64,000 bases of DNA from Gemmatimonadota bacterium (GTDB lineage Bacteria; Gemmatimonadota; Gemmatimonadetes; Palauibacterales; Palauibacteraceae). Shown here piece by piece: positions 1-64,000 of this stretch. How positions within the stretch are numbered: position 1 is the stretch's first letter; each line of letters begins with the position of its first letter. The translations under genes were made by a program, and so were the position numbers. The notes beneath the pieces were generated by a model. It did no database searches and was not told where the DNA came from. It saw only the letters and a program-made list of their open reading frames with translations. The stretch lies in contig JAJDUL010000061.1 of NCBI GenBank assembly GCA_022826685.1, forward strand, positions 1 through 64,000, written 5' to 3'.

Positions 1-251
1 AAGACGCGCAGCCGACGCCGCGTGGGGATGACGCCCTTCGAGACCACGCGCCCGATGACCGTCGCATCCTGACCGACCTTCAACTCGGAGATCGCGTCGA
101 CCGTGGTCGCGTCCTCGTACCGGTACGGAAGGTGGTAGAGCAGGTCCTGCCCCGTGTGAACGTCGATCTTCGCGAAGCGCTCCGCCCGCCGGGGGCCCAC
201 GCCCTTCAGGTACTGCACGGATCCCCGCAGGATGGAGCGCCCGGCCGTCAC
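1..251 (-). CDS. recG: ATP-dependent DNA helicase RecG, N-terminal fragment
   Basis: RecG is a monomeric helicase that remodels stalled replication forks and Holliday junctions. Only the first ~83 residues lie in the window, and the gene runs off its left edge. The visible part matches the start of the RecG wedge region: a Q-Y-L-K-G-V-G-P-R-R-A-E-R helix-hairpin-like stretch, then L-L-Y-H-L-P-Y-R-Y-E-D, then the beginning of an OB-fold (V-G-Q-D-A-T-V-I-G-R-V). The proposed start is the GTG at 251-249, four bases after the ftsY stop, so it is probably the last gene of the dcw transcript. A second in-frame GTG eleven codons later is possible. No helicase motif is visible because of the truncation. 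Confidence 0.8.
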   Translation of the reverse strand, partial: MTAGRSILRGSVQYLKGVGPRRAERFAKIDVHTGQDLLYHLPYRYEDATTVDAISELKVGQDATVIGRVVSKGVIPTRRRLRV

Positions 252-255
252 GCGA

Positions 256-1197
256 TCACGGCTCCGGTGCGAGGATCTTGTCGAGATATCGGTCGGGCGA
301 GAACTCCTCGAGGTCCTCCGGGGACTCCCCGACGCCGAGGAAGCGGACCGGGACGGAGAGTTCGCGCACGACGGAGACGACGGTGCCGGCGCGCGCCGTG
401 CTGTCGAACTTCGCGAGCACGAGGCCCGTGAGGTCGAGCGACGCCCCGAACTGTCGCGCCTGGTTCATCACGTTCTGTCCGGAGGTGGCGTCGACGACCA
501 GCAGCCGCTCGTACGGCGCGCCCTCGACCTGTCGGCCGAGCACTCGATCGATCTTGACCAGTTCGCGCATCAGGTCGTCCTGCGTGTGGAGCCGGCCGGC
601 CGTGTCGACGAGCACCCAGGCGGCATCCCGCGCGCGCGCCGCCGCCACCGCGTCAAACGCCACGGAGGCCGGGTCCGCTCCGGGCGTTCCCCCGACGAAA
701 TCGGTCTGCAACCGTTCCGCCCACGCCCGGAGCTGCTCCTGCGCCCCCGCCCGGAACGTGTCCGCCGCGGCGAGCAGCACGCGGCCTCCCCCGGCCTGCA
801 GGCGCGCGGCAAGCTTCGCCGCGGTCGTCGTCTTCCCCACGCCGTTCACGCCCACGAGAAGGAGGACCCCCGGCGCCCCGCCGCGCGGCGGCGAGGCGGC
901 GGCCAGCCCGCCGGCGGGCGGCTCGGCTGCGGCCAGCGTCTCGGCGAGCCGGGCCCTCAGCGTATCGCGCAGATCGCCCTCCGTCGCGATCGCGCCGCGG
1001 CTCGCCGCCCGCTCGAGCGCTTCGACGAGTTCAAGCGTGATGTCGACCCCGAAGTCCGCTTCAAGCAGGACTTCCTCCAGGCGCTCGATGGCGGCGCCGT
1101 CGAGCCCGCCGTCGACGAGCGTGTTCACGTCCGTGAGCGCGAAGTCGACGATCCGCCGCCACAGGCCTCGTTTCGGGCGGCGCAGAGTTCCGGTCAC
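256..1197 (-). CDS. ftsY: Signal recognition particle receptor FtsY
   Basis: FtsY is the SRP-receptor GTPase that docks ribosome-nascent-chain-SRP complexes at the inner membrane for co-translational insertion. The 313-residue protein is almost only the NG domain. After a short basic N-terminus come the G1 P-loop GVNGVGKTTT (116-125), the DTFRA motif (146-150) and the G3 DTAGR motif (198-202). The C-terminal A-K-F-D-S-T-A-R-A-G element differs slightly from the usual T-K-L-D-G-T-A-K-G-G. The long acidic A domain of enterobacterial FtsY is absent, as in many phyla. The GTG start at 1197 overlaps the upstream VWA gene stop (GTGA). The same frame is open further upstream, but that part encodes Arg/Pro-rich shadow sequence. 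Confidence 0.95.
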   Translation of the reverse strand: MTGTLRRPKRGLWRRIVDFALTDVNTLVDGGLDGAAIERLEEVLLEADFGVDITLELVEALERAASRGAIATEGDLRDTLRARLAETLAAAEPPAGGLAAASPPRGGAPGVLLLVGVNGVGKTTTAAKLAARLQAGGGRVLLAAADTFRAGAQEQLRAWAERLQTDFVGGTPGADPASVAFDAVAAARARDAAWVLVDTAGRLHTQDDLMRELVKIDRVLGRQVEGAPYERLLVVDATSGQNVMNQARQFGASLDLTGLVLAKFDSTARAGTVVSVVRELSVPVRFLGVGESPEDLEEFSPDRYLDKILAPEP

Positions 1198-3149
1198 CGG
1201 AGTCCGATCCGGTGCCGCCACACCCACTCCCCGCACAGGAGCAGGACGGCGAGGAGGAACGGCCACACGGGCCGGGGGGACCGGACTTCGACCGGCGCCC
1301 GGGGAGAGGGCTGCGCACCGATGGCGAGCGGTTCCGATGGGGGCCCGGGGAGAAACTCGCGGGGATCGGGCTCGACGTCGACCGGTCGGCCGAGTTCGAC
1401 GGACCCGTCGGGGCCGGTCGCCGTCAGGAGCGCCTCGTAGCGACCGGGCGGGAGGCCGGGACCGACGATCTCGGCGGGGGGATCCGCGATGGATTCGCTC
1501 CACACCTCCGCGCCCGTCTCATCGAGCAGCCGGATCGTGAGGTCCGCAGATCCGGGGCGGATGCGCCACACCTGCGGCTCGCCGGGGGCCGGCGTCCGCA
1601 CGAGCGAGGCCAGGCGGGGCGTCGCGTCCTCGACGAGCCAGCCGACGATGCCGCTGAACACGCCCTCGTAGACCCTGCGCGGCTCATCCCCCCGCAGCGA
1701 CCAGCGCCACCAGTCGGCGGCCGCGGAGAGCGCCCACCGGCGCGTCCCGTCTTCGCCGGCCGTGAGGAGCGGCCTTCCCTCTCCGCGCCGGTTCCGGCTC
1801 GCGTTGATCACCGACCATCTCCCTGCGGGCTCCACGGCGTAGAGCTCGCGGACCGGAGGCAGGAGATCCAGATCGGCCTCGGCGAGGAGCGCCGCCGAAG
1901 GGCTCGCGGGCACCGGCCCGGCGGGATACCACTCCCCGGGCAGGGGACCCGTCACGCGCGCCCCCACTCCCGGCACCTCACCCGGCCCCCCCGTGAAGAA
2001 GAGCGTTCGCGCATGAGCCCGCAGCGCGCCGGCCAGCCACGGCGGCAGATCCTCCGGCGAGGCCTGGACGGCAAGCAGCCGGGCGCCCTGTGCTGCTTCG
2101 CGTACCCGGGATGCCTCGACGATGCGGGGGCTGGCGCCCATCTCGAGAAAACGGCCATCCGCAAGGCGCAGGTAGCCGCGCGCTCCCCCCAGGACGAGCC
2201 GGTCGAGGGCGGGGACGAGAAAACGCGCCTCCCAGTCGGGGGCCAGCGACACGAGCACGGCCCCGGCGGAGGATTCCGAGACTTCGATCCACGCGCCCGT
2301 CCGGCCGGAGACGCCGAAGGGATCCGGCGGATCGACGAGCACGGCTTCATAGCGCCGCCAGACGGACTCGGCGCCTTCGTCCCGCGGCACGAAGGTGATC
2401 TGGGCACGACCCGTCCGCCCGGCAGCCGGGCGGGACGCACGCACGGCTGCAACGACCGTGCCGTCGCGCTCGAGGTGGAAGCTCACGCTGTCGGGCAGCC
2501 CGCCCTCGCCGCCGGATCCCCCGCCGGCGTGAAACTCGAGCGTGGCGCGGACGGTATCGCCGGCTCGGGCGCGCTCCGGCGTTTGCAGCGCCGCGAGCGC
2601 CACCCGGGGTTCGATCGCGGCGACCCGGAGTTCACGTACCCCGAGGCCCAGCCCCGTGGCCGTCTCGCGGGCCGCGTCACGATCCGTCAACTCGCCGTCG
2701 GTGAGCACCCACACGCTGTCGGCTCCGCCCAGGCGCGCGGCCTGCAGGGCCGGTTCGAGCCGGCTCGCGTCGTGCGTCGCTCCGAGCGCGTCCAGCGAAT
2801 CGAGCCGGGCGGGGACGGGGCGGTCCCCGAACAGGTATACCCGGTCCGGGGCGAGTTCGGGAAGAAGGGCCAGCGCCGAGTCGAGCCGCGTCGCCCCGCC
2901 GGGTTCTCCGGCGCGGACCGGGAGCGTCATGCTGCGCGAGATGTCGAGAAGCACGACGCGTTCGGGCATGCCCACACCGCTGCCGCGCAAGGCGGGCAGG
3001 GCGAGCGCGCCCAGAATCAGGAAGACGGCCACCGCCCGGACGGCGGCGGGACCGGTGCGGCCCGCGACACGTTCCTCGCGCGTGCCATAGGCCCAGCCGG
3101 CGAGTGCGACTGCGCCAAGCGCGACGAGAAGCCAGAGGCCGGGGCTCAA
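1194..3149 (-). CDS. Membrane protein with a von Willebrand factor A domain
   Basis: This is a 651-residue protein of unknown function. It has two N-terminal hydrophobic segments (about 4-20 and 38-54), a VWA domain starting near residue 60 with a MIDAS-type metal site D69-I-S-R-S-M, a second conserved stretch V-W-V-L-T-D-G-E-L, a long beta-rich middle, and a C-terminal transmembrane segment (about 632-646) followed by a basic tail. It resembles the BatA/BatB-like and glutamine-amidotransferase-like VWA membrane proteins of Bacteroidota and Gemmatimonadota, but no adjacent MoxR ATPase is present. The TTG start overlaps the stop of the M23 peptidase gene (TTGA), so it is probably translated with the division operon. 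A role in envelope assembly is only inferred from position. Confidence 0.85.
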   Translation of the reverse strand: MSPGLWLLVALGAVALAGWAYGTREERVAGRTGPAAVRAVAVFLILGALALPALRGSGVGMPERVVLLDISRSMTLPVRAGEPGGATRLDSALALLPELAPDRVYLFGDRPVPARLDSLDALGATHDASRLEPALQAARLGGADSVWVLTDGELTDRDAARETATGLGLGVRELRVAAIEPRVALAALQTPERARAGDTVRATLEFHAGGGSGGEGGLPDSVSFHLERDGTVVAAVRASRPAAGRTGRAQITFVPRDEGAESVWRRYEAVLVDPPDPFGVSGRTGAWIEVSESSAGAVLVSLAPDWEARFLVPALDRLVLGGARGYLRLADGRFLEMGASPRIVEASRVREAAQGARLLAVQASPEDLPPWLAGALRAHARTLFFTGGPGEVPGVGARVTGPLPGEWYPAGPVPASPSAALLAEADLDLLPPVRELYAVEPAGRWSVINASRNRRGEGRPLLTAGEDGTRRWALSAAADWWRWSLRGDEPRRVYEGVFSGIVGWLVEDATPRLASLVRTPAPGEPQVWRIRPGSADLTIRLLDETGAEVWSESIADPPAEIVGPGLPPGRYEALLTATGPDGSVELGRPVDVEPDPREFLPGPPSEPLAIGAQPSPRAPVEVRSPRPVWPFLLAVLLLCGEWVWRHRIGLR

Positions 3150-4429
3150 TCCTGTGTGCGGCGAGCGCGCTGCGTGGGATGGATGGGCATCGGAAGGCTC
3201 CGCAACTGCGCGAGCACGGCGTGCTGAACCGCCGCGAACTGCTCGCGCAGTTCAGTGGGGACCGGCTCGGCCCCCGGCAACTGCAGACGGGCCGGGTTCA
3301 CCTGCGCGCCGTTCCGGAGAAACTCGTAGTGAAGATGAGGCGCGGTCGCGAGACCGGTGTCGCCCACATATCCGATGATCTGGCCCTGTTCCACCTGGGT
3401 CCCGGTCGAGACGCCGCGCGCGACGTTGGCCAAGTGCGCGTATCGGGTGCGGATGTTGTTCGCGTGGCGAATCTCGACGGCGTTCCCGTAGTTGCCCCAC
3501 CACCCCGCCCGCGTCACGCGTCCCGCTCCCGTCGCGCGCACGGCCGTGCCTCTCGCCGCCCCGTAATCGACGCCGAGATGCGGTCGGGTACGCCGGAGCA
3601 CCGGGTGGAAGCGCCTGAGGTTGAAGCCGCTCGTCACACGGACGATGTCCAGGGGCGCGAGCAGAAACTGACCCCGGAGAGCTTCGCCCGCTTCGTCGTA
3701 GTACTCCACACGCTCGGCCGCGGCATGCTCGAATCGCACCCCCGTGAGGACCCGCCGGTCGTTCCGGAAGTCCGCGGCGAGCACGGTGGCGTCGCGCACG
3801 GACCCGTCCGGCCGAACCTCGCGCTCGATGAGAAGCCGGTAGGCGTCATTCCGCCGCAGATCCCGCCAGAAGTCGATCTGCCAGGCGAAGACCTGCGAGA
3901 TCCGGTACGCCACGTCGAAGCGTTCCCCGTCGCCGAGCGCCTCCACGTCACCCGACATCTCCGCGTCGAACAGGTTCGACTGGATGAGACCCGCGAGGAG
4001 GAGCGTGTCTCGCACGACCTGCACCGAGTCGAGCCGGGCCGACCACAACGGCACGGTTCCGTCCCCGGACCACAGGTGGAGGATGCGGTCGGGGTCGAGG
4101 TGGACGCGGATGCGCGCCGGAGACTCGCCGGGTCTGCGCACGAAGTGAATCGCGACGCCGGGCCGCAGCCGGCGTGGACTCTCGAATTCGCCCATCGCCT
4201 CCGCGATCGCGTGCGTCGCGGCGGGGCTCAGGCCATGGTCCTCGAACACATCGCCCAGCGTCTCGCCCCGCTGCAGACGATGCACCAGGGTGACGGGCGC
4301 AGGTGGCGTCGGCACTTCGACGACCTTGACGGCCTCCGTCCGCCCGGCCCCGGAGCCAAACGCGGCCCAACCGAGGAGCAGGGCCCCCGAGAGGGCGAAT
4401 CCAACCGCAGCAGCAAGTCTTGTTCTCAA
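3146..4429 (-). CDS. M23 family metallopeptidase, probable cell-wall hydrolase
   Basis: This 427-residue protein is likely exported and cleaves peptidoglycan cross-bridges or stem peptides. It has an N-terminal hydrophobic signal or anchor (about 5-25), a LysM/OapA-like domain beginning near residue 45 (H-R-L-Q-R-G-E-T-L), a linker domain, and a C-terminal LytM domain. The zinc ligands are visible as H-L-G-V-D-Y and H-L-H-Y-E-F, so the enzyme should be catalytically active, unlike EnvC/NlpD-type activators that lack ligands. It lies seven bases after ftsZ and overlaps the following VWA gene, which puts it in the division operon and suggests septal cell-wall splitting. The start used is TTG at 4429; an internal start cannot be excluded. 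Confidence 0.88.
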   Translation of the reverse strand: MRTRLAAAVGFALSGALLLGWAAFGSGAGRTEAVKVVEVPTPPAPVTLVHRLQRGETLGDVFEDHGLSPAATHAIAEAMGEFESPRRLRPGVAIHFVRRPGESPARIRVHLDPDRILHLWSGDGTVPLWSARLDSVQVVRDTLLLAGLIQSNLFDAEMSGDVEALGDGERFDVAYRISQVFAWQIDFWRDLRRNDAYRLLIEREVRPDGSVRDATVLAADFRNDRRVLTGVRFEHAAAERVEYYDEAGEALRGQFLLAPLDIVRVTSGFNLRRFHPVLRRTRPHLGVDYGAARGTAVRATGAGRVTRAGWWGNYGNAVEIRHANNIRTRYAHLANVARGVSTGTQVEQGQIIGYVGDTGLATAPHLHYEFLRNGAQVNPARLQLPGAEPVPTELREQFAAVQHAVLAQLRSLPMPIHPTQRARRTQD

Positions 4430-4435
4430 GCGCGC

Positions 4436-5884
4436 TCAGTCCATCTGTCGCCGAATGAACGTCGGGATCTCGAGATCCTCGAATTCGACGCGGGTATCGG
4501 TCCACGACTCGCGATCCGCCACTTCGGGCTCCACCTCGGCCGACACTTCCTCCGCCGGATCCGCTGCGGCCGGTTCGGCTTCGTACCCCGTGCCTTCGGG
4601 CATCGATCCCTCCGACACCGGCGCCTCCAGCGCGGGCTCCGGTTCCGGCTCGGACTCGGTCGCGGTGTCGGTCACCGACTCGAACACGGGCTCGGCCGCC
4701 GGCTCCTCGGCCGCGAGCGCCTCGAACGCGATGCCCGCCTGCTTCACCTCCACGGGGGCTTCGACGGGTTCGGACTCCGGCTGCGTCGGCGGCGCCGAGC
4801 GATCGTCGAACACACTCGGACGCTCGTACTTCGAGCCGATGACCACCGGGGTCGCGGGAGACGGCGGCGACGGCTTGCGTGCGGGGATCACCCGTTCCGC
4901 CACCGGCGCCGGCTCGTCCTCCTCCATATCTCCGAAGCCCGTCGCAATCACCGTCACGCGGAGCTTGCCCTCGAGCTGGGGATCGTGCACGACTCCGAAG
5001 ATCATCTCGCCCTCGTCGCCCGCAGCCTCCTGAATGATCGAATTGATCGTCGTGACCTCATCGATCGTCAGGTCGGGACCGCCGCTGATGTTGATGAGGA
5101 CGCCCGTGGCACCGTTGATGGATACGTTGTCGAGGAGGGGCGAGTAAATGGCCTGCTGCGCCGCCTCCACCGCGCGGTCCTCGCCCGTCGCCGTGCCGGT
5201 TCCCATGAGGGCGGCCCCGCGGTTCGACATCACCGTGCGGACGTCCGCGAAGTCCACGTTCACCTCGCCGGTCACGGAGATCAGGTCGGAGATCCCCTGA
5301 GTCGCCTGCAGGAGTACCTCGTCCGCCTTCTTGAGCGCCTGGCGGAAGGTCATCTCCTTTCCCACGACGGCGAGCAGACGCTCGTTCGGCACGACGATCA
5401 TCGTGTCCACCGCGCGCCGGAGCTCCCGCAGCCCGATCTCGGCGTGCCGCATCCTCTTCTTGCCCTCGAAATGGAAGGGGCGGGTCACGATCGCGATGCA
5501 GAGCGACCCCATTTCCCGCGCCATGCCGCCGATGATCGGGGCCGCACCCGTGCCCGTGCCTCCACCCATCCCCGCCGTAACGAAGACGAGGTCCGCACCC
5601 GCGATCACCGATCGGATCTCCTCGGAGCTCTCGGAAATCGCCTGGCGTCCGATCTCGGGACGGGCGCCGGCCCCCAGGCCTCGCGTGAGTTCCTTCCCGA
5701 TCTGGACTCTGAGGTGGGCGCCGGACTCCTTCAACGCCTGGGCGTCGGTGTTGACCGCGATGAACTCCACGCCCTCGAGTTCCTCGTCGATCATGCGGTT
5801 GACGGCATTGCCGCCGGCGCCACCCACGCCGACGACCTTCATTTTTGCGTTACGCACGCCGTTTTCGTCGAACGCGAAGACCAT
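4436..5884 (-). CDS. ftsZ: Cell division protein FtsZ
   Basis: FtsZ is the tubulin-like GTPase that forms the Z ring. The 482-residue product has the glycine-rich T1 loop ([12 protein letters not shown] near 19-30), the tubulin signature GGGTGTG at 107-113, and the catalytic T7 loop region with N-V-D-F-A-D. The folded core ends near residue 320. It is followed by an unusually long acidic Pro/Glu-rich linker of about 140 residues and the conserved C-terminal peptide [10 protein letters not shown] that binds FtsA. The ATG at 5884 has an extended purine-rich Shine-Dalgarno (GGGAGGGAGGGGAG) just upstream. An in-frame upstream extension overlaps ftsA and is not coding. ftsA ends 17 bases before. 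Confidence 0.98.
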
Positions 5885-5901
5885 ATCTCCCCTCCCTCCC
5901 A

Positions 5902-7128
5902 TCAGAAAAACTCCCGTAGCCACCCACCGACTCTTGCGAACGCGCGGGTCGCTCCCACCAACCCTCCGGCGGAGGCCCGCGATGCGCCGTACAGCGCCAG
6001 TCCCGCGGCGGTGCTGTACGACGGACGCGCGACGCCTTCCGCCATGCCTGCGAGACCGAGCGAAGGAATACCGGTACGAACAGGCAGATTGAAAACGGAA
6101 CGGGCCAGGTCCTCCGCGTACGCGAGCGAGACGCCGCCGCCGCTCAACACGATCCCCGCCTCCAGTCCGCCCAGCGTTCCGCTCGTCTCCAGTTCCTCGT
6201 AAACCAGACCCAGGATTTCGTCCAACCGTTGTTCGATAATGTGCAGCAGCAGCTCGCGCGACACACGTCGAGCGCGTCCGTGGCGGGCCCCCGAGACGTC
6301 GAGCAGCTCCTGCGAATCGGCCCGGTCGCGCAACGCTCCGCCGTGTCGCTCCTTGAGTTGTGCGGCTTCGTCTTCGTGAACGCCGAGGCCGCGCGCGATA
6401 TCCCGCGTCACGATCGATCCGCCCCACGGCAACGTCGCCGCGTGAAGGAGGCGGTGTCCCCCGTACACGAGTACGTCCGTCGTCGCTCCCCCGACCTCGA
6501 CGAGGGCCACGCCGGCCTCGCGCTCGGCATCCTCAAGCACGGCGAGCGCCGTGGCAAGCGGCGCCATGACCAACTCGTCCGGCCGGTACCCCGCACGGTC
6601 GACGACCTTCGAGATGTCGTGGCAGATCGCCACGTCCGCCGTCACGATGCAGAGGTCCGCCTCGAGACGGGTTCCGGCCATGCCGACGGGATCCCGGATC
6701 CCGTCACGATGGTCGACGGTGTACTGCTGGGACAGGGCGTGTATCAACTCGTGGCCGGGCGGGATCGGCACGGCCCGGCCCACCTCCTGCACGCGCTTGA
6801 CGTCGGCGGGCGCGATCTCCGAGCCGGAGACCTGAAGCACACCCTTCGATCGGGACGTCCGGACGCTCCCGCTCGGCACGCTCACGTAAGCGGCTTCGAC
6901 TTCGCGACCGGCCGTGGCTTCCGCCTGTCTGACGGCGGTGCGAACGGCCTGGGTCGCCGCCTCGATATACCCGATGTTCGGGCCGTTCATGCCCTCGGAA
7001 CGCGTGACGCCAAGGCCGAGAATCTCGAGCGGATCGGTGGGCTGGCGACCTGGATGCACCGCAGCGACGACCGCACAGGTTTTGGTCGACCCCACATCCA
7101 CCCCGACGATGCCCGCCCCCTGAATCAT
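5902..7128 (-). CDS. ftsA: Cell division protein FtsA
   Basis: FtsA is the actin-like ATPase that tethers FtsZ filaments to the membrane and recruits the divisome. The 408-residue protein starts [17 protein letters not shown], the phosphate-1 loop of the actin fold. It contains the SHS2/1C domain region and L-S-G-G-G, and ends in an amphipathic membrane-targeting helix (V-G-G-W-L-R-E-F-F). The ATG overlaps the ftsQ stop as ATGA, so the two are translationally coupled. Its immediate downstream partner is ftsZ. Confidence 0.96.
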
Positions 7129-7889
7129 CGCTCCTCCACGCGCGTCAGTACAACTTGGCCTCTGAACCGCGCGTCCGCACGTGCGACGCGTCGATCCTCG
7201 ATCTGCCCGAGCGCGATCGATACCCGGTCGAGGGCGCGCAGGGGCTGCTCGCCGGGCAGAAGCACGACGTCCGCCCCGGCGCCGGGCAGGAGCAGGAAAC
7301 GGTATCCCCCTTCGGCCGCGGCCCCGACCTCGGAGACGAGCGACATGAAGTCGCTCCGCGTCCGATCCATGCGCGCGAGCGCGAAGATGAGTTCCCGCAT
7401 CCCCGGGTCCGTCACGAAACCGCCCTCCGTCTCGACCGGACCCCGCACGATCGGCAGGTCGAGCGACTCGGAGGAGGGGTCGAGCGGCAGCACGTAGCCA
7501 TCCCCGCTCACGGGACGCAGTTCGGGCGTCGCCACGAGCGCGATCGGACGTCGCTCCACGACGGCGATCTCGAGGGTGTTGAAGCCCTGTCGGCGCGCCG
7601 TGGCCTCGCGCACCATGGGATGTGCGCGGATGCGCTCCTCCCATGTCGCAGGGTCGTCCCACACGGATGCGTCCGGGGTGACGGCGAGTGCCCTGATCTC
7701 GTCGGGCGGGATGTGCTCGGTCCCGGTCACGTGGAGTTCCGCAACCTGAAATGCGGATAGCGCCGCGAGGAGGTGCGGCACCCAGATGGGAACGGATAGG
7801 CCGATCGAGGCGGCCATCAGGGCGAAGAGAAGCCTGCGGCGTCCGCGGCGGGTGATGCGCCCGGAGCGCGACGTCTCGGGGGAGATCAT
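7125..7889 (-). CDS. ftsQ: Cell division protein FtsQ (POTRA-containing)
   Basis: FtsQ/DivIB is a bitopic divisome protein that links early and late components through FtsL and FtsB. The 254-residue product has a basic cytoplasmic N-terminus, one transmembrane segment (about 20-42), and then a POTRA domain beginning F-Q-V-A-E-L-H-V-T-G-T-E-H-I, followed by a beta domain. Primary sequence conservation in this family is low, so the call rests on topology, POTRA and position between murB and ftsA. The ATG at 7889 forms an ATGA overlap with the murB stop. A longer upstream frame is open but overlaps murB. Confidence 0.9.
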   Translation of the reverse strand: MISPETSRSGRITRRGRRRLLFALMAASIGLSVPIWVPHLLAALSAFQVAELHVTGTEHIPPDEIRALAVTPDASVWDDPATWEERIRAHPMVREATARRQGFNTLEIAVVERRPIALVATPELRPVSGDGYVLPLDPSSESLDLPIVRGPVETEGGFVTDPGMRELIFALARMDRTRSDFMSLVSEVGAAAEGGYRFLLLPGAGADVVLLPGEQPLRALDRVSIALGQIEDRRVARADARFRGQVVLTRVEER

Positions 7890-8779
7890 GCGGCCCCCAC
7901 GCGGGCGAGTTGCGCGGGATCGAACCCCCACAGATGGATCTCCGGCTCCAGCGCCACGCGGAGACGCGCGAGGGCGCGGCGGCGAGTCTCCGTCATGAGT
8001 CCGATCACGTCCGCGGCGCGCGCGCCGCCGAGATTGACGATGAAGTTCGCGTGCCGCTCGTGGATCTGGGCGCCCCCGGCCCGGGCCCCTCTCATTTCCA
8101 CTTCGTCAACGATCTTCCAGGCCGGCGGATGTGGCGGACCTGGGTTCTTCCACGTCGAACCCACCGAGGGCAGGTCGTACACCTGATCCCGGACCTTTCG
8201 CTCGCGGAAGTTCAGGTGTGCCTCGCGAACGGCATCCGCCTCGGCCGGCTTCGCGTCGAGGCGCGCGCGCACGAACACCCAGTCGGCCGGCACCCGCACA
8301 TGGCGATACGCGGGCTGCGCCTCCTCGGGCCGGACCCGCACGAGTTCGCCTTCCGGCGTCACGGCTTCCGCCCATTCGACACGATCCCAGAGCCCTTCGT
8401 CCCTCGATCCGGCGTTCATCCGCAGGCCTCCGCCGAGGGTGCCGGGGACGGCCTCCAGGAAATGGAACCCCGCTCGTCCGTGGCGGCGTGCGGCCTGGGC
8501 CAGGGAGGGCAAACGGGCGCCGGCCCCCGCTTCGATGGCGGTCGCCCCGACCCGGACGGCCCCGAACTCGCCCTCGAGGACAAGGACGGGCTCCGCCACC
8601 CCGCCGTCCCCGATGAGGAGGTTCGCACCCGTCCCCAGCACGCGGCAGCCGCCGCCGGACGTATCGCGCAGCGCGGCGTCCAGCTCCGCAATCGACCGGG
8701 GTCGCGCGAGCCGCGCGGCCGGTCCGCCGATCCGATAACGGACCAGGGGCGCGAGCGGGACGTCACGTTCCCACCGCAT
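7886..8779 (-). CDS. murB: UDP-N-acetylenolpyruvoylglucosamine reductase
   Basis: MurB is the cytoplasmic FAD enzyme that reduces UDP-GlcNAc-enolpyruvate to UDP-MurNAc with NADPH. The 297-residue protein shows the FAD-binding segment R-V-L-G-T-G-A-N-L-L-I-G-D-G-G (46-60), the V-P-G-T-L-G-G-G-L-R-M-N-A-G loop (111-124) and the proton-donating serine in G-S-T-W-K-N-P (S208). A G-A-Q-I-H-E-R-H-A-N-F-I stretch near the C-terminus is also typical. It starts at ATG 8779 inside the 3' end of murC (17-base overlap) and overlaps ftsQ. No ddl gene separates murB from ftsQ, unlike in enterobacteria. Confidence 0.96.
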   Translation of the reverse strand: MRWERDVPLAPLVRYRIGGPAARLARPRSIAELDAALRDTSGGGCRVLGTGANLLIGDGGVAEPVLVLEGEFGAVRVGATAIEAGAGARLPSLAQAARRHGRAGFHFLEAVPGTLGGGLRMNAGSRDEGLWDRVEWAEAVTPEGELVRVRPEEAQPAYRHVRVPADWVFVRARLDAKPAEADAVREAHLNFRERKVRDQVYDLPSVGSTWKNPGPPHPPAWKIVDEVEMRGARAGGAQIHERHANFIVNLGGARAADVIGLMTETRRRALARLRVALEPEIHLWGFDPAQLARVGAA

Positions 8780-10181
8780 CGCCCGCCCGCCGCTGGACCG
8801 CCGCGTGCGCGAGGTCGGTGACGTCGCCGGCGCCCATGAAGACGAGCACCGCTTCTTCGGCGCCGACCTCCGCCGGCACGAGCTCAAGCGCGTCCTTCCG
8901 GTCGATCGGCGCCGCGGTCGCGCCGGCCCCGCCGATGATCAACTCCGAGGTGACGCCCGGAAGCGGCGTTTCACGCGCGGGATAGATGGGAAGCACGCGC
9001 GCCTCGTCCGCGGTCGTCAGGGCGCGGGTGAACGCGTCCGCAAAGTCGCGCGTCCGGGTGAACAGGTGCGGCTGAAAGACGACCGTCAGCCGGGCGTCGG
9101 GATAGGCTTCCCGCAGCGCGTCGAGCGACGCCGCGACCTCGGTCGGATGGTGTGCGTAGTCGTCGAAGACCGTGAGGTCGGGCCACGCCGCGATCATCTC
9201 GAGTCGGCGCGCCACGCCTCGGAACTCCCCGAGCCCGCGCGCCGCCGCCCGCGGATCGCCGCCGAGCCGCAGCGTGGCGAGGAAGGCCGCCGCGGCGTTG
9301 AGCTGGTTGTGGCGCCCCGGCACGCGGAGCTCGAGATCGACCATCCCGTCCGGCCAGGCGAGGCGCAGCGTGCGCGGCCCCGCCTCTTCGAGCCTGCACC
9401 AGGCGCCGTCCCCGAAACCGTACCCGAAGCCGCGCCCCGTGCCGGAGAACCCGGAGGCCTCCGCGAGTGCGCGGGCGCCCTCGTCATCGTGGCAGTAGAT
9501 GAGGCCCTCCGCGTGCCGGGTCCGCCCGGCAAACTCCGCGAAGGCGGCACGGAGATGCTCCCAGTCTCCGTAGGTGTCGAGATGTTCAGGCTCGAGCGAG
9601 CTGATTACGGCAAGCGTGGGATGAAGTTCGAGGAAGGAGCGGTCGAATTCATCGGCTTCCACGATGGCGGGGCCATCCCCCAACCGCGTGAACCCCTTCC
9701 ACGCATCGACCCTGCCGCCGACGAGGACGAGGGGATCGAGCCCGGCCGCGGCCGCCGCGTGCCCGGTCATCGCGGTGATCGTCGTCTTCCCGTGCGTCCC
9801 CGCAACGCCGACCATCGCCTGCCCGTTGAGGAGGGCGCCGAGCGCCCGGGCCCTGCGCATCACCGGTATGCCCGCGACTTTCGCTCCGACGACCTCCGGC
9901 TCGTCCTCCGGCACGGCCGAACTTCGAACCAGCAGATCGACCCCGGACAGGTGGGCGACGGAGTGCCCCCGCTCGACCCGGATCCCCGTCGCCGCAAGGT
10001 CGCCGAGGGCATCCGCAGGGGCGCGGTCGCACCCGCTCACGACGTAGCCGACACGGTCGAGGAGAAGGGCGAGTCCGCGCATGCCGGCACCGCCGATCCC
10101 CATCAGATGGACGTGGGCCCCAGGTGCCGGGAGATCCGCGGTCCCCGCCGGACGGGGCGCACCCATCGCCGCCCCCGTCAT
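8763..10181 (-). CDS. murC: UDP-N-acetylmuramate-L-alanine ligase
   Basis: MurC adds L-alanine to UDP-MurNAc with ATP, the first amino acid of the stem peptide. The 472-residue protein has the N-terminal Rossmann motif H-L-M-G-I-G-G-A-G-M (25-34) that binds the UDP-sugar, the ATP loop G-T-H-G-K-T-T (128-134), the E-A-D-E-F-D-R-S-F segment and the D-D-Y-A-H-H-P-T-E motif of Mur ligases. The ATG at 10181 overlaps the murG stop (ATGA). An upstream open frame in the same phase overlaps murG and is a shadow. Confidence 0.97.
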   Translation of the reverse strand: MTGAAMGAPRPAGTADLPAPGAHVHLMGIGGAGMRGLALLLDRVGYVVSGCDRAPADALGDLAATGIRVERGHSVAHLSGVDLLVRSSAVPEDEPEVVGAKVAGIPVMRRARALGALLNGQAMVGVAGTHGKTTITAMTGHAAAAAGLDPLVLVGGRVDAWKGFTRLGDGPAIVEADEFDRSFLELHPTLAVISSLEPEHLDTYGDWEHLRAAFAEFAGRTRHAEGLIYCHDDEGARALAEASGFSGTGRGFGYGFGDGAWCRLEEAGPRTLRLAWPDGMVDLELRVPGRHNQLNAAAAFLATLRLGGDPRAAARGLGEFRGVARRLEMIAAWPDLTVFDDYAHHPTEVAASLDALREAYPDARLTVVFQPHLFTRTRDFADAFTRALTTADEARVLPIYPARETPLPGVTSELIIGGAGATAAPIDRKDALELVPAEVGAEEAVLVFMGAGDVTDLAHAAVQRRAGDAVGT

Positions 10182-11329
10182 GCCGCGCGCCGATCCAGGA
10201 GCGTGAGCATCTCGCGCGCGATCTCGAGGGCCGCTTCCGGCCGGCCGCGGCTCGCGGAGGCCGCCGACATCCGGGCCAGGCGCCCATCGTCGGTGAGGAT
10301 GTCGCGACAGAGCGACCACAACTCGCCGGCCTCGACGCTCCCCTCCTCGCGAACCTCCGCGGCGCCCGCCGCCGCCAGCGCCCGCGCGTTCGTCAGCTGG
10401 TGTCCCCCCGCGGAGCTCGGGAGCGGCACGAGCACGGCCGGCCGGCCCGCGGCGCACAACTCGGCCAGCGACATCGCGCCCGACCGGCACAGCGCCAGCG
10501 TCACCCTGTCCAGCTGTCGGCCCAGGTCGTCGATGTAGGACACGACGCGCACACGGTCCGCGAAGGGGAGTTCCGACGTGCGCGCGGAGAGTTCGGCCGC
10601 GTGCGCCGGCCCGGCGATCCACACGACCGAGACGTCGTCCGGCCACGCCGAGGCGTCCCGCGCCGCCCACTCCAGGTCTCGCAGAAAGGCGCGGTTGAGG
10701 CCGAGCGCGCCCTGGCTCCCGCCGAAAACGAGGAGGTTCCGGCCCGCGGGCCAGTCGAAGCGGGCCGGAGACTGGCGGCTTGAATCGCCGGCGTCCGCCA
10801 CGCCGTCCATCGCGGGGGCGACGGGGTTCCCCAGCGCGCTCAGGCGCGTGCGGCCTCCGACCCGGAGCCGGGCCTCGGCCTCGGGGTATCCGAGGTGGAC
10901 CTGATCGACGGCGGGCGCGAACAGGCGCGTCACGAGCCCGGGCGCCGCATTCTGTTCCTGAATCGCCGCGGGGACTCCGCGCAGGCGGGCTCCGGCAAGT
11001 GCGGGCCCCGCCACATATCCCCCCGTACCCACGACGAGCCGCGGATCGAAGTCCCGGAACGCGCGCCGCACGCCGGCGACGACGGTCGGAGCCGACGCGA
11101 ACAGGCGCCAGTTTCGCCATGGCCGCTGCCGGTACAGAGGTTGCAGCGGCAGGAGTCGGAACTCGTACCCGGCGTCAGGCAGCACGCGGGCCTCCAGCCC
11201 CCGCCGTCCGCCCAGAAACACGCATTCGACCTCGGGGGCCAGCCGGCCGAAGGCCGCGGCCAGGTTCAGGGCGGGATACAGGTGGCCGCCCGTGCCCCCT
11301 CCCGCGAGCAGAATGCGCGGCGACGCCAT
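10178..11329 (-). CDS. murG: UDP-GlcNAc:lipid I N-acetylglucosaminyltransferase
   Basis: MurG is a GT-B (family 28) glycosyltransferase at the inner face of the membrane that converts lipid I to lipid II. The 383-residue product starts with the glycine-rich loop L-L-A-G-G-G-T-G-G-H-L-Y-P-A (7-20), carries G-T-G-G-Y-V-A-G-P near residue 100 and the second-domain G-G-S-Q-G-A loop, and has the donor-site stretch C-R-S-G-A-M-S-L-A-E-L. ATG at 11329 is three bases after the ftsW stop, and the gene ends in an ATGA overlap with murC. Confidence 0.97.
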   Translation of the reverse strand: MASPRILLAGGGTGGHLYPALNLAAAFGRLAPEVECVFLGGRRGLEARVLPDAGYEFRLLPLQPLYRQRPWRNWRLFASAPTVVAGVRRAFRDFDPRLVVGTGGYVAGPALAGARLRGVPAAIQEQNAAPGLVTRLFAPAVDQVHLGYPEAEARLRVGGRTRLSALGNPVAPAMDGVADAGDSSRQSPARFDWPAGRNLLVFGGSQGALGLNRAFLRDLEWAARDASAWPDDVSVVWIAGPAHAAELSARTSELPFADRVRVVSYIDDLGRQLDRVTLALCRSGAMSLAELCAAGRPAVLVPLPSSAGGHQLTNARALAAAGAAEVREEGSVEAGELWSLCRDILTDDGRLARMSAASASRGRPEAALEIAREMLTLLDRRAA

Positions 11330-11332
11330 GCG

Positions 11333-12487
11333 TCAGCATCTCCGCCGCGAAGCGACGTTGAGCAGGATGCCCGTGACGCCGAGCGCGATGACGAGCCCCG
11401 TGCCGCCGGAGCTGATGAAGGGGAGGCTCACGCCCGTCGTGGGCAGCAGCCCCATCGTGATTCCGATGTGTCCGAACGCTCCGATGGCGATGATCGCCGT
11501 AAGCCCGATCGCGATCAGGCGCCCGAACAGATCCGGGGCGGACTTCGCGATCCGGAATCCGAGGTGCGTCCAGGCAAGGAAGAGGACGATCATCGTGACC
11601 GCGCCCACGAACCCCCATTCCTCCGCGATGATCGGATAGATGAAGTCGTTCTGCGCTTCGGGCAGGTAGTGGAGCTTCTGTGTGCTTTCGCCATAGCCGG
11701 CGCCCAGGATTCCGCCCGAGCCGATCGCGATCTGCGCCTGCTGCAACTGGTAGCCGGCGCCCGACGTGTCCGCCTCGGGATTGAGAAACGCGAGGATCCG
11801 CGTGAGCTGGTAGCTGTTCGAGCGCACGAGCCACACCACCCCGGCGCCGATGGGCACGGCGAGGACGAGAAAATGCCGGATGCGCATCCCGGCCGCGAAG
11901 AGCACGGTCGCCGCCAGCGCCGCCGTGATGAGCGTCGCCGAGAGGTGCGGCTCCGCCGCAATGAGGACGAGCAGGGGGCCCAGGACGAGGAGGAACGGGA
12001 GCACTCCGCTCAGGAAACTGCCGATGGCCCGCTCCTTGCGAACAGCGAGCGCGGCGGTCCAGAAGACGACGGCCACCTTGGCCAGTTCCGAGGGCTGGAA
12101 GGTCGCCGGCCCGAGCATCAGCCAGCGGCGCGACCCGTTCCGGACCGGCGCGATGTCCGTCGTGAAAGGGAGGATCATGACGACGAGGAGGGCCGCCACC
12201 GCTCCGAGGATCGGCCACGCGAACCGCTTGTACACGCGATAATCGATGAAGGCGGCGACGATCAGCGCCACGAGGCCGACGGCGGCGCGAGCCAGCTGGC
12301 TCATGAGCACGTGGTTCCCCGGCAGTCCGCTCTGCTGCGCCGCGAAGGAGCTGGCGGAGTAGACGGAGAGGAGCCCGAACACGACGAGGACGAGCGTGAT
12401 CCCGATGAGCGCATTCCGCACCCACGCCGGCGCACCGGCGAACTCCTGAACGCGCGGGAGTTGCCGCGAGAGAGCGTGATCCGTCAC
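11333..12487 (-). CDS. ftsW: Septal peptidoglycan polymerase FtsW (SEDS family)
   Basis: FtsW is the SEDS glycosyltransferase that polymerises lipid II at the septum together with FtsI. The 384-residue protein is a polytopic membrane protein with about ten hydrophobic segments. It shows family motifs such as N-G-S-R-R-W-L, F-Q-P-S-E-L-A-K, G-G-I-L-G-A-G-Y-G-E-S, the A-Q-N-D-F-I-Y-P loop and P-F-I-S-S-G-G-T near the C-terminus. The GTG start at 12487 overlaps the murD stop (GTGA), and the upstream open extension lies inside murD. The adjacency to murG and murD is the classic dcw order. Confidence 0.96.
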   Translation of the reverse strand: MTDHALSRQLPRVQEFAGAPAWVRNALIGITLVLVVFGLLSVYSASSFAAQQSGLPGNHVLMSQLARAAVGLVALIVAAFIDYRVYKRFAWPILGAVAALLVVMILPFTTDIAPVRNGSRRWLMLGPATFQPSELAKVAVVFWTAALAVRKERAIGSFLSGVLPFLLVLGPLLVLIAAEPHLSATLITAALAATVLFAAGMRIRHFLVLAVPIGAGVVWLVRSNSYQLTRILAFLNPEADTSGAGYQLQQAQIAIGSGGILGAGYGESTQKLHYLPEAQNDFIYPIIAEEWGFVGAVTMIVLFLAWTHLGFRIAKSAPDLFGRLIAIGLTAIIAIGAFGHIGITMGLLPTTGVSLPFISSGGTGLVIALGVTGILLNVASRRRC

Positions 12488-13893
12488 GTCGCCCGCTCCG
12501 AGCCCGGTCCCTCGTACGATTCGTGGACACACGCTTCGAAGGTCCGGCCGCGCTTCCGGTAGTCCGGGAACATGTCGTAGCTCGAGCAGGCGGGGGAGAA
12601 GAGGACGACATCGCCGGGATGGGCCGCCTCGCGAGCGAGGCGCACGAGCTGCGGAAATCCGCGAGCGACCTCGACGGGCGCCACATCGCCCAGCTCCCGC
12701 ACGATCTGCGGCGCGGCCTCTCCGAACGCGATCAGCGCCCGGGCGTTCTCGCGCAGCGCGGGCGCGAGCGACCGGTACGACTCGCCCTTGTGCCGGCCCC
12801 CGAGGAGCGCCACGAGGGGCCGGTGGAACGCGTTGAGCGCCACGCGGGTCGCGGAGACGTTCGTGCCCTTGGAATCGTTGATCCACAGCACGCTCTCGAA
12901 CTCTCCCACTTTCTGGAGGCGATGGGGGAGTCCCTGGAAGGAAGCGAGCCCGGCTCCGATCGCTGCGGCGTCGCATCCGGCGAGCGCCGCCCCGAGACCC
13001 GCCATGAGCGCGTTCATGACATTGTGGTCGCCGACCAGTTGCAGCTCGCCGGCCGCGATCCACGGCTCCGGCGACCCCCCGGCCTCGAGACGCTGGACGA
13101 GCGTCCCCGCCTCATCCAGCCACGCTCCCGGTTTTTCGTGCGGCCCGATCGAAGCGATATAGCGGCGCCCGGCGGCCGGTTCCGCCATGGCGAGCACATC
13201 GTCGTCATCCCCGTTCAGGACCCATCGGCTGTCCTCATCGGCGTTCGCGAACAGCCGCGCCTTGTCCTCGTAGTAGCGCTCGATGCTCGAATACCAGTCG
13301 AGGTGGTCCGCCGCGAGGTTCACGAGCAGGCCGACCTCGGGCCTGAACGCCCGGAGATCGGCGAGCTGGAAGGAACTCAGTTCGACCACGAGCCAGTCCG
13401 GCTGTCGCTTCATCAGCGGAATCTCGGAGAGCGGGCGACCGATGTTCCCCGCGGTGAGCGCGTCCACGCCGGCCTCCTGCAGCAGGTGCCCGCAGAGCGC
13501 GGTCGTCGTCGTCTTGCCGTTCGTGCCCGTGATCCCGATGACCCGCGAGCGGAGGTGGCGATAGGCGACCTCGATTTCGGCCACGGTGGGCACCCCCGCG
13601 TCCGCCACCGTCCGCCGAATTTCGGCCGTCGGCGATATTCCCGGACTGGTCACGACGAGGTCGGCGTTCAGGATTCGCTCCACGTCGTGCTGTCCCACCT
13701 CCGCGTCGATGCCCTCGGCGGTGAGGGCCTCCACGGCCTCGCGCTGGCGGGGGCCCTCGAACGCATCGCTCGCGTATACGTCCGCTCCGAGCGCGTGCAG
13801 GAGACGTGCCGCGGCGGTCCCCGACACGCCGAGCCCGAGGACGGCCACGGGCTCGCCGGGCCCGAAGAGCGGAGGACGTCGGTCGCTTGCCAT
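12484..13893 (-). CDS. murD: UDP-MurNAc-L-alanine-D-glutamate ligase
   Basis: MurD adds D-glutamate to UDP-MurNAc-L-Ala using ATP. The 469-residue product has the N-terminal U-loop V-A-V-L-G-L-G-V-S-G (16-25), the P-loop G-T-N-G-K-T-T (123-129), the N-L-A-A-D-H-L-D motif and N-D-S-K-G-T-N in the C-terminal domain. ATG 13893 shares one base with the mraY stop (TGATG). Upstream in-frame sequence overlaps mraY and is rejected. Confidence 0.97.
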   Translation of the reverse strand: MASDRRPPLFGPGEPVAVLGLGVSGTAAARLLHALGADVYASDAFEGPRQREAVEALTAEGIDAEVGQHDVERILNADLVVTSPGISPTAEIRRTVADAGVPTVAEIEVAYRHLRSRVIGITGTNGKTTTTALCGHLLQEAGVDALTAGNIGRPLSEIPLMKRQPDWLVVELSSFQLADLRAFRPEVGLLVNLAADHLDWYSSIERYYEDKARLFANADEDSRWVLNGDDDDVLAMAEPAAGRRYIASIGPHEKPGAWLDEAGTLVQRLEAGGSPEPWIAAGELQLVGDHNVMNALMAGLGAALAGCDAAAIGAGLASFQGLPHRLQKVGEFESVLWINDSKGTNVSATRVALNAFHRPLVALLGGRHKGESYRSLAPALRENARALIAFGEAAPQIVRELGDVAPVEVARGFPQLVRLAREAAHPGDVVLFSPACSSYDMFPDYRKRGRTFEACVHESYEGPGSERAT

Positions 13894-14999
13894 CAGCGGA
13901 TCTTCAGCGTCGCCAGGCCGAGGAGCGCGCAGATGACGCCAAGGATGTAGAACCGCGCGACGACGCGCGTCTCGGGCCAGCCGAGTTTCTCGAAGTGGTG
14001 ATGAAGAGGGGCCATGCGCAGGATCCGGCGGCCCTCGCCCCACCGCCGGCGACTGAATTTGAACCATCCGGTCTGGAGCATCACGGACAACCCTTCGAGG
14101 ACGAACACGCCTCCGACGATGACGAGGAGGAATTCCGACTTCAGGAGCACGGCGACGGCGCCGATCGCGCCGCCGAGAGCGAGCGACCCGGTGTCGCCCA
14201 TGATGACCTCTGCCGGATGGGCGTTGAACCAGAGAAAGCCGATCGCCGCCCCCGCCAGCGCCGCGCAGAACACCGACAGTTCCCCGGCCCCGTTCAGGTA
14301 CAGGACGCCGAGGTAGGCCGACGTGTCCACCCGGCCGATCGCATAGGCGAAGGCGCCGAACGTGAGCGCGGCGATCGCGGCGAGTCCCGTGGCCAGCCCG
14401 TCGAGACCGTCCGTCAGGTTCACCGTGTTCGCGCTCCCCGCCACGACGATGGCGACGAACAGCGGGAAGATCGCCACCTCGATGACGACCGTCAGATCCT
14501 TGAAGAACGGGAGCATCGTCTGAGTCGCCCCGTAGGAGGACAGGGGCTGCCAGAGGAGGAACCCGCCGAGCGCCAGACCCAGCACGAACTGCCATATGAG
14601 CTTGTACCGCGCGATCAGGCCGCGCGAGTGACGGCGCACGATCTTCAGGTAGTCGTCCATGAAGCCGATCGCGCCCATCCAGGCGGTGACGACGAGGGCG
14701 ACCCACACGTACGTGTTGTCCAGGCGCGCCCAGAGGAGGGTGGGCAGGAGACAGGCGGCGAGGATGATGATGCCGCCCATCGTCGGCGTGCCCGCCTTCA
14801 CCAGGTGCGTGGCCGGCCCCTCCGCCCGCACGATCTGGCCGATGCCGTGCTTCCTGAGTTTGCGGATCACGCCCGGCCCGATGATGAACGCGGTGAGGAG
14901 GGCCGTCACCATGGCGCCGGCCGCGCGGAACGAGATGTACTGGAAGACGTTGAACAGGATATGCTGGTCCGCGAGCGGGAAGAGGAAGTGGTAGAGCAT
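13893..14999 (-). CDS. mraY: Phospho-N-acetylmuramoyl-pentapeptide transferase
   Basis: MraY is the integral membrane enzyme that transfers phospho-MurNAc-pentapeptide to undecaprenyl phosphate, making lipid I. The 368-residue protein has about ten membrane segments and the family's catalytic and substrate-binding motifs: G-T-P-T-M-G-G, F-M-D-D-Y (Asp pair), N-L-T-D-G-L-D-G, V-I-M-G-D-T-G-S-L-A-L-G-G and the terminal P-L-H-H-H-F-E-K loop. Start and stop each share one base with neighbours (TGATG with murF upstream and murD downstream), so it is tightly coupled in the operon. Confidence 0.98.
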   Translation of the reverse strand: MLYHFLFPLADQHILFNVFQYISFRAAGAMVTALLTAFIIGPGVIRKLRKHGIGQIVRAEGPATHLVKAGTPTMGGIIILAACLLPTLLWARLDNTYVWVALVVTAWMGAIGFMDDYLKIVRRHSRGLIARYKLIWQFVLGLALGGFLLWQPLSSYGATQTMLPFFKDLTVVIEVAIFPLFVAIVVAGSANTVNLTDGLDGLATGLAAIAALTFGAFAYAIGRVDTSAYLGVLYLNGAGELSVFCAALAGAAIGFLWFNAHPAEVIMGDTGSLALGGAIGAVAVLLKSEFLLVIVGGVFVLEGLSVMLQTGWFKFSRRRWGEGRRILRMAPLHHHFEKLGWPETRVVARFYILGVICALLGLATLKIR

Positions 15000-16396
15000 C
15001 AGGCGCCCCCTCCGAAACGGGCTTCCAGTTCGTCGATGACCCGCTCGAGGCGGGCGCCGCGCGAGCCCTTCACGAGCACGACTTCATCTCCTTCCAGGGC
15101 GTCCGCGAAGGGCCGCAGGGCCGCCTCGGGGTCCTCGGCCCGGATGAGGGCATGGCCCTGCACGCCGTCGAACGGCGCGTCGCAGAAGAGGCCGGTCGCC
15201 GCGATGACGTCGAACCCCGCAGCCCGCATCTCGTCGCCGATCTCGCGGTGCGCCTTCGCCTCCTCGGAGCCGAGTTCGAGCATCGAGCCCGCGAACACGG
15301 CGCGGCGGCATCCCGGGAGCAAGTCGCGCGTCTGGGCGATCGCCGCGCGAAACGAATCCGGGTTGGCGTTGTAGCAGTCGGCCAGCACCGTCAGGCCCCC
15401 GATGCGGCGCAGCGCGCCGCGCAGCCCGAGCGGCTCGTAGCGCGACAGCCCCCGGGCGACGGCGTCGGGCGGCACCTCCAGCGATTCCGCCAGCGCCGCC
15501 GCGATCAGCGCGTCCCGCAGGTGGTGCTCGCCGCCCACACCGAGCGCGACGCGGATTCCGCCGCGGCGAAACTCGATCCGATCCGCTTCCACCGCGTACG
15601 TCTCGGGTGCGAAGTCGGCCCGGGGGCCGAAGCCGGCCACGATCGCGTCGGGCCGGTGGGCCCGGGCGGCCTTCGCGAGGATCGCGGGTTCCTCTCCCAC
15701 CACGAGCACGCCGTGTCCCGAGGCGCCGTGCGCGAGCGCCATCTTTTCCCGCAGGACGCCGTCCACATCTCCGAAACACTCGAGGTGCGCGGCGCCGACG
15801 GTCGTGATGACGACGTGATCGGGCCGCGCGATCTCCGCCAGTCGAGCGATCTCCCCGGGCTCGCTCGCCCCCACTTCCAGAACCCAGGCGTCCGCATCGG
15901 GAGGGGCGCGCAGGATCGTGAGTGGAAGCCCGACCTGGCTGTTGTAGTTCCCTTCCGTGCGGTACACGCGGCGGGATCCGGAGAGGGCGCAGGCGATCAT
16001 CTCCTTCACGGTCGTCTTGCCCGAACTCCCCGTGATCGCCACGACGGTGGCGCCGGATTCGCGCCGGGCCCGGGCCGCGAGATCGCCGAGCGCTCTCAGA
16101 GGGTCGGCGACGGGAAAGTACTCCATCCCCAACGCGGGATCCTCCCGGCCGGCGCGAACGATCGCGCCCGGCGCGCCCCGCGCCGCCGCTTGGGGGAGGA
16201 AATCGGCGGCATCGTGCCGCGCCCCGGCGAGCGCGACGAACAGCTCCCCGGGCTTCAGCGTCCTCGAATCGCACGAGACCCCGGTGTACGCCCGCTCTCC
16301 GCCGTCGCCCGGGCTCCCGGCGCCGCCGGCGTCCAGGCGGAGCGCCGCCCGGATCCAGCCCGACCGCAACGCCGGAGCCTGCGTGGCCGCCGTCAT
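14999..16396 (-). CDS. murF: UDP-MurNAc-tripeptide D-alanyl-D-alanine ligase
   Basis: MurF attaches the D-Ala-D-Ala dipeptide to complete the pentapeptide precursor. The 465-residue product has an N-terminal domain with S-C-D-S-R-T-L-K-P-G-E-L-F-V-A (41-55), the P-loop G-S-S-G-K-T-T (123-129), E-V-G-A-S-E-P-G-E and D-C-Y-N-A-N-P-D-S. The D-Ala-D-Ala substrate would come from a ddl gene located elsewhere. ATG 16396 overlaps the murE stop (ATGA). Confidence 0.97.
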   Translation of the reverse strand: MTAATQAPALRSGWIRAALRLDAGGAGSPGDGGERAYTGVSCDSRTLKPGELFVALAGARHDAADFLPQAAARGAPGAIVRAGREDPALGMEYFPVADPLRALGDLAARARRESGATVVAITGSSGKTTVKEMIACALSGSRRVYRTEGNYNSQVGLPLTILRAPPDADAWVLEVGASEPGEIARLAEIARPDHVVITTVGAAHLECFGDVDGVLREKMALAHGASGHGVLVVGEEPAILAKAARAHRPDAIVAGFGPRADFAPETYAVEADRIEFRRGGIRVALGVGGEHHLRDALIAAALAESLEVPPDAVARGLSRYEPLGLRGALRRIGGLTVLADCYNANPDSFRAAIAQTRDLLPGCRRAVFAGSMLELGSEEAKAHREIGDEMRAAGFDVIAATGLFCDAPFDGVQGHALIRAEDPEAALRPFADALEGDEVVLVKGSRGARLERVIDELEARFGGGA

Positions 16397-17889
16397 GCCG
16401 TCCCTCCGGGCCGCTCGGATGCGTCCGGACGCGCGGGGAGGAGGTCCTCGACGATCCGGCGCTCGTCGAAGGGCAGTCGCTCTCCGCCGATGATCTGGTA
16501 CGTCTCGTGTCCCTTGCCGAGGAGCGCGACCGCGTCGGCCGGACCCGCCTCGGCGAGCCCCCGCGCAATCGCCTCTCGTCGGTCGACGACGATCTCGTAG
16601 CTGTCCGGCGGGAGCCCGACGACCATCTGACGGCAGATCTCCGACGGATCTTCCGACCGGGGGTTGTCGCTCGTGACGATCGCGACATCCGCCAGGCGCG
16701 CGAGGATGCTCCCCATCTGCGGCCGCTTGCCCGGATCCCGGTCGCCGCCGCAGCCGAGGAGGGCGATGACCCGGCCCGGCACGATCGCCCTCAACGAGGA
16801 GAGTGCCCGCTCGCACGAATCCGGGTTGTGCGCGAAATCGCGGACCACGAACACCGGCTCACGCGAGAGCACTTCCATGCGCCCGGGCACGGAAGGGGCC
16901 TCGGAGAGTCGCGCGGCGATCCGTTCGAGCGGCATGCCGAAGCCCCACGCGATCGCGGCCGCCGCGAGGGCGTTCCGCACGTTGAAATCGGCCGGAAGCG
17001 GCAGCGACACCGCGGCGGCTTCGCCCGGCGCCCGCAACGTGAAGCGCGCGCCCCCCGCGTAGAGGACGAGTTGATCCGGCCACAGGTCGGCCGTCGACTC
17101 AAAGCCGTAGCGGAGCGTCGTGGCGTTCGGTGGCGCGATCTCGTTCCAGGCCGGCTCATCGTCGTTCACCGCGCAGACGCCGCCCGGCGCAAGCAAGTCG
17201 AGCAGGCGCAGCTTGGCCTCCCGATACGCCCTGAGGTCGGGGTGATACTCGAGGTGTTCGCGACTGAAGCTCGTGAAGCCCACGGCATCGAAGCAGAACC
17301 CATCCGCGCGACGCTGATCGAGCGCGTGCGAGGAAACCTCGAGAACCGCCGCCTCGGCGCCACCTGCCCGCAACGCGGCGAGCTCGAGGGCCAGATCGAT
17401 CGGATCGGGGGTCGTCAGCCCCGGAGCTCCGACCTCGCCGTCGATGGATACGGTCCCCAGGGTGCCCAATGCTGCGGCGGGTCCCAAATCGTCCAGGATC
17501 CAGCGCGTGAGCCACGCGGTGGTCGACTTGCCGTTGGTCCCCGTGATGCCGACGAGGCGGAGTGCTTCGCCGGGGTCGCCGGCGAAGAGTGCGGCGAGAT
17601 GGGATACGGCCGCCCGAGTGTCGCGGACGGCCAGCTGCGGGAGGTCGACATCGGCGATGCGCTCGACGACGGCGGCGCCGGCCCCGGCATGCCTGGCGGC
17701 TTCCAGGAAGACGTGGCCATCGACACGCGTCCCCGGAACCGCGCAGAAGAGGTCGCCGGCCCCGACCAGGCGGGAGTCCGAGCGCAAGGCGGGAAACTCC
17801 GCGGGGGGAACCCCTCTCCACTGCGGTTCGAGGCCCCGTTCGTCAAGCCTGCGCTCAACCTGTCGGTTCGTTGCTGTCTGTTGCGGCAA
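16393..17889 (-). CDS. murE: UDP-MurNAc-tripeptide synthetase MurE, meso-diaminopimelate type
   Basis: MurE adds the third stem amino acid. The 498-residue protein has S-D-S-R near residue 37, the P-loop G-T-N-G-K-S-T-T (117-124), E-V-S-S-H-A-L and a D-N-P-R motif at 408-411. D-N-P-R is the signature that selects meso-diaminopimelate over lysine, so the peptidoglycan is predicted to be A1-gamma type as in most diderms. The start is a TTG at 17889 preceded by AGGGAGGTT at a long spacing of about 11-12 bases. It is the only plausible start before the conserved region. A 94-base gap separates it from ftsI. Confidence 0.95.
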   Translation of the reverse strand: MPQQTATNRQVERRLDERGLEPQWRGVPPAEFPALRSDSRLVGAGDLFCAVPGTRVDGHVFLEAARHAGAGAAVVERIADVDLPQLAVRDTRAAVSHLAALFAGDPGEALRLVGITGTNGKSTTAWLTRWILDDLGPAAALGTLGTVSIDGEVGAPGLTTPDPIDLALELAALRAGGAEAAVLEVSSHALDQRRADGFCFDAVGFTSFSREHLEYHPDLRAYREAKLRLLDLLAPGGVCAVNDDEPAWNEIAPPNATTLRYGFESTADLWPDQLVLYAGGARFTLRAPGEAAAVSLPLPADFNVRNALAAAAIAWGFGMPLERIAARLSEAPSVPGRMEVLSREPVFVVRDFAHNPDSCERALSSLRAIVPGRVIALLGCGGDRDPGKRPQMGSILARLADVAIVTSDNPRSEDPSEICRQMVVGLPPDSYEIVVDRREAIARGLAEAGPADAVALLGKGHETYQIIGGERLPFDERRIVEDLLPARPDASERPGGTA

Positions 17890-17983
17890 AGTCCAGTGGT
17901 TAACCTCCCTCCAACCTTGTATCCCCGAGACCCTTCTCCGTTCGCTCCTCGTTCCCCGGGGCCATCGCGCGAAGCCCTCCAGG

Positions 17984-20008
17984 CTATCTCAGCACGACGG
18001 TCTCACCCCTGAGCATCTCGCTCCCGGGCGCGGGGCTCTGGCCCGCGACGCTCCCCTGTCCGCGCCATTCCACGCGGAGGCCGAGCCCGTGCAGGCGGGC
18101 AGCCGCCGCCCGCGCGGACAATCCGGCGAGGTCCGGCAGCGCGACGACGCCTCTGCCGCTCATGTCGGTGACGTCGGCCGTGCCGGCCGCGCCCGTGCCG
18201 CTGGAGGCGAACAGGACGGCGCCTTCCGGCGTGCCGGCCGCACCTCCGCCGGACCACGGCCGGGGACGGGCGTCGGAAACGACGAGACGCGGATCCACCT
18301 GCACGCCGTCGGCCGCGAGCGCCGCCTTGAGGGTCGCCTGGCTGGTGGGCGCCGCGATCGCGCCCCCGTAGTAGACCCCACCCTGCGGGTCTTCGAGTCG
18401 CGTGAGGATGACGAGTCGCGGGTCATCCGCCGGCGCGAAGCCGACGAAGGAGGCGCGGTGGCGTCCCGGTACGTAGCGGCCGTTCACGGCGAGGCGGGCC
18501 GTTCCGGTCTTTCCGGCGACCGCGAACCGCGCCATGCCCGCGAGCGTTCCGGTGCCTTCCCGGACGACCTCCTCCAGCACGCCGCGAACCGCCTCCGCCA
18601 CCTCCTCGGATATGACGCGCCGCACGGGGATCGGGTCGAAGCGCCGCACCAGGTGCCCGGACGGGTCCCGTATCTCTCTGACGAGACTCGGCCGCATCAG
18701 CACACCGCCGTTCGCGATGGCGCCGTACGCCAGGGCGAGTTGCAGGGATGTGGCGGAGATCTGGTACCCCATCGCGAGCGAAGCGGGGCTGAGCGAGGTC
18801 CACGACTCGGGCCGGCTGAGGCGTCCCGGCGACTCGGAGAGATACTCCAGCTGCGTCCGCATGCCGAAACCGAAGTCGCGCAGGTAGCGATGCTGGACTG
18901 CCGGCGTCAGACGGGTGGACAGCTTCGCGGCCCCCACATTGCTCGATTTGGAGATGACCCGTCGCACGCTGAGCGTGTCGTAGCCGTAGACGTCGGTGAT
19001 CACTCTCGAGCCGATCCGCAGCCTCCCGTCCTCCACATCCACGATCTCGTCCAGATCGACGACACCCTCGCTGAGGAGGGACGCGAGAAGGAACGGCTTC
19101 AGCGTGGAGCCGGGTTCGTAGGGATCGCTGAGACCCGCGATCTGGTCGACTGCTCCGTCGGTGCGTTCGCTCGCCAGCGCAAGAATCTCGCCGGTACGCG
19201 GATCGAGGAGGACAATGTCGCCCCCGCTCGCCCCCGTCTTTGCGAGCGCGCGCGCGAGTTCGTTCTCGGCGATCCGCTGGAGTTCGGCGTCGAGCGTGAG
19301 CACGACATCGTGTCCGGGCACCGCATCGATGACCTGTCCGCCGGGGGGACGGTACGCGTTTCGATGACCATCGAGTCGAACCTCGGCGCGGCCGGACTCG
19401 CCGACGAGCCAGAAGTCGAGATCGGCCTCGAGGCCCGTCCCGCCCTTGCCATCGGACCCCACGGCGCCGATGAGACGGCGGCCCATGCTGCGGGGGTATT
19501 CTCTCGCGGACCGGCTCTCGAAGTAGATCCCCTGCCCGATCGTCCGCTGCAGCCGCACGCGCTCCTCGTCGCTGACGTCGCTCGCGACGAGAGACCAGCC
19601 GCCCGTGGCTTCCGCGATGGCGCTCCGACGCTCCGACGCCACGGGCACGACGGAGGCCACGGTCTCAATGGCCTCGGCCCGGTCGACGCGCAGTTCATTT
19701 ACGGCGAGGAAGACCTGGTAGCGTGTGTCCGGCGCCGCGAGGACGCGGCCGTGCCGATCCAGAATCCGCCCGCGCACCGCGGGCAACAACTCCCACTCCG
19801 CGCTCTGTGCCACCTGCCTCGCGCGATGCGCCTCGCTCTCGAGGATCTGGAGGTCGGCGAGACGCACGGCATAGGCCAGCGCGACGAGGGTGAACGCGAC
19901 GCCCAGCGCCCGATGCCGGATGCGCTGCGTCCGGGCAAGCGCGGCCTCGTGCGCGTCGCCCGCGAAGCCCTCGACCTGCGTCGTACTGTGAATGCCGAAA
20001 CGCGTCAC
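17984..20008 (-). CDS. ftsI: Septal transpeptidase FtsI/PBP3 with C-terminal PASTA domain
   Basis: This is a class B penicillin-binding protein that cross-links septal peptidoglycan with FtsW. The 674-residue product has one transmembrane segment (about 34-54), the pedestal domain beginning R-G-R-I-L-D-R-H-G-R, and the transpeptidase domain with the catalytic S301-T-L-K304, S355-S-N and K500-T-G-T motifs. After residue ~600 comes one PASTA repeat (L-P-D-L-A-G-L-S, ending G-E-T-V-V-L-R). PASTA tails are common in Gram-positive PBPs and some diderm phyla. The start is GTG 20008, overlapping the ftsL stop (GTGA). Confidence 0.95.
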   Translation of the reverse strand: MTRFGIHSTTQVEGFAGDAHEAALARTQRIRHRALGVAFTLVALAYAVRLADLQILESEAHRARQVAQSAEWELLPAVRGRILDRHGRVLAAPDTRYQVFLAVNELRVDRAEAIETVASVVPVASERRSAIAEATGGWSLVASDVSDEERVRLQRTIGQGIYFESRSAREYPRSMGRRLIGAVGSDGKGGTGLEADLDFWLVGESGRAEVRLDGHRNAYRPPGGQVIDAVPGHDVVLTLDAELQRIAENELARALAKTGASGGDIVLLDPRTGEILALASERTDGAVDQIAGLSDPYEPGSTLKPFLLASLLSEGVVDLDEIVDVEDGRLRIGSRVITDVYGYDTLSVRRVISKSSNVGAAKLSTRLTPAVQHRYLRDFGFGMRTQLEYLSESPGRLSRPESWTSLSPASLAMGYQISATSLQLALAYGAIANGGVLMRPSLVREIRDPSGHLVRRFDPIPVRRVISEEVAEAVRGVLEEVVREGTGTLAGMARFAVAGKTGTARLAVNGRYVPGRHRASFVGFAPADDPRLVILTRLEDPQGGVYYGGAIAAPTSQATLKAALAADGVQVDPRLVVSDARPRPWSGGGAAGTPEGAVLFASSGTGAAGTADVTDMSGRGVVALPDLAGLSARAAAARLHGLGLRVEWRGQGSVAGQSPAPGSEMLRGETVVLR

Positions 20009-20367
20009 CTGTCCGCTCCCCTGCCGGAGACGTCCACCTCTTCTTCAGCCGGCGAGGTTCCGGCGTCGACCTGCAGCAGTTGCTCTTCCGCTGCCCGCTG
20101 CAGCCCGAGCGCCTCCGCCTCGCGTTCTATCCGCGCCGGCGCCGCGAGTGAATCGACTCTCGTCCGCGCCGCGTCGATCCGGTCCGTGACGATCCGATCC
20201 TCCGCCTCGAGTCCTCGAAGTTCGGCCGTCAACCTCCGCCCTTCCTCGCCCCGGCGGACCACGCTCACCAGCGAAACTGCCAGCGCGATGACGGCCATCG
20301 CGGCCGTCATCCACCGGATCAGGGTTCTGCGACGGATCCTCCGTACGCTCCCGCTCCAGTCGTTCAT
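20005..20367 (-). CDS. ftsL: Cell division protein FtsL-like
   Basis: This is a 120-residue bitopic protein with a basic N-terminus (R-R-I-R-R-R-T), one transmembrane helix (about 18-38) and a periplasmic coiled-coil rich in Arg, Glu and Leu ending R-E-A-E-A-L-G-L. This is the FtsL/FtsB architecture, and those proteins bridge FtsQ to FtsWI. Sequence conservation in the family is weak, so the name rests on size, topology and its place between rsmH and ftsI. ATG 20367 overlaps the rsmH stop (ATGA). Confidence 0.85.
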   Translation of the reverse strand: MNDWSGSVRRIRRRTLIRWMTAAMAVIALAVSLVSVVRRGEEGRRLTAELRGLEAEDRIVTDRIDAARTRVDSLAAPARIEREAEALGLQRAAEEQLLQVDAGTSPAEEEVDVSGRGADR

Positions 20368-21326
20368 GCGCCGCCCGCCTGCTCGTCCGTCCCGCGCTTC
20401 TCCCACACCCGGAGTCGCGCACTGCGCGCCCGCGGATTCCCGGTGACCTCCTCGGCCGAGGGGCGCAGAGGCCGGCGCGTCAGCGTCCGCCCCAGCGACC
20501 TTCCCCGGCACCGGCACTCCGGGAGACCCGGAGGGCAGCGGCAGTCGGCGGACCAGTCTCGAAAGGCGTTCTTCACCAACCGGTCCTCCAGCGAGTGGTA
20601 CGAAAGCACCGCCAAACGCCCACCCGGAGCGAGCCGGCCCCGTATCCCTTCGAGCCCCTCGCTCAGCGCGGCCAACTCGTCGTTGACCGCGATCCGCAAA
20701 GCCTGGAACAGCCTGGCCTTCTGCTTCTCCTGCGCCGAACGACCCAGGACCGCCGACAGCGCGGCCACGAGGTCGTCGCTCGTGCTGAAGGGCCGGATCT
20801 TCCTCCGCCGCACCACCTCACGTGAGAGCGTCCGCCACCTACGCTCTTCCCCATCACGGAAGACCCGGCCCAACTCGCGTTCGTCCGCCCGATTCAACAG
20901 TTCGGCTGCGGACCTTGTCTCGCGCGCCCTCTCGTCCATCCGCATACGCAGCGGCGTGCCCGGACGGAACGAAAAACCGCGCTCCTGTGTGTCGATCTGG
21001 TGCGACGAGACGCCCAGGTCCATCAGGGCTCCCGCCAGACCGTCCATCTCGGCGGCGAACCCGGGACGAGCCACGTCCCTGAAGTTCGCCCGTATCAGCT
21101 CCACCCGTTCGCCCGCCGAGGCGAGCCTCCGCCTCGCGGCCTCGATCGCCTTCGCATCCTGATCGATCCCGATCACGCGCACGGCCGACCCGGCCTCCAG
21201 CAGCCGGATCGCATGCCCCGCACCGCCGACCGTCGCATCCAGGAAAACGCCTCCGCACTCCGGGCGAAGCCACCGCAGCACCTCATCCGGCATGACCGGC
21301 GTGTGCTGAAACGTCTCCTCTGTCAC
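20364..21326 (-). CDS. rsmH: 16S rRNA (cytosine1402-N4)-methyltransferase
   Basis: RsmH (MraW) methylates N4 of C1402 in the ribosomal P site using S-adenosylmethionine. The 320-residue product shows H-T-P-V-M-P-D-E-V at the N-terminus, the SAM-binding F-L-D-A-T-V-G-G-A-G-H-A, M-D-L-G-V-S-S-H-Q-I-D, and the C-terminal S-Y-H-S-L-E-D-R-L-V-K-N-A-F motif. Two GTG starts are possible. I prefer 21326 because GAGGAAG lies about nine bases upstream, whereas the GTG at 21353 has no Shine-Dalgarno. It ends in an ATGA overlap with ftsL. Confidence 0.96.
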   Translation of the reverse strand: MTEETFQHTPVMPDEVLRWLRPECGGVFLDATVGGAGHAIRLLEAGSAVRVIGIDQDAKAIEAARRRLASAGERVELIRANFRDVARPGFAAEMDGLAGALMDLGVSSHQIDTQERGFSFRPGTPLRMRMDERARETRSAAELLNRADERELGRVFRDGEERRWRTLSREVVRRRKIRPFSTSDDLVAALSAVLGRSAQEKQKARLFQALRIAVNDELAALSEGLEGIRGRLAPGGRLAVLSYHSLEDRLVKNAFRDWSADCRCPPGLPECRCRGRSLGRTLTRRPLRPSAEEVTGNPRARSARLRVWEKRGTDEQAGGA

Positions 21327-21375
21327 TCCGTCGGCTTCCTCGACTCCCCCCACCGTGCCGCGATCGGAAAACCCG

Positions 21376-21807
21376 TCAGGCGAACACCGTCTCTATCAAT
21401 CGGTCGAAGTCCTCGTCCGTCGCACTCGTCACCCGCTCGAACGTCTCCGGATTCCAGATCTGGACGTGGCTGATCGCGCCGACGACCAGAGCTTCACTTC
21501 CGAGCGCGACCGCCATTCTCATCCTCTCCGGTATCAGGATCCTGCCCTGCGCATCCGGCGTGACCTGAACGGCGTCCGCCGTGATGCGAAGCAGCTGCGG
21601 GCGGAAATGCGGTTGCCGTCTCGACATCTCCCGGAGTTCGTCCTGCACGCCAGTCCAGGCGTCTTCCGGGTAGAGCGACAGCGCGTCGGGTTGCGTCTTG
21701 AGGAGGACGAACGGCTCCCGTTCCCGGCCCCTTCGAAAAGGCGCCGGTAGGCTTACCCGACCCTGCGAGTCGAGTTGATGTCGATAACTCCCCAGAAAGC
21801 CTGGCAA
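21376..21807 (-). CDS. mraZ: Division/cell-wall cluster transcriptional repressor MraZ
   Basis: MraZ is an AbrB-like swapped-hairpin protein that binds repeats in its own promoter and represses the dcw operon. The 143-residue protein contains two copies of the fold: G-S-Y-R-H-Q-L-D-S-Q-G-R-V-S-L-P near the start and D-A-Q-G-R-I-L-I-P-E in the second half. I chose the TTG at 21807 (product L-P-G-F-L-G-S-Y) because it has GAAGG about seven bases upstream and lies just before the first conserved residue. A GTG at 21861 falls inside the operator. Four matching operator units lie upstream (21841-21875), consistent with autoregulation. Confidence 0.92.
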   Translation of the reverse strand: MPGFLGSYRHQLDSQGRVSLPAPFRRGREREPFVLLKTQPDALSLYPEDAWTGVQDELREMSRRQPHFRPQLLRITADAVQVTPDAQGRILIPERMRMAVALGSEALVVGAISHVQIWNPETFERVTSATDEDFDRLIETVFA

Positions 21808-21840
21808 ATCGTGCCTTCGACATTCTTCGAGGGTGTCCCT

Positions 21841-21875
21841 CCCAGAACGACCCGTTTCCACCCACCGGATCCCAC
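21841..21875 (-). promoter_or_regulatory. MraZ operator: four TGGGN-type units at 10-base spacing
   Basis: On the minus strand, units GTGGG (21875-21871), GTGGG (21865-21861), ACGGG (21855-21851) and CTGGG (21845-21841) occur exactly every ten bases with five-base spacers. Three match the TGGGN core known to bind MraZ and the third has one mismatch. The first unit overlaps the -10 hexamer of the adjacent promoter, so binding should block transcription. Confidence 0.8.
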
Positions 21876-21902
21876 CTTACACACCCTGAAGATGGGTGTC
21901 AA
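21874..21902 (-). promoter_or_regulatory. Sigma-70 type promoter of the dcw operon
   Basis: Reading the minus strand, TTGACA (21902-21897) is followed by exactly 17 bases and TAAGGT (21879-21874). The -35 box is a perfect consensus and the -10 box keeps three of six bases. Predicted transcription start is near 21866, giving an untranslated leader of about 60 bases before mraZ. This is the best promoter match I found in the window. Confidence 0.82.
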
Positions 21903-21936
21903 CCCCTTTTCTCCCCATTTCATACCATCACGAGGA

Positions 21937-21984
21937 CAAAAAAAGACCCCGACCCGCACCGAAGCGGGCCGGGATCCTCGGGGT
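21937..21984 (-). terminator. Intrinsic terminator of the TPR gene
   Basis: Directly after the stop of the TPR gene the minus strand forms a hairpin. The outer stem is ACCCCGA with TCGGGGT (21984-21978 and 21952-21946), with an inner CCCGC-GCGGG stem, and it is followed by seven T residues (21944-21938). It insulates the dcw promoter immediately downstream. Confidence 0.88.
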
Positions 21985-23775
21985 TCAGCGGCTGCAGGAC
22001 GCCTCGATAATCGACTCCTGGCGGTACAACTGGACATCGATCGCCTCGCGGATCTGCTGCTGGCTGGCAGCCTGATGGCTCCCTGCCTGCCCCAGGTGCG
22101 TGCTCACCCGCTGGAACGCGTTCAGCGCGCTGCGCGCGGGCGCGCAGGCTTCATCATCTTCATTACGGCCGTCGTAGGCGCTTCCCTGCAGGTAGTATCC
22201 GAACGCGATGAAGAAGTGCATCTGTTCCGATGCGGCCGGATCCTGGACGAACTCCGCGGCGACGGTGAAGAGTTCGAGCGCCGTGGCGACCTCACGCACA
22301 TCGATCGTGGCCGGGTTGGACAGCGCCCTGGACTGGGCCTCGAAGTGATTCGTGTACGCCAGGCTGAAGATCGCGTTCGCGATCTGGTTCGGGTCCGCTC
22401 CGCCTTCGACTGCGGTACGAAAATCGGCGATCGCCCCTTCGATGTCGCCGGTCTTCAACTTGAGCGTAGCAAGTTGCTGCCGTCCGTTCGGCACGTTCGG
22501 GTTATAGGCGAGCGCCTGCTCCAGCTCCGTCACGCCCATCGCCGGATTCTCCATCCGATCATGAATCGTGGCGCGTGAAGCGTGGACCTGGGCGAGCAAC
22601 TGCTCGCGGGACATCTCGCCCTCGCCGCTGCCGTCGGAACTCGAAATCGCCTCGAGCGCCCGTTCCGAGAACGCGAGCGCGTCGTCATACTCCTCGAGGA
22701 GCATGTACGCGTTCGTCGCGTTGGAGAGCGTCGAGGGGTTCACGGCGTCGCCCTGCAGCTCCACGAGGCTGCCCGAAGCATCGACGGCGACCCGGATCAT
22801 CGCGGGATCGGTGACTGATCCATCGGTCTGTCCGGCCTGCAGCGCCGCGCCCGTCAGGTACTCGAGGAGGCCCACATTGTCCGGCGCGCGTTCGACGCCG
22901 TCCTGGAGGAGTTGCACGGTCTCGGTCCAGCGTTCTGCCTGTGTCAGCTCGTAGGCGATCCGCAGCCGCGTGTCGACGTCGTCCGGCCGGAAGTCGAGGA
23001 ATTGCTGGTAGTAGCGAAGCGACGCGGCGCCGTCGCCCAGCTGCGCGTACGTGAACGCGAGCGATTCGAGGGCCTCGGTGTTCGACGCGTTGTTGTCGAC
23101 GACGCCCTGCAGATCGGCGGCCGCATCCCCCCACGCCTCGTTGAGCATGTACGCGCGGCCGCGCAGGTAGTGCGCCCGATCGCTGTCGGGATTGAGCGCC
23201 AGGGCGGCGTTGCAGTTGGAGATCGCGTCCATGGGCTGTTCCGACGCGAGGTAGTCGCCGCAGAACGCGAGCGAACGGAGGTACTCGACGCCCTGCCCGA
23301 GCTGCCCCACGATCTGGGCGCCCGCCTCCTCGTGGGAGTCGTCGTCCGCCACCGTGAACGGCGCCATCGGGAGTTCGTCCCCGCTCTCGGGCTCGACGAA
23401 GCTGACGTCGACTTCAACCCCTCCGACAGCCGTGACCGCGGTCCCGGTCATGACGAGGGCGGCGTTCATGAACTGCCCGAGCTGCCGCCACTCAATCGGG
23501 GTCATCGTTCTCTCGTCGAGATCGTAGTCGTCGATCTGATCTCGGGCGTCATCGCGTTCGATCGCGATATAGCCGGGGAAGATCCTGAGCGCATCCCGGA
23601 CTTCTTCGGCGATGCGCTCCCCGAAACGGCGGTCGACCGGCTCCGTCGCCGTGACCGGCGCGACAAGGATCAGCAGGTCGCTCGTCTGCGCTTCGAGCGC
23701 CCGAGGCGCCGCCGGAAGGGAGAGGACGGCGAGCCCGGCCGCCATCCACGGGAGAATGTTCCGCGTGCTTCTCAT
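21985..23775 (-). CDS. Secreted tetratricopeptide-repeat protein
   Basis: This is a 596-residue protein with a cleavable-looking signal peptide (hydrophobic 11-24, A-L-E-A-Q cleavage region). An N-terminal domain of about 120 residues (L-L-I-L-V-A-P-V) resembles the nucleotide-free domains of periplasmic assembly factors. It is followed by several TPR-type helix pairs, for example A-H-Y-L-R-G-R-A-Y-M-L-N-E-A-W-G-D-A and L-A-F-T-Y-A-Q-L-G-D-G-A-A. The composition is acidic and unusually poor in Arg for this genome, typical of exported proteins. It probably acts as a periplasmic scaffold, but partner and function are unknown. It is monocistronic: a terminator follows, and 142 bases separate it from the upstream CoxG-like gene with no strong promoter seen. 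Confidence 0.85.
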   Translation of the reverse strand: MRSTRNILPWMAAGLAVLSLPAAPRALEAQTSDLLILVAPVTATEPVDRRFGERIAEEVRDALRIFPGYIAIERDDARDQIDDYDLDERTMTPIEWRQLGQFMNAALVMTGTAVTAVGGVEVDVSFVEPESGDELPMAPFTVADDDSHEEAGAQIVGQLGQGVEYLRSLAFCGDYLASEQPMDAISNCNAALALNPDSDRAHYLRGRAYMLNEAWGDAAADLQGVVDNNASNTEALESLAFTYAQLGDGAASLRYYQQFLDFRPDDVDTRLRIAYELTQAERWTETVQLLQDGVERAPDNVGLLEYLTGAALQAGQTDGSVTDPAMIRVAVDASGSLVELQGDAVNPSTLSNATNAYMLLEEYDDALAFSERALEAISSSDGSGEGEMSREQLLAQVHASRATIHDRMENPAMGVTELEQALAYNPNVPNGRQQLATLKLKTGDIEGAIADFRTAVEGGADPNQIANAIFSLAYTNHFEAQSRALSNPATIDVREVATALELFTVAAEFVQDPAASEQMHFFIAFGYYLQGSAYDGRNEDDEACAPARSALNAFQRVSTHLGQAGSHQAASQQQIREAIDVQLYRQESIIEASCSR

Positions 23776-23917
23776 CGAGTACCTCGGACGGTTCGTGCAA
23801 CGGACAGCGCACGGATCACATGGCCGTGCGACACACCAAAACCGGCATCACTTCGAAACAAGGGTATCAAGGTCGATTAATGCAAGCTGCGGCCGCGCGC
23901 AAGTCGTGATCCGCGGA

Positions 23918-24385
23918 TCACTGCGCGAGCTTCTCACGCACACAGCCCGTGAAGCGGTTGAACATAACATTCGACACCGATTGAATCACGCCGCCGCGCC
24001 CGAACGACGCAAGCCGTCCGGTCAGCGCGATGGACTGCGACACCCATATCCGGGTTCCTCCGCCCCCCTCCTCTTCTACAGACTGGAGATGGCTCAACAT
24101 CGTCATTCTCACGTTGCCGCTTCCCCGTCGATCCCGCCCTTCCCCCGTCATCTTCATGTGATGGCGTTGGGCATCGAGTTCGTCGAAGCGGATCTCGCCC
24201 AGGAAGCGGGTCCCGATGGGGCCGAGCTTGAGCCCGATCTCACCCCGGTACGTGCGCTCGTCGACGGCCTCGAGCAGCGTCGCGCCGGGCAGGCACTCGA
24301 CGATGCGCTCGGGATCCGTCAGGAAGCTCCAGACCTCGTCCACGGTCTGCGGAACCTCGAAACTCTTTTCTATCTCGATCGCCAT
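23918..24385 (-). CDS. SRPBCC / CoxG-like protein
   Basis: This 155-residue protein has the START/SRPBCC fold of the carbon monoxide dehydrogenase subunit G family. It starts M-A-I-E-I-E-K-S-F-E-V-P-Q-T-V-D-E-V-W-S, followed by the P-E-R-I-V-E-C-L-P-G-A-T signature shared by CoxG proteins. In carboxydotrophs CoxG helps anchor or mature molybdenum CO dehydrogenase. No coxL, coxM or coxS gene is present here. The divergent neighbour is a MoxR ATPase plus VWA protein pair (the coxD/coxE arrangement), so the three genes may form a maturation module that acts on another target. ATG 24385 has GAGGAA at six bases. Confidence 0.85.
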   Translation of the reverse strand: MAIEIEKSFEVPQTVDEVWSFLTDPERIVECLPGATLLEAVDERTYRGEIGLKLGPIGTRFLGEIRFDELDAQRHHMKMTGEGRDRRGSGNVRMTMLSHLQSVEEEGGGGTRIWVSQSIALTGRLASFGRGGVIQSVSNVMFNRFTGCVREKLAQ

Positions 24386-24560
24386 CGTCGTTCCTCGGGC
24401 GTTTGCGTGTGTCGCGGAGCGGAGCCGGACGGGGACGGATCACGGTCGGGCGTGGTCTCCGGGGGAGCGGTTATATTGCCGGGAGCGGCTCTACCGCGGA
24501 TCGGCTTCCACCGGAAGCTGAGATTGCCGCGTCGCACCCGCAACCGGGGAGGTCGTCGCC
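24386..24560. promoter_or_regulatory. Divergent intergenic region between coxG-like and moxR genes
   Basis: This 175-base gap must hold promoters for both directions. On the plus strand TTATATT at 24471-24477 is the only AT-rich element and could be a -10 box for the moxR gene, but no convincing -35 hexamer lies 16-18 bases upstream. GGGGAGGT just before the moxR TTG start is a clear ribosome binding site. Nothing else stands out. Confidence 0.4.
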
Positions 24561-25445
24561 TTGCAACCGGACATCGCGAAGATCATCGAGGGACTCGAAG
24601 CGGTGGGCTACATCGCCGACCGGGGGATCGCGACGGCGGTCCATCTCGGCCTCGCCATGGAGAAGCCGCTCCTCGTCGAGGGGGCCGCCGGCGTCGGCAA
24701 GACCGAGATCGCCAAGGCGGTCGCCACGTGGCTCGAAGCGGAACTCATCCGTCTCCAGTGCTACGAGGGGCTCGACCTTCCCACGGCCCTCTACGAGTGG
24801 AACTACCAGAAGCAGCTCCTCCACATCCGCCTGCAGGACGGCGACCGCGATGCCGAGGCGGTCCAGCGCACGATCTTCGGGCCGGATTTCCTTCTCGAGC
24901 GGCCCCTCCTGCGCGCGATTCGCTGCGAGACGCGTCCGGTTCTTCTCATCGACGAGGTGGACCGGGCGGACGAGGAGTTCGAGGCGTTCCTGCTCGAGTT
25001 GCTGTCGGACTTCCAGGTCTCGATCCCGGAGCTGGGCACAGTCGAGGCCCGGACGCGGCCCGTCGTCGTGCTCACCTCGAACGGGACGCGCGAGCTGTCC
25101 GACGCGCTGCGGCGGCGCTGCCTCTATCTGTGGATCGATTATCCCGAGCCGGCGCGGGAGGTCGAGATTCTGCGGCGGCGACGCCCGGACATCGCGGCCG
25201 CCCGGGCGCGGGAGGCCGTGGAGCTGGCCCAGCGGCTGCGGCGCGAGCGGCTCGCAAAGCCCCCCGGCGTGGCGGAGACGCTCGACTTCGCCGCGGCCCT
25301 CGAGCACCTGGGGCCGGGCCCGCTGCTCCCGGCGGCGGCGCGCGACGCGATCGGGGCGCTCGTGAAGGACCCGAACGACCTGGCCGGGCTGACGGAGGAG
25401 CGGCTGGGGGAACTGCTCGCCTCATCGGGGGACGGCGGGAGTTGA
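24561..25445 (+). CDS. MoxR-family AAA+ ATPase
   Basis: MoxR ATPases act as chaperones that insert cofactors or assemble complexes, usually with a VWA-domain partner encoded next door. The 294-residue product has Walker A G-A-A-G-V-G-K-T-E (41-49), Walker B V-L-L-I-D-E-V (127-133), a sensor-1-like L-T-S-N-G-T-R-E and an arginine-rich A-L-R-R-R-C finger region. It groups by eye with the CoxD-like branch because it is paired with a CoxE-type VWA protein and a CoxG-like protein. The TTG start at 24561 has GGGAGGT eight bases upstream. The stop overlaps the next gene (TTGA). Confidence 0.92.
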   Translation: MQPDIAKIIEGLEAVGYIADRGIATAVHLGLAMEKPLLVEGAAGVGKTEIAKAVATWLEAELIRLQCYEGLDLPTALYEWNYQKQLLHIRLQDGDRDAEAVQRTIFGPDFLLERPLLRAIRCETRPVLLIDEVDRADEEFEAFLLELLSDFQVSIPELGTVEARTRPVVVLTSNGTRELSDALRRRCLYLWIDYPEPAREVEILRRRRPDIAAARAREAVELAQRLRRERLAKPPGVAETLDFAAALEHLGPGPLLPAAARDAIGALVKDPNDLAGLTEERLGELLASSGDGGS

Positions 25446-26581
25446 CGCCGGAGCGCGTCGTCGACCTGAGCCGGCGACTGCGCGGCGAAGGGGTGGCCTG
25501 CGCGCTGTCCGAGTCCACGACGGCCGTCGCCGCGCTTCCGCATATCGATACGGAAGATGTGGAGGACGTCAGAGCGGGCCTCCGCGCGGCTTTCTGCTCG
25601 AGCGCCGCGGACCTCGAGGTCTTCGAGCGCTGCTTCCCCGCGTGGTGGCGGGGAGTACAGCCGTCATCCGCGGTCGAGGATCTCCTCTCGAAGGCCGCGC
25701 GGGACCGGGGGGCTCGCCAGCCGGCCGGCACGCCTTCCGGACCGGACGGGCCGCCGCCGATGGCCCGCAACGATCTCGGCGAGGACGTTCGCGACGAGCC
25801 GGACTCCGCGGAGCGCCCGATCGGCGCCGTCTACAGCGCCGCCCACTCGCTCGCGCGGCGCTCCTTCGCCTCGATCGGCGACGAGGAGCTGCGCGAGGTC
25901 GACGCCTGGCTAGAGCGGCTGATGGTGCGGCTGTCCACACGACGCAGCCGCCGACTCGAGCCCGGCGGCCGCCGGGGACCGATCGACGTGCGCAGAACGC
26001 TGAGGTCGCTCGTCGCGCACGAGGGCGAACTCGTTCGGCTGGCGCGGCGACGGCGACGGCACGTACCGCCGCAACTCGTCGTCCTGTGCGACGTGAGTGG
26101 CTCGATGGAGCGCTACAGCCGCTTCCTGCTGCGTTTCCTGCTGGGGTGCGGGCGCGCGCGAGACATCCAGACCTTCGCCTTCAGCACACGCCTCACGCAC
26201 CTCACGCCGTGGCTGGCCGGCGAAGAGATCGATCCCGCGCTGGACCGGCTGCGGGCCCGCGGCTGGTCGAGCGGGACGCGGATCGGCGAGTGCCTGGAGA
26301 CGTTCGTGACCCGGCACGGCCGGCGGATGCTCGGTCGGCGGACGCTCGTGATCATCCTCTCCGACGGACTCGACCAGGGCGAGGTCGAACCCCTCCGGCG
26401 CGCCATGGGCTGGATTCAGCGGCGGGCGCGCCGGGTGATCTGGCTCAATCCCCTGCTCGAGAGTTCGCGCTACGCGCCCGAGGCCCGGGGCATGCGCACC
26501 GCGCTCCCGTACGTGGACTACTTTCAGTCGGGACACAGCCTCGAAGCGCTGAGGACGCTACCGGGGCTGCTCAGGTTGTGA
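25442..26581 (+). CDS. VWA-domain protein, CoxE-like
   Basis: This is a 379-residue cytoplasmic protein with a helical N-terminal half (about 1-200, several Arg/Asp-rich stretches) and a C-terminal VWA domain containing the intact MIDAS motif D-V-S-G-S-M (217-222). The later elements S-S-G-T-R-I-G and V-I-I-L-S-D-G-L-D complete the metal site. Proteins of this build (CoxE, YehP-like) work with MoxR ATPases in metal-enzyme maturation. The start is a TTG overlapping the moxR stop, so the two are translationally coupled. The frame stays open for a further 1.8 kb upstream, but that part is antisense or overlapping shadow. A perfect inverted repeat follows downstream. Confidence 0.88.
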   Translation: MTPERVVDLSRRLRGEGVACALSESTTAVAALPHIDTEDVEDVRAGLRAAFCSSAADLEVFERCFPAWWRGVQPSSAVEDLLSKAARDRGARQPAGTPSGPDGPPPMARNDLGEDVRDEPDSAERPIGAVYSAAHSLARRSFASIGDEELREVDAWLERLMVRLSTRRSRRLEPGGRRGPIDVRRTLRSLVAHEGELVRLARRRRRHVPPQLVVLCDVSGSMERYSRFLLRFLLGCGRARDIQTFAFSTRLTHLTPWLAGEEIDPALDRLRARGWSSGTRIGECLETFVTRHGRRMLGRRTLVIILSDGLDQGEVEPLRRAMGWIQRRARRVIWLNPLLESSRYAPEARGMRTALPYVDYFQSGHSLEALRTLPGLLRL

Positions 26582-26612
26582 CGGGGGAACGAAGAGACGG
26601 AGATCGAAGGCG

Positions 26613-26652
26613 ATCGCGACGGGACCCGGGAAATTCCGAACCCCGTCGCGAT
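26613..26652. terminator. Perfect 11-bp inverted repeat between convergent genes
   Basis: ATCGCGACGGG at 26613-26623 is the exact inverse of CCCGTCGCGAT at 26642-26652, with an 18-base loop. It lies between the convergent coxE-like and HU genes and could act as a bidirectional hairpin. Neither side has a clear T-tract, so intrinsic termination is uncertain. A Rho-assisted or mRNA 3'-end stabilising role is possible. Confidence 0.5.
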
Positions 26653-26659
26653 GGCCGAT

Positions 26660-26953
26660 CTAGGCTCGGACGCGGTCCTTGAGCCCCTTGCCCGCCTTGA
26701 AGGTGGGAACGTTCATGGCCGCAATCTGAATCGACTCGCCGGTCTGCGGGTTCCGACCCATGCGCGCCTTGCGGTGCCGGGTACCGAACGTGCCGAAGCC
26801 GGTGACCGTGAAGTCGCGGCCGGCGTCAAGCTCGCCTGCGATGATCCCTTTGCCCGAATCCGTCGAGAAAATGCAGTCGATCACATCCCGCGCGCTGGCT
26901 TTGCTCAGGCCGGCCTGTGAGGCGAGCTTCGCCGCGAAATCGTCTTTGGTCAT
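26660..26953 (-). CDS. HU-family DNA-binding protein
   Basis: This 97-residue nucleoid protein bends DNA non-specifically as a dimer. The sequence begins M-T-K-D-D-F-A-A-K-L-A-S and has the beta-arm region F-G-T-F-G-T-R-H-R-K-A-R-M-G-R-N-P-Q-T-G with the tip proline in R-N-P that intercalates into DNA. It ends with P-T-F-K-A-G-K-G-L-K. The length matches the family. ATG 26953 has GGGAG upstream. It is a single gene with its own plausible promoter (27002-27030). Confidence 0.95.
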   Translation of the reverse strand: MTKDDFAAKLASQAGLSKASARDVIDCIFSTDSGKGIIAGELDAGRDFTVTGFGTFGTRHRKARMGRNPQTGESIQIAAMNVPTFKAGKGLKDRVRA

Positions 26954-27001
26954 CCTGGGTTCTCCCTGTTGAAAGTAAGCTCCGACGAGCGATCCGGGCG
27001 C

Positions 27002-27030
27002 ATAATTCGCCCGCCATCGCGGGATTGCAA
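27002..27030 (-). promoter_or_regulatory. Candidate promoter of the HU gene
   Basis: On the minus strand TTGCAA (27030-27025) lies 17 bases from AATTAT (27007-27002). Each box matches four of six consensus bases. The spacer holds CCCGC-GATG-GCGGG, a small dyad. The distance to the HU start is about 48 bases. It is a moderate match in a GC-rich background. Confidence 0.45.
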
Positions 27031-27064
27031 GTGTGGCGCTCGATATCGCCCGCGGAAGGGCCGG

Positions 27065-27385
27065 CTAGTGGGCGTCCGCCGAGAACACTTTCCGAGTCAT
27101 CGTGACACCGGCAAGCTTGAAAACCATGTTCCCGATCCGGCCGAGCAGCATCGTCGGCAGGGCCGTGGGCACGACCGTCCCCCACACGGTGCGCAGGAAT
27201 CCGCTCTCCCCGCCCAGGCCTCCGAGCGCGAGCCGCAGCACGGCGAAGATGCCCAGGAAAACGACGAAGTTGAGCAGAAGCCCCAGCACCTGGCGGCCGG
27301 GCGATCCGGTCTCCGCGTCGTAGAGGCCGCCGAAGAAGACCGCAGCCACAAGCCAGAAGATGCAGATTGCGAAGAGCCAGTCCAT
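27065..27385 (-). CDS. Small membrane protein of unknown function
   Basis: This 106-residue protein has three hydrophobic segments (about 3-20, 33-52 and 70-85) and a short basic C-terminus. It starts M-D-W-L-F-A-I-C-I-F-W-L. ATG 27385 is supported by GGAGG eight bases upstream. A longer open frame upstream has no ribosome binding site and overlaps the intergenic region. I do not recognise a family. It lies downstream of, and divergent from, the carboxylate-amine ligase gene, and is followed by HU. Confidence 0.7.
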   Translation of the reverse strand: MDWLFAICIFWLVAAVFFGGLYDAETGSPGRQVLGLLLNFVVFLGIFAVLRLALGGLGGESGFLRTVWGTVVPTALPTMLLGRIGNMVFKLAGVTMTRKVFSADAH

Positions 27386-27507
27386 CAGTGGAGCCTCCGT
27401 GTCGGGAATACGGGTCGGGTTGGGGACGGGGGAACATACATGGCCCCCGGCGATCCTCGAAAGTAGCTTGCCCCCGCGGCTTCGAAACGCTCTCTGGAGA
27501 GGGTCAC

Positions 27508-28611
27508 ATGAAAGCGCCTTCACTCACGCTCGGGATCGAAGAGGAATACCAGGTCGTCCACCCGGAGACCGGCGAACTCACGTCGTTCATCACCGAGATT
27601 CTCGAAGGTGATCCGGAGACGCGCGGGCAGATCCACCCGGAACTTCACCAGGCATGCGTGGAGACGGCGAGCGAGGTCTGCCGGGATGTGGCGGAGGCGC
27701 GCGAGGAAGTCGTGCGCATGCGCCGCCTCGTCAGCGGCACCGTCGCCGAGAAGGGGCTCGCCATCGTGGCCGCGGGCACGCACCCATTCTCGACCTGGGA
27801 GCAGCAGGACATTACGCCGCTCGACCGTTACGTCGGGCTGCGGGAGGACCTGCAGCAGGTCGCGGAACGGAACCTGATCTTCGGCACCCACATCCATGTG
27901 GGCATCGAGGATCGGGACTTCATGGTCGACGCGATGAACGTCTCGCGGTACTTCCTCCCGCACGTCCTCGCCCTCTCCACCAGTTCCCCCTTCTTGGAGG
28001 GGTCGAAGACGGGGCTTCATTCGTACCGAAGCATCATCTGGCGCAATTTTCCGCGCACGGGCATTCCGATGAGCTTCGGAGGCTGGAGCGAGTACGACCA
28101 CTTCATCGAGACGATGGTCCGCTCGAACACGATCCCGGACCCGACGAAGATCTGGTGGGATGTGCGTCCCAACCACAAGTTCCCGACGCTCGAATTCCGC
28201 GTGTGCGACATGTGCACGCGCGTGGAGGAGGTCGTGTGCATCGCCGCCATCTTCCAGGCGCTGGTGGCGAAGCTCTGGAAGCTGCGGCGGGACAACCTCA
28301 CCTTCCGTCTCTACCCCGAAGTCCTCCTGGCGGAGAACAAGTGGCGCGCCGCCCGCTACGGGCTGACGGGAAAGCTCATCGATTTCGGGCGGCAGAGCGA
28401 GCACCCCGCCACCGACCTGATCGTCGAACTCATCGAGTGGTTCCTCGACGACGTGGTCGATGAACTCGGAACCCGCGCGGAGGTGGAATACGCGCTCCGG
28501 ATCCTCAGGGAAGGGTCGAGTTCGCAACGGCAGCTCGCCGTGTACGAGGAGACCGGCGACGTGCGGGCCGTGGTCCGGCACCTCATGGCGGAGACGCTCG
28601 AAGGGGTCTGA
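27508..28611 (+). CDS. Carboxylate-amine ligase, GCS2/YbdK family
   Basis: This 367-residue enzyme belongs to the glutamate-cysteine ligase family 2. It forms a gamma-peptide bond between a carboxylate and an amine using ATP. The family start L-G-I-E-E-E-Y-Q-V-V is present, where the Glu residues bind metal. The motifs G-T-H-I-H-V-G-I and L-E-F-R-V-C-D-M, and the length, match YbdK rather than plant-type or gamma-proteobacterial GshA. The real substrate of most YbdK proteins is unknown, so I do not assign glutathione synthesis. ATG 27508 follows GGAGAGG. The gene stands alone, convergent with the aminotransferase gene. Confidence 0.9.
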   Translation: MKAPSLTLGIEEEYQVVHPETGELTSFITEILEGDPETRGQIHPELHQACVETASEVCRDVAEAREEVVRMRRLVSGTVAEKGLAIVAAGTHPFSTWEQQDITPLDRYVGLREDLQQVAERNLIFGTHIHVGIEDRDFMVDAMNVSRYFLPHVLALSTSSPFLEGSKTGLHSYRSIIWRNFPRTGIPMSFGGWSEYDHFIETMVRSNTIPDPTKIWWDVRPNHKFPTLEFRVCDMCTRVEEVVCIAAIFQALVAKLWKLRRDNLTFRLYPEVLLAENKWRAARYGLTGKLIDFGRQSEHPATDLIVELIEWFLDDVVDELGTRAEVEYALRILREGSSSQRQLAVYEETGDVRAVVRHLMAETLEGV

Positions 28612-28630
28612 AGACGGCCCCCGCGGGCCG

Positions 28631-30031
28631 CTACATCATGCCGAGATCCCGCGCCGTCCGATCGATGCCCGCCCGGGCCTTCGTCACGAGTTCGTCGACC
28701 TCGTCGCGCGTGATCGTGAGCGGCGGACTCGTGCAGATGACGTCGCGCATGGCGCGGAATACGACCCCTTCGTCGTAGAGGTGCTCGTGACAGAGGGCGC
28801 CCACCTCGCCCACGGGCTCGAACAGCGCCCGGGTCGTCTTGTCCTTCGAGAGTTCGACGCTGGCCACGAGTCCGACGCCCCGAACTTCGCCCACGAGCGG
28901 GTGATCGTTCAACTCCCTCAACCGCGCCTGGAAGTAGGGGCCGGTGTCCTCCCTCACCCGGTCGACGACGCCTTCCTCCCTCATGATCCGGAGATTCTCC
29001 AGCGCCACGGCGGCGGAGACCGGGTGCCCCGAATAAGTGTAGCCGTGCGGGATCACCCCGCCTTCGGCCAGGACGTCAAACACCGCATCGGTCATGAGCA
29101 CGGCGGACATCGGCAGATAGCCGGACGTGAGTCCCTTGGCGATCGTCATGAGGTCGGCCTCGATCCCGAACTTCTGGGCGCCGAACCACTCCCCCGTGCG
29201 GCCGAAGCCGGTGATCACCTCGTCGCAGACCACGAGCACATCGTTCTCGCGGCAGATGCGCTGGATCTCGGGCCAGTAGTTGTCGGGCGGCACGATGACG
29301 CCCCCGGCGCCGATGACGGGCTCGCCGATGAACGCTGCCACGCGATCCGCGCCAAGTTCGGCGATCTTCTCCTCCACCGCCCAGGCCGCCCGCGCGCCGG
29401 TCTCCTCCGGCGTCTCGTCCGGGGCTCCCATGGCGAACCAGTACGGGGGCATGACGTGCTCGAAGCCGGGCAGCGGCAGGTCGCCCACCGCGTGCATGGC
29501 CTCGAAACCGCCCAGGCTCGCGGCGGCCATCGTGCTGCCGTGATACGCGTAGGTGCGGCTGATGAACGTCTTCTTTTCGGGTTTTCCGCGGAGATCCCAG
29601 TACCGGCGGACGAGGCGGACGATGGTGTCGTTCGCCTCGGAACCGGAGCTCGAGAAGAAGGTGTGCGCGATCGCGCCGGGCGTGAGTTCCGCGAGGACCC
29701 GCGACAGCTCGATCGTGGCGGGGGGCGCCGAACGGAAGAACGTGTTGTAGTAGGGGAGTTCGACCATCTGGTCGTACGCCGCCTTCGCGAGTTCCTCCCG
29801 TCCGTAGCCGAGATTCACGCACCACAGGCCGCCCATGCCGTCGAGGATGCGCCGGCCATCGGAGTCGATGAGGTGGCGGCCCTCCGCGCCCACGATCACG
29901 CGCGTCCCCTTCTCGGCGACGACCCGGGGGTCGATGAAGGGGTGGACGTGATGGCGTCGGTCGATGTCCTGCCATTGAGCCGTTGCGATCCCGGCGGGGT
30001 TCGCCGTGGCGGGGTTCGTCGTGGCGGTCAC
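28631..30031 (-). CDS. Class III omega-aminotransferase
   Basis: This 466-residue PLP-dependent enzyme belongs to the class that transfers terminal amino groups of beta-alanine, putrescine or gamma-aminobutyrate to pyruvate or 2-oxoglutarate. It shows F-F-S-S-S-G-S-E-A-N-D-T (125-136), Y-H-G-S-T-M (163-168), the C-D-E-V-I-T-G-F-G-R-T-G signature (269-280) and the Schiff-base lysine K299 in T-I-A-K-G. GTG 30031 has AGGAGG upstream and overlaps the stop of the M20 amidase gene (GTGA). With that partner, which can release beta-alanine from N-carbamoyl-beta-alanine, a beta-alanine:pyruvate transaminase is the most likely role. Other omega-amines cannot be excluded. Confidence 0.92.
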   Translation of the reverse strand: MTATTNPATANPAGIATAQWQDIDRRHHVHPFIDPRVVAEKGTRVIVGAEGRHLIDSDGRRILDGMGGLWCVNLGYGREELAKAAYDQMVELPYYNTFFRSAPPATIELSRVLAELTPGAIAHTFFSSSGSEANDTIVRLVRRYWDLRGKPEKKTFISRTYAYHGSTMAAASLGGFEAMHAVGDLPLPGFEHVMPPYWFAMGAPDETPEETGARAAWAVEEKIAELGADRVAAFIGEPVIGAGGVIVPPDNYWPEIQRICRENDVLVVCDEVITGFGRTGEWFGAQKFGIEADLMTIAKGLTSGYLPMSAVLMTDAVFDVLAEGGVIPHGYTYSGHPVSAAVALENLRIMREEGVVDRVREDTGPYFQARLRELNDHPLVGEVRGVGLVASVELSKDKTTRALFEPVGEVGALCHEHLYDEGVVFRAMRDVICTSPPLTITRDEVDELVTKARAGIDRTARDLGMM

Positions 30032-31335
30032 GCGGCGCCTCCTGGTTGGTTTATCGGCGCGGACAACATATCAGCCGGCGGTGGCTCCACGAGTCCGAGC
30101 GCCGCGTGCAGGAGGACGTTGGCGCCCGCCTCCGCCTGTGCGGGCGTGATGTTCTCCGCCTCGTTGTGGCTGATGCCGTCTTCGCAGGGGACGAAGATCA
30201 TCCCCGTCGGCGCGATGTCGTTCGTGTGCACGGAATCATGGCCGGCGCCGGCCACGATCGGCATGGAGGAATAGCCGCAAAGATCCGCCGCCGCGCGGAC
30301 CGCGTCGATGCACCAGTCGGAAAACCGCACGGGAGGAGAGCGCCAGACGTCATCGAGCCGCCACGCCGCTCCGCGTTCCAGACAGGCGCGGTTCGCCGCC
30401 TCGCGCAGACCATCTTCCATCTCGTCGAGGGTCGAGTCGTCGGGGTGACGGAGGTCCACGCTGACGGCGACGCGCCCGGGCACCGTGTTCCGCGACGCCG
30501 GCTCCGCCGCGAGAACCCCGAAGGTCAGCCGTCCGTGCGGCGCGAAGTCGCGTTCGATGCGGCGATACGCGTCGACGAGAAACCGCCCGAACACGGCCAC
30601 CGGATCCGTCCGCCGGGACAGCGGCGTCGACCCCGCGTGCGCCTCCTCCCCCACGATCGTCAGGTCGAACCAGCGGGCGCCCTGCACGCCGGTCACCACG
30701 CCGATCTCGCATCCGTTCTCCTCGAGAATCGGGCCCTGCTCGATGTGCACTTCGAGAGCGGCGGCGATCGGGCGGCCCCCGACGGGGAGCGGGCCGCGGC
30801 AGCCGATGCGGTCGATGGCGTCGGAGACCGTGACCCCGTCCGCGTCCGTCGCGCCGAGTGCGTCCGCGAGGGCAAAGCGGCCGGAGAACACGCCTGAGCC
30901 CATCATGGCGGGAGGAAAGCGGGCGCCCTCCTCGTTCGTCCAGTTCACGACTTCGATCGGACGAGCCGTCCGAACCCCGTGCTCCTCGAGCGTTTCCGCG
31001 ACCTCCAGCGCCGCGAGGACGCCGAGCGGCCCGTCGAACCGCCCGCCCGTCGGCTGACTGTCGAGGTGACTCCCGAGCACGAGGGGGGGTCGGCCGTCGG
31101 CCGCGGCGCCGCCGGTCCCGTCCCGGCGGGCAAACATGTTGCCGATCCCGTCGACGGACACCGCGAGGCCCAGCGACTCCGCCCACCCGCGGAAGAGGTC
31201 GCGCGCCCGACGGTCCTCGTCGCTCAGGGCGAGGCGGTGGACGCCCCCGGCAGGAGTGGCGCCGATCCGCGCCAACTCCTCGAGGCGCCTCCAGAGCCGG
31301 TCTCCGTTCACCCGGAGTTCGGAGATCGCCGTCAC
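30028..31335 (-). CDS. M20-family N-carbamoyl-amino-acid hydrolase / beta-ureidopropionase
   Basis: This 435-residue zinc-dependent amidase belongs to the hydantoinase/carbamoylase group of the M20 family. Metal-site motifs are visible: G-S-H-L-D-S-Q-P-T-G-G-R-F-D-G, W-T-N-E-E-G-A-R-F, L-E-V-H-I-E-Q-G-P and the C-terminal I-S-H-N-E. Members include beta-alanine synthase (reductive pyrimidine degradation), L-carbamoylase and allantoate amidohydrolase, which cannot be told apart reliably by eye. Coupling to the omega-aminotransferase gene favours beta-ureidopropionase. The start is GTG 31335. A 46-base gap separates it from the CopD-like gene upstream. Confidence 0.9.
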   Translation of the reverse strand: MTAISELRVNGDRLWRRLEELARIGATPAGGVHRLALSDEDRRARDLFRGWAESLGLAVSVDGIGNMFARRDGTGGAAADGRPPLVLGSHLDSQPTGGRFDGPLGVLAALEVAETLEEHGVRTARPIEVVNWTNEEGARFPPAMMGSGVFSGRFALADALGATDADGVTVSDAIDRIGCRGPLPVGGRPIAAALEVHIEQGPILEENGCEIGVVTGVQGARWFDLTIVGEEAHAGSTPLSRRTDPVAVFGRFLVDAYRRIERDFAPHGRLTFGVLAAEPASRNTVPGRVAVSVDLRHPDDSTLDEMEDGLREAANRACLERGAAWRLDDVWRSPPVRFSDWCIDAVRAAADLCGYSSMPIVAGAGHDSVHTNDIAPTGMIFVPCEDGISHNEAENITPAQAEAGANVLLHAALGLVEPPPADMLSAPINQPGGAA

Positions 31336-31381
31336 GGTCCGGAACCCGTCAATGCGTGTCTCACCGAGCGTCTCGCCGGCT

Positions 31382-32317
31382 TCAATGGGCCGGGGGCGTC
31401 GTGCCGGTGAGGACGGCCGTGACGAGGAGAAGGAGACCCGCCGCGCTCAGCTCGACGGTGACCGTCGGCGGGAGACGGGGCGGATCCTCGGCTTCCGCGA
31501 CCCGGCCGCGAGCGCGCTGCCAGTTGTACGCGCCGCAACCCGCGATCGCGAGGACGACGAAGAGCTTCAGACTCAGCGTCCGGCCCCAGGGTTCGGTCCA
31601 GAGCGCCGAGATCGCCCCGAGATGGAGCCATGCCGCGAAGAGTCCGGTGACCGCGATGACGGCCGCCGAGCCCAGCGCGAGTGGCGAGAAGGCCGTGATC
31701 CAGTCGACGATGCGGCGCTTCGATGGCGAAGCCCCCCGGCGATGGCCAAGATAAAGGACCCCGGCCATCACGGCCAGCGTGCCCAGCCACGCACCCCCCG
31801 CCACCATGTGGAAGATATCGGCGGTGATCGCGGGAGTGACGAAGTGCTCGGCTCCGGCCGCATGCCCGGCCAGCGCCGGCGTGTACGCCAGGAGGGCCAC
31901 CCCCGCCGTGGCCGCGATCCAGCCGAATTCCGCCCGCGCGCCCCGCGCCGCGGCGAGCGCGAAGGCCAGCCCGGAGAGAACGACCGCCGCGACCTGTCCG
32001 AGCCACGCCCGACCCCAGGAAGTCCCGGTCACGAGCAGGCGAAGCTCCGCCCCGAGCGGTTCGAACGGATCGCGAAAGACGCTCGCCTCCGCCGCGAGCC
32101 GACCCAGCGTGCCCGCGCCGGCGAGCAGTACCGCGACGCCGCCGATCCCGGCGGCCAGCCTCTCGGGCGCCACGCCCGCGGCTCCATCCTCCTCCGGCGC
32201 GAACCCCGGAAAGCGCCTGAGGATGACCAGCTTGAAGGCCACCGCCCCCACCGCAACGAGGAGGCCGGAGAACAACGCCCAGCGCGAGAGCGTCCCGATC
32301 AGAAACCACATGTCCAT
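31382..32317 (-). CDS. CopD-domain integral membrane protein
   Basis: This 311-residue protein has about eight hydrophobic segments and a central copper-resistance-D type core. The conserved histidine-containing loops are T-P-A-L-A-G-H-A-A-G and A-D-I-F-H-M-V-A-G-G-A-W-L-G, which resemble the H-x(n)-H copper-related sites of CopD/YcnJ proteins. Family members are linked to copper import or handling. No CopC-like periplasmic domain is fused or adjacent here. The start could be ATG 32317 or the second ATG at 32311. It lies 28 bases after the VPS10 gene, probably on the same transcript. Confidence 0.8.
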   Translation of the reverse strand: MDMWFLIGTLSRWALFSGLLVAVGAVAFKLVILRRFPGFAPEEDGAAGVAPERLAAGIGGVAVLLAGAGTLGRLAAEASVFRDPFEPLGAELRLLVTGTSWGRAWLGQVAAVVLSGLAFALAAARGARAEFGWIAATAGVALLAYTPALAGHAAGAEHFVTPAITADIFHMVAGGAWLGTLAVMAGVLYLGHRRGASPSKRRIVDWITAFSPLALGSAAVIAVTGLFAAWLHLGAISALWTEPWGRTLSLKLFVVLAIAGCGAYNWQRARGRVAEAEDPPRLPPTVTVELSAAGLLLLVTAVLTGTTPPAH

Positions 32318-32345
32318 CCTGCCGCCGCTTTCGGGCTGCCCGCGT

Positions 32346-35300
32346 TCAGCTGATCACCACCCGCCTCCAGTTCGTAATGATCTTCGGCGCGTCCTCCAGG
32401 AGGTCGTTGAGGTCGGCGATCACGCCGTTCACGATGCCGGAGAGCTCCTCGGCCCGCTGAGCGGCGCCGGCTTCGATCTCCGTCAGCACGTCCATCTGCC
32501 CGACCGTCGGTCGCGCCTGAGGGCCCGAGACCGCACGGGAGATGTTGCGAAGCTGCTCGATGAGGCGCGGCCAATCGCGGTAGCCCATCGATCCCGGCGG
32601 ACGCCGCACTTCGCTCGACACCGCCGTCAGCTGACTCTGAGCATCGTCGGCGACGGCTCTCACCTGTTCTTCGTTGGACAGCTCCTTGCCTTCGATGGAC
32701 TCGAGGAGTCCGTCGATCTGCCCGTCCAGGTCGTTGATCGTGCCCATCATCCGGTTGAGTTGCGTCTCGAGGTCGCGTGCGCGCATGGCCGCGGTGAAGC
32801 GCTCGTCGTACACGGCCTGCGAGGCCGCCACGTTGGGGTCGCCGCGAAGCTGGAAGTCCTTCGACAGCTCCGTACCGCCCACATCGATCGTCGCCGTGTA
32901 GGTGCCCGGGACGGCGGGCGGGCCCGTCGGGCCGAAGAAGAAGAACCCTCCACCCGGAGGACCCTGTCCCGGAATCGGTTCCGCGCCGGTCCAGCGGAGG
33001 TCCCAGATCGCGCGGTTGACGCCCGGCGTGACGTCACGGTGCTGGAACTCGCGCACGAGCGTGCCGTTGCTGTCCGTGATACGTACGTCGACCGAGCCTC
33101 CCGCAGCCTCGGCGGCGTCCTCCGAGAGATGGAAGTGGATCCACGCGCCGGGGGCGGGGTTCTCCCCTGCAAAGCGGCTCTGGCCGAAGTTGCTGGTACG
33201 GCCCCACATCTCCCACTCCGTCGCCATGCGGATGTCGAAGAGATGGGCGTCCTGGCCGATGGCCTCGGTCAGCTCGACCATGGGCTGGATGTCGTCGAGG
33301 ATGAACGCGCCGCGCCCGTGCGTGCCGATGACGAGGTCGTTGTACTGACGCTGGATCTTCACCCCCCGCACCGACACGCGCGGAAGGTTGCCGCGGATGT
33401 CCACCCATGTGTCGCCGCGGTCCCACGACGCGAAGATGCCGCGCTCCATGCCGACGAAGAGCAGGTCCGGGTTCGAGGGGTGCTGCCGCACGACCTTCAC
33501 GTAGTCGTCCTGGGGGAGCCCGGCGGAGATGTCGCGCCACGTCTGCCCGTAGTCGCGCGTCTCCCACAGGTGCGGGGTGAAGTCGTCGAGGCGGTGGTTG
33601 TCGACGGCCATGTACGCGGTGCCGGCATCCGTGGGCGACGCCTCGATGTTGCCGATCCAGGTTTCGGCGGGCAGGCCGGGCACGCGGTCGCGGACGTTCG
33701 TCCACGTCGCGCCGTTGTCGCGCGTGATCTGCACATTGCCGTCGTCGGTGCCGACCCAGATCACGCCCGGCTCGAACTCGTCCTCCGCTATGGTGAGGAT
33801 CGTGGTGTGGAATTCGGCCGCGGTGTTGTCGAAGTAGATCTCGCCGCCTGAATCGAGCTGCTTCTCCGGGTCGTCGGTGGTGAGGTCGGGGCTGATCACG
33901 TCCCACGAGTGGCCGTAGTCGTTGCTGCGGAAGACGACGTTGCCGCCCCAGTACACCGTCGCCGGGTCGTGCGGCGAGATGACGATCGGCGCATCCCAGT
34001 TGAAACGGTACCTCGCCTGGTACATGCCCTGCCCCACCGAGCCGATCATGAGCGGCCACGGCTCGATCGACCGCATCTGCCCCGAGTTCGTGTCCGTGAT
34101 GCGGAAGTAGCCGCCCTGCGCGTTCGAGTAGATGAGGTTCGGCTGACCCGGCACCGGCACGGTGTAGAAGCCGTCGCCGCCGGAGACGGTGTAGAAATAG
34201 CCGGGCAGGATGCCGCGGCGGTCGTTGAGCCGGCTCGGCCCGCACCAGTTGCCGTTGTCCTGCAGTCCCCCGCACACGTAGTACGGGTCGCGGTCGTCGA
34301 CGAAGATGTGGTAGTACTGCGCGAGGCTGAAGTTGCGGAAGATGTGGAAGTTGGCGCCTCCGTCGTACGACACCTGCATCCCGCCGTCCGAGCCCGAGAG
34401 GATCCGCTCACCGTCTTCCGGGTCGATCCAGTACGCCTGGTGGTCGCCGTGCACGTCGTTGGCGATGCGCTCGAAGGTCCGGCCCCCGTCGGTCGATTTC
34501 GACAGCCCGCCCGAGAGCGTGTACAGCGTCTCGTGGTCGGACGGGTCGACGTAGACGTCGGAGTAGTAGAAGGGCCGGAAGTTGAGCTGGTTCTTGTTGT
34601 CGTTGACCATCTCCCAGGTCTCGCCGTAGTCGTCGGACATGAAGAGCGTGCCGGCGGTGGGGTATTCGGTGATCAGGTAGACGATGTTCGGACGGGACTG
34701 CGCCACGCTGACGCCGATGCGGGCCATGGGCTCGTCCGGCGTGGTCGTGATCTTCTTCCACGAACTGCCGCCGTCGCGCGAGACGTAAAGCGCCGTCTCC
34801 CTGCCCCCGTCGTCGAAACGCCACGGCAGGCGGCGGAAGGTCCACATGCCCGCGTAGACGTTGCGGGGGTTCGTCAGGTCGATGTCGATGTCCGAGCACC
34901 CCGTGTCCTCATCGATGAACAGCACGTGGTCCCACGTCCGGCCACCGTCGGTCGTGCGGAAGACGCCGCGCTCCCGGTTGGGGCCCCATTCGTGGCCCAT
35001 CGCGCAGACCAGGGCGACATCGGGGTCGCGCGGGTCGACAACGATGCGCTTGATGCGTTCGCTGTCCCCGAGGCCGAGGTGGGTCCAGGTGGCGCCGCCA
35101 TCGGTCGAACGGTACACGCCGTCGCCGTACGAGACCGAGTTGCGCGGGTCGCCCTCGCCGGAGCCGAGCCAGACGACGTTGTGGTCGGAGGGGGCCAGCG
35201 TCAGCGCCCCGACCGAGTAGGTGTTCTCGTCGTCCCACTGATGCTCGAAGGTCACGCCGCCGTTGGTCGTCTTCCAGACGCCCCCGTTGGCCGCTCCGAC

Positions 35301-35513
35301 CCAGAAGGTCCGCGGATCGCCCGGTACGCCGATGATGGCGGACACCCGTCCGCCCATGTTCACGGGACCGATGTGCCGCCACTCGATGTCGCCCAGCGCA
35401 GCCGAGATGGCGGCGGGGCTCTGGGCCTGCGACGGTGTGGCAGCGACCGGTGTGGCGGCGAGAAGGGCGAAGAGTGCGAGGGCGAGCCGGAATGCGCTGC
35501 GCGGCAACTTCAT
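32346..35513 (-). CDS. Secreted VPS10/sortilin-like beta-propeller protein
   Basis: This 1055-residue exported protein has a signal peptide (hydrophobic 8-25, A-T-P-S-Q-A-Q region). It then has repeated BNR/Asp-box type propeller blades, seen as S-T-D-G-G-A-T-W, T-T-D-G-G-R-T-W, S-R-D-G-G-S-S-W, S-D-D-Y-G-E-T-W and T-R-D-N-G-A-T-W, giving two propellers across residues ~45-770. A C-terminal beta-sandwich (about 780-900) and a helical/coiled-coil tail (about 910-1055) follow. Such proteins are expanded in Gemmatimonadota and neighbouring phyla and are often annotated as glycosyl hydrolases, though no catalytic residues are established. ATG 35513 has GGGAG at eight bases. tRNA-Val lies just upstream. 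Confidence 0.9.
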   Translation of the reverse strand: MKLPRSAFRLALALFALLAATPVAATPSQAQSPAAISAALGDIEWRHIGPVNMGGRVSAIIGVPGDPRTFWVGAANGGVWKTTNGGVTFEHQWDDENTYSVGALTLAPSDHNVVWLGSGEGDPRNSVSYGDGVYRSTDGGATWTHLGLGDSERIKRIVVDPRDPDVALVCAMGHEWGPNRERGVFRTTDGGRTWDHVLFIDEDTGCSDIDIDLTNPRNVYAGMWTFRRLPWRFDDGGRETALYVSRDGGSSWKKITTTPDEPMARIGVSVAQSRPNIVYLITEYPTAGTLFMSDDYGETWEMVNDNKNQLNFRPFYYSDVYVDPSDHETLYTLSGGLSKSTDGGRTFERIANDVHGDHQAYWIDPEDGERILSGSDGGMQVSYDGGANFHIFRNFSLAQYYHIFVDDRDPYYVCGGLQDNGNWCGPSRLNDRRGILPGYFYTVSGGDGFYTVPVPGQPNLIYSNAQGGYFRITDTNSGQMRSIEPWPLMIGSVGQGMYQARYRFNWDAPIVISPHDPATVYWGGNVVFRSNDYGHSWDVISPDLTTDDPEKQLDSGGEIYFDNTAAEFHTTILTIAEDEFEPGVIWVGTDDGNVQITRDNGATWTNVRDRVPGLPAETWIGNIEASPTDAGTAYMAVDNHRLDDFTPHLWETRDYGQTWRDISAGLPQDDYVKVVRQHPSNPDLLFVGMERGIFASWDRGDTWVDIRGNLPRVSVRGVKIQRQYNDLVIGTHGRGAFILDDIQPMVELTEAIGQDAHLFDIRMATEWEMWGRTSNFGQSRFAGENPAPGAWIHFHLSEDAAEAAGGSVDVRITDSNGTLVREFQHRDVTPGVNRAIWDLRWTGAEPIPGQGPPGGGFFFFGPTGPPAVPGTYTATIDVGGTELSKDFQLRGDPNVAASQAVYDERFTAAMRARDLETQLNRMMGTINDLDGQIDGLLESIEGKELSNEEQVRAVADDAQSQLTAVSSEVRRPPGSMGYRDWPRLIEQLRNISRAVSGPQARPTVGQMDVLTEIEAGAAQRAEELSGIVNGVIADLNDLLEDAPKIITNWRRVVIS

Positions 35514-35537
35514 GAGAGTTTCTCCCGGGATGGTTGG

Positions 35538-35559
35538 TGGAGGGTCGGAGAACCCTCCA
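35538..35559 (-). other. Hairpin between tRNA-Val and the VPS10 gene
   Basis: TGGAGGGT (35538-35545) and ACCCTCCA (35552-35559) form a perfect 8-bp stem with a 6-base loop. There is no T-tract, so it may be a processing or stabilising structure in the VPS10 leader, or a weak tRNA transcript end. Confidence 0.45.
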
Positions 35560-35575
35560 GATCGCGTAAGCTCAA

Positions 35576-35650
35576 TGGGCGAAGAGGGATTCGAACCCCC
35601 GACCTCCTGCTTGTAAGGCAGGCGCTCTGAACCGGCTGAGCTATTCGCCC
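35576..35650 (-). tRNA. tRNA-Val (anticodon UAC)
   Basis: The minus strand folds as a cloverleaf. The acceptor stem is GGGCGAA with TTCGCCC, the D-arm starts TAGCTCAGC, and the anticodon stem CCTGC/GCAGG encloses the loop CTTACAA, with anticodon TAC (UAC) for valine. The T-loop is GTTCGAATC, and the discriminator base is A. The 3' CCA is not encoded (TTG follows). Length is 75 bases. Confidence 0.95.
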
Positions 35651-35710
35651 CGAATCGTGGCCACCCGCGCGGCGTTGCGGCGGGGCCTCCCCGGGCCGAC
35701 TCCCTCAAGC

Positions 35711-35755
35711 AGCCGGTGCTGGCCGAGCCGGCGCTAGCTGAGCCGGCGCCAGCCG
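35711..35755. repeat. Three tandem 15-bp repeats
   Basis: AGCCGGTGCTGGCCG, AGCCGGCGCTAGCTG and AGCCGGCGCCAGCCG lie head to tail at 35711, 35726 and 35741, with two to four differences between copies. They straddle the 3' end of the small membrane protein gene, whose TAG stop lies in the middle copy. The array looks like replication slippage. Confidence 0.75.
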
Positions 35756-35958
35756 AGGATCAGTCCGGCGGGCAGGAACACCACATAGCCCAGGATGAGC
35801 AGGAGCGGCGCGGCCGTCACGGACCCCCGGTCGAGCAGCACGTATCCGGCGGCGATCGACGTGAGGCCGAGCGCGAACGCCACGTAGTTGGCCACTCCGA
35901 ACTGGAGGCCCCGGGCGGGGGCGTTCCCACTCCTCCGGTCGCGTCTTCCCTGATTCAT
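35734..35958 (-). CDS. Small two-helix membrane protein
   Basis: This 74-residue protein has a basic N-terminus (N-Q-G-R-R-D-R-R-S) and two hydrophobic helices (about 26-43 and 48-66) separated by D-R-G-S. It ends G-W-R-R-L-S. The F-G-V-A-N-Y...G-Y-V-L-L pattern recalls short DUF3098-like proteins, but the match is by eye only. ATG 35958 has no Shine-Dalgarno, and a promoter -10 box sits only six bases upstream, which suggests a leaderless mRNA. The stop falls in a 15-bp tandem repeat. Confidence 0.65.
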   Translation of the reverse strand: MNQGRRDRRSGNAPARGLQFGVANYVAFALGLTSIAAGYVLLDRGSVTAAPLLLILGYVVFLPAGLILGWRRLS

Positions 35959-35964
35959 GCGGGG

Positions 35965-35993
35965 ACGCTAGATGTCCCCCCGACATGCGTCAA
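35965..35993 (-). promoter_or_regulatory. Promoter of the small membrane protein, with a dyad in the spacer
   Basis: TTGACG (35993-35988) and TAGCGT (35970-35965) are 17 bases apart on the minus strand. The spacer contains ATGTC-GGGGG-GACAT, a 5-bp inverted repeat well placed for a repressor or activator. The predicted transcription start coincides with the ATG at 35958. Confidence 0.55.
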
Positions 35994-36031
35994 CCACGAT
36001 GGGGGCGCATTCCCGGCGCGCCGGGAGCACC

Positions 36032-37024
36032 TCACGAACTCGCCCGGGCCCATTCCGAGGCCTCCAGGAGCGGCGAAGGCAGCGGCGAGGCGAAGGACAG
36101 CGCCTCGCCGGTCCCGGGGTGCTCGAACGCGAGGTGCGCGGCGTGCAGGAAGAGTCGCCCGGCCCGGCGCCGGAGCTCTCCGGCCCAGCGGCCGCCCGCG
36201 CCGCCGAAGCCGCGTTCCCAGTTCGGCCCGTAGATGGGGTCCGCGACGACCGGGTGTCCGAGCGATCCGAGGTGCACCCGAATCTGGTGCGTCCTCCCCG
36301 TGGCGAGCCGCACGGCGAGCACCTCCGCGGCGTTCCAGCGTTCCAGGCGCTTGAAGTGCGTGACCGCGGGCCGTCCGGTCTCGCGCACGGCCATCCGCTT
36401 CCGGTCGCGCGGGTCGCGCCCGATCGGGCGATCGACCGTGAAGCGCTCCTCGTCGAGGTGTCCCCAGACCGCGGCGACGTACCCGCGCTCGACCTCGCGG
36501 CGGTGGAGCGCGGCGGACAGCGCCCGATGCGCCTCGTCCCGGCGCGCGACGAGCATGAGCCCGCTCGTGTCCTTGTCCAGCCGGTGCACGATCCCGGGCC
36601 GGCGGTCCCCCCCGATGCTCGACAGGCCGCCGAGGTGAAAGAGGAGGGCGTTCACAAGCGTGCCGCCCGGATGGCCGGGCGCGGGGTGGACGACGAGTCC
36701 CGCCGGCTTCTCGACCACCGCGAGGTCGTCGTCCGCGTATCGGACTTCGACGGGGATGTCCTCGGGCTCCAGCCGGGTGGACACCGGAGGCGGCAGGTCG
36801 ATCTCGATCCGATCTCCCGCCCGCGGCCGATACCGCTTCCTCGGGACCTGTCCGTCGACGGTCACCCGGCCGTCGGAGATGAGCTGCACGACCCGGGCCC
36901 GGCTCAGCGAGAGACGTTCGGCCAGCAGGCGGTCGAGCCGGTCGCCGGTCGCGTCCTCGCCCTCGCAGATCTCGATGAGCCGCCGCCCGCCCGCACCCTC
37001 CGCATCGGATTCGGGCGGACTCAC
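36032..37024 (-). CDS. rluD: RluD/RluA-family 23S rRNA pseudouridine synthase
   Basis: This 330-residue enzyme isomerises uridine to pseudouridine in structured RNA. An S4-like RNA-binding domain (about 27-75, L-S-L-S-R-A-R-V-V-Q-L-I-S-D-G) precedes the catalytic domain with H-R-L-D-K-D-T-S-G-L-M (the catalytic Asp lies in H-R-L-D), the G-R-T-H-Q-I-R-V-H motif and L-H-A-A-H-L. S4-domain fusion suggests RluD (positions 1911/1915/1917), though RluA-family specificity is uncertain by eye. GTG 37024 is one base after the lspA stop, so it is in the ileS operon. Confidence 0.92.
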   Translation of the reverse strand: MSPPESDAEGAGGRRLIEICEGEDATGDRLDRLLAERLSLSRARVVQLISDGRVTVDGQVPRKRYRPRAGDRIEIDLPPPVSTRLEPEDIPVEVRYADDDLAVVEKPAGLVVHPAPGHPGGTLVNALLFHLGGLSSIGGDRRPGIVHRLDKDTSGLMLVARRDEAHRALSAALHRREVERGYVAAVWGHLDEERFTVDRPIGRDPRDRKRMAVRETGRPAVTHFKRLERWNAAEVLAVRLATGRTHQIRVHLGSLGHPVVADPIYGPNWERGFGGAGGRWAGELRRRAGRLFLHAAHLAFEHPGTGEALSFASPLPSPLLEASEWARASS

Positions 37025-37025
37025 T

Positions 37026-37565
37026 TCACTCGGGGGTCGCCTCCGCCGCCGCAGCCGCCACCTCCCTCTCGCGCCGGCCCTCGAGCCAGAACGAGATCAG
37101 CAGCAGCACCGCACCGACCGTCACGGCGGAATCCGCGATGTTGAAGATGGGGAAACGGCTCGCACCGATGCCGAAGTCGAGGAAGTCGACGACGCCGGCT
37201 TCCAGCCGGATGCGATCCCAAATGTTGCCGAGCGCGCCGGCGGATACGAGGGAGATGGCGAGGATGCGAAGCCGGTCGGAGGACGGGGTGCCGCGGTAGA
37301 TGATGCCGAGCACGCCGAGCGCGATCAGGGAGAGAACGAGAAAGAAGATCCGTGAATGTTCGCCGATGTCGAGCCCGAAGGCCGCGCCGCGGTTGTGCGT
37401 GTAGGTGAAGCGGAAGAAGTCGCCGATCACCGGGGTCCGCTCGTACAGTTCGAACGTGTTCATGACCCACGCCTTGGTCACGATGTCCAGCGCGAGGATG
37501 ACGACGATCGGAACGAGCGTCAGCCAGAGGCGGACGGCGAGATCGCGTCCGGGAGCTTCAGGCAC
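37026..37565 (-). CDS. lspA: Lipoprotein signal peptidase
   Basis: LspA is the inner-membrane aspartyl protease that removes signal peptides from prolipoproteins after diacylglyceryl modification. The 179-residue product has four hydrophobic segments and the family motifs N-R-G-A-A-F-G, G-A-L-G-N-I-W-D-R and the catalytic aspartates in V-V-D-F-L-D and F-N-I-A-D-S (D145). GTG 37565 lies inside the 3' end of the dksA-like gene (8-base overlap). The ileS-lspA linkage is widely conserved, and here a DksA/TraR gene is inserted between them. Confidence 0.95.
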   Translation of the reverse strand: MPEAPGRDLAVRLWLTLVPIVVILALDIVTKAWVMNTFELYERTPVIGDFFRFTYTHNRGAAFGLDIGEHSRIFFLVLSLIALGVLGIIYRGTPSSDRLRILAISLVSAGALGNIWDRIRLEAGVVDFLDFGIGASRFPIFNIADSAVTVGAVLLLISFWLEGRREREVAAAAAEATPE

Positions 37566-37944
37566 CCGTCTCCTCCTTCTCCTTGCACCGGATGCAGAGC
37601 CGCGCGTGCGGGAGGGCGTCGAGCCGCTCGAAGCTGATCTCCTCGTCGCAGTCCTCGCACCTTCCGAATTGCTCCGGGTTCCGATAGAGCCGCCTCAGCG
37701 CCTCGTCGATGTGGTAGAGCAGCCGACCCTCCTTGCTCGCGAACAGGAACGCCTTCTCGCGCTCCATGGCGTCCGTCCCCTGGTCCGCCATGTGGAAGCT
37801 GTAGGCGGCCAGATCGCTGTCCGCCCCCTGAAGGGAACTCGTGAACGAGTCGTCGTACTGGCCGAGCTCCCGCGTCGCGCGCGCCCGGGCCGCCAGCAGT
37901 CTCTTCTCGATGTGCTTCCGTTGTTCCGCGTTCATCCTTCTCAA
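37558..37944 (-). CDS. DksA/TraR-family C4 zinc-finger protein
   Basis: This 128-residue protein has an N-terminal coiled-coil (residues ~5-75) and a C-terminal C4 zinc finger C-E-D-C...C-I-R-C (about 94-120). DksA proteins enter the RNA polymerase secondary channel and tune transcription with ppGpp. This shorter form resembles the TraR/YocK-type regulators often encoded between ileS and lspA. The start may be TTG 37944, which overlaps the ileS stop (TTGA), or ATG 37935 three codons later. The acidic pair at the coiled-coil tip (Q-G-A-D-S-D) is compatible with an active DksA-like role. Confidence 0.9.
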   Translation of the reverse strand: MRRMNAEQRKHIEKRLLAARARATRELGQYDDSFTSSLQGADSDLAAYSFHMADQGTDAMEREKAFLFASKEGRLLYHIDEALRRLYRNPEQFGRCEDCDEEISFERLDALPHARLCIRCKEKEETGA

Positions 37945-40900
37945 GCGCGTTCGTCGACCCCGCCGATTCCGATGCGGACCTCGACGTCGTCGATCTTCAC
38001 CACGGCCGTACTCAGGCCTCCCCGGGGGACCGACCCCGTCTGCACTTCCACGGCCAGCGTCTCGCCGGCAACGTAGGCCGCATGCGCCGACACGGCCCGT
38101 TCCAGATCCTGCGGGCCCGCCACGCCGAGGCGGATGCGATCGGCGACTTCGAGCCCCGCATCGCGCCGCAGCCGCTGGACGCGGTTCACGATCTCCCGCG
38201 CGTAACCTTCGGCTCGCAGCGCATCATCGATCTCGGTATCCAGGGCCGCGAGGTAACCGCCTCCCGTCGCCACGGCGAGATCGGTGAGCGTCTCCTCCTG
38301 AATCACGAGGTCTTCGGGCGACACCTGAACCCGTTCGCCTCCGATCTCGATGTCGAGCGGCTCCCCGTCCCGGAGCCTTCTCAGGGCTACCGCATCCAGA
38401 TCCGCGATCCCGGCCGCGACGGTCGGCGTGCGCGCTCCGTGTTTCGGACCCAGCGCCCCGAAGCGCGGCTTCGCGTATAGCCGGGTAAGATCTTCGCTAT
38501 CCCCCAGCGACACAACCTTTTTAACGTTGAGTTCTTCCATCGCAAGCGCCGCCATCGGGGCCGCGAGCGCCCGTCCCTCCGGCAGAACCGCATGCAGCGT
38601 CTGCAGCGGCTGCCGAATCCGGACCCCCGCCTTTTCCCGTGCGGCGCGGCCCAGCGCCACCAGGCGCCGGACATCGTCCATCGCCTGTTCGAGTTCGGAC
38701 TCCGAATGCCCTTCCGGCTCCGGGAAGTCCGCCAGGTGGACGGATGCTTCGTCCGTGAGCGCCCGGTACAGCCAGTCGGACATGAACGGGGCGTACGGGG
38801 CGAGCAGCCGCGCGGTCGTGGCGAGACATTCGTGGAGCGTCGCGAAGGCGTCGGCGCTCGCGGCCTCGGTCCCCGGTTGCGTCGCCCAGAAGCGGTCGCG
38901 GCTCCGGCGCACGTACCAGTTCGACACGTCGTCGAGCACGAACTCCTGGATGGCGCGCGCCCCGGCCGTGAGGTCGAACGACTCCAGCGCTTCCCCCACG
39001 AGCCGCACGACCCGGTCGAGGCGGGCGAGCACCCAGCGGTCGAGGTCGCTTCGGTCGGAGACAGGGGCCGCAGGGGACGCGGCGTGGGACCACCCCTCTT
39101 CGTTCGCGTAGAGGGCGAAGAAGCGGTACGTGTGGCGGAGCGTGGCGAACAGCTTGCGGTCGGTCTCGCGCAGCGCCGACGGGTCCCACCGCTTCGGTAC
39201 CCAGGGGTTGGACCCCGAGAGGAAGTAGAAGCGCGTGACATCCGCCCCGTACGTGTCGAGCGCGTCGCGCGGATCCACCGCGTTGCCCCGCGACTTCGAC
39301 ATCTTCCGTCCCTTTGCGTCGAGCACCTGGTCGTTGACGACGACGGCCCGGAACGGTGCGCGGTCGAAGAGGATGGTGGACAGCGCGAGGAGCGAGTAGA
39401 ACCAGCCGCGCGTCTGGTCGACGCCCTCGGCGATGTAGTCGGCCGGGAAGTAGCGCTCGAAGGTTTCCCGGTTCTCGAACGGATAGTGCCACTGGGCGTA
39501 GGGCATGGAGCCGGAGTCGAACCACGCGTCGGCGACTTCCGGGACGCGGCGCATCGTGCCGCAGCATGCGTCGACGGTACAGCACCATTCGTATCCGTCG
39601 ATCCCCGGCCGGTGGGGATCGAAGTCTTCGGGCAGGCCGCCGACGCGGCACCCCAGTTCCGCGAAGGATCCGAGCACCTCCCGGTGTTCGCACTCGGAGC
39701 AGAGCCAGATGGGCAGGGGAGTGCCCCAGTAACGCTCGCGCGAGAGCGCCCAGTCGATGTTGTTCTGCAGCCACTCGCCCATGCGGCCGGATCCCGTCTC
39801 GGGCGGATGCCAGTCGATGGACGCGTTGTGCTCGAGCAGGCGCGCCTTCACGGCGGTCGTCCGGATGTACCACGAATCGCGCGCCATGTAGAGAAGCGCA
39901 TCGTCGCAGCGCCAGCAGTGGGGATAGCTGTGTTCATACATCTCGCGCAGATACAGCTGGTCGTGCGCGACGGCCCAGTCGCGGAGCGCGCGTTCGGTCT
40001 CCCGATCCTTCACGTGCATCCCGGCGAGTCCGCCCGGCACGGTGTCGAGAAAGCGCCCGTCCCCGCCGACCGTGTGCTGCATCGGCAGTCCCGCCGCCTC
40101 GCCCAGCCGAAAGTCGTCCTCCCCGTACATCACCGCGGTGTGGACGACGCCCGTCCCCTCATCGACCGTGACGAAGTCCGCCTCCAGCACCGTCCACGCG
40201 GTATCGGAGCCGGCGCCGTCCACCGCGTTCGGGAAGAGCGGGCGGTAGCGCCGCCCGGCGAGTTCGTCGGCGCGCACCTCCCCGATGATCTCGTATGGGT
40301 GCCGCAGCACCTCGGCCACGCGGTCGCGGGCCAGGATGAGCACCTCTCCCGGCGAAGCCCCGCCGGGTCCGTCGTGCGCCCGCGCGGGGGTCGTGCCGCC
40401 GTCCGCGCCCTCGGGCAGCACGCGTACGCGGGCGTAGGGGATGTCGGGCCCCACGGCGAGGCCGAGGTTGCCCGGAAGCGTCCAGGGAGTTGTGGTCCAG
40501 CTCAGGATCCGCGCGGCGTCCGGGTCGTCGACGAGATGGAACTTCATGTAGACCGCGGGCTCGGTCACGTCGCGGTAGCCCTGGGCCACCTCGTGGCTCG
40601 AGAGGCCGGTGCCGCAGCGCGGACACGTCGGGATGACGCGGTACCCCCTGTACAGCAGGCCGCGCTTCTCGATCTCCGAGAGCGCCCACCAGCCCGACTC
40701 GATGAACTCCTTCGAGTACGTGACATACGGGTCGCCGTAGTCCAGCCAGTAGCCGATGTGCCGGGACAGCCGCTCCCAGGCGTCCTGGTAGCGGAACACG
40801 TTGTTCCGGCACTTGTCGTTGAACTTCCGGATTCCGTAACGCTCGATGTCCGGCTTGCCGGAGATGCCGAGCGAGCGCTCGACCTCGAGTTCCACCGGCA

Positions 40901-41165
40901 GTCCGTGGGTGTCCCAGCCCGCCTTCCGCGGCACGTGGTAACCGGACATGGTGCGGTATCGGGCCACCGCGTCCTTGATCGTGCGGGCAAGGATGTGGTG
41001 GACGCCGGGCGCGGCGTTCGCGGTCGGCGGCCCCTCGTAGAACACGAAGTCCGGCGCAGCCGCCCGGGCCGCGAGGCTGCGCTCGAAGGTCTTCTCTTCC
41101 TCCCAGCTTCCGAGGACTTCGGCTTCGAGCCCGCGTACGGACTCCGGTATCGGCCGGTAGGCCAT
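37941..41165 (-). CDS. ileS: Isoleucyl-tRNA synthetase, type 2, with a GxHH active-site motif
   Basis: This class I synthetase charges tRNA-Ile and edits valine. The 1074-residue length and sequence style are those of the eukaryote-like IleRS2 branch rather than the ~940-residue IleRS1. The ATP-binding HIGH motif appears as P-G-V-H-H-I-L (G54-V-H56-H57), a GxHH form instead of HxGH. The editing domain has W-T-T-T-P-W-T-L-P-G-N and the second ATP motif is K-M-S-K-S (621-625). Two Cys clusters are present (C-P-R-C and the C-S-E-C-E-H region). ATG 41165 lacks a strong Shine-Dalgarno. The gene follows divIVA by 78 bases. Confidence 0.97.
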   Translation of the reverse strand: MAYRPIPESVRGLEAEVLGSWEEEKTFERSLAARAAAPDFVFYEGPPTANAAPGVHHILARTIKDAVARYRTMSGYHVPRKAGWDTHGLPVELEVERSLGISGKPDIERYGIRKFNDKCRNNVFRYQDAWERLSRHIGYWLDYGDPYVTYSKEFIESGWWALSEIEKRGLLYRGYRVIPTCPRCGTGLSSHEVAQGYRDVTEPAVYMKFHLVDDPDAARILSWTTTPWTLPGNLGLAVGPDIPYARVRVLPEGADGGTTPARAHDGPGGASPGEVLILARDRVAEVLRHPYEIIGEVRADELAGRRYRPLFPNAVDGAGSDTAWTVLEADFVTVDEGTGVVHTAVMYGEDDFRLGEAAGLPMQHTVGGDGRFLDTVPGGLAGMHVKDRETERALRDWAVAHDQLYLREMYEHSYPHCWRCDDALLYMARDSWYIRTTAVKARLLEHNASIDWHPPETGSGRMGEWLQNNIDWALSRERYWGTPLPIWLCSECEHREVLGSFAELGCRVGGLPEDFDPHRPGIDGYEWCCTVDACCGTMRRVPEVADAWFDSGSMPYAQWHYPFENRETFERYFPADYIAEGVDQTRGWFYSLLALSTILFDRAPFRAVVVNDQVLDAKGRKMSKSRGNAVDPRDALDTYGADVTRFYFLSGSNPWVPKRWDPSALRETDRKLFATLRHTYRFFALYANEEGWSHAASPAAPVSDRSDLDRWVLARLDRVVRLVGEALESFDLTAGARAIQEFVLDDVSNWYVRRSRDRFWATQPGTEAASADAFATLHECLATTARLLAPYAPFMSDWLYRALTDEASVHLADFPEPEGHSESELEQAMDDVRRLVALGRAAREKAGVRIRQPLQTLHAVLPEGRALAAPMAALAMEELNVKKVVSLGDSEDLTRLYAKPRFGALGPKHGARTPTVAAGIADLDAVALRRLRDGEPLDIEIGGERVQVSPEDLVIQEETLTDLAVATGGGYLAALDTEIDDALRAEGYAREIVNRVQRLRRDAGLEVADRIRLGVAGPQDLERAVSAHAAYVAGETLAVEVQTGSVPRGGLSTAVVKIDDVEVRIGIGGVDERA

Positions 41166-41243
41166 GGAGGTGCTCCGTCTGGTTATTCCTGGATGGTCGA
41201 CGCAGTCGTCGGAACGGCGGGCGTGCGCAGCGGGGTGCTGCGG

Positions 41244-41906
41244 TCAGGTCGACGCGGCGCCCGAACCGCCGGCGTCGACCCGGCTAATCGATGGAGGCGG
41301 GGGCTCGGTATTGGACTCCGGAGCGACAGACTCGGCAGCGATGGGCTCGGCAGCGATGGGCTCGGCGGCGGCGACCTCGCGCGCCCCGTCTCCGCTCCCC
41401 CCTCGCAGCCGCTCGATGAACCGGTCGAGATCGCCGGCTCCGTCGCCGAACCGTTCATCCTCGAAGTCGAGGTATTCGTCGAAGCGCTCGAACAGTTTCC
41501 GCAGCGCGGCGAGGAAGCGGCCCCGGGTCGCCTTCAGGTCTTCGATCTTGTCGTGGCAGAGACGGACGGCCCGCTCCGCGTCGGCGAGCACGGCGTCCGC
41601 GCGCATCTCGGCCTCGCGGAGCCGCACGGCCGCGTCGCGCTCGGACTGCAGGCGGGCCTCCTCGCGCAGCTCCTGTGCGGCCAGGAGCGCTTCGTTGAGG
41701 GCCTTCTCGCGGGCCCGGTAGCTCTCCAACTGGTGTTTCTGCTGCTCGATCCGGTCGCTGAGCACGACGTGCTCGCGCACGTGGCGTTCAAGGCAATCCG
41801 CCACAACCGCGAGAAACGCATCGACCTGCTGTGCGTCGTACCCGCGCACGGAACGCCTGAAGTCGTCCTTCTTCTTGCGGACGTCAAGCGGTGTCAGGTC
41901 GATCAT
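41244..41906 (-). CDS. DivIVA-domain protein
   Basis: This is a 220-residue coiled-coil protein of the DivIVA/GpsB type, which senses curved membrane and organises pole or septum proteins. The N-terminal membrane-binding motif is typical (M-I-D-L-T-P-L-D-V-R-K-K-K-D-D-F, then V-R-G-Y-D-A-Q-Q-V-D-A-F-L). A long coiled coil follows (about 30-150). The C-terminus is Ala/Glu/Pro-rich with a duplicated A-A-E-P-I-A-A-E-P unit. The ATG overlaps the yggS stop (ATGA). yggS-divIVA-ileS is a conserved neighbourhood in many phyla. Confidence 0.93.
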   Translation of the reverse strand: MIDLTPLDVRKKKDDFRRSVRGYDAQQVDAFLAVVADCLERHVREHVVLSDRIEQQKHQLESYRAREKALNEALLAAQELREEARLQSERDAAVRLREAEMRADAVLADAERAVRLCHDKIEDLKATRGRFLAALRKLFERFDEYLDFEDERFGDGAGDLDRFIERLRGGSGDGAREVAAAEPIAAEPIAAESVAPESNTEPPPPSISRVDAGGSGAAST

Positions 41907-42601
41907 CTTTCCCCCAGTAGCACCGTGCCGAGTCGCACCCGCGTGCTCCCCTCCTCGATCGCGATCTCGAAATCGTTGCTCATCCCCATCGAGAGCGCCT
42001 CGCCCTTGAACTCCGGAATCTCCGCGCGGCAGCGTTCCAGCAGCCGCGCCGCGCCGCGAAATGCGGGCCGGACCACGTCCTCGTCCGCCGTAAACGGCGC
42101 CATCGTCATCAGCCCGGCCACGCGCAGACGGGGCAGCTCACAGATCTCGGCCACGGCGTCGAGCGCCACGTCCGGGCCCAGGCCGGCCTTCGCCACCTCC
42201 CCCGACGTGTTCACCTGCACGAGCACCTCGACCGGTTCGTGCCGTTCCTCCCCGACGATCCGGTTCAACGTGCTCGCGAGCCGCACGCTGTCCACCGACT
42301 CGACGACATCGAACAACCGGACCGCGCGCCGCGCCTTGTTGCGCTGCAGCCGACCGATCAGGTGCCACGCGACGCCGGGCGTCGCCCCCAGCTCCAACCG
42401 CTTGGCTTCGGCTTCCGGCACCCGGTTTTCGCCGATGCGGCCCACGCCGAGCGCCTTCACGATCTCGATTCCCCCCGCGGGATGCCCCTTCGTCACGGGG
42501 AGGATCTCGACGTCGCTCGCGCGCCGCCCGGCCCGCCTCGCCGCAGCCTCGATGCGCTCTGTCACCTCGGCCAGCCGGGCCGCGACCTGGTCTTTCGTCA
42601 C
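41903..42601 (-). CDS. YggS-family PLP homeostasis protein
   Basis: This 232-residue single-domain protein of the alanine-racemase-like barrel fold binds pyridoxal phosphate and buffers PLP, without known catalysis. The PLP lysine is K38 in L-P-V-T-K. Other family motifs are H-L-I-G-R-L-Q-R-N-K, V-L-V-Q-V-N-T-S-G-E and L-S-M-G-M-S-N-D-F-E-I-A-I. The GTG start at 42601 lies just before the conserved N-terminus and has no visible Shine-Dalgarno. The upstream open extension runs through a terminator and is rejected. It is the first gene of the yggS-divIVA-ileS-dksA-lspA-rluD set. Confidence 0.94.
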   Translation of the reverse strand: MTKDQVAARLAEVTERIEAAARRAGRRASDVEILPVTKGHPAGGIEIVKALGVGRIGENRVPEAEAKRLELGATPGVAWHLIGRLQRNKARRAVRLFDVVESVDSVRLASTLNRIVGEERHEPVEVLVQVNTSGEVAKAGLGPDVALDAVAEICELPRLRVAGLMTMAPFTADEDVVRPAFRGAARLLERCRAEIPEFKGEALSMGMSNDFEIAIEEGSTRVRLGTVLLGER

Positions 42602-42675
42602 GCGGCACAGTCTACGGGCCCGCGCCCGGCGATGCGAGCCATCCGCCGGGGGGTTCGGGCGGCTCCCGGCGGACG

Positions 42676-42718
42676 GAAAAAAGAGAGCGCCCGGCGTCGC
42701 TTTGGCGTCGCCGGGCGC
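42676..42718 (-). terminator. Strong intrinsic terminator after the tonB-like gene
   Basis: An 11-bp perfect stem (CGCCGGGCGCT at 42708-42718 with AGCGCCCGGCG at 42685-42695) is followed on the minus strand by TCTC and six T residues (42681-42676). It closes the long lepB-to-tonB gene run and separates it from yggS. No promoter for yggS is obvious in the 75 bases that follow. Confidence 0.9.
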
Positions 42719-42765
42719 TTGCCGTCGCTTCAGAAGCGGGACGGCCGGTGTCGTGTCTCCGTAAT

Positions 42766-43428
42766 CTAGGTCACCTGGAACGTCACCCACTGGGAGACCC
42801 AGACCGCCGTGACCTTGTCGCGGTTCTTCGCGGGCGTGAACCGCATCTGCTGCACGACTTTCCCCGCCGCCTCGTCGAGCAGGCCGTTACCTGAGGAGGT
42901 CTTCACCTCGAAGTTCTCGACGGCTCCGCCTTCCGTCACGTAGAGCCAGAGTTCGACCCTGCCGCCGATGCCCGCATCCTTCAGCGTGCGCGGATACTCC
43001 CGCTGCAGGATCTGCTGAATCTCACCGCCGTTCAGCATTACGGGAGGCGTGTCGTACGCGATGAAGGACGGCCGGTCCGCCGGACTCCCGGTCTCGGGAG
43101 GCGGGGGCAGGGCGTTATCCGTCGTGAACGACTCGAACGTCGTTTCCGCGATCGTGATGTCCTCGGAGATGTCGACCGAAGCGACCCGCGGGGTGGCCGG
43201 ACGGGCGATCTGTTCCGGCGGCGGCGGGATCTTCACCTCGGGCGGCAACGCCACCGCCTCGATCTCATCGACCACGACGCCCAGGTCCGCCGCCTCGAAC
43301 GGGCGGACGAGGACGAACAGTCCGAAGTGGAGCGTGACGGCAACCAACAACCCGATCTGCGTCCAGTTGGTGCTCGCCCGCTTGAACTGATCGTTCGCGG
43401 TGAGCCGAATTCCGGTCTCTTCCATCAT
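42766..43428 (-). CDS. TonB-family energy transducer
   Basis: This 220-residue protein has one N-terminal transmembrane segment (about 24-42), a proline-rich periplasmic linker (P-P-P-P-E-Q near 67, P-P-P-P-E-T near 110) and a TonB C-terminal domain (about 135-220) with E-Y-P-R-T-L-K-D-A-G-I-G-G-R-V. It should transmit proton-motive force from ExbB/ExbD to outer-membrane receptors. There are two adjacent ATGs (43428, 43425); GGGAGAA precedes them. It is last in the exbB-exbD-exbD-tonB order and is followed by a terminator. No receptor gene is nearby. Confidence 0.92.
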   Translation of the reverse strand: MMEETGIRLTANDQFKRASTNWTQIGLLVAVTLHFGLFVLVRPFEAADLGVVVDEIEAVALPPEVKIPPPPEQIARPATPRVASVDISEDITIAETTFESFTTDNALPPPPETGSPADRPSFIAYDTPPVMLNGGEIQQILQREYPRTLKDAGIGGRVELWLYVTEGGAVENFEVKTSSGNGLLDEAAGKVVQQMRFTPAKNRDKVTAVWVSQWVTFQVT

Positions 43429-43469
43429 TTCTCTCCCGGTCTCCTGAAGCCCGTGGTGTGCTGCTGCTG

Positions 43470-43916
43470 CTAGCGCCGAGCGCGCATCGCGCGCTGCTCG
43501 AGTCGCGTGGCGAAGGTGACGCGCACCGCGCCGGACGCCTGCAGTTCTTCCGTAATCGTATTGATCTGCTGGTAAGGCACTTCGGAGTCGCCGCGAATCG
43601 CGATCACGAGTTCACGGTTCTCCGCGTAGATCGGCCGAACGGTCTCCGAGATGTCCTCGAACGGCGTCAGCACGTCGTTGATCCATACCGAACCGTCGCG
43701 CTGAACCCAGAGGTGGAGGATGTTCTGCCGTTTCTCGTCGATTTTCTCGGTGGCCTCGGCGGTCGTCCACTCGATCTGCCGGTTCCGGTCCTTCCGGAAG
43801 ACGGTCGTGACCATGAAGAAGATGAGAAGGAGGAAGGCGATGTCCGCCATCGAAGAGGTCGGGATCGACCCGTCCGACCCGGACTTTTTCTTGAAGCCGC
43901 TGTCCTTGATGGCCAT
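43470..43916 (-). CDS. ExbD/TolR-family protein (second copy)
   Basis: This 148-residue bitopic protein starts with a basic cytoplasmic tail, then I-P-T-S-S-M-A-D-I-A-F-L-L-L-I-F-F. In that stretch the Asp is the conserved protonatable residue of the ExbD/TolR transmembrane helix. A periplasmic domain follows. It is directly adjacent to the first exbD copy (stop and start abut at 43917/43916). The two copies share the transmembrane segment almost exactly and diverge in the periplasmic part, suggesting a heteromeric ExbD pair rather than a recent duplicate. Confidence 0.93.
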   Translation of the reverse strand: MAIKDSGFKKKSGSDGSIPTSSMADIAFLLLIFFMVTTVFRKDRNRQIEWTTAEATEKIDEKRQNILHLWVQRDGSVWINDVLTPFEDISETVRPIYAENRELVIAIRGDSEVPYQQINTITEELQASGAVRVTFATRLEQRAMRARR

Positions 43917-44339
43917 CTAGTTCTCCATCTCCTGTAGCGAGATTCGCTCGGCGCCCGCCAGCTTCACTTCATCGAGCACGTTGACCATGTGACGGTAGGG
44001 CGCGTTGGGGTGGGTCTGAATGGCGGCGATGAGATTCTCGTTGCCCGCCAGTTCGGTGCGCAGGATGTTCGCCACCTGCGTGTGCGCCACGACCTGTTCC
44101 TGTTCGCTCTCGCCCCGGCGCACGATGACGCGGCCGTCAGGCTGCACGATGAAGAAGATCAGGTTCCGCCCCGAAACATCCTGCTCCTCGGCCTGCTCCG
44201 GGAGCACGATCGGCAGTCCCCGTTCCTCGTTGAACACTGTCGTCGTGAGGAAGAAGACCAGGAGGAGGAACGCGATGTCCGCCATCGAAGAGGTCGGGAT
44301 CTCGTCCGACACCTTCTGCTTGCGTTTCATGATCGCCAT
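43917..44339 (-). CDS. ExbD/TolR-family protein (first copy)
   Basis: This 140-residue protein has the ExbD signature I-P-T-S-S-M-A-D-I-A-F-L-L-L-V-F-F. A lysine-rich N-terminal tail (K-R-K-Q-K) precedes it and a periplasmic beta domain follows it. With ExbB it forms the proton channel that energises TonB. The ATG is at 44339. The 45-base gap to exbB contains no promoter-like element, so co-transcription with exbB is likely. Confidence 0.93.
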   Translation of the reverse strand: MAIMKRKQKVSDEIPTSSMADIAFLLLVFFLTTTVFNEERGLPIVLPEQAEEQDVSGRNLIFFIVQPDGRVIVRRGESEQEQVVAHTQVANILRTELAGNENLIAAIQTHPNAPYRHMVNVLDEVKLAGAERISLQEMEN

Positions 44340-44384
44340 TGTCGATTTCCTTCTCCGTTTGTCCCGAGGTACGACCCGGGCTCG

Positions 44385-45050
44385 TCAGCCCGCCCGCGCG
44401 CCGCGGTCCTCGAGGTCCCAGATAAGCCCGAGCACCTCCTGCGCCCCTTCCTCCATGTCGAGGATGAGACGATCGATGCGGGTGACGAAAAAGTTGTAGC
44501 CGATGTTGACGGGGATCGCGATCGAGAGCCCGGTGGCGGTCGTGATGAGCGCCACCTTGATGCCGCCGGCGACGAGCCCCGGCTCGACCTGTCCCGCGAT
44601 TTCGATGGCCTGGAAGGCGAGGATCATTCCGATCACGGTTCCGAGGAAGCCCAGCATGGGGGCGACGTTGGCGATCGTGCCCAGGACCGTGAGGCCGCGC
44701 TCGAGGAAGTCGAGCTCGATCACGCCCGTCGTGGCGATGGCCTTCTGGATGTCCTTGCCGTCGGAGCGCGACTCGCTGCCGCGGTCGCGGAGCCGGCGCA
44801 GACCGGCGAGGAGGATCGCGGCGACGGGTCCTCGCGTCTCCTCGGCCGTCGTAATCGCTTCGCCGAGACGGCCGCTCACCCCGAGGTTCTCGATCTCGTC
44901 GAGCAGTTTCCTCGAATCGCGGTGGGCGATCCAGAGCGTCCACGCCTTGGCGAGCATCACGCCGATCGCGATCAGCGAGCAGAGGACGAGGGGGTACATC
45001 ATGAACCCGCCATCGGTGAACAGAGTCAGCAACTCGTACTGATTGCCCAT
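44385..45050 (-). CDS. MotA/TolQ/ExbB proton-channel family protein
   Basis: This 221-residue integral membrane protein has three hydrophobic segments: an N-terminal helix (about 15-35), then two after a cytoplasmic loop (about 118-148 and 158-188). It contains the family core L-G-F-L-G-T-V-I-G-M-I and G-I-K-V-A-L-I-T-T-A-T-G-L, where the Thr in the last helix lines the proton path. It works with ExbD/TolR. The gene set could serve a TonB or a Tol-like role. The TonB domain protein downstream favours ExbB, and no tolA, tolB or pal gene is present here. The start is ATG 45050, 59 bases after cdaA. Confidence 0.92.
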   Translation of the reverse strand: MGNQYELLTLFTDGGFMMYPLVLCSLIAIGVMLAKAWTLWIAHRDSRKLLDEIENLGVSGRLGEAITTAEETRGPVAAILLAGLRRLRDRGSESRSDGKDIQKAIATTGVIELDFLERGLTVLGTIANVAPMLGFLGTVIGMILAFQAIEIAGQVEPGLVAGGIKVALITTATGLSIAIPVNIGYNFFVTRIDRLILDMEEGAQEVLGLIWDLEDRGARAG

Positions 45051-45109
45051 ATCGCCTGCCCGTGAGGGATTTGTCGCCCGATTCCCGGCCTGATCGTAAC
45101 TCGAAAAGT

Positions 45110-45979
45110 TTAGGGGACGGACGGAGCCTCGTCAAACCGTTTGGGTCCATCCGGCCGATCCGCGGACTCTGCGTCGAGATCCGCGCCGGGGCGGCCCAGT
45201 TCGGGCGCCGGGACGTCGGCCGCCAGATGGTCCCGAAGCTGCTGCGGCGCCAGGTTCCGGCGCAGGACGCCGCGACGGGCCAGCGAGATCTGGCTGGTCT
45301 CCTCGGACACGACGACGACGTACGCGTCGGTCTCCTCGGAGAGGCCAAGCGTGGCCCGGTGCCGGGTCCCCAGCGTCCGGTCGCTGAGGGGGTACTGCGT
45401 GAGCGGGAGATGGACGCCGGCGGCCACGATCTGCCCGTCGCGCACGACGACCGCCCCATCGTGGAGGGGCGACTTTGGCGTGAACAGAGACACGAGCAGG
45501 CTGGAGGACACATCGGCCCGGAGCCGCGTCCCGGTCTTCTCGATGTACTCCTCCAGGGACAGTTCGCGTTCGATCGCGATGATCGCCCCCGTCCGGGCGC
45601 GGGACAGCTCTTCCACCGCCTTCGCGATCTCATCCGCGACCGCCTCGCTCCGCTCCTGCAGCCGGGTCAGCGCGCTCAGCACGCGGCTTCGGCCAATCCG
45701 GGCGAGCGCGTTCCGCAACTCGGGGTGAAAGACGACGATGAGCGCGAAGGCGCCGTAGGTGAAAGCTTGCGAGAGAATGGACCGGATGAGGTCGAGGCTG
45801 AGCCATCCCGCCGCCGCGTAGACCGCCGCGAGGAGGACGAGGCCGAACAGCATCTGGAACGCCCGCGTGCCGGACCAGAGGATGAGCACCCGGTAGATGA
45901 GGACCGCGACGACGGTGATCTCGAAGACATCCAGAAGATCGATCTGCAGGAGGCGCAGGTAGTTCCAGAAGGCGTCCAT
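45110..45979 (-). CDS. cdaA: Diadenylate cyclase CdaA
   Basis: CdaA is the membrane-bound DAC-domain enzyme that makes c-di-AMP from two ATP. The 289-residue product has three N-terminal hydrophobic helices (about 16-34, 40-58, 68-84), then the DAC domain with the catalytic D-G-A motif (174-176, H-D-G-A-V-V-V) and R-H-R motif (206-208, T-R-H-R-A). Both are intact. A charged tail of about 45 residues follows. ATG 45979 shares a base with the folP stop (TGATG). The usual cdaR and glmM partners are not present; instead folP precedes it and exbB follows. Confidence 0.95.
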   Translation of the reverse strand: MDAFWNYLRLLQIDLLDVFEITVVAVLIYRVLILWSGTRAFQMLFGLVLLAAVYAAAGWLSLDLIRSILSQAFTYGAFALIVVFHPELRNALARIGRSRVLSALTRLQERSEAVADEIAKAVEELSRARTGAIIAIERELSLEEYIEKTGTRLRADVSSSLLVSLFTPKSPLHDGAVVVRDGQIVAAGVHLPLTQYPLSDRTLGTRHRATLGLSEETDAYVVVVSEETSQISLARRGVLRRNLAPQQLRDHLAADVPAPELGRPGADLDAESADRPDGPKRFDEAPSVP

Positions 45980-46905
45980 CACCTGCGGCCTCCAGCCGCG
46001 CGCGGGCGGGCGGGCGGGCGGGCACCGCGAACGCCGCGAACGTCGCCGGTCCGGCGGGCCTCGATCGCGCCGTCGACGTCGAGCGCCTGACGCATCTCGC
46101 GAACATCGTGCACGCGGAGCACATCGGCGCCGCGCCGCGCCGCGGCCAGACACGCCGCGACGGAGGCCGTGACGCGCTCGGCCGGCCCCACATCGAGCAG
46201 CGCCCCGAGAAAGGACTTGCGCGACGGACCGACCCACACCGGTGCTCCGAGCGACGCGATCTCGTCGAGCCGCGCCAGCAGCTCGAGATTGCCGTCCAGC
46301 GACTTGCCGAAGCCGATCCCCGGGTCGACCGCGATCTGATCCGGCTGGCAGCCCGCGTCGAGCGCCGCCCGTCGCGCGTCGGCGAGGGCGTCGCGGACCT
46401 CCGCCGCGACGTCGCCGTAGTCGGTGTCGAGCTGCATGGTTCGGGGTGTGCCGCGCATGTGCATGAGGACGAGCCCGACGCCCGTACGGGCCGCGAGCCC
46501 CGCAAGCGCCGGATCGGCGCGCAGGGCTGTCACGTCGTTGATCGCCGAGGCGCCCGCGTCCACCGCCCGCTCCGCCACCTCGAGCTTGTGGGTGTCCACG
46601 GAGACGGGGATCGGGAGGTCACGCAGTCCGCGGAGCACCGGTTCGAGCCGGGCCCACTCCTCCTCCGCCGGCACCGGGTCGGCGCCGGGGCGGGTGGACT
46701 CGGCCCCGATATCGAGGATCGCCGCTCCCTCTTCCGCGATCTGCCGGCCCCGCGCGATCGCCTTCCGAGGCTCGTCGAACCGGCCGCCATCCGAAAACGA
46801 ATCGGGCGTGACGTTCAGTATCCCCGCGATCACGGGCGATTCCAGGGAGATCTCGCGATCGCCCGTCCGCCAGGTGCGCGCCGGCCCGACCGCCGAGAGC
46901 CCCAT
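45979..46905 (-). CDS. folP: Dihydropteroate synthase
   Basis: FolP condenses p-aminobenzoate with dihydropterin pyrophosphate in folate synthesis and is the target of sulfonamides. The 308-residue TIM-barrel protein shows L-N-V-T-P-D-S-F-S-D-G-G, D-I-G-A-E-S-T-R-P-G, V-S-V-D-T-H-K, D-P-G-I-G-F-G-K-S and V-G-P-S-R-K-S-F-L-G, all substrate-binding motifs. It ends with an Arg/Pro-rich tail. ATG 46905 is the first ATG after the ftsH stop; no good Shine-Dalgarno is seen. ftsH-folP is a known linkage. A pabA/trpG gene lies 13 kb away in the window. Confidence 0.95.
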   Translation of the reverse strand: MGLSAVGPARTWRTGDREISLESPVIAGILNVTPDSFSDGGRFDEPRKAIARGRQIAEEGAAILDIGAESTRPGADPVPAEEEWARLEPVLRGLRDLPIPVSVDTHKLEVAERAVDAGASAINDVTALRADPALAGLAARTGVGLVLMHMRGTPRTMQLDTDYGDVAAEVRDALADARRAALDAGCQPDQIAVDPGIGFGKSLDGNLELLARLDEIASLGAPVWVGPSRKSFLGALLDVGPAERVTASVAACLAAARRGADVLRVHDVREMRQALDVDGAIEARRTGDVRGVRGARPPARPRAAGGRR

Positions 46906-46939
46906 CCGCGCGCCGCGCCCCGTCAGCCCCGTCAGCCCG

Positions 46940-48940
<2,001 letters not shown>

Positions 48941-49001
48941 TTTGATCTATTCCGACCTGTTCCGGCTCCGATGTCTCGCCCGAGACCGTCCCGCGTACAA
49001 C

Positions 49002-49565
49002 TCACGTACGGGGACACGCGATGAACGGAAGGTGACGAAAATCCTCCCCATGATCCAATCCATACCCCACAAGGAACTCATTTGGTGCATTGAAGCCAAC
49101 CCACCGCGGCTCCCACTCGAGATCCGGCGCGATGCGCTTGTGGAGGAGCGCGCAGATCTCGAGAGACGCGGGACCTCGATCGGCGATCCCGCCGCACAGC
49201 TGGTTCAGCGTGGTGCCGCTGTCGACGATGTCCTCGATGATGATGATGTGCCGACCGGCCATCGGGGCCCGCGGGTCGTAGAGCAGTTCCACGCTGCCCG
49301 AACTCTTCATGCCCTTGCCGTAGCTCGACGCGACGAGGAAGTCGACCTGCAGCGGACGCCGGATCTGGCGGACCAGGTCGCCGAGGAACACGAACGATCC
49401 CTTGAGCAGTCCGAGCAGCAGGATGTCGGCGTCCGGCGGGTACGCGGCGGTGATCTCCGCTCCCATGCCGGCGACGCGGGCCGCGATTTCCGTCGCGGAG
49501 TAGACGATGCGCCCGAGGGGCTCGCCCCCGGTGTACTCCGCGAACTCACGTTCCGCGGCGCTCAT
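49002..49565 (-). CDS. hpt: Hypoxanthine phosphoribosyltransferase
   Basis: Hpt salvages hypoxanthine and guanine to IMP and GMP using PRPP. The 187-residue product has the PRPP-binding loop I-I-I-E-D-I-V-D-S-G-T-T-L, S-S-Y-G-K-G-M-K-S-S-G, and an F-V-G-F-N-A-P-N-E-F-like C-terminal base-recognition region (here W-V-G-F-N-A-P-N-E-F-L-V-G-Y). ATG 49565 lies inside the end of tilS (20-base overlap). A TTG at 49595 would add ten residues. Neither has a strong Shine-Dalgarno. Confidence 0.94.
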   Translation of the reverse strand: MSAAEREFAEYTGGEPLGRIVYSATEIAARVAGMGAEITAAYPPDADILLLGLLKGSFVFLGDLVRQIRRPLQVDFLVASSYGKGMKSSGSVELLYDPRAPMAGRHIIIIEDIVDSGTTLNQLCGGIADRGPASLEICALLHKRIAPDLEWEPRWVGFNAPNEFLVGYGLDHGEDFRHLPFIACPRT

Positions 49566-50991
49566 CGTGCCGGTCCCGGCGCTCTGTGAATCCAATGGCG
49601 AACCACGCTCCTCCGGAGTCGACCGGTTCCACCGCCGCCCGGGAGTGTCCGGCTACCCAGAGCACCCTTCGGTCGGCGTCCACGACGACCGGCACCCCCG
49701 AACGATCCGAGGCCGGCACGCGGCGCTCCATCAGCAGCTTCGCGACCTTTCGCGACCCGGCCCGCGTGCGGATCCGGTCTCCGGGTTGCGGCCCCCGTAC
49801 GCGGATCGGGAACCGGACCCTGTCGACGGGGAAGGCGGTCGCCCAGCGCTCCGTGCCCTCGAGGGCGCTCCAGCGCACCTCGTAGGCGATGCCGCCGACG
49901 CGGATCGCCCCCCGGCCAGCCCGCCGCGCCCGCGTCCGGTCGATGTCGAGTTCGCGGTCGAGCGGCACCTCTCGCTCGCGTCGCACATGAATCCGATCGA
50001 ACTCCCGTTCGACCCGCAGGCCCGCCGCGATGTCCACTCCGCGTCCGCTCTCCCCCATGCGTACGAAGGCCGCGCCCGTCCGGGTTCCGCGCCGGGACAC
50101 CCGGAAACCCATGTCCCGGGCGACGTGCCGCAACATGCGTCCGCGAGCCGCCCGATCATACCCCAGCAATCGGGACCGGGCAATTTGCGCTCCGTCCGCG
50201 CTTTCCCGGCATCCCGCAGCGGAGAGGAGCCGCCGGGCGGCCGCTTCCAGCCCGCCTTCGGCGACCAGGGCGTTCCGTCCGAGTTCCGCCAGCAGCCGGC
50301 GGACGGACGGCTCCTCGACGGCCAGCGCGGGGAGCAGTCCGTGCCGCACCCGCGAGCGGCGGTAGCGGGGATTCCGGTTTGCCGGGTCTTCCTCCCACTC
50401 CCGTCCCGTCACCCGCAGGTAGCCTCTCAGCTCCTCGCGGGCGAAGCCGAGCAGCGGACGCACGAATGCGCCGCGGCGCGCGGGGATGCCGGCCAGCCCG
50501 CGAAAGCCGGGGCCGCGCAGGAGGTTCAGCAACACCGTCTCCATGTGGTCGTCGCGCTGGTGCGCGAGGGCCACGCGATCCGCCCCGGCCCGGCGCCGCG
50601 CCTCGGCCAGGAACGCATATCGGGCCGCCCGCCACTCCGCCGGGCCACCCGCGAGTCCGTTCGTCCCGCCCACGTCGCACGGCACTCCGGCCCGGCGGCA
50701 CAGTTCCGCCGCCCTCGAGGCCCACGCGGCGCTTTCCGGCCGGAGTCCATGATCGAAGTGGGCCGCGCGCAGCTTGAGCGGCCAGGATTCGCCCAGCGCG
50801 CGGAGGAGATGCAGGAGCGCGAGCGAGTCAGATCCGCCGGAGAAGGCCACGAGAACGCGCGAGCCTCGCGGCAGAAGCTCCGGAGCCGCCCGGAGCACAC
50901 CCCGCAGGCGCGCGGCCACGCCGGCGCCCGGAGCTGACGGGGCTTCGGCGCGGGGCGTCAGGACTCTCCGTGAGGGGGGCGGTCGCGCCAC
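49546..50991 (-). CDS. tilS: tRNA(Ile)-lysidine synthase
   Basis: TilS modifies C34 of tRNA-Ile(CAU) to lysidine so that it reads AUA and is charged with isoleucine. The product (up to 481 residues) has the N-type PP-loop V-A-F-S-G-G-S-D-S near residue 48, H-F-D-H-G-L-R, A-L-A-H-Q-R-D-D-H-M-E-T, and a C-terminal domain with G-D-R-I-R-T-R-A-G-S-R-K-V-A-K-L-L-M-E. The furthest start is GTG 50991, which overlaps the small gene upstream by 34 bases. A later GTG before A-A-R-L-R-G-V is also possible. It is functionally linked to ileS, which lies 10 kb away. Confidence 0.93.
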   Translation of the reverse strand: MARPPPSRRVLTPRAEAPSAPGAGVAARLRGVLRAAPELLPRGSRVLVAFSGGSDSLALLHLLRALGESWPLKLRAAHFDHGLRPESAAWASRAAELCRRAGVPCDVGGTNGLAGGPAEWRAARYAFLAEARRRAGADRVALAHQRDDHMETVLLNLLRGPGFRGLAGIPARRGAFVRPLLGFAREELRGYLRVTGREWEEDPANRNPRYRRSRVRHGLLPALAVEEPSVRRLLAELGRNALVAEGGLEAAARRLLSAAGCRESADGAQIARSRLLGYDRAARGRMLRHVARDMGFRVSRRGTRTGAAFVRMGESGRGVDIAAGLRVEREFDRIHVRREREVPLDRELDIDRTRARRAGRGAIRVGGIAYEVRWSALEGTERWATAFPVDRVRFPIRVRGPQPGDRIRTRAGSRKVAKLLMERRVPASDRSGVPVVVDADRRVLWVAGHSRAAVEPVDSGGAWFAIGFTERRDRHDERRGT

Positions 50992-51209
50992 GCCGCCGGG
51001 CCGCGGCGGAAGTCCAGTTGCTCGGCCACGGAGACGCCGAACTTCGGTCGCGCCGGCAACTCCCCGAAGGCGATCTCCGGCCGGGAGTCGGGAGAGGGGT
51101 CCGCGGAGGCCGGCCCGGATCGGCCGAGCTTGCGCCCGTGCTCCCAGACGCGATCCCGCCCGGCGACGTATGCGCGCAGAGCGCCCGTGACGTCCTTCGA
51201 TCCGCTCAA
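50958..51209 (-). CDS. Small conserved-position protein, unknown
   Basis: This is an 83-residue open frame between frr and tilS. It starts with a TTG that overlaps the frr stop (TTGA) and ends inside the tilS start. The sequence is hydrophilic with a mixed-charge N-terminal helix (L-R-A-Y-V-A-G-R-D-R-V-W-E-H-G-R-K-L) and a Pro-rich middle. It contains no known domain that I recognise, no signal and no cysteine. It is supported by the overlap pattern shared with real genes here and by an ordinary amino-acid composition, but it could be a chance frame. Confidence 0.45.
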   Translation of the reverse strand: MSGSKDVTGALRAYVAGRDRVWEHGRKLGRSGPASADPSPDSRPEIAFGELPARPKFGVSVAEQLDFRRGPAAWRDRPPHGES

Positions 51210-51763
51210 ACCTCCATCACCTCCGCTTCCCTGCGCGCCAGCATCGTGTCGATCTTCTTCACGTATTCGTCGGTATGCGTCTGGACTTCGCCCATCGTGC
51301 GGCGGGCGATGTCCTCACCGACCTCCCCGTCCCGCTGCATCTTCAGGAGCCGGTCCCGCGCCTCGTGCCTCGCGTGCCGGATCGAGACCCGCCCCTCCTC
51401 CGCCATCCGGTGGAGGATCTTGACGAATTCGCGCCGGCGCTCCTCGGTCAGCGGAGGAATGGGGACCCGGACGACGGCGCCGTCCACCGAAGGGTTGAGC
51501 CCAAGGTCGCCGCTCTGGATCGCCCGCGCGACATCCCGGGCGATGTTCGGGTCGTACGGCTGCACCAGGAGCATCGTCGGCTCGGGGGCGCTGACGTTCG
51601 CCACCTGCCGCAACTGCACGATCGATCCGTACGCCTCGACCCTCACGCCGTCGAGGATCGCCGTCGTCGCCTTGCCCGTACGAACGGTGGCGAATTCCCG
51701 CGCGATCGCTTCGATCGCACTTTCCATCGCCAGGACCGCATTCTCCAGCGTCTCCTCCGGCAC
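51206..51763 (-). CDS. frr: Ribosome recycling factor
   Basis: RRF splits post-termination ribosomes with EF-G. The 185-residue protein is the usual length and shows V-R-T-G-K-A, L-D-G-V-R-V-E-A-Y-G, L-L-V-Q-P-Y-D, N-P-S-V-D-G-A-V-V-R-V-P-I-P-P-L-T-E-E-R-R and the long C-terminal helix. GTG 51763 has GGAGGGG in front. The pyrH-frr order is conserved. The stop overlaps the start of the small gene. Confidence 0.97.
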   Translation of the reverse strand: MPEETLENAVLAMESAIEAIAREFATVRTGKATTAILDGVRVEAYGSIVQLRQVANVSAPEPTMLLVQPYDPNIARDVARAIQSGDLGLNPSVDGAVVRVPIPPLTEERRREFVKILHRMAEEGRVSIRHARHEARDRLLKMQRDGEVGEDIARRTMGEVQTHTDEYVKKIDTMLARREAEVMEV

Positions 51764-51791
51764 CGTCCCCTCCGATCAAAGGCCCTAATGC

Positions 51792-52517
51792 CTACGCGAC
51801 GAGGGTTCCGATCCTCTCGCCTTGCAACGCTGCCAGGATTGCACCCGGCCGCTTGATGTTCAAGACGACGATGGGCAGCGAGTTGTCCTTGCACAGGGAG
51901 ATCGCCGCCGCGTCCATGACGCCGAGTTCGCGGGTCATCACCTCGAGATAGCCGATCTCGTCGATAAGCGAGGCATCCGGGTCGGTCTCCGGGTCCGCCG
52001 TGTACACGCCGTCGACCCGCGTCGCTTTCATGATCACGTCGGCTTCCATCTCGATCGCCCGGAGCACGGCCGCCGTATCGGTGGAAAAATACGGGTTTCC
52101 CGTACCTCCCGCGAAGATCACGACCCTTCTCTTCTCGAGATGGCGCAGCGCGCGGCGCCGAATGTAGGGCTCCGCGAGTTCCTCCATCCGGATGGCGGAC
52201 ATCACCCGCGTCTCCACGCCGGACTGTTCGAGCATGTCCTGGAGCGCCATCGCGTTGATCACGGTCGCGAGCATGCCCATGTAATCCGCGCTGACCCGAT
52301 CCATGCCGCGCGCGCTCGCCACCGTGCCGCGCATGATGTTGCCGCCGCCCACGACGAGCCCGAGGCTCACGCCGCTCCGGTGGACGCGACGGATTTCGTG
52401 CGTGAGTTTCTCGATGACCGGGGGGTCGATGCCGAACCCCCGGTTCCCGGCGAGCGACTCGCCGGAGAGCTTCACGAGAGCGCGGCGATACTTCAGGTCG
52501 CCCGCGCCCCCGGGCAT
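51792..52517 (-). CDS. pyrH: UMP kinase
   Basis: This hexameric bacterial UMP kinase of the amino-acid-kinase fold makes UDP. The 241-residue product shows V-K-L-S-G-E-S-L near residue 15, [30 protein letters not shown] and A-T-R-V-D-G-V-Y. It lies between tsf and frr as in most bacteria. ATG 52517 is 14 bases after the tsf stop. Confidence 0.97.
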
Positions 52518-52531
52518 CCGGTCTGCGGAAC

Positions 52532-53389
52532 TCAGCCGCCCACCTCGAAGCGGACGAACCGCCGAACCGCCAGGTCCTCTCCCGCCTTGCGCAGAACGTC
52601 CTTCACCGTCAGGTCCGGATCCCGCACGTAGGCCTGCCAGAGGAGCGCGTTCTCCTCATAGAACTTGCGCATGCGGCCCTCCACGATCTTCTCCGTGATC
52701 GAGGCCGGCTTGCCCTGCTCCAGCGCCTGTTCGGTCAGCAGCTTGCGTTCGCGTTCGACCTCCGCCTCGGGAATGTCGTCCGGCGACACGCCGCGGGGAT
52801 TCGTGGCCGCGGCATGCATCGCGACCCCGCGGGCCGCCTCGGTCGCGGCATCTCCGGAGTCCGAAACCTCCAGCAGCACGCCGATGCGATTCCCGAAGTG
52901 GACGTAGGATGCGAAGGCCCCGTGCGCGCCGAGATCATAACGCACGGCGCGTCCGACCTGGATGTTCTCTCCGACCTGGACCCGCAGTTCGTTGAGGCGG
53001 CTCTCGATCGCCTCTCCCCCCTCGAGCTGAAGCAGAGCCGCACCCTGCACGGTCTCCCCGTCCGGCACCGGGAGGTCGAGCAGCCGGTCCGCCAAATCCC
53101 GCGAGAAGTCCTCAAACGCCTCGCTGCGCGCGACGAAGTCCGTTTCGCTCAGCACTTCGACCATCGAAGCGGACGCGTCGCGCATCGCGATGCGGATCGT
53201 GCCCTCCGAAACCGCGCGCGCCACGCGCTTCGCCGCCTTCGCCGCGCCCGCCTTTCTGAGCAGGTCCACGGCCCGCTCCGTATCTCCGTCCGATTCGATG
53301 AGCGCGCGCTTGCAGTCCATCATCCCGGCGCCTGTCCGGTCGCGGAGAGCCTTCACCGCCCCGGCCGTGATCTGCGTCATGGTTTCCAT
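52532..53389 (-). CDS. tsf: Elongation factor Ts
   Basis: EF-Ts exchanges GDP for GTP on EF-Tu. The 285-residue product has the N-terminal UBA-like segment [16 protein letters not shown] with the T-D-F-V-A-R motif, and a full-length core. The C-terminus is compatible with direct EF-Tu contact. Two ATGs compete: 53389 (only two bases after AAGGAG) and 53380 (eleven bases after it). The start is therefore uncertain by three codons. An intrinsic terminator ends 12 bases upstream of the first ATG (see 53401-53427). Confidence 0.96.
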
Positions 53390-53400
53390 ATCTCCTTGCC

Positions 53401-53427
53401 AAAAAAAAGGGCCACCGAAGTGGCCCC
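53401..53427 (-). terminator. Intrinsic terminator/attenuator between rpsB and tsf
   Basis: On the minus strand GGGCCAC-TTCG-GTGGCCC forms a 7-bp stem with a tetraloop, followed by eight T residues (53408-53401). It begins seven bases after the rpsB stop, and its T-tract touches the tsf ribosome binding site. No room remains for a promoter between it and tsf, so tsf must be reached by read-through. Confidence 0.9.
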
Positions 53428-53433
53428 TTGCGG

Positions 53434-54465
53434 TCACTTCTCTTCTGACTCCACCTCTCCGACAGCTGCCGCTTCGGCACCCTCCGATCCGGCGTCCGCC
53501 GCGGGCTCCGGGTTGTCCGCCGCCGCGGGCTCCGGCTTGTCCGCCGTCGCCGCGGGCTCCGGGTTTTCGGCCGCTTCGGCCTTCGCGTCGCCCTCGCCCG
53601 GCTCGGCTCCCCCGTCGGCGCTCTCTATCACGGCCGGATGGTGCAGCCGCTGTGCGATGACCTCCGGACGCGGCTTTCGCCTCGGCCTCCGGCGGCGTGA
53701 GCTGCCGGCGGCGTCGGCGACCCCACCGGCGTCGCTCGAATACGTGTACGCCTGCGACTCGGCCTCTTCCCGTCCCGCCTCCGGAATCTCGCGGCGCGCC
53801 GCCTCCACGACATCCGCGACCGAGCGGGTGATCAGGGAGACGGAGCGAATCGCGTCATCGTTGCCCGCGATGGCGATCGTAAGGAGATCGGGATCCGCAT
53901 TCGTGTCCGCGATCGCGACGACCGGGATGCCGAGGCGGTTCGCCTCGCGCACCGCGATGTCCTCGCGGGTCGAGTCCACCACGAACACGAGCCCCGGCAG
54001 CCGTGACATCTCCTTGATGCCGGACAGATAACGGTCGAGCTTCTGGCGCTCCCGCTCGAGGAGCAGCCGTTCCTTCTTCGTATAGAACTCGAACGCCCCC
54101 TCCTCGACGCCGCGCTCGAGTTCCTTCAGGCGCGCGATGTTCTTCTTGATCGTTTGGAAGTTGGTGAGCATCCCGCCGAGCCAGCGTTCCGTGACATAGA
54201 AGGAACCGCACCGCTCGGCCTCTCCCCGCACGACGCGGGCGAGCTGGGGCTTCGTGCAGACGAAGAGCACGGACTTGCCCCCGACGATCGTCTGGCGCAC
54301 GAGTTCGTGAGCCCGTTCGAGCTCCCGCTGCGTCTTCTTGAGATCGATGAGGTAGATCCCGCCGCACTCGGCGAAGATGTACTTGCGCATCTTCGGATTC
54401 CAGCGATGTGTCTGGTGTCCGAAGTGTACGCCCGCCTTCAGGAGGTCCTGCAACTCGACGCCCAT
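53434..54465 (-). CDS. rpsB: 30S ribosomal protein S2 with an acidic C-terminal tail
   Basis: S2 is needed for S1 docking on the small subunit. The core (about 1-225) is typical: L-L-K-A-G-V-H-F-G-H-Q-T, W-N-P-K-M, I-D-L-K-K-T, R-W-L-G-G-M-L-T-N and G-I-P-V-V-A-I-A-D-T-N-A-D-P. The protein is 343 residues, about 100 longer than usual. The extra tail begins with a basic patch (R-R-R-R-P-R-R-K-P-R-P) and then runs as Glu/Pro/Ala repeats. These include three near-copies of a N/K-P-E-P-A-A unit encoded by tandem DNA repeats near 53505-53565. rpsI ends 23 bases before. Confidence 0.97.
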   Translation of the reverse strand: MGVELQDLLKAGVHFGHQTHRWNPKMRKYIFAECGGIYLIDLKKTQRELERAHELVRQTIVGGKSVLFVCTKPQLARVVRGEAERCGSFYVTERWLGGMLTNFQTIKKNIARLKELERGVEEGAFEFYTKKERLLLERERQKLDRYLSGIKEMSRLPGLVFVVDSTREDIAVREANRLGIPVVAIADTNADPDLLTIAIAGNDDAIRSVSLITRSVADVVEAARREIPEAGREEAESQAYTYSSDAGGVADAAGSSRRRRPRRKPRPEVIAQRLHHPAVIESADGGAEPGEGDAKAEAAENPEPAATADKPEPAAADNPEPAADAGSEGAEAAAVGEVESEEK

Positions 54466-54488
54466 GCGCTCGGCTTTCCGCCTTCCCG

Positions 54489-54884
54489 CTATCGTTTGGA
54501 GAACTGGAAGCGCTTGCGCGCCTTGGGACGACCCGGCTTCTTCCGCTCGACGATGCGGGGATCCCGGGTCAGCATGCCGTGGGATCGCAACGTGCGCCGG
54601 CGGTCCTCATCCATCGCGAGGAGGGCGCGCGCGATGCCCAGGCGCGTGGCCTCCGCCTGCCCGGTGATCCCTCCCCCGCGGACCCGGACGGCGATGTCGT
54701 ACGACGCTCGCGTCCCGGTGACGTCGAGGGGCGCCGCGACGAGCGAACGGTGTCGCGGGATCGTGAAATACTCCTCGAACGCCCGGCCATTCACATTCAC
54801 GACGCCCACGCCACGCTTCATCGTGATGCGGGACACCGACTTCTTCCGACGTCCGACCGACTGGACCTGTTCCGTTTCCGCCAA
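54489..54884 (-). CDS. rpsI: 30S ribosomal protein S9
   Basis: This 131-residue S9 has the usual G-R-R-K-K-S-V-S-R start, V-N-G-R-A-F-E-E-Y-F, G-G-I-T-G-Q-A-E-A-T-R-L-G-I-A-R-A-L and the C-terminal K-R-F-Q-F-S-K-R tail that reaches the P-site tRNA. The start is TTG 54884 with AGGGAG seven bases upstream; no ATG lies nearby. It is co-transcribed with rplM (54-base gap). Confidence 0.97.
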   Translation of the reverse strand: MAETEQVQSVGRRKKSVSRITMKRGVGVVNVNGRAFEEYFTIPRHRSLVAAPLDVTGTRASYDIAVRVRGGGITGQAEATRLGIARALLAMDEDRRRTLRSHGMLTRDPRIVERKKPGRPKARKRFQFSKR

Positions 54885-54938
54885 CTCTCGTCTCCCTGGC
54901 AGTCCCTGTGCGCTCCGTCGTCCCCGGGCGCGCTGCCG

Positions 54939-55376
54939 CTATTCCGCGATCGCGTCGAAGGGCCGCGGGCGCTGCGGCGCGTGAGGATGCTCCGGCCCCG
55001 CGTACACTCTCAACTTTCCGAGCATCTGCCGTCCGAGCGTGTTCTTCGGCAGCATGCCCTTCACGGCCAGCTTGATCACCCGGTCGGGGTGTCGATCGAG
55101 CATGCGCCGGAAGGGGATGAAGCGCTCTCCGCCCATGTAGCCGGAATGCCGGAAGTATTCCTTCTGATCCGCCTTGTTCCCGGTCAGCCGCACACGCTCC
55201 GCGTTCACCACGACGACGTAGTCGCCGGTGTCGATGTGCGTGCTGTAGATCGGCTTGTGCTTTCCGCGAAGGACGGACGCGATCCTCGTCGCGAGACGGC
55301 CGAGAACCTGATCCGCGGCGTCGACCACGTACCAGTCCCGTTCGATCTCCCCCGCCTTCACCGAGTACGTCTTCAT
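54939..55376 (-). CDS. rplM: 50S ribosomal protein L13
   Basis: This 145-residue L13 begins M-K-T-Y-S-V-K-A and has [29 protein letters not shown] and [13 protein letters not shown] 55376 is preferred over a TTG six codons upstream because GAGGTG is placed before it and family N-termini match. A terminator-like hairpin abuts this ribosome binding site (55393-55415). A candidate promoter lies at the end of the sigma gene, so rplM-rpsI(-rpsB) may have its own regulated leader. Confidence 0.97.
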
Positions 55377-55392
55377 TCGTTCTGCCCACCTC

Positions 55393-55415
55393 AAAAAAAC
55401 CGCCCGGCGGGACGG
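55393..55415 (-). terminator. Intrinsic terminator/attenuator directly before rplM
   Basis: On the minus strand CCGTCC-CGCC-GGGCGG (55415-55400, one G-U pair) is followed by seven T residues (55399-55393). The rplM Shine-Dalgarno (GAGGTG) starts two bases later. The stem is short but GC-rich. It can end the sigma-factor transcript or attenuate a leader starting at 55446-55474. Confidence 0.7.
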
Positions 55416-55445
55416 ATGCCGAGCGCGTGAAAATGATAGCCCGTG

Positions 55446-55474
55446 AAGCTATTCAGCGCTTCGCATGAAGTCAA
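55446..55474 (-). promoter_or_regulatory. Candidate promoter for rplM-rpsI
   Basis: TTGACT (55474-55469), overlapping the stop of the sigma-factor gene, lies 17 bases from TAGCTT (55451-55446). An alternative -10, TATCAT, occurs at 55438-55433 without a matching -35. Transcripts would carry a leader of about 65 bases containing the 55393-55415 hairpin. Confidence 0.5.
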
Positions 55475-56241
55475 TCGGGGGTGGAGGCGTATCTCCGGAC
55501 GGGACGAGAGGGCGACGCGTCCTTGCGCGGGGCGTTTCCGGCCCGGGGCGCGCCGTCGCCGACATGGCGAACGAGCCCGGACCGCTCGGCGCCCGCGCGC
55601 AGCCGCGCAAGGCCGCGCTCCTTGAGTTGGCGCGTCCGCTCGCGGGACACGTCGAGGGCCACCGCGATCTCGGTCGGCGTCTGCGGTCGCTCGAAGCCCA
55701 GACCGAAGTAGCGGCGCACGACCTCCGACTCGAGCGGCGGAAGGTCGGCCAGGCTCGCCTCGATGGCGTCCTGCAGCCGCTCCCGAATCAGTCCGGCTCC
55801 GGGCTCGGGCGCCTGTTCGTCCGCCAGGAGTTCCTCGAACGTGCAGGCGCCCCCGGGGGCCATCTCGTCGAGGGAAAAGCGGTGCGGGGCGGGTTCGCCG
55901 CGCGGCCGATGATCTCCGTGGTCGGCGATGGCCTGCGTCATGGCTCGCCGCACCCAGTAATGTGCGTAGCTGATGAAACGGACGCCGCGTTCCGGATCGA
56001 ACCGGTCGGCCGCGCGCACGAGTCCCAGATTCCCCTCGTTCACGAGGTCGGCCAGCGGAACCCCGCGGCCTCGGTAGCCGCGCGCGACCGACACGACGAA
56101 GCGGAGATTCGCGCTGACGAGCCGCACCCGCGCCGCCTGGTCGCCGGCCCGACTTCGCCGCGCCAGTTCCGCTTCGGCCTCCGCGTCGAGCAGGCTCTCG
56201 CGACCGATGTCCGCCAGGTAGCGTTCGAATATCCGGACCAT
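55471..56241 (-). CDS. Short sigma-70 family RNA polymerase sigma factor
   Basis: This is a 256-residue sigma factor. Region 1.2/2 is clear: R-Y-L-A-D-I-G-R-E, then L-V-S-A-N-L-R-F-V-V-S-V-A-R-G-Y, D-L-V-N-E-G-N-L-G-L and the -10 recognition helix F-I-S-Y-A-H-Y-W-V-R-R-A. Region 4 follows with L-P-P-L-E-S-E-V-V-R-R-Y-F-G-L and a helix-turn-helix, T-P-T-E-I-A-V-A-L-D-V-S-R-E-R-T-R-Q-L. The region-3 helices found in RpoD/RpoS appear shortened to a ~50-residue Pro/Asp-rich linker. That makes it a group 2/3-like factor rather than the housekeeping sigma. ATG 56241 follows lepB by 12 bases. Confidence 0.93.
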   Translation of the reverse strand: MVRIFERYLADIGRESLLDAEAEAELARRSRAGDQAARVRLVSANLRFVVSVARGYRGRGVPLADLVNEGNLGLVRAADRFDPERGVRFISYAHYWVRRAMTQAIADHGDHRPRGEPAPHRFSLDEMAPGGACTFEELLADEQAPEPGAGLIRERLQDAIEASLADLPPLESEVVRRYFGLGFERPQTPTEIAVALDVSRERTRQLKERGLARLRAGAERSGLVRHVGDGAPRAGNAPRKDASPSRPVRRYASTPD

Positions 56242-56253
56242 TCCGGGTCGACC

Positions 56254-57054
56254 TCAGTCGACGCCGCGCAGAATCCGGCCCCAGCGGATTTCGGTGAGCC
56301 AGGACCAGGGGCCCCTCGGCTCACGGGCGTACGAGTAGTACACCAGGAAGGGTCTCCCCCGGATCCCATCCCTGGGCACGAAACCCCAGTAACGGGAGTC
56401 CTCGGAGTTCGACCGGTTGTCCCCCATGACGAAGTAGCTGTCTCCGGGCACCACGAGAGGCCCCCAATTGTTTCGCGTCGTCACGGCCCCGGTGCGGCGC
56501 GCGCCATCGGTCAGGAACCGGCGCTGCCACGCGAACTTCGGGCTCGGGGCGTCGGGGAAGTTCGAAGCGGCCTTCACGTAGGGCTCCTCGAACGGAACTC
56601 CGTTCACGAAGAGCCGCGCCCGCCGCATGCGCAGCGTATCTCCCGGCATCCCGACGATCCGCTTCACGTAGTTCGTGCGCGGGGGCTGGTCGGCGGACTC
56701 GGGCGGCTCGAACACGATGACGTCGCCGCGCGCGGGCTCGCCGAAGGCGGGAAGCTCCAGGTCGGTGCCGGGGATTTCGGCTCCGTACACCATCTTGTTG
56801 ACGAGGAGGAAGTCGCCGATCAGAAGCGTGTTCTCCATCGAGGCGGTCGGGATCTGGAAGGCCTCCACGACGAAGGTCCGGATGAAGAGAAACAGGACGA
56901 GGGCGACGAAGATGGACTTCGTCCATTCCCACATCCACCGGCCGACGGACGCGTCGCGGCCCCGTCGCGCCCGGATCGTGGGAGCCCGAAACCTGCGGAC
57001 CCGCCGAGGCTCCGCGGCGCCCTCTTCCATTCCCTCAGTCGGTCGTTCCTCCAT
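56254..57054 (-). CDS. lepB: Signal peptidase I
   Basis: LepB is the membrane-bound serine protease that removes signal peptides after Sec/Tat export. The 266-residue product has a basic N-terminal region, one transmembrane helix (about 46-62), the catalytic serine S72 in I-P-T-A-S-M-E-N-T-L and the general-base lysine K131 in Y-V-K-R-I-V-G-M-P-G-D. The C-terminal box is G-D-N-R-S-N-S-E-D-S-R. ATG 57054 is chosen because GGAAGGG lies just upstream. A longer frame to 57138 adds Arg/Gly-rich sequence without a ribosome binding site. It is followed at once by the sigma-factor gene. Confidence 0.95.
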   Translation of the reverse strand: MEERPTEGMEEGAAEPRRVRRFRAPTIRARRGRDASVGRWMWEWTKSIFVALVLFLFIRTFVVEAFQIPTASMENTLLIGDFLLVNKMVYGAEIPGTDLELPAFGEPARGDVIVFEPPESADQPPRTNYVKRIVGMPGDTLRMRRARLFVNGVPFEEPYVKAASNFPDAPSPKFAWQRRFLTDGARRTGAVTTRNNWGPLVVPGDSYFVMGDNRSNSEDSRYWGFVPRDGIRGRPFLVYYSYAREPRGPWSWLTEIRWGRILRGVD

Positions 57055-57184
57055 TCCACCCTTCCCTGTTCCACAAGCCGGTGATTGGCGGTCCCCTCCG
57101 CGGCCCGGCTTCGCGTCCCGAATCCGGGCCGGCCGCACTCTGTGATGTACGGGAGGACCTCAACGCGGTCTCACCTCCCGGGTG

Positions 57185-58675
57185 TCACCAATCGACATCG
57201 ATCTGCGCGCGCTGCAGCGTGCCGCTGTAATCGACGTACGCCACCTTGGTTTCCGTGTAGAACTCGTAGACTTCCCACCCCCCTTCACGGTGTCCGTTCC
57301 CCGTGTTTTTGACGCCGCCGAAGGGGAGGTGCGCCTCCGCGCCGATGGTGGGCGCGTTCACGTAGGTGATGCCGTTGTCGAGTTCCTCAACGGCGCGGAA
57401 GGACGCGGTCACATCTTGCGTGTAGATCGACGACGAGAGCCCGTATGGAACTTCGTTGTTGATATCGAAGGCTTCGTCGATCGTGTCGAAGCGGATCACG
57501 GAGAGCACCGGCCCGAAGATCTCCTCGCGCGCAGCCCGGTGTGCCCGTTCGACTCCCGCGAGGACCGTCGGCTCGAAGAACCAGCCGTCGGCGAGGCCGC
57601 TCTCCGCCGGCCGCCCGCCACCCGTCGCGACCGTCGCCCCCTCGTCGCGGGCGATCGCGATGTAGCGTTCGCACTTCTCGCGAGCCGCCTCGTGGATGAG
57701 CGGACCCACGTCGACGCCGGCTTCCTGCCCGTCGCCGAGGCGGAGGGAGCGCGCTTCGTAGCACAGTCTCGCCACGAACTCGTCGTGGACCTCGCTCTGC
57801 ACGAGGAGCCGGCTCGTCGCGGTGCAGCGCTGCCCCGTCGTGCCGAAGGCGCCCCACAGCACGCCCTCGAGGGCGAGGTCGAGATCCGCATCCGACATGA
57901 CGATCTGTGCGTTCTTGCCACCCATCTCGAGGGAGAGACGCTTGTGCATACGCCCCGCGACCTCACCGATCCGGCTGCCCGTCTCCGTGGATCCGGTGAA
58001 GGAGAGGCCGGGGACCCCGGGGTGTTCGACGATGGCGCGTCCGATCGTCTCGCCGCGGCCGTGCAGCAGCTGCACGCACTCGGGCGGCAGGCCGGCCTCG
58101 AGCAGGATTTCCACGAACCGGTGCGCGCTGTGGGGCACATCCTCCGAGGGCTTGTAGATGATGCTGTTCCCGCAGAGCAGCGCAGGGAAGATCTTCCAAC
58201 TCGGGACCGCAACCGGGAAGTTGAAGGGGGTGATGATCCCGAACACGCCGATCGGACGCCGGAACGACATCGCCCACTTGCTCCGCAGTTCGGAGGGCGC
58301 CGTCCGTCCGAAGAGGCGCCGGCCTTCCACCGCCGCGTAGTAGGCCGTGTCGATGGCCTCCTGGACGTCGCCGCGCGTTTCGTCGAGCACCTTGCCCATC
58401 TCGCGCGTGGCCGTGCGCGCGAGGTCCTCCTTGTGCCGCGTGAGCAGGTCCCCCGCCGTCTTCAGCACCAGACCCCGCTCCGGGGCCGGCGTCCTGGACC
58501 ACCGCTCGAACCCGCGCTGCGCGGAGGCCACGGCCGCGTCCAGTTCCGACGCGCCGGTGTCCGGGAAGAGGCCGATGAGGTCCGACGTGCGCGCCGGGTT
58601 CCGGTTCTCGATGTACTCGCCGGTGGCGGGCGCGACCCACTCGCCCGCGATGTAGTTGGAAAACTTCTCAGCCAT
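57185..58675 (-). CDS. NAD(P)-dependent aldehyde dehydrogenase
   Basis: This 496-residue ALDH-superfamily enzyme oxidises an aldehyde to a carboxylate. The catalytic set is intact: N152 in T-P-F-N-F-P, E250 in L-E-M-G-G-K, C284 in G-Q-R-C-T-A. The late motif N-A-P-T-I-G-A-E-A-H-L-P-F-G-G-V-K recalls ALDH7-like and 2,5-dioxovalerate (ketoglutaric semialdehyde) dehydrogenases, but the substrate cannot be read from the sequence. The ATG is at 58675. No sugar-acid or amino-acid pathway gene is adjacent. The small anchored protein gene upstream is separated by only 19 bases. Confidence 0.9.
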   Translation of the reverse strand: MAEKFSNYIAGEWVAPATGEYIENRNPARTSDLIGLFPDTGASELDAAVASAQRGFERWSRTPAPERGLVLKTAGDLLTRHKEDLARTATREMGKVLDETRGDVQEAIDTAYYAAVEGRRLFGRTAPSELRSKWAMSFRRPIGVFGIITPFNFPVAVPSWKIFPALLCGNSIIYKPSEDVPHSAHRFVEILLEAGLPPECVQLLHGRGETIGRAIVEHPGVPGLSFTGSTETGSRIGEVAGRMHKRLSLEMGGKNAQIVMSDADLDLALEGVLWGAFGTTGQRCTATSRLLVQSEVHDEFVARLCYEARSLRLGDGQEAGVDVGPLIHEAAREKCERYIAIARDEGATVATGGGRPAESGLADGWFFEPTVLAGVERAHRAAREEIFGPVLSVIRFDTIDEAFDINNEVPYGLSSSIYTQDVTASFRAVEELDNGITYVNAPTIGAEAHLPFGGVKNTGNGHREGGWEVYEFYTETKVAYVDYSGTLQRAQIDVDW

Positions 58676-58694
58676 GGCCGGAGGAACTCCGCTG

Positions 58695-59342
58695 CTAGCG
58701 ATTCATCAGGAGGATGATCTCCCCGTCTTCCACCCGGACGTCGACGACGGTCTCGGGGATGTCGAAGAGCACGGTTCGTCCGTCCGCACGCAACCCCGCC
58801 TGCTGCGCGGCCATGCCGAGCATCATCGGGGGCACGGGGAGGACGCCCGCCTGGAGACTCACGACGTGGAGGCCTCCCTCGCCGCTCTCCCCCACCCGCG
58901 GGAGGACCTCTCCGGCGACCCGAGCGGAATCCCCGAGCATCGTAGCCAGGCTCTCCGCCATGTCCGCGGCGATCGGGAGTTGCGTGAAGTCGAGCACGAC
59001 GGAAAAGGCGACGGTCGAGTCGCGCAGTTCGACGGCGGGCTCGCCGACGCCCGCCGGCAGCCGGGGGGTCAACTCGTAGCGAACGTAGCTCTGGAGTTCC
59101 GTCTCGGTGAACCGCGTCTCGGACGCCCCGCCGCCGGCCGCCAGTTCCTGCAGCGCGGCGTCCACCTCCGCCGCCGCCTCGGGGCCGAATTCGGGCGCGG
59201 ACTCGACGACGACGATCTCATCCGCGCCGACGTTCGAGAGCCACGCCTCGATGTCCTCCCGGAAGATCCAGCCGGCGAGCAGCAGAATCAGGAGGAAGAT
59301 GAGAAAACCCAGGCCTGTGAAGAGCTTCCGGAAGAACCCCAT
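58695..59342 (-). CDS. Membrane-anchored protein, unknown
   Basis: This 215-residue protein has one strongly hydrophobic N-terminal helix (about 7-27) and an extracytoplasmic domain of about 185 residues rich in Val, Ala and Glu, ending V-R-V-E-D-G-E-I-I-L-L-M-N-R. The pattern of alternating hydrophobic residues suggests a beta-rich lipid-binding-like fold, which is only a guess. No known motif is recognised. ATG 59342 follows the thpR stop by 38 bases, so thpR, this gene and the aldehyde dehydrogenase could be co-transcribed. Confidence 0.75.
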   Translation of the reverse strand: MGFFRKLFTGLGFLIFLLILLLAGWIFREDIEAWLSNVGADEIVVVESAPEFGPEAAAEVDAALQELAAGGGASETRFTETELQSYVRYELTPRLPAGVGEPAVELRDSTVAFSVVLDFTQLPIAADMAESLATMLGDSARVAGEVLPRVGESGEGGLHVVSLQAGVLPVPPMMLGMAAQQAGLRADGRTVLFDIPETVVDVRVEDGEIILLMNR

Positions 59343-59380
59343 GTCGACCGCCTCCGACGGGATCGGGTAAAGAGAAAAAG

Positions 59381-59995
59381 CTAGCGCCGTGCGCGGCGGG
59401 CGTCATCGGCGCCGTCCGCCAGTCGGCAGGCGGCGACTTCGGTGTGCCGTGCTCCGCTGGAGAGAAGTTCGCTCCGCACCAGTGACACGTGCCGGACGTC
59501 GACTGTGGCCTCGAAGCGGACACCCGCGATGGCCCCCGCCAAACCTACGGGTGGCCGGGGCCGGCGGATTCGGCCCACCGTCACGTGCGGGCGGAAGGGA
59601 CGCGGGTCGGGGGCCACGCCGACGCCGACCACGGCCTCCTCCACGGATCGCTGCAGCGCGGAGAGCGGCGGAGCCTCCTCGACGCCGACCCACAGAACCC
59701 GGGCACGCCGGTGGGAGGGGAAGACGCCGGCGGCGCGCAGCCGGATCGGGAAGCACGGCAGCCCGTCGGTCGCGGCGGAGATCGCCCGTGCGAGCGGCGC
59801 CTCGAGGCCGCGGTCGACCTCTCCGATGAAGCGCAGCGTGAGGTGCAGTTGCTCCCGGCGCACCGGCCGCACCGCCTCCAGCGCCCGTAGCGCCGCGGTC
59901 GCGCGCGTCAGCTCCGCGCGGATCGCGGAGGGGAGGAGGATGGCCACGAAGAGCCTCGACCGGGCGTCGGGGGCGACATATCCTGCGGCTGCCAT
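59381..59995 (-). CDS. thpR: RNA 2',3'-cyclic phosphodiesterase (2H family)
   Basis: ThpR (LigT) is a 2H phosphoesterase that hydrolyses 2',3'-cyclic phosphate RNA ends. The 204-residue product contains both HxT(x) motifs, H-L-T-L-R-F and H-V-T-V-G-R, plus R-L-F-V-A-I-L-L at the start. The ATG at 59995 has AGGAGG three bases upstream, lying within pabA codons 2-4. Earlier starts (ATG 60007, TTG 60013) would overlap pabA further. With 59995, the thpR and pabA start codons share the palindrome CATG head to head. Confidence 0.9.
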   Translation of the reverse strand: MAAAGYVAPDARSRLFVAILLPSAIRAELTRATAALRALEAVRPVRREQLHLTLRFIGEVDRGLEAPLARAISAATDGLPCFPIRLRAAGVFPSHRRARVLWVGVEEAPPLSALQRSVEEAVVGVGVAPDPRPFRPHVTVGRIRRPRPPVGLAGAIAGVRFEATVDVRHVSLVRSELLSSGARHTEVAACRLADGADDARRARR

Positions 59996-60632
59996 GATCC
60001 TCCTCATCGACAACTACGATTCGTTCGCCTTCAACCTCGCGCGGTATCTCGAGGAACTTGGGGAGACCGTGCAGGTGCGGCGCAACGATGACGTCGATCC
60101 GGGGACCCTCGGGGACGAAGGCTTCTCGCACATCGTCATCTCGCCGGGTCCCTGCACGCCCGCCGAAGCCGGCGCTTCCGTCGGGGTGATCCGGGCGGTG
60201 GGCGCGGAGACCCCGATTCTCGGCGTCTGTCTCGGACACCAGTGTATCGCCGCGGCGACGGGCGGACGCGTCGTCCGGGCCGCGCATCCGATGCACGGCC
60301 GCCTGTCGGCGATCCGGCACGAGGGTCGAGGGCTGTTCGCGGGCCTCCCCTCGCCGCTCGAGGTCACCCGCTACCATTCGCTGATCGTGGATCCCGGCGA
60401 ACCGGGCGCCGGCCTCCGGGTCACGGCCCGGACGGAAGAGGGCGAAGTCATGGCCCTCGAACACGAGTCGTGGCCGCTGTGGGGCGTGCAGTTCCATCCG
60501 GAAGCCGTGCTCACGGCGGGGGGACGCCGACTGCTCGGGAACTTCCTCGCGCTCGGAAGGGGCGAGGCTCCCACCTCCGAACCCGTGGAAGCCGGCCTCT
60601 GCCCCGAGCTCCCGGCTGCCGCGCGGCACTGA
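59994..60632 (+). CDS. pabA: Glutamine amidotransferase component, PabA/TrpG type
   Basis: This class I glutamine amidotransferase supplies ammonia to aminodeoxychorismate synthase (PabB) or anthranilate synthase (TrpE). The 212-residue product starts canonically M-I-L-L-I-D-N-Y-D-S-F, has the catalytic cysteine in G-V-C-L-G-H-Q and the His-Glu pair in Q-F-H-P-E. PabA and TrpG are often a shared subunit; no pabB or trpE is adjacent, so the role is not decided. There is no Shine-Dalgarno. A weak TCGACC-17-TATCCT element with the -10 box nine bases before the ATG would give a leaderless message initiated inside thpR. Confidence 0.93.
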   Translation: MILLIDNYDSFAFNLARYLEELGETVQVRRNDDVDPGTLGDEGFSHIVISPGPCTPAEAGASVGVIRAVGAETPILGVCLGHQCIAAATGGRVVRAAHPMHGRLSAIRHEGRGLFAGLPSPLEVTRYHSLIVDPGEPGAGLRVTARTEEGEVMALEHESWPLWGVQFHPEAVLTAGGRRLLGNFLALGRGEAPTSEPVEAGLCPELPAAARH

Positions 60633-60660
60633 CGCCGCACGGCGCCAGCGCCCTACCAGG

Positions 60661-62196
60661 CTAGCAGGGTCCGCGGAAACGGATCGCCTCGGCGACGTGG
60701 TCCTCGGACACGCGGACCCGTCCCTCCAGATCCGCGATGGTCCGGGAGACGCGGAGCGCGCGGTGGTAGCCGCGGGCCGTCAGGCCGAGATGGGTCACTG
60801 CCTTCCTCAGGAGCGCGCGGCCGCCGCGGTCGATCCCGCACGCTTCCTCGAGACGGACGGGCGGGATCCGCGCATTCGTCGTTCCGTGGCGGCGGGCGGC
60901 GCGGGCGCGGGCCTTTGACACCCGGGCCCGCACGGCCGCGCTCGTCTCGCCGGGCGCCGCATCCGCGAGTTCCTCCCAGCGCACGGCCGGAACTTCGACG
61001 AGCATGTCGATCCGGTCGAGGAGCGGTCCGCTGACCCGGCGGCGGTAGCGCCGCACGGCCTCCTCGGGACAGCGGCAGCGGCCCGGCGCGCCCAGGAAGC
61101 CGCACGGACAGGGGTTCATCGCGGCCACGAGCGTGAACGCGGCGGGAAAGCAGGCCGACCCCGCGGCACGGACGATCCGCACCTGCCCCTCCTCGATCGG
61201 CTGGCGCAGCGCCTCCAGGGTGCGGCGCCCGAACTCCGGAAGTTCATCGAGGAAGAGCACGCCGTGATGCGCAAGCGATGCCTCGCCCGGCCGCGGACGG
61301 GTTCCACCGCCGATGAGCCCGGCCTCGCTGATCGAGTGGTGCGGCGCACGGAAAGGTCGGGCGCGCTTGAGTCCGGAACCGTCGGCCAGGAGGCCGGCGA
61401 CGCTGTGGATCGCCGTCACGTCCACCGCCTCCCTGACGTCGAGGATGGGGAGGAGACCGGGGAGGCAGCGCGCGAGACTCGTCTTTCCGGAGCCCGGGCA
61501 ACCCGAAAGGAGGAGGTTGTGCCCTCCGGCGGCCGCGATCTCCAGCGCCCGCTTGGCGACCGGCTGTCCCTTTACGGCGGACAGGTCGAACGCGCCGTTC
61601 TCCGGCGCGCGGCCGTCCCTCGCCCCAACGGCAGGGGACAGTCGCGCCGCGGGCGAGCGCAACCCGACCCCGCCCTTCAGCGCGGCGAGGATTTGGGTGA
61701 GCGACTCCGAGCCGACCACGGCGACCCCTTCCGCGGCGGATGCTTCCCGCAGATTCGCGGCCGGCATGAGGAGACGCGAGACACGAGGATCCGCGGCGGC
61801 GAACAGCGCGATCGGAAGGGCGCCCCGGATGGAGCGCAGGGAGCCGTCGAGCCCCAGTTCGCCCACCGCCAGCGTCCCGTCGAGGGCGTCCCGGGGGAGG
61901 TCCCCCTTCGCGCACAGGATCCCGAGGATGATCGGCAGATCCAGGGCGGCCCCCGTCTTGGGAAGGTCCGCCGGCGCCAGATTCACCGTGATCCGCAGCC
62001 CTGGAACGTGAAGGCCCAGTTGGGCCGCGGCGGCCCGGATTCGTTCGCGGCCCTCGCGCACGGCGCTCTGCGCGAGACCGACGATCTGCATCATCGGCGT
62101 CCCCCTGATCAGCGACACCTCGACGCTCACCGGCCGCACATCGAGCCCCATCACCGCCGCCGACATCACCGAGGCCGACCCCACCCACTCCGGCAT
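60661..62196 (-). CDS. comM: YifB/ComM-family Mg-chelatase-like AAA+ ATPase
   Basis: This 511-residue AAA+ protein of the ComM family acts in other bacteria as a hexameric helicase promoting branch migration during natural transformation. It has the N-terminal Lon-like domain (G-L-D-V-R-P-V-S-V-E-V, V-N-L-A-P-A-D-L-P-K), Walker A G-C-P-G-S-G-K-T-S (232-240), Walker B L-F-L-D-E-L-P-E-F, and the Cys cluster N-P-C-P-C-G...C-R-C typical of the family. The C-terminal Mg-chelatase domain is complete. The ATG is at 62196. It is divergent from an exported-protein gene across a 102-base gap with a palindrome. Confidence 0.94.
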   Translation of the reverse strand: MPEWVGSASVMSAAVMGLDVRPVSVEVSLIRGTPMMQIVGLAQSAVREGRERIRAAAAQLGLHVPGLRITVNLAPADLPKTGAALDLPIILGILCAKGDLPRDALDGTLAVGELGLDGSLRSIRGALPIALFAAADPRVSRLLMPAANLREASAAEGVAVVGSESLTQILAALKGGVGLRSPAARLSPAVGARDGRAPENGAFDLSAVKGQPVAKRALEIAAAGGHNLLLSGCPGSGKTSLARCLPGLLPILDVREAVDVTAIHSVAGLLADGSGLKRARPFRAPHHSISEAGLIGGGTRPRPGEASLAHHGVLFLDELPEFGRRTLEALRQPIEEGQVRIVRAAGSACFPAAFTLVAAMNPCPCGFLGAPGRCRCPEEAVRRYRRRVSGPLLDRIDMLVEVPAVRWEELADAAPGETSAAVRARVSKARARAARRHGTTNARIPPVRLEEACGIDRGGRALLRKAVTHLGLTARGYHRALRVSRTIADLEGRVRVSEDHVAEAIRFRGPC

Positions 62197-62252
62197 TCTT
62201 CGTCGCTCCCGTCCTCGCAGCCTTGTAACTTCACCTTGAGTCGAGGATCGGC

Positions 62253-62268
62253 ACCGGTTTCAACCGGT
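62253..62268. promoter_or_regulatory. Palindrome in the comM divergent intergenic region
   Basis: ACCGGTT (62253-62259) and AACCGGT (62262-62268) form a perfect inverted repeat with a two-base spacer, midway in the 102-base gap between two divergent starts. The 16-bp size and symmetry suit a dimeric repressor site. No regulator gene is adjacent. Confidence 0.4.
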
Positions 62269-62298
62269 TCTCAAACGGGCGACGAGCGAGGCGGACGC

Positions 62299-62997
62299 GT
62301 GGCAAGAAGCGTGAGATCAACGTGCAGGGCGCGGGTGCTCGGGGCGCTCCTGCTGAGTCCGCTCCTCGCCGGTCTTCCGGATCCCCTCCCGCTGGGCGCG
62401 CAGGAACTCGACGCGGGCCACCTGTATCTCCGCGAAGCGGGACGCCGCGTGGGGACGGAGCGCTTCCGGATCTGGCAGACCGGATCCACGGTGAACGCGT
62501 TCGCCAGCGTCGAGAGAGTGCAGCGGGCCGCCTGGCAGGTACGGCTCCAGATGGACCTCGACCTGCTTCCGGTGAAATACGAGATTCGCGAAGGTGTATC
62601 GGCAGTTGCGAGCGGGGAGCGCTTCCCCGACCGGGTCCGCTTCCACTTCGCGACCCCGGAGGGAGAGCGCTGGAAGGAGTACCCGGTCCAGGATGCGGCC
62701 GCGATCCTCGAGCCGGGGATCGCGCACCACTATCTCGTCCTCGTGCGTGCGCTCAGAGAAGCGCCGGACGGGCGCATGAAGGCGATCCTGCCTCTCGACG
62801 GCCGGACCGTGACCGCGCGCCTGACCGGGCGGACGGAGGAGCGCGTTTCTCTCGGCGACGAGTCGGTGGACGCCACCCTTTACGAGGTGGACGTGGAAGG
62901 CGCCCGGCACCGGGTATGGCTCGACGCGGACGACCGGCTGCTTCGCGTCGTGGACGACACGGGACGCGAGGCCCTGCGCGCACCGCCCGAGGGCTGA
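62299..62997 (+). CDS. Exported protein of unknown function
   Basis: This 232-residue protein has a basic N-terminus and a hydrophobic signal segment (about 13-26), with likely cleavage near L-G-A-Q-E. The mature part is beta-rich (Y-L-R-E-A-G-R-R-V-G-T-E-R-F, V-R-L-Q-M-D-L-D-L-L-P-V-K-Y) and resembles in outline the DUF3108-type periplasmic proteins, but I cannot confirm this by eye. The start is GTG 62299 or the GTG four codons on. The YIP1-like gene follows by 17 bases. Confidence 0.75.
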   Translation: MARSVRSTCRARVLGALLLSPLLAGLPDPLPLGAQELDAGHLYLREAGRRVGTERFRIWQTGSTVNAFASVERVQRAAWQVRLQMDLDLLPVKYEIREGVSAVASGERFPDRVRFHFATPEGERWKEYPVQDAAAILEPGIAHHYLVLVRALREAPDGRMKAILPLDGRTVTARLTGRTEERVSLGDESVDATLYEVDVEGARHRVWLDADDRLLRVVDDTGREALRAPPEG

Positions 62998-63014
62998 GAC
63001 AAACTGGAGGAGAA

Positions 63015-63749
63015 ATGGAACATCCGGAATCGTCTGACGCATCGGTGGAGGAGCACGGGATCCCCTCCCTGCCCGTGCGCATCGTGCAGGTCTTCGTCTC
63101 GCCGGCGGCGCTGTTCGACACCCTCCGTCGCCAGCCCGCCTGGCTGGGCGCCATGCTTGGGCTGATCGGCATCAGCATCGCGCTGCAGCTGTTGACCCCC
63201 GTCATCGTCCCGGAAGAGGTTCTGCGGAACATGATGGAGGCCCAGTTCGAGAGGTTCGTGCAGGACCCGGCACTCCTCGAGCAGCAAGTCGACGGCGCCA
63301 TGTCGCAGGGGCCGATCGGCGGCATCGTGACGGTGCTCATCGGGACACCCATCGTACTCTCGCTCATCGCGGGACTCCTCCTCATCGCGTTCAACGTCAT
63401 CCTTGGGGGCGAAGCCAGCTTCAAGCAGCTGCTCAGCGCCGGCGCGCACGCCTTCTACATTGGGACGGCGGGTGGTGTCGTCTCCATCGGCCTGTTGGCG
63501 GTCGGCGCCGAGATCACGACGCTCTCGCCCGGTCTCTTCCTGCCCGAGATGGAAGGGTTCATCGGCAGGTTCCTAAACGGAATCAACATCTTCTCTGTTT
63601 GGATCTGCGGGGTGCTGGGGGTGGCGGTGAGCCGCTTCTATCCGGGGCGGTCCGTGGCGGCGGGTACGACGTATCTGCTCGTACTCTACCTGATCCTCGT
63701 GGCGGCGATCGCGGTGTTCTCGGGTCTCCTCGCCGGTCTGGCCGGTTAG
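63015..63749 (+). CDS. YIP1-family polytopic membrane protein
   Basis: This 244-residue protein has a short acidic N-terminus, a P-V-R-I-V-Q-V-F-V-S-P-A-A-L-F amphipathic stretch typical of bacterial Yip1-domain proteins, and about five hydrophobic segments (about 44-62, 102-126, 143-165, 182-205, 214-240). The function of bacterial YIP1 proteins is unknown. ATG 63015 has an excellent GGAGGAGAA ribosome binding site. It may be co-transcribed with the preceding exported protein. Confidence 0.85.
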   Translation: MEHPESSDASVEEHGIPSLPVRIVQVFVSPAALFDTLRRQPAWLGAMLGLIGISIALQLLTPVIVPEEVLRNMMEAQFERFVQDPALLEQQVDGAMSQGPIGGIVTVLIGTPIVLSLIAGLLLIAFNVILGGEASFKQLLSAGAHAFYIGTAGGVVSIGLLAVGAEITTLSPGLFLPEMEGFIGRFLNGINIFSVWICGVLGVAVSRFYPGRSVAAGTTYLLVLYLILVAAIAVFSGLLAGLAG

Positions 63750-63774
63750 CAGGGTGAAACCGCGCAGGGCGCCT

Positions 63775-63807
63775 CGACGTACCCGTGACGTACCCATGAC
63801 GTACATC
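63775..63807 (+). repeat. Three 11-bp direct repeats upstream of the efflux adaptor gene
   Basis: CGACGTACCCG, TGACGTACCCA and TGACGTACATC follow each other at 63775, 63786 and 63797. They share the core GACGTAC at exactly 11-base spacing, about one helical turn. They lie about 70-100 bases upstream of the ATG at 63873 and look like a tandem operator. Confidence 0.55.
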
Positions 63808-63872
63808 CGGGGGCGGGCCATGCAGTCGCCCGGACCGCCCGCCGAGTCTCGAAATAAAGGTCGTTGTACAGG

Positions 63873-64000
63873 ATGAAGAAAGCGATCATCGCGGTCGTCG
63901 TGGTTGGACTTCTCGCGACCATGGGATTCCTCGCCATGCAGCGGGAAGGGCGTGGCGCCGTCGAAGTCCGCGTAGAGGCCGTAGGGCTGCGGGATCTCAT
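63873..64000 (+). CDS. Probable RND/ABC efflux periplasmic adaptor, N-terminal fragment
   Basis: Only the first 42 residues are in the window. They show a Lys-rich start, a hydrophobic anchor (I-I-A-V-V-V-V-G-L-L-A-T), then V-E-V-R-V-E-A-V-G-L-R-D-L. The last stretch recalls the beginning of HlyD/MacA/AcrA-type membrane fusion proteins before the first beta-barrel strand. This is a short-sequence guess. ATG 63873 has a weak AGG upstream. Tandem direct repeats lie in its promoter region. Confidence 0.5.
   Translation, partial: MKKAIIAVVVVGLLATMGFLAMQREGRGAVEVRVEAVGLRDL

Follow-up and report, generated by a model that had tools for sequence, protein, structure and literature searches.

The ileS gene on this contig encodes an isoleucyl-tRNA synthetase (IleRS) whose class I HIGH motif reads G-V-H-H, and the question is whether such a protein can be the working IleRS of its host, whether it resists mupirocin and whether its motif is peculiar to the source organism. 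In 2023, extreme resistance of IleRS enzymes to mupirocin was traced to the same exchange of residues (PMC10485003). The present analysis adds a tally of the motif across Gemmatimonadota and names the few exceptions. We are highly confident that the IleRS of the window (the whole 64,000-nucleotide stretch analyzed) is the sole housekeeping IleRS and a member of the published G/AXHH type 2 group, predicted to be active and mupirocin-resistant.

A type 2 IleRS with an exchanged HIGH motif

The ileS reading frame begins with ATG, and the four motif residues are encoded by GGC GTC CAC CAC (Table 1). The first-pass annotation had reported GVHH in place of HxGH and an intact KMSKS, and both readings are exact; a scan of all 1,074 residues found HxGH nowhere in the protein. 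The first and third HXGH positions are exchanged, as in the sequence definition of the G/AXHH group, and W130 is retained along with most of the catalytic core. In an AlphaFold model (mean pLDDT 87.4, pTM 0.79) helix alpha-1 starts at residue 56, which puts GVHH at the helix tip, where the HIGH motif belongs. All other members of the genus in which the N-terminus could be read carry the same G-V-H-H, most of them at 92-97% protein identity. Because these four residues recur in separately assembled relatives, an assembly or sequencing error at this site is vanishingly improbable.

Table 1. Features of the ileS region of the window
Feature	Position	Strand	Evidence
ileS, type 2 isoleucyl-tRNA synthetase, 1074 aa	37941..41165	-	TIGR00392, PDB match 8c8w, Pfam tRNA-synt_1 + Anticodon_1 + DUF5915
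GVHH, swapped class I HIGH motif, residues 54-57	40995..41006	-	ORF reading and PDB alignment
KMSKS, intact, residues 621-625	39291..39305	-	residue 621 found; coordinates calculated from ORF start 41165
YggS-like PLP protein (Ala_racemase_N)	41903..42790	-	Pfam PF01168
DivIVA-domain protein, upstream of ileS	41244..41906	-	Pfam PF05103, 97.8 bits
TraR/DksA-type zinc finger protein, overlapping ileS stop	37558..37944	-	Pfam PF01258
lspA, signal peptidase II	37026..37565	-	Pfam PF01252
RluD-type pseudouridine synthase (S4 + PseudoU_synth_2)	36032..37024	-	Pfam PF00849 + PF01479
tRNA-Val (anticodon tac)	35576..35650	-	
Antisense ORF, 1390 aa	38592..42764	+	

The first-pass annotation had noted that the protein length fits type 2. 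The assignment stands on other grounds: 1,074 residues alone are weak evidence for type 2, and the real evidence is the DUF5915 C-terminus and the tree. The protein scores 820.3 bits against the NCBIfam equivalog model TIGR00392 (cut-off 621.4). In a sequence search of the PDB, the four entries for Priestia megaterium IleRS2 (PmIleRS2) score highest, at 874-887 bits, against 308-316 bits for PmIleRS1. The best of them, 8c8w (887 bits), is an engineered GVHH mutant of PmIleRS2, and its GVHH aligns without gaps with that of the window IleRS. In the alignment to the PDB entries, GVHH falls exactly on the HVGH/GVHH position of PmIleRS2. Foldseek likewise ranks PmIleRS2 structures first, with the hyper-resistant mutant third. 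Pfam finds DUF5915 at residues 876-1067 and no zf-FPG_IleRS in the window IleRS; among the controls, one IleRS1 from the same phylum has the zinc finger and one canonical IleRS2 has DUF5915. A tree rooted on Gemmatimonadota IleRS1 groups the protein with IleRS2, and the single long-branch warning in that tree concerns the HYGH group rather than the window protein. By sequence, C-terminal domain, fold and tree, the window enzyme is a type 2 IleRS.

Two smaller features of the reading frame were recorded. At residues 51 and 613, close kin of the window IleRS have TANAAP and NDQ, in contrast to the TANGxP and NDL of most GXHH enzymes, a narrow lineage signature inside the genus. The long antisense frame overlaps the genes upstream of ileS and the N-terminal four fifths of ileS itself, and is most likely a product of GC-rich codon bias and not a gene.

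Gene neighborhood and copy number

Six genes follow one another on the minus strand in the order YggS-like, DivIVA, ileS, TraR/DksA, lspA and RluD-type. In housekeeping clusters ileS commonly has divIVA and lspA as neighbors, and a Paenibacillus record likewise has DivIVA, ileS and a TraR/DksA protein together. Pfam identified no mobile-element gene among the six, and Rfam gave no match to an RNA leader (T-box or other) in positions 36000-44000. Apart from the tRNA-Val of Table 1, no tRNA gene was found in the window.

The source genome, which is 90.85% complete, contains one locus above the ileS cut-off, and the other synthetase matches in it are ValRS, LeuRS and MetRS by sequence. The search for a second ileS thus bears out the earlier statement that this is the only visible copy; an overlooked second gene is possible though unlikely at that completeness. 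One locus above the cut-off was found in 16 of the 17 genomes of the genus. The remaining genome (G003) has two, but the second is probably a contaminant, since contamination there reaches 7% and this copy shares only 54% identity with the window enzyme.

Nothing besides the departure of the motif from the class I consensus would suggest that the window frame is a paralogue that has decayed or been repurposed, its HIGH motif broken. The protein is of full length with KMSKS intact and its catalytic core conserved, it is the only IleRS in the genome and lies in a housekeeping gene cluster, and orthologues 92-97% identical to it occur in most of the genus, so that we judge decay to be extremely unlikely. 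As the one enzyme found for an essential function, and a conserved one, the window IleRS is predicted to be catalytically active.

Mobility of this allele was also considered and rejected, in that searches of plasmid and phage records yielded only IleRS proteins of less than 60% identity. Among these are near full-length IleRS2-like proteins, about 42% identical to the window enzyme, in two human faecal records that are labelled 'Bacteriophage sp.' and lack annotation (MT835484.1 and MT835536.1), perhaps as bacterial DNA inside phage records.

Distribution of the exchange in Gemmatimonadota and beyond

The first count used the DNA pattern EGPP..P-G/A-x-H-H, which matched 268 of 298 Gemmatimonadota genomes, and the 30 genomes without a match were opened singly. 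Sixteen of these have GXHH with DGPP or with Thr at the second position, three have only a canonical HYGH IleRS2, three have an IleRS1 (one lacking its N-terminus) and four have a gene truncated ahead of the motif; no IleRS was found in the other four. GXHH is therefore present in 284 of the 298 genomes, and a readable canonical-type motif stands in its place in five. When the canonical motif was sought as a DNA pattern, the EGPP form matched none of the 298 genomes and the DGPP form (GAY) matched four; a pattern restricted to EGPP gives a misleading null, since HYGH enzymes carry DGPP. One of the four DGPP matches, G043, holds the canonical sequence alongside a GLHH copy. By these counts the GXHH exchange is the near-universal state of the phylum and not peculiar to the source organism.

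The exceptions have features of their own. G043 is 99% complete with 1% contamination, and its two IleRS2 genes (L150 and L151), one GLHH and one canonical HYGH, encode proteins about 38-39% identical to the window enzyme. One Gemmatimonadota family has IleRS1 in place of IleRS2 (L120 in G044, L119 in G047, L154 in G056 and L157 in G053), and its KMSKS region, where seen, reads AMHKS. The HIGH motif of the G044 enzyme is HLGT, with the fourth His changed (ACG, against CAC or CAT in relatives).

In 80 loci collected from GTDB genomes, the Bacteroidota, Anaerolineae and Clostridia relatives are nearly all GXHH, in a set biased towards GXHH by being picked for similarity to a GXHH query and in which canonical IleRS2 is thinly sampled. 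In a tree built with the motif residues masked, the window IleRS falls in a Gemmatimonadota clade of 39 rows (SH-aLRT 100), all of them GXHH. The tree requires only four motif changes among its 74 rows, compared with 10.4 by shuffling. The motif of the window IleRS is thus inherited phylum-wide.

A candidate second-site partner of the motif was sought near KMSKS, at the residue equivalent to PmIleRS2 His582, which lies eight residues ahead of the KMSKS Lys. The reading there is NDL in most GXHH rows, NDQ in the closest kin of the window enzyme and GH in canonical Bacillales. Because Anaerolineae GXHH enzymes retain LGH and canonical Thermus thermophilus has HGL, this position does not track the motif and is a lineage marker.

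These distributions permit a reading in which the exchange is ancient lineage history, kept through inheritance whether or not mupirocin is met today, with resistance as a by-product. The prevalence of GXHH in the phylum and in almost all sampled Bacteroidota and Anaerolineae favors it, as does the small number of motif changes on the tree. Selection is not decidable from sequence alone, however, and Brkic et al. (PMC10485003) propose an environmental antibiotic as the selecting force. We consider the chances of this reading to be evenly balanced, and it is compatible with a housekeeping enzyme predicted to resist mupirocin. A narrower proposal, which we hold tentatively and think rather unlikely, is that the ancestral IleRS of Gemmatimonadota already had GXHH, that the motif is fixed and has been maintained by something other than mupirocin (catalysis, temperature or a different inhibitor), and that the rare canonical enzymes (HYGH IleRS2 or IleRS1) or the GLHH and HYGH pair arose by replacement. 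If so, the phylum would be a natural test of the costs or gains of GXHH.

Predicted mupirocin resistance and its bearing on the phylum

The first-pass annotation had cited active GxHH variants of IleRS2 with extreme resistance, and the precedent is Brkic et al. 2023 (PMC10485003), who found G/AXHH in 86 of 163 IleRS2 sequences. The natural ALHH enzyme of Deinococcus radiodurans (DrIleRS2) has a mupirocin Ki of 6.6 mM, which drops 823-fold on restoring HVGH, and introducing GVHH into the canonical T. thermophilus and P. megaterium enzymes makes them about 200- to 430-fold more resistant (PMC10485003). The T. thermophilus mutant reaches a Ki of only 35 uM, so the motif alone does not set a millimolar Ki (PMC10485003). 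The authors showed that the third His assumes the catalytic place of the first, the helix tip being shifted in type 2 enzymes, and argued that this His clashes with mupirocin (PMC10485003).

The same steps may apply to the window IleRS. Its third-position His would do the work of the usual first His when Ile-AMP is formed, as the shifted tip of helix alpha-1 in type 2 enzymes would permit, and the same side chain would clash with mupirocin, so that the enzyme should stay active and yet resist mupirocin up to a sub-millimolar or millimolar Ki. By analogy with the Deinococcus, Streptomyces and engineered enzymes, the window enzyme is predicted to be hyper-resistant. Its nearest counterpart is the active, hyper-resistant 8c8w mutant (Ki 460 uM), which has the identical four motif residues, although that GVHH is engineered whereas the one in the window is natural, and the two proteins are about 40% identical overall. 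The G/AXHH IleRS2 of D. radiodurans and Streptomyces griseus belong to other phyla (PMC10485003), and the main text of that paper does not mention Gemmatimonadota. The staphylococcal MupA and MupB are also type 2 IleRS; they are plasmid-borne, in contrast to the chromosomal, housekeeping and not acquired ileS of the window. Their NCBIfam models give the window IleRS 779 and 748 bits, below the exception cut-off of 1900, and plasmid MupA is about 36% identical to it.

The window IleRS adds little to the mechanism, and its interest lies in showing that the hyper-resistance motif is nearly fixed throughout a phylum of mostly uncultured bacteria. Given that near-fixation, intrinsic mupirocin resistance is to be expected in Gemmatimonadota, and in metagenomic surveys it should not be read as acquired.
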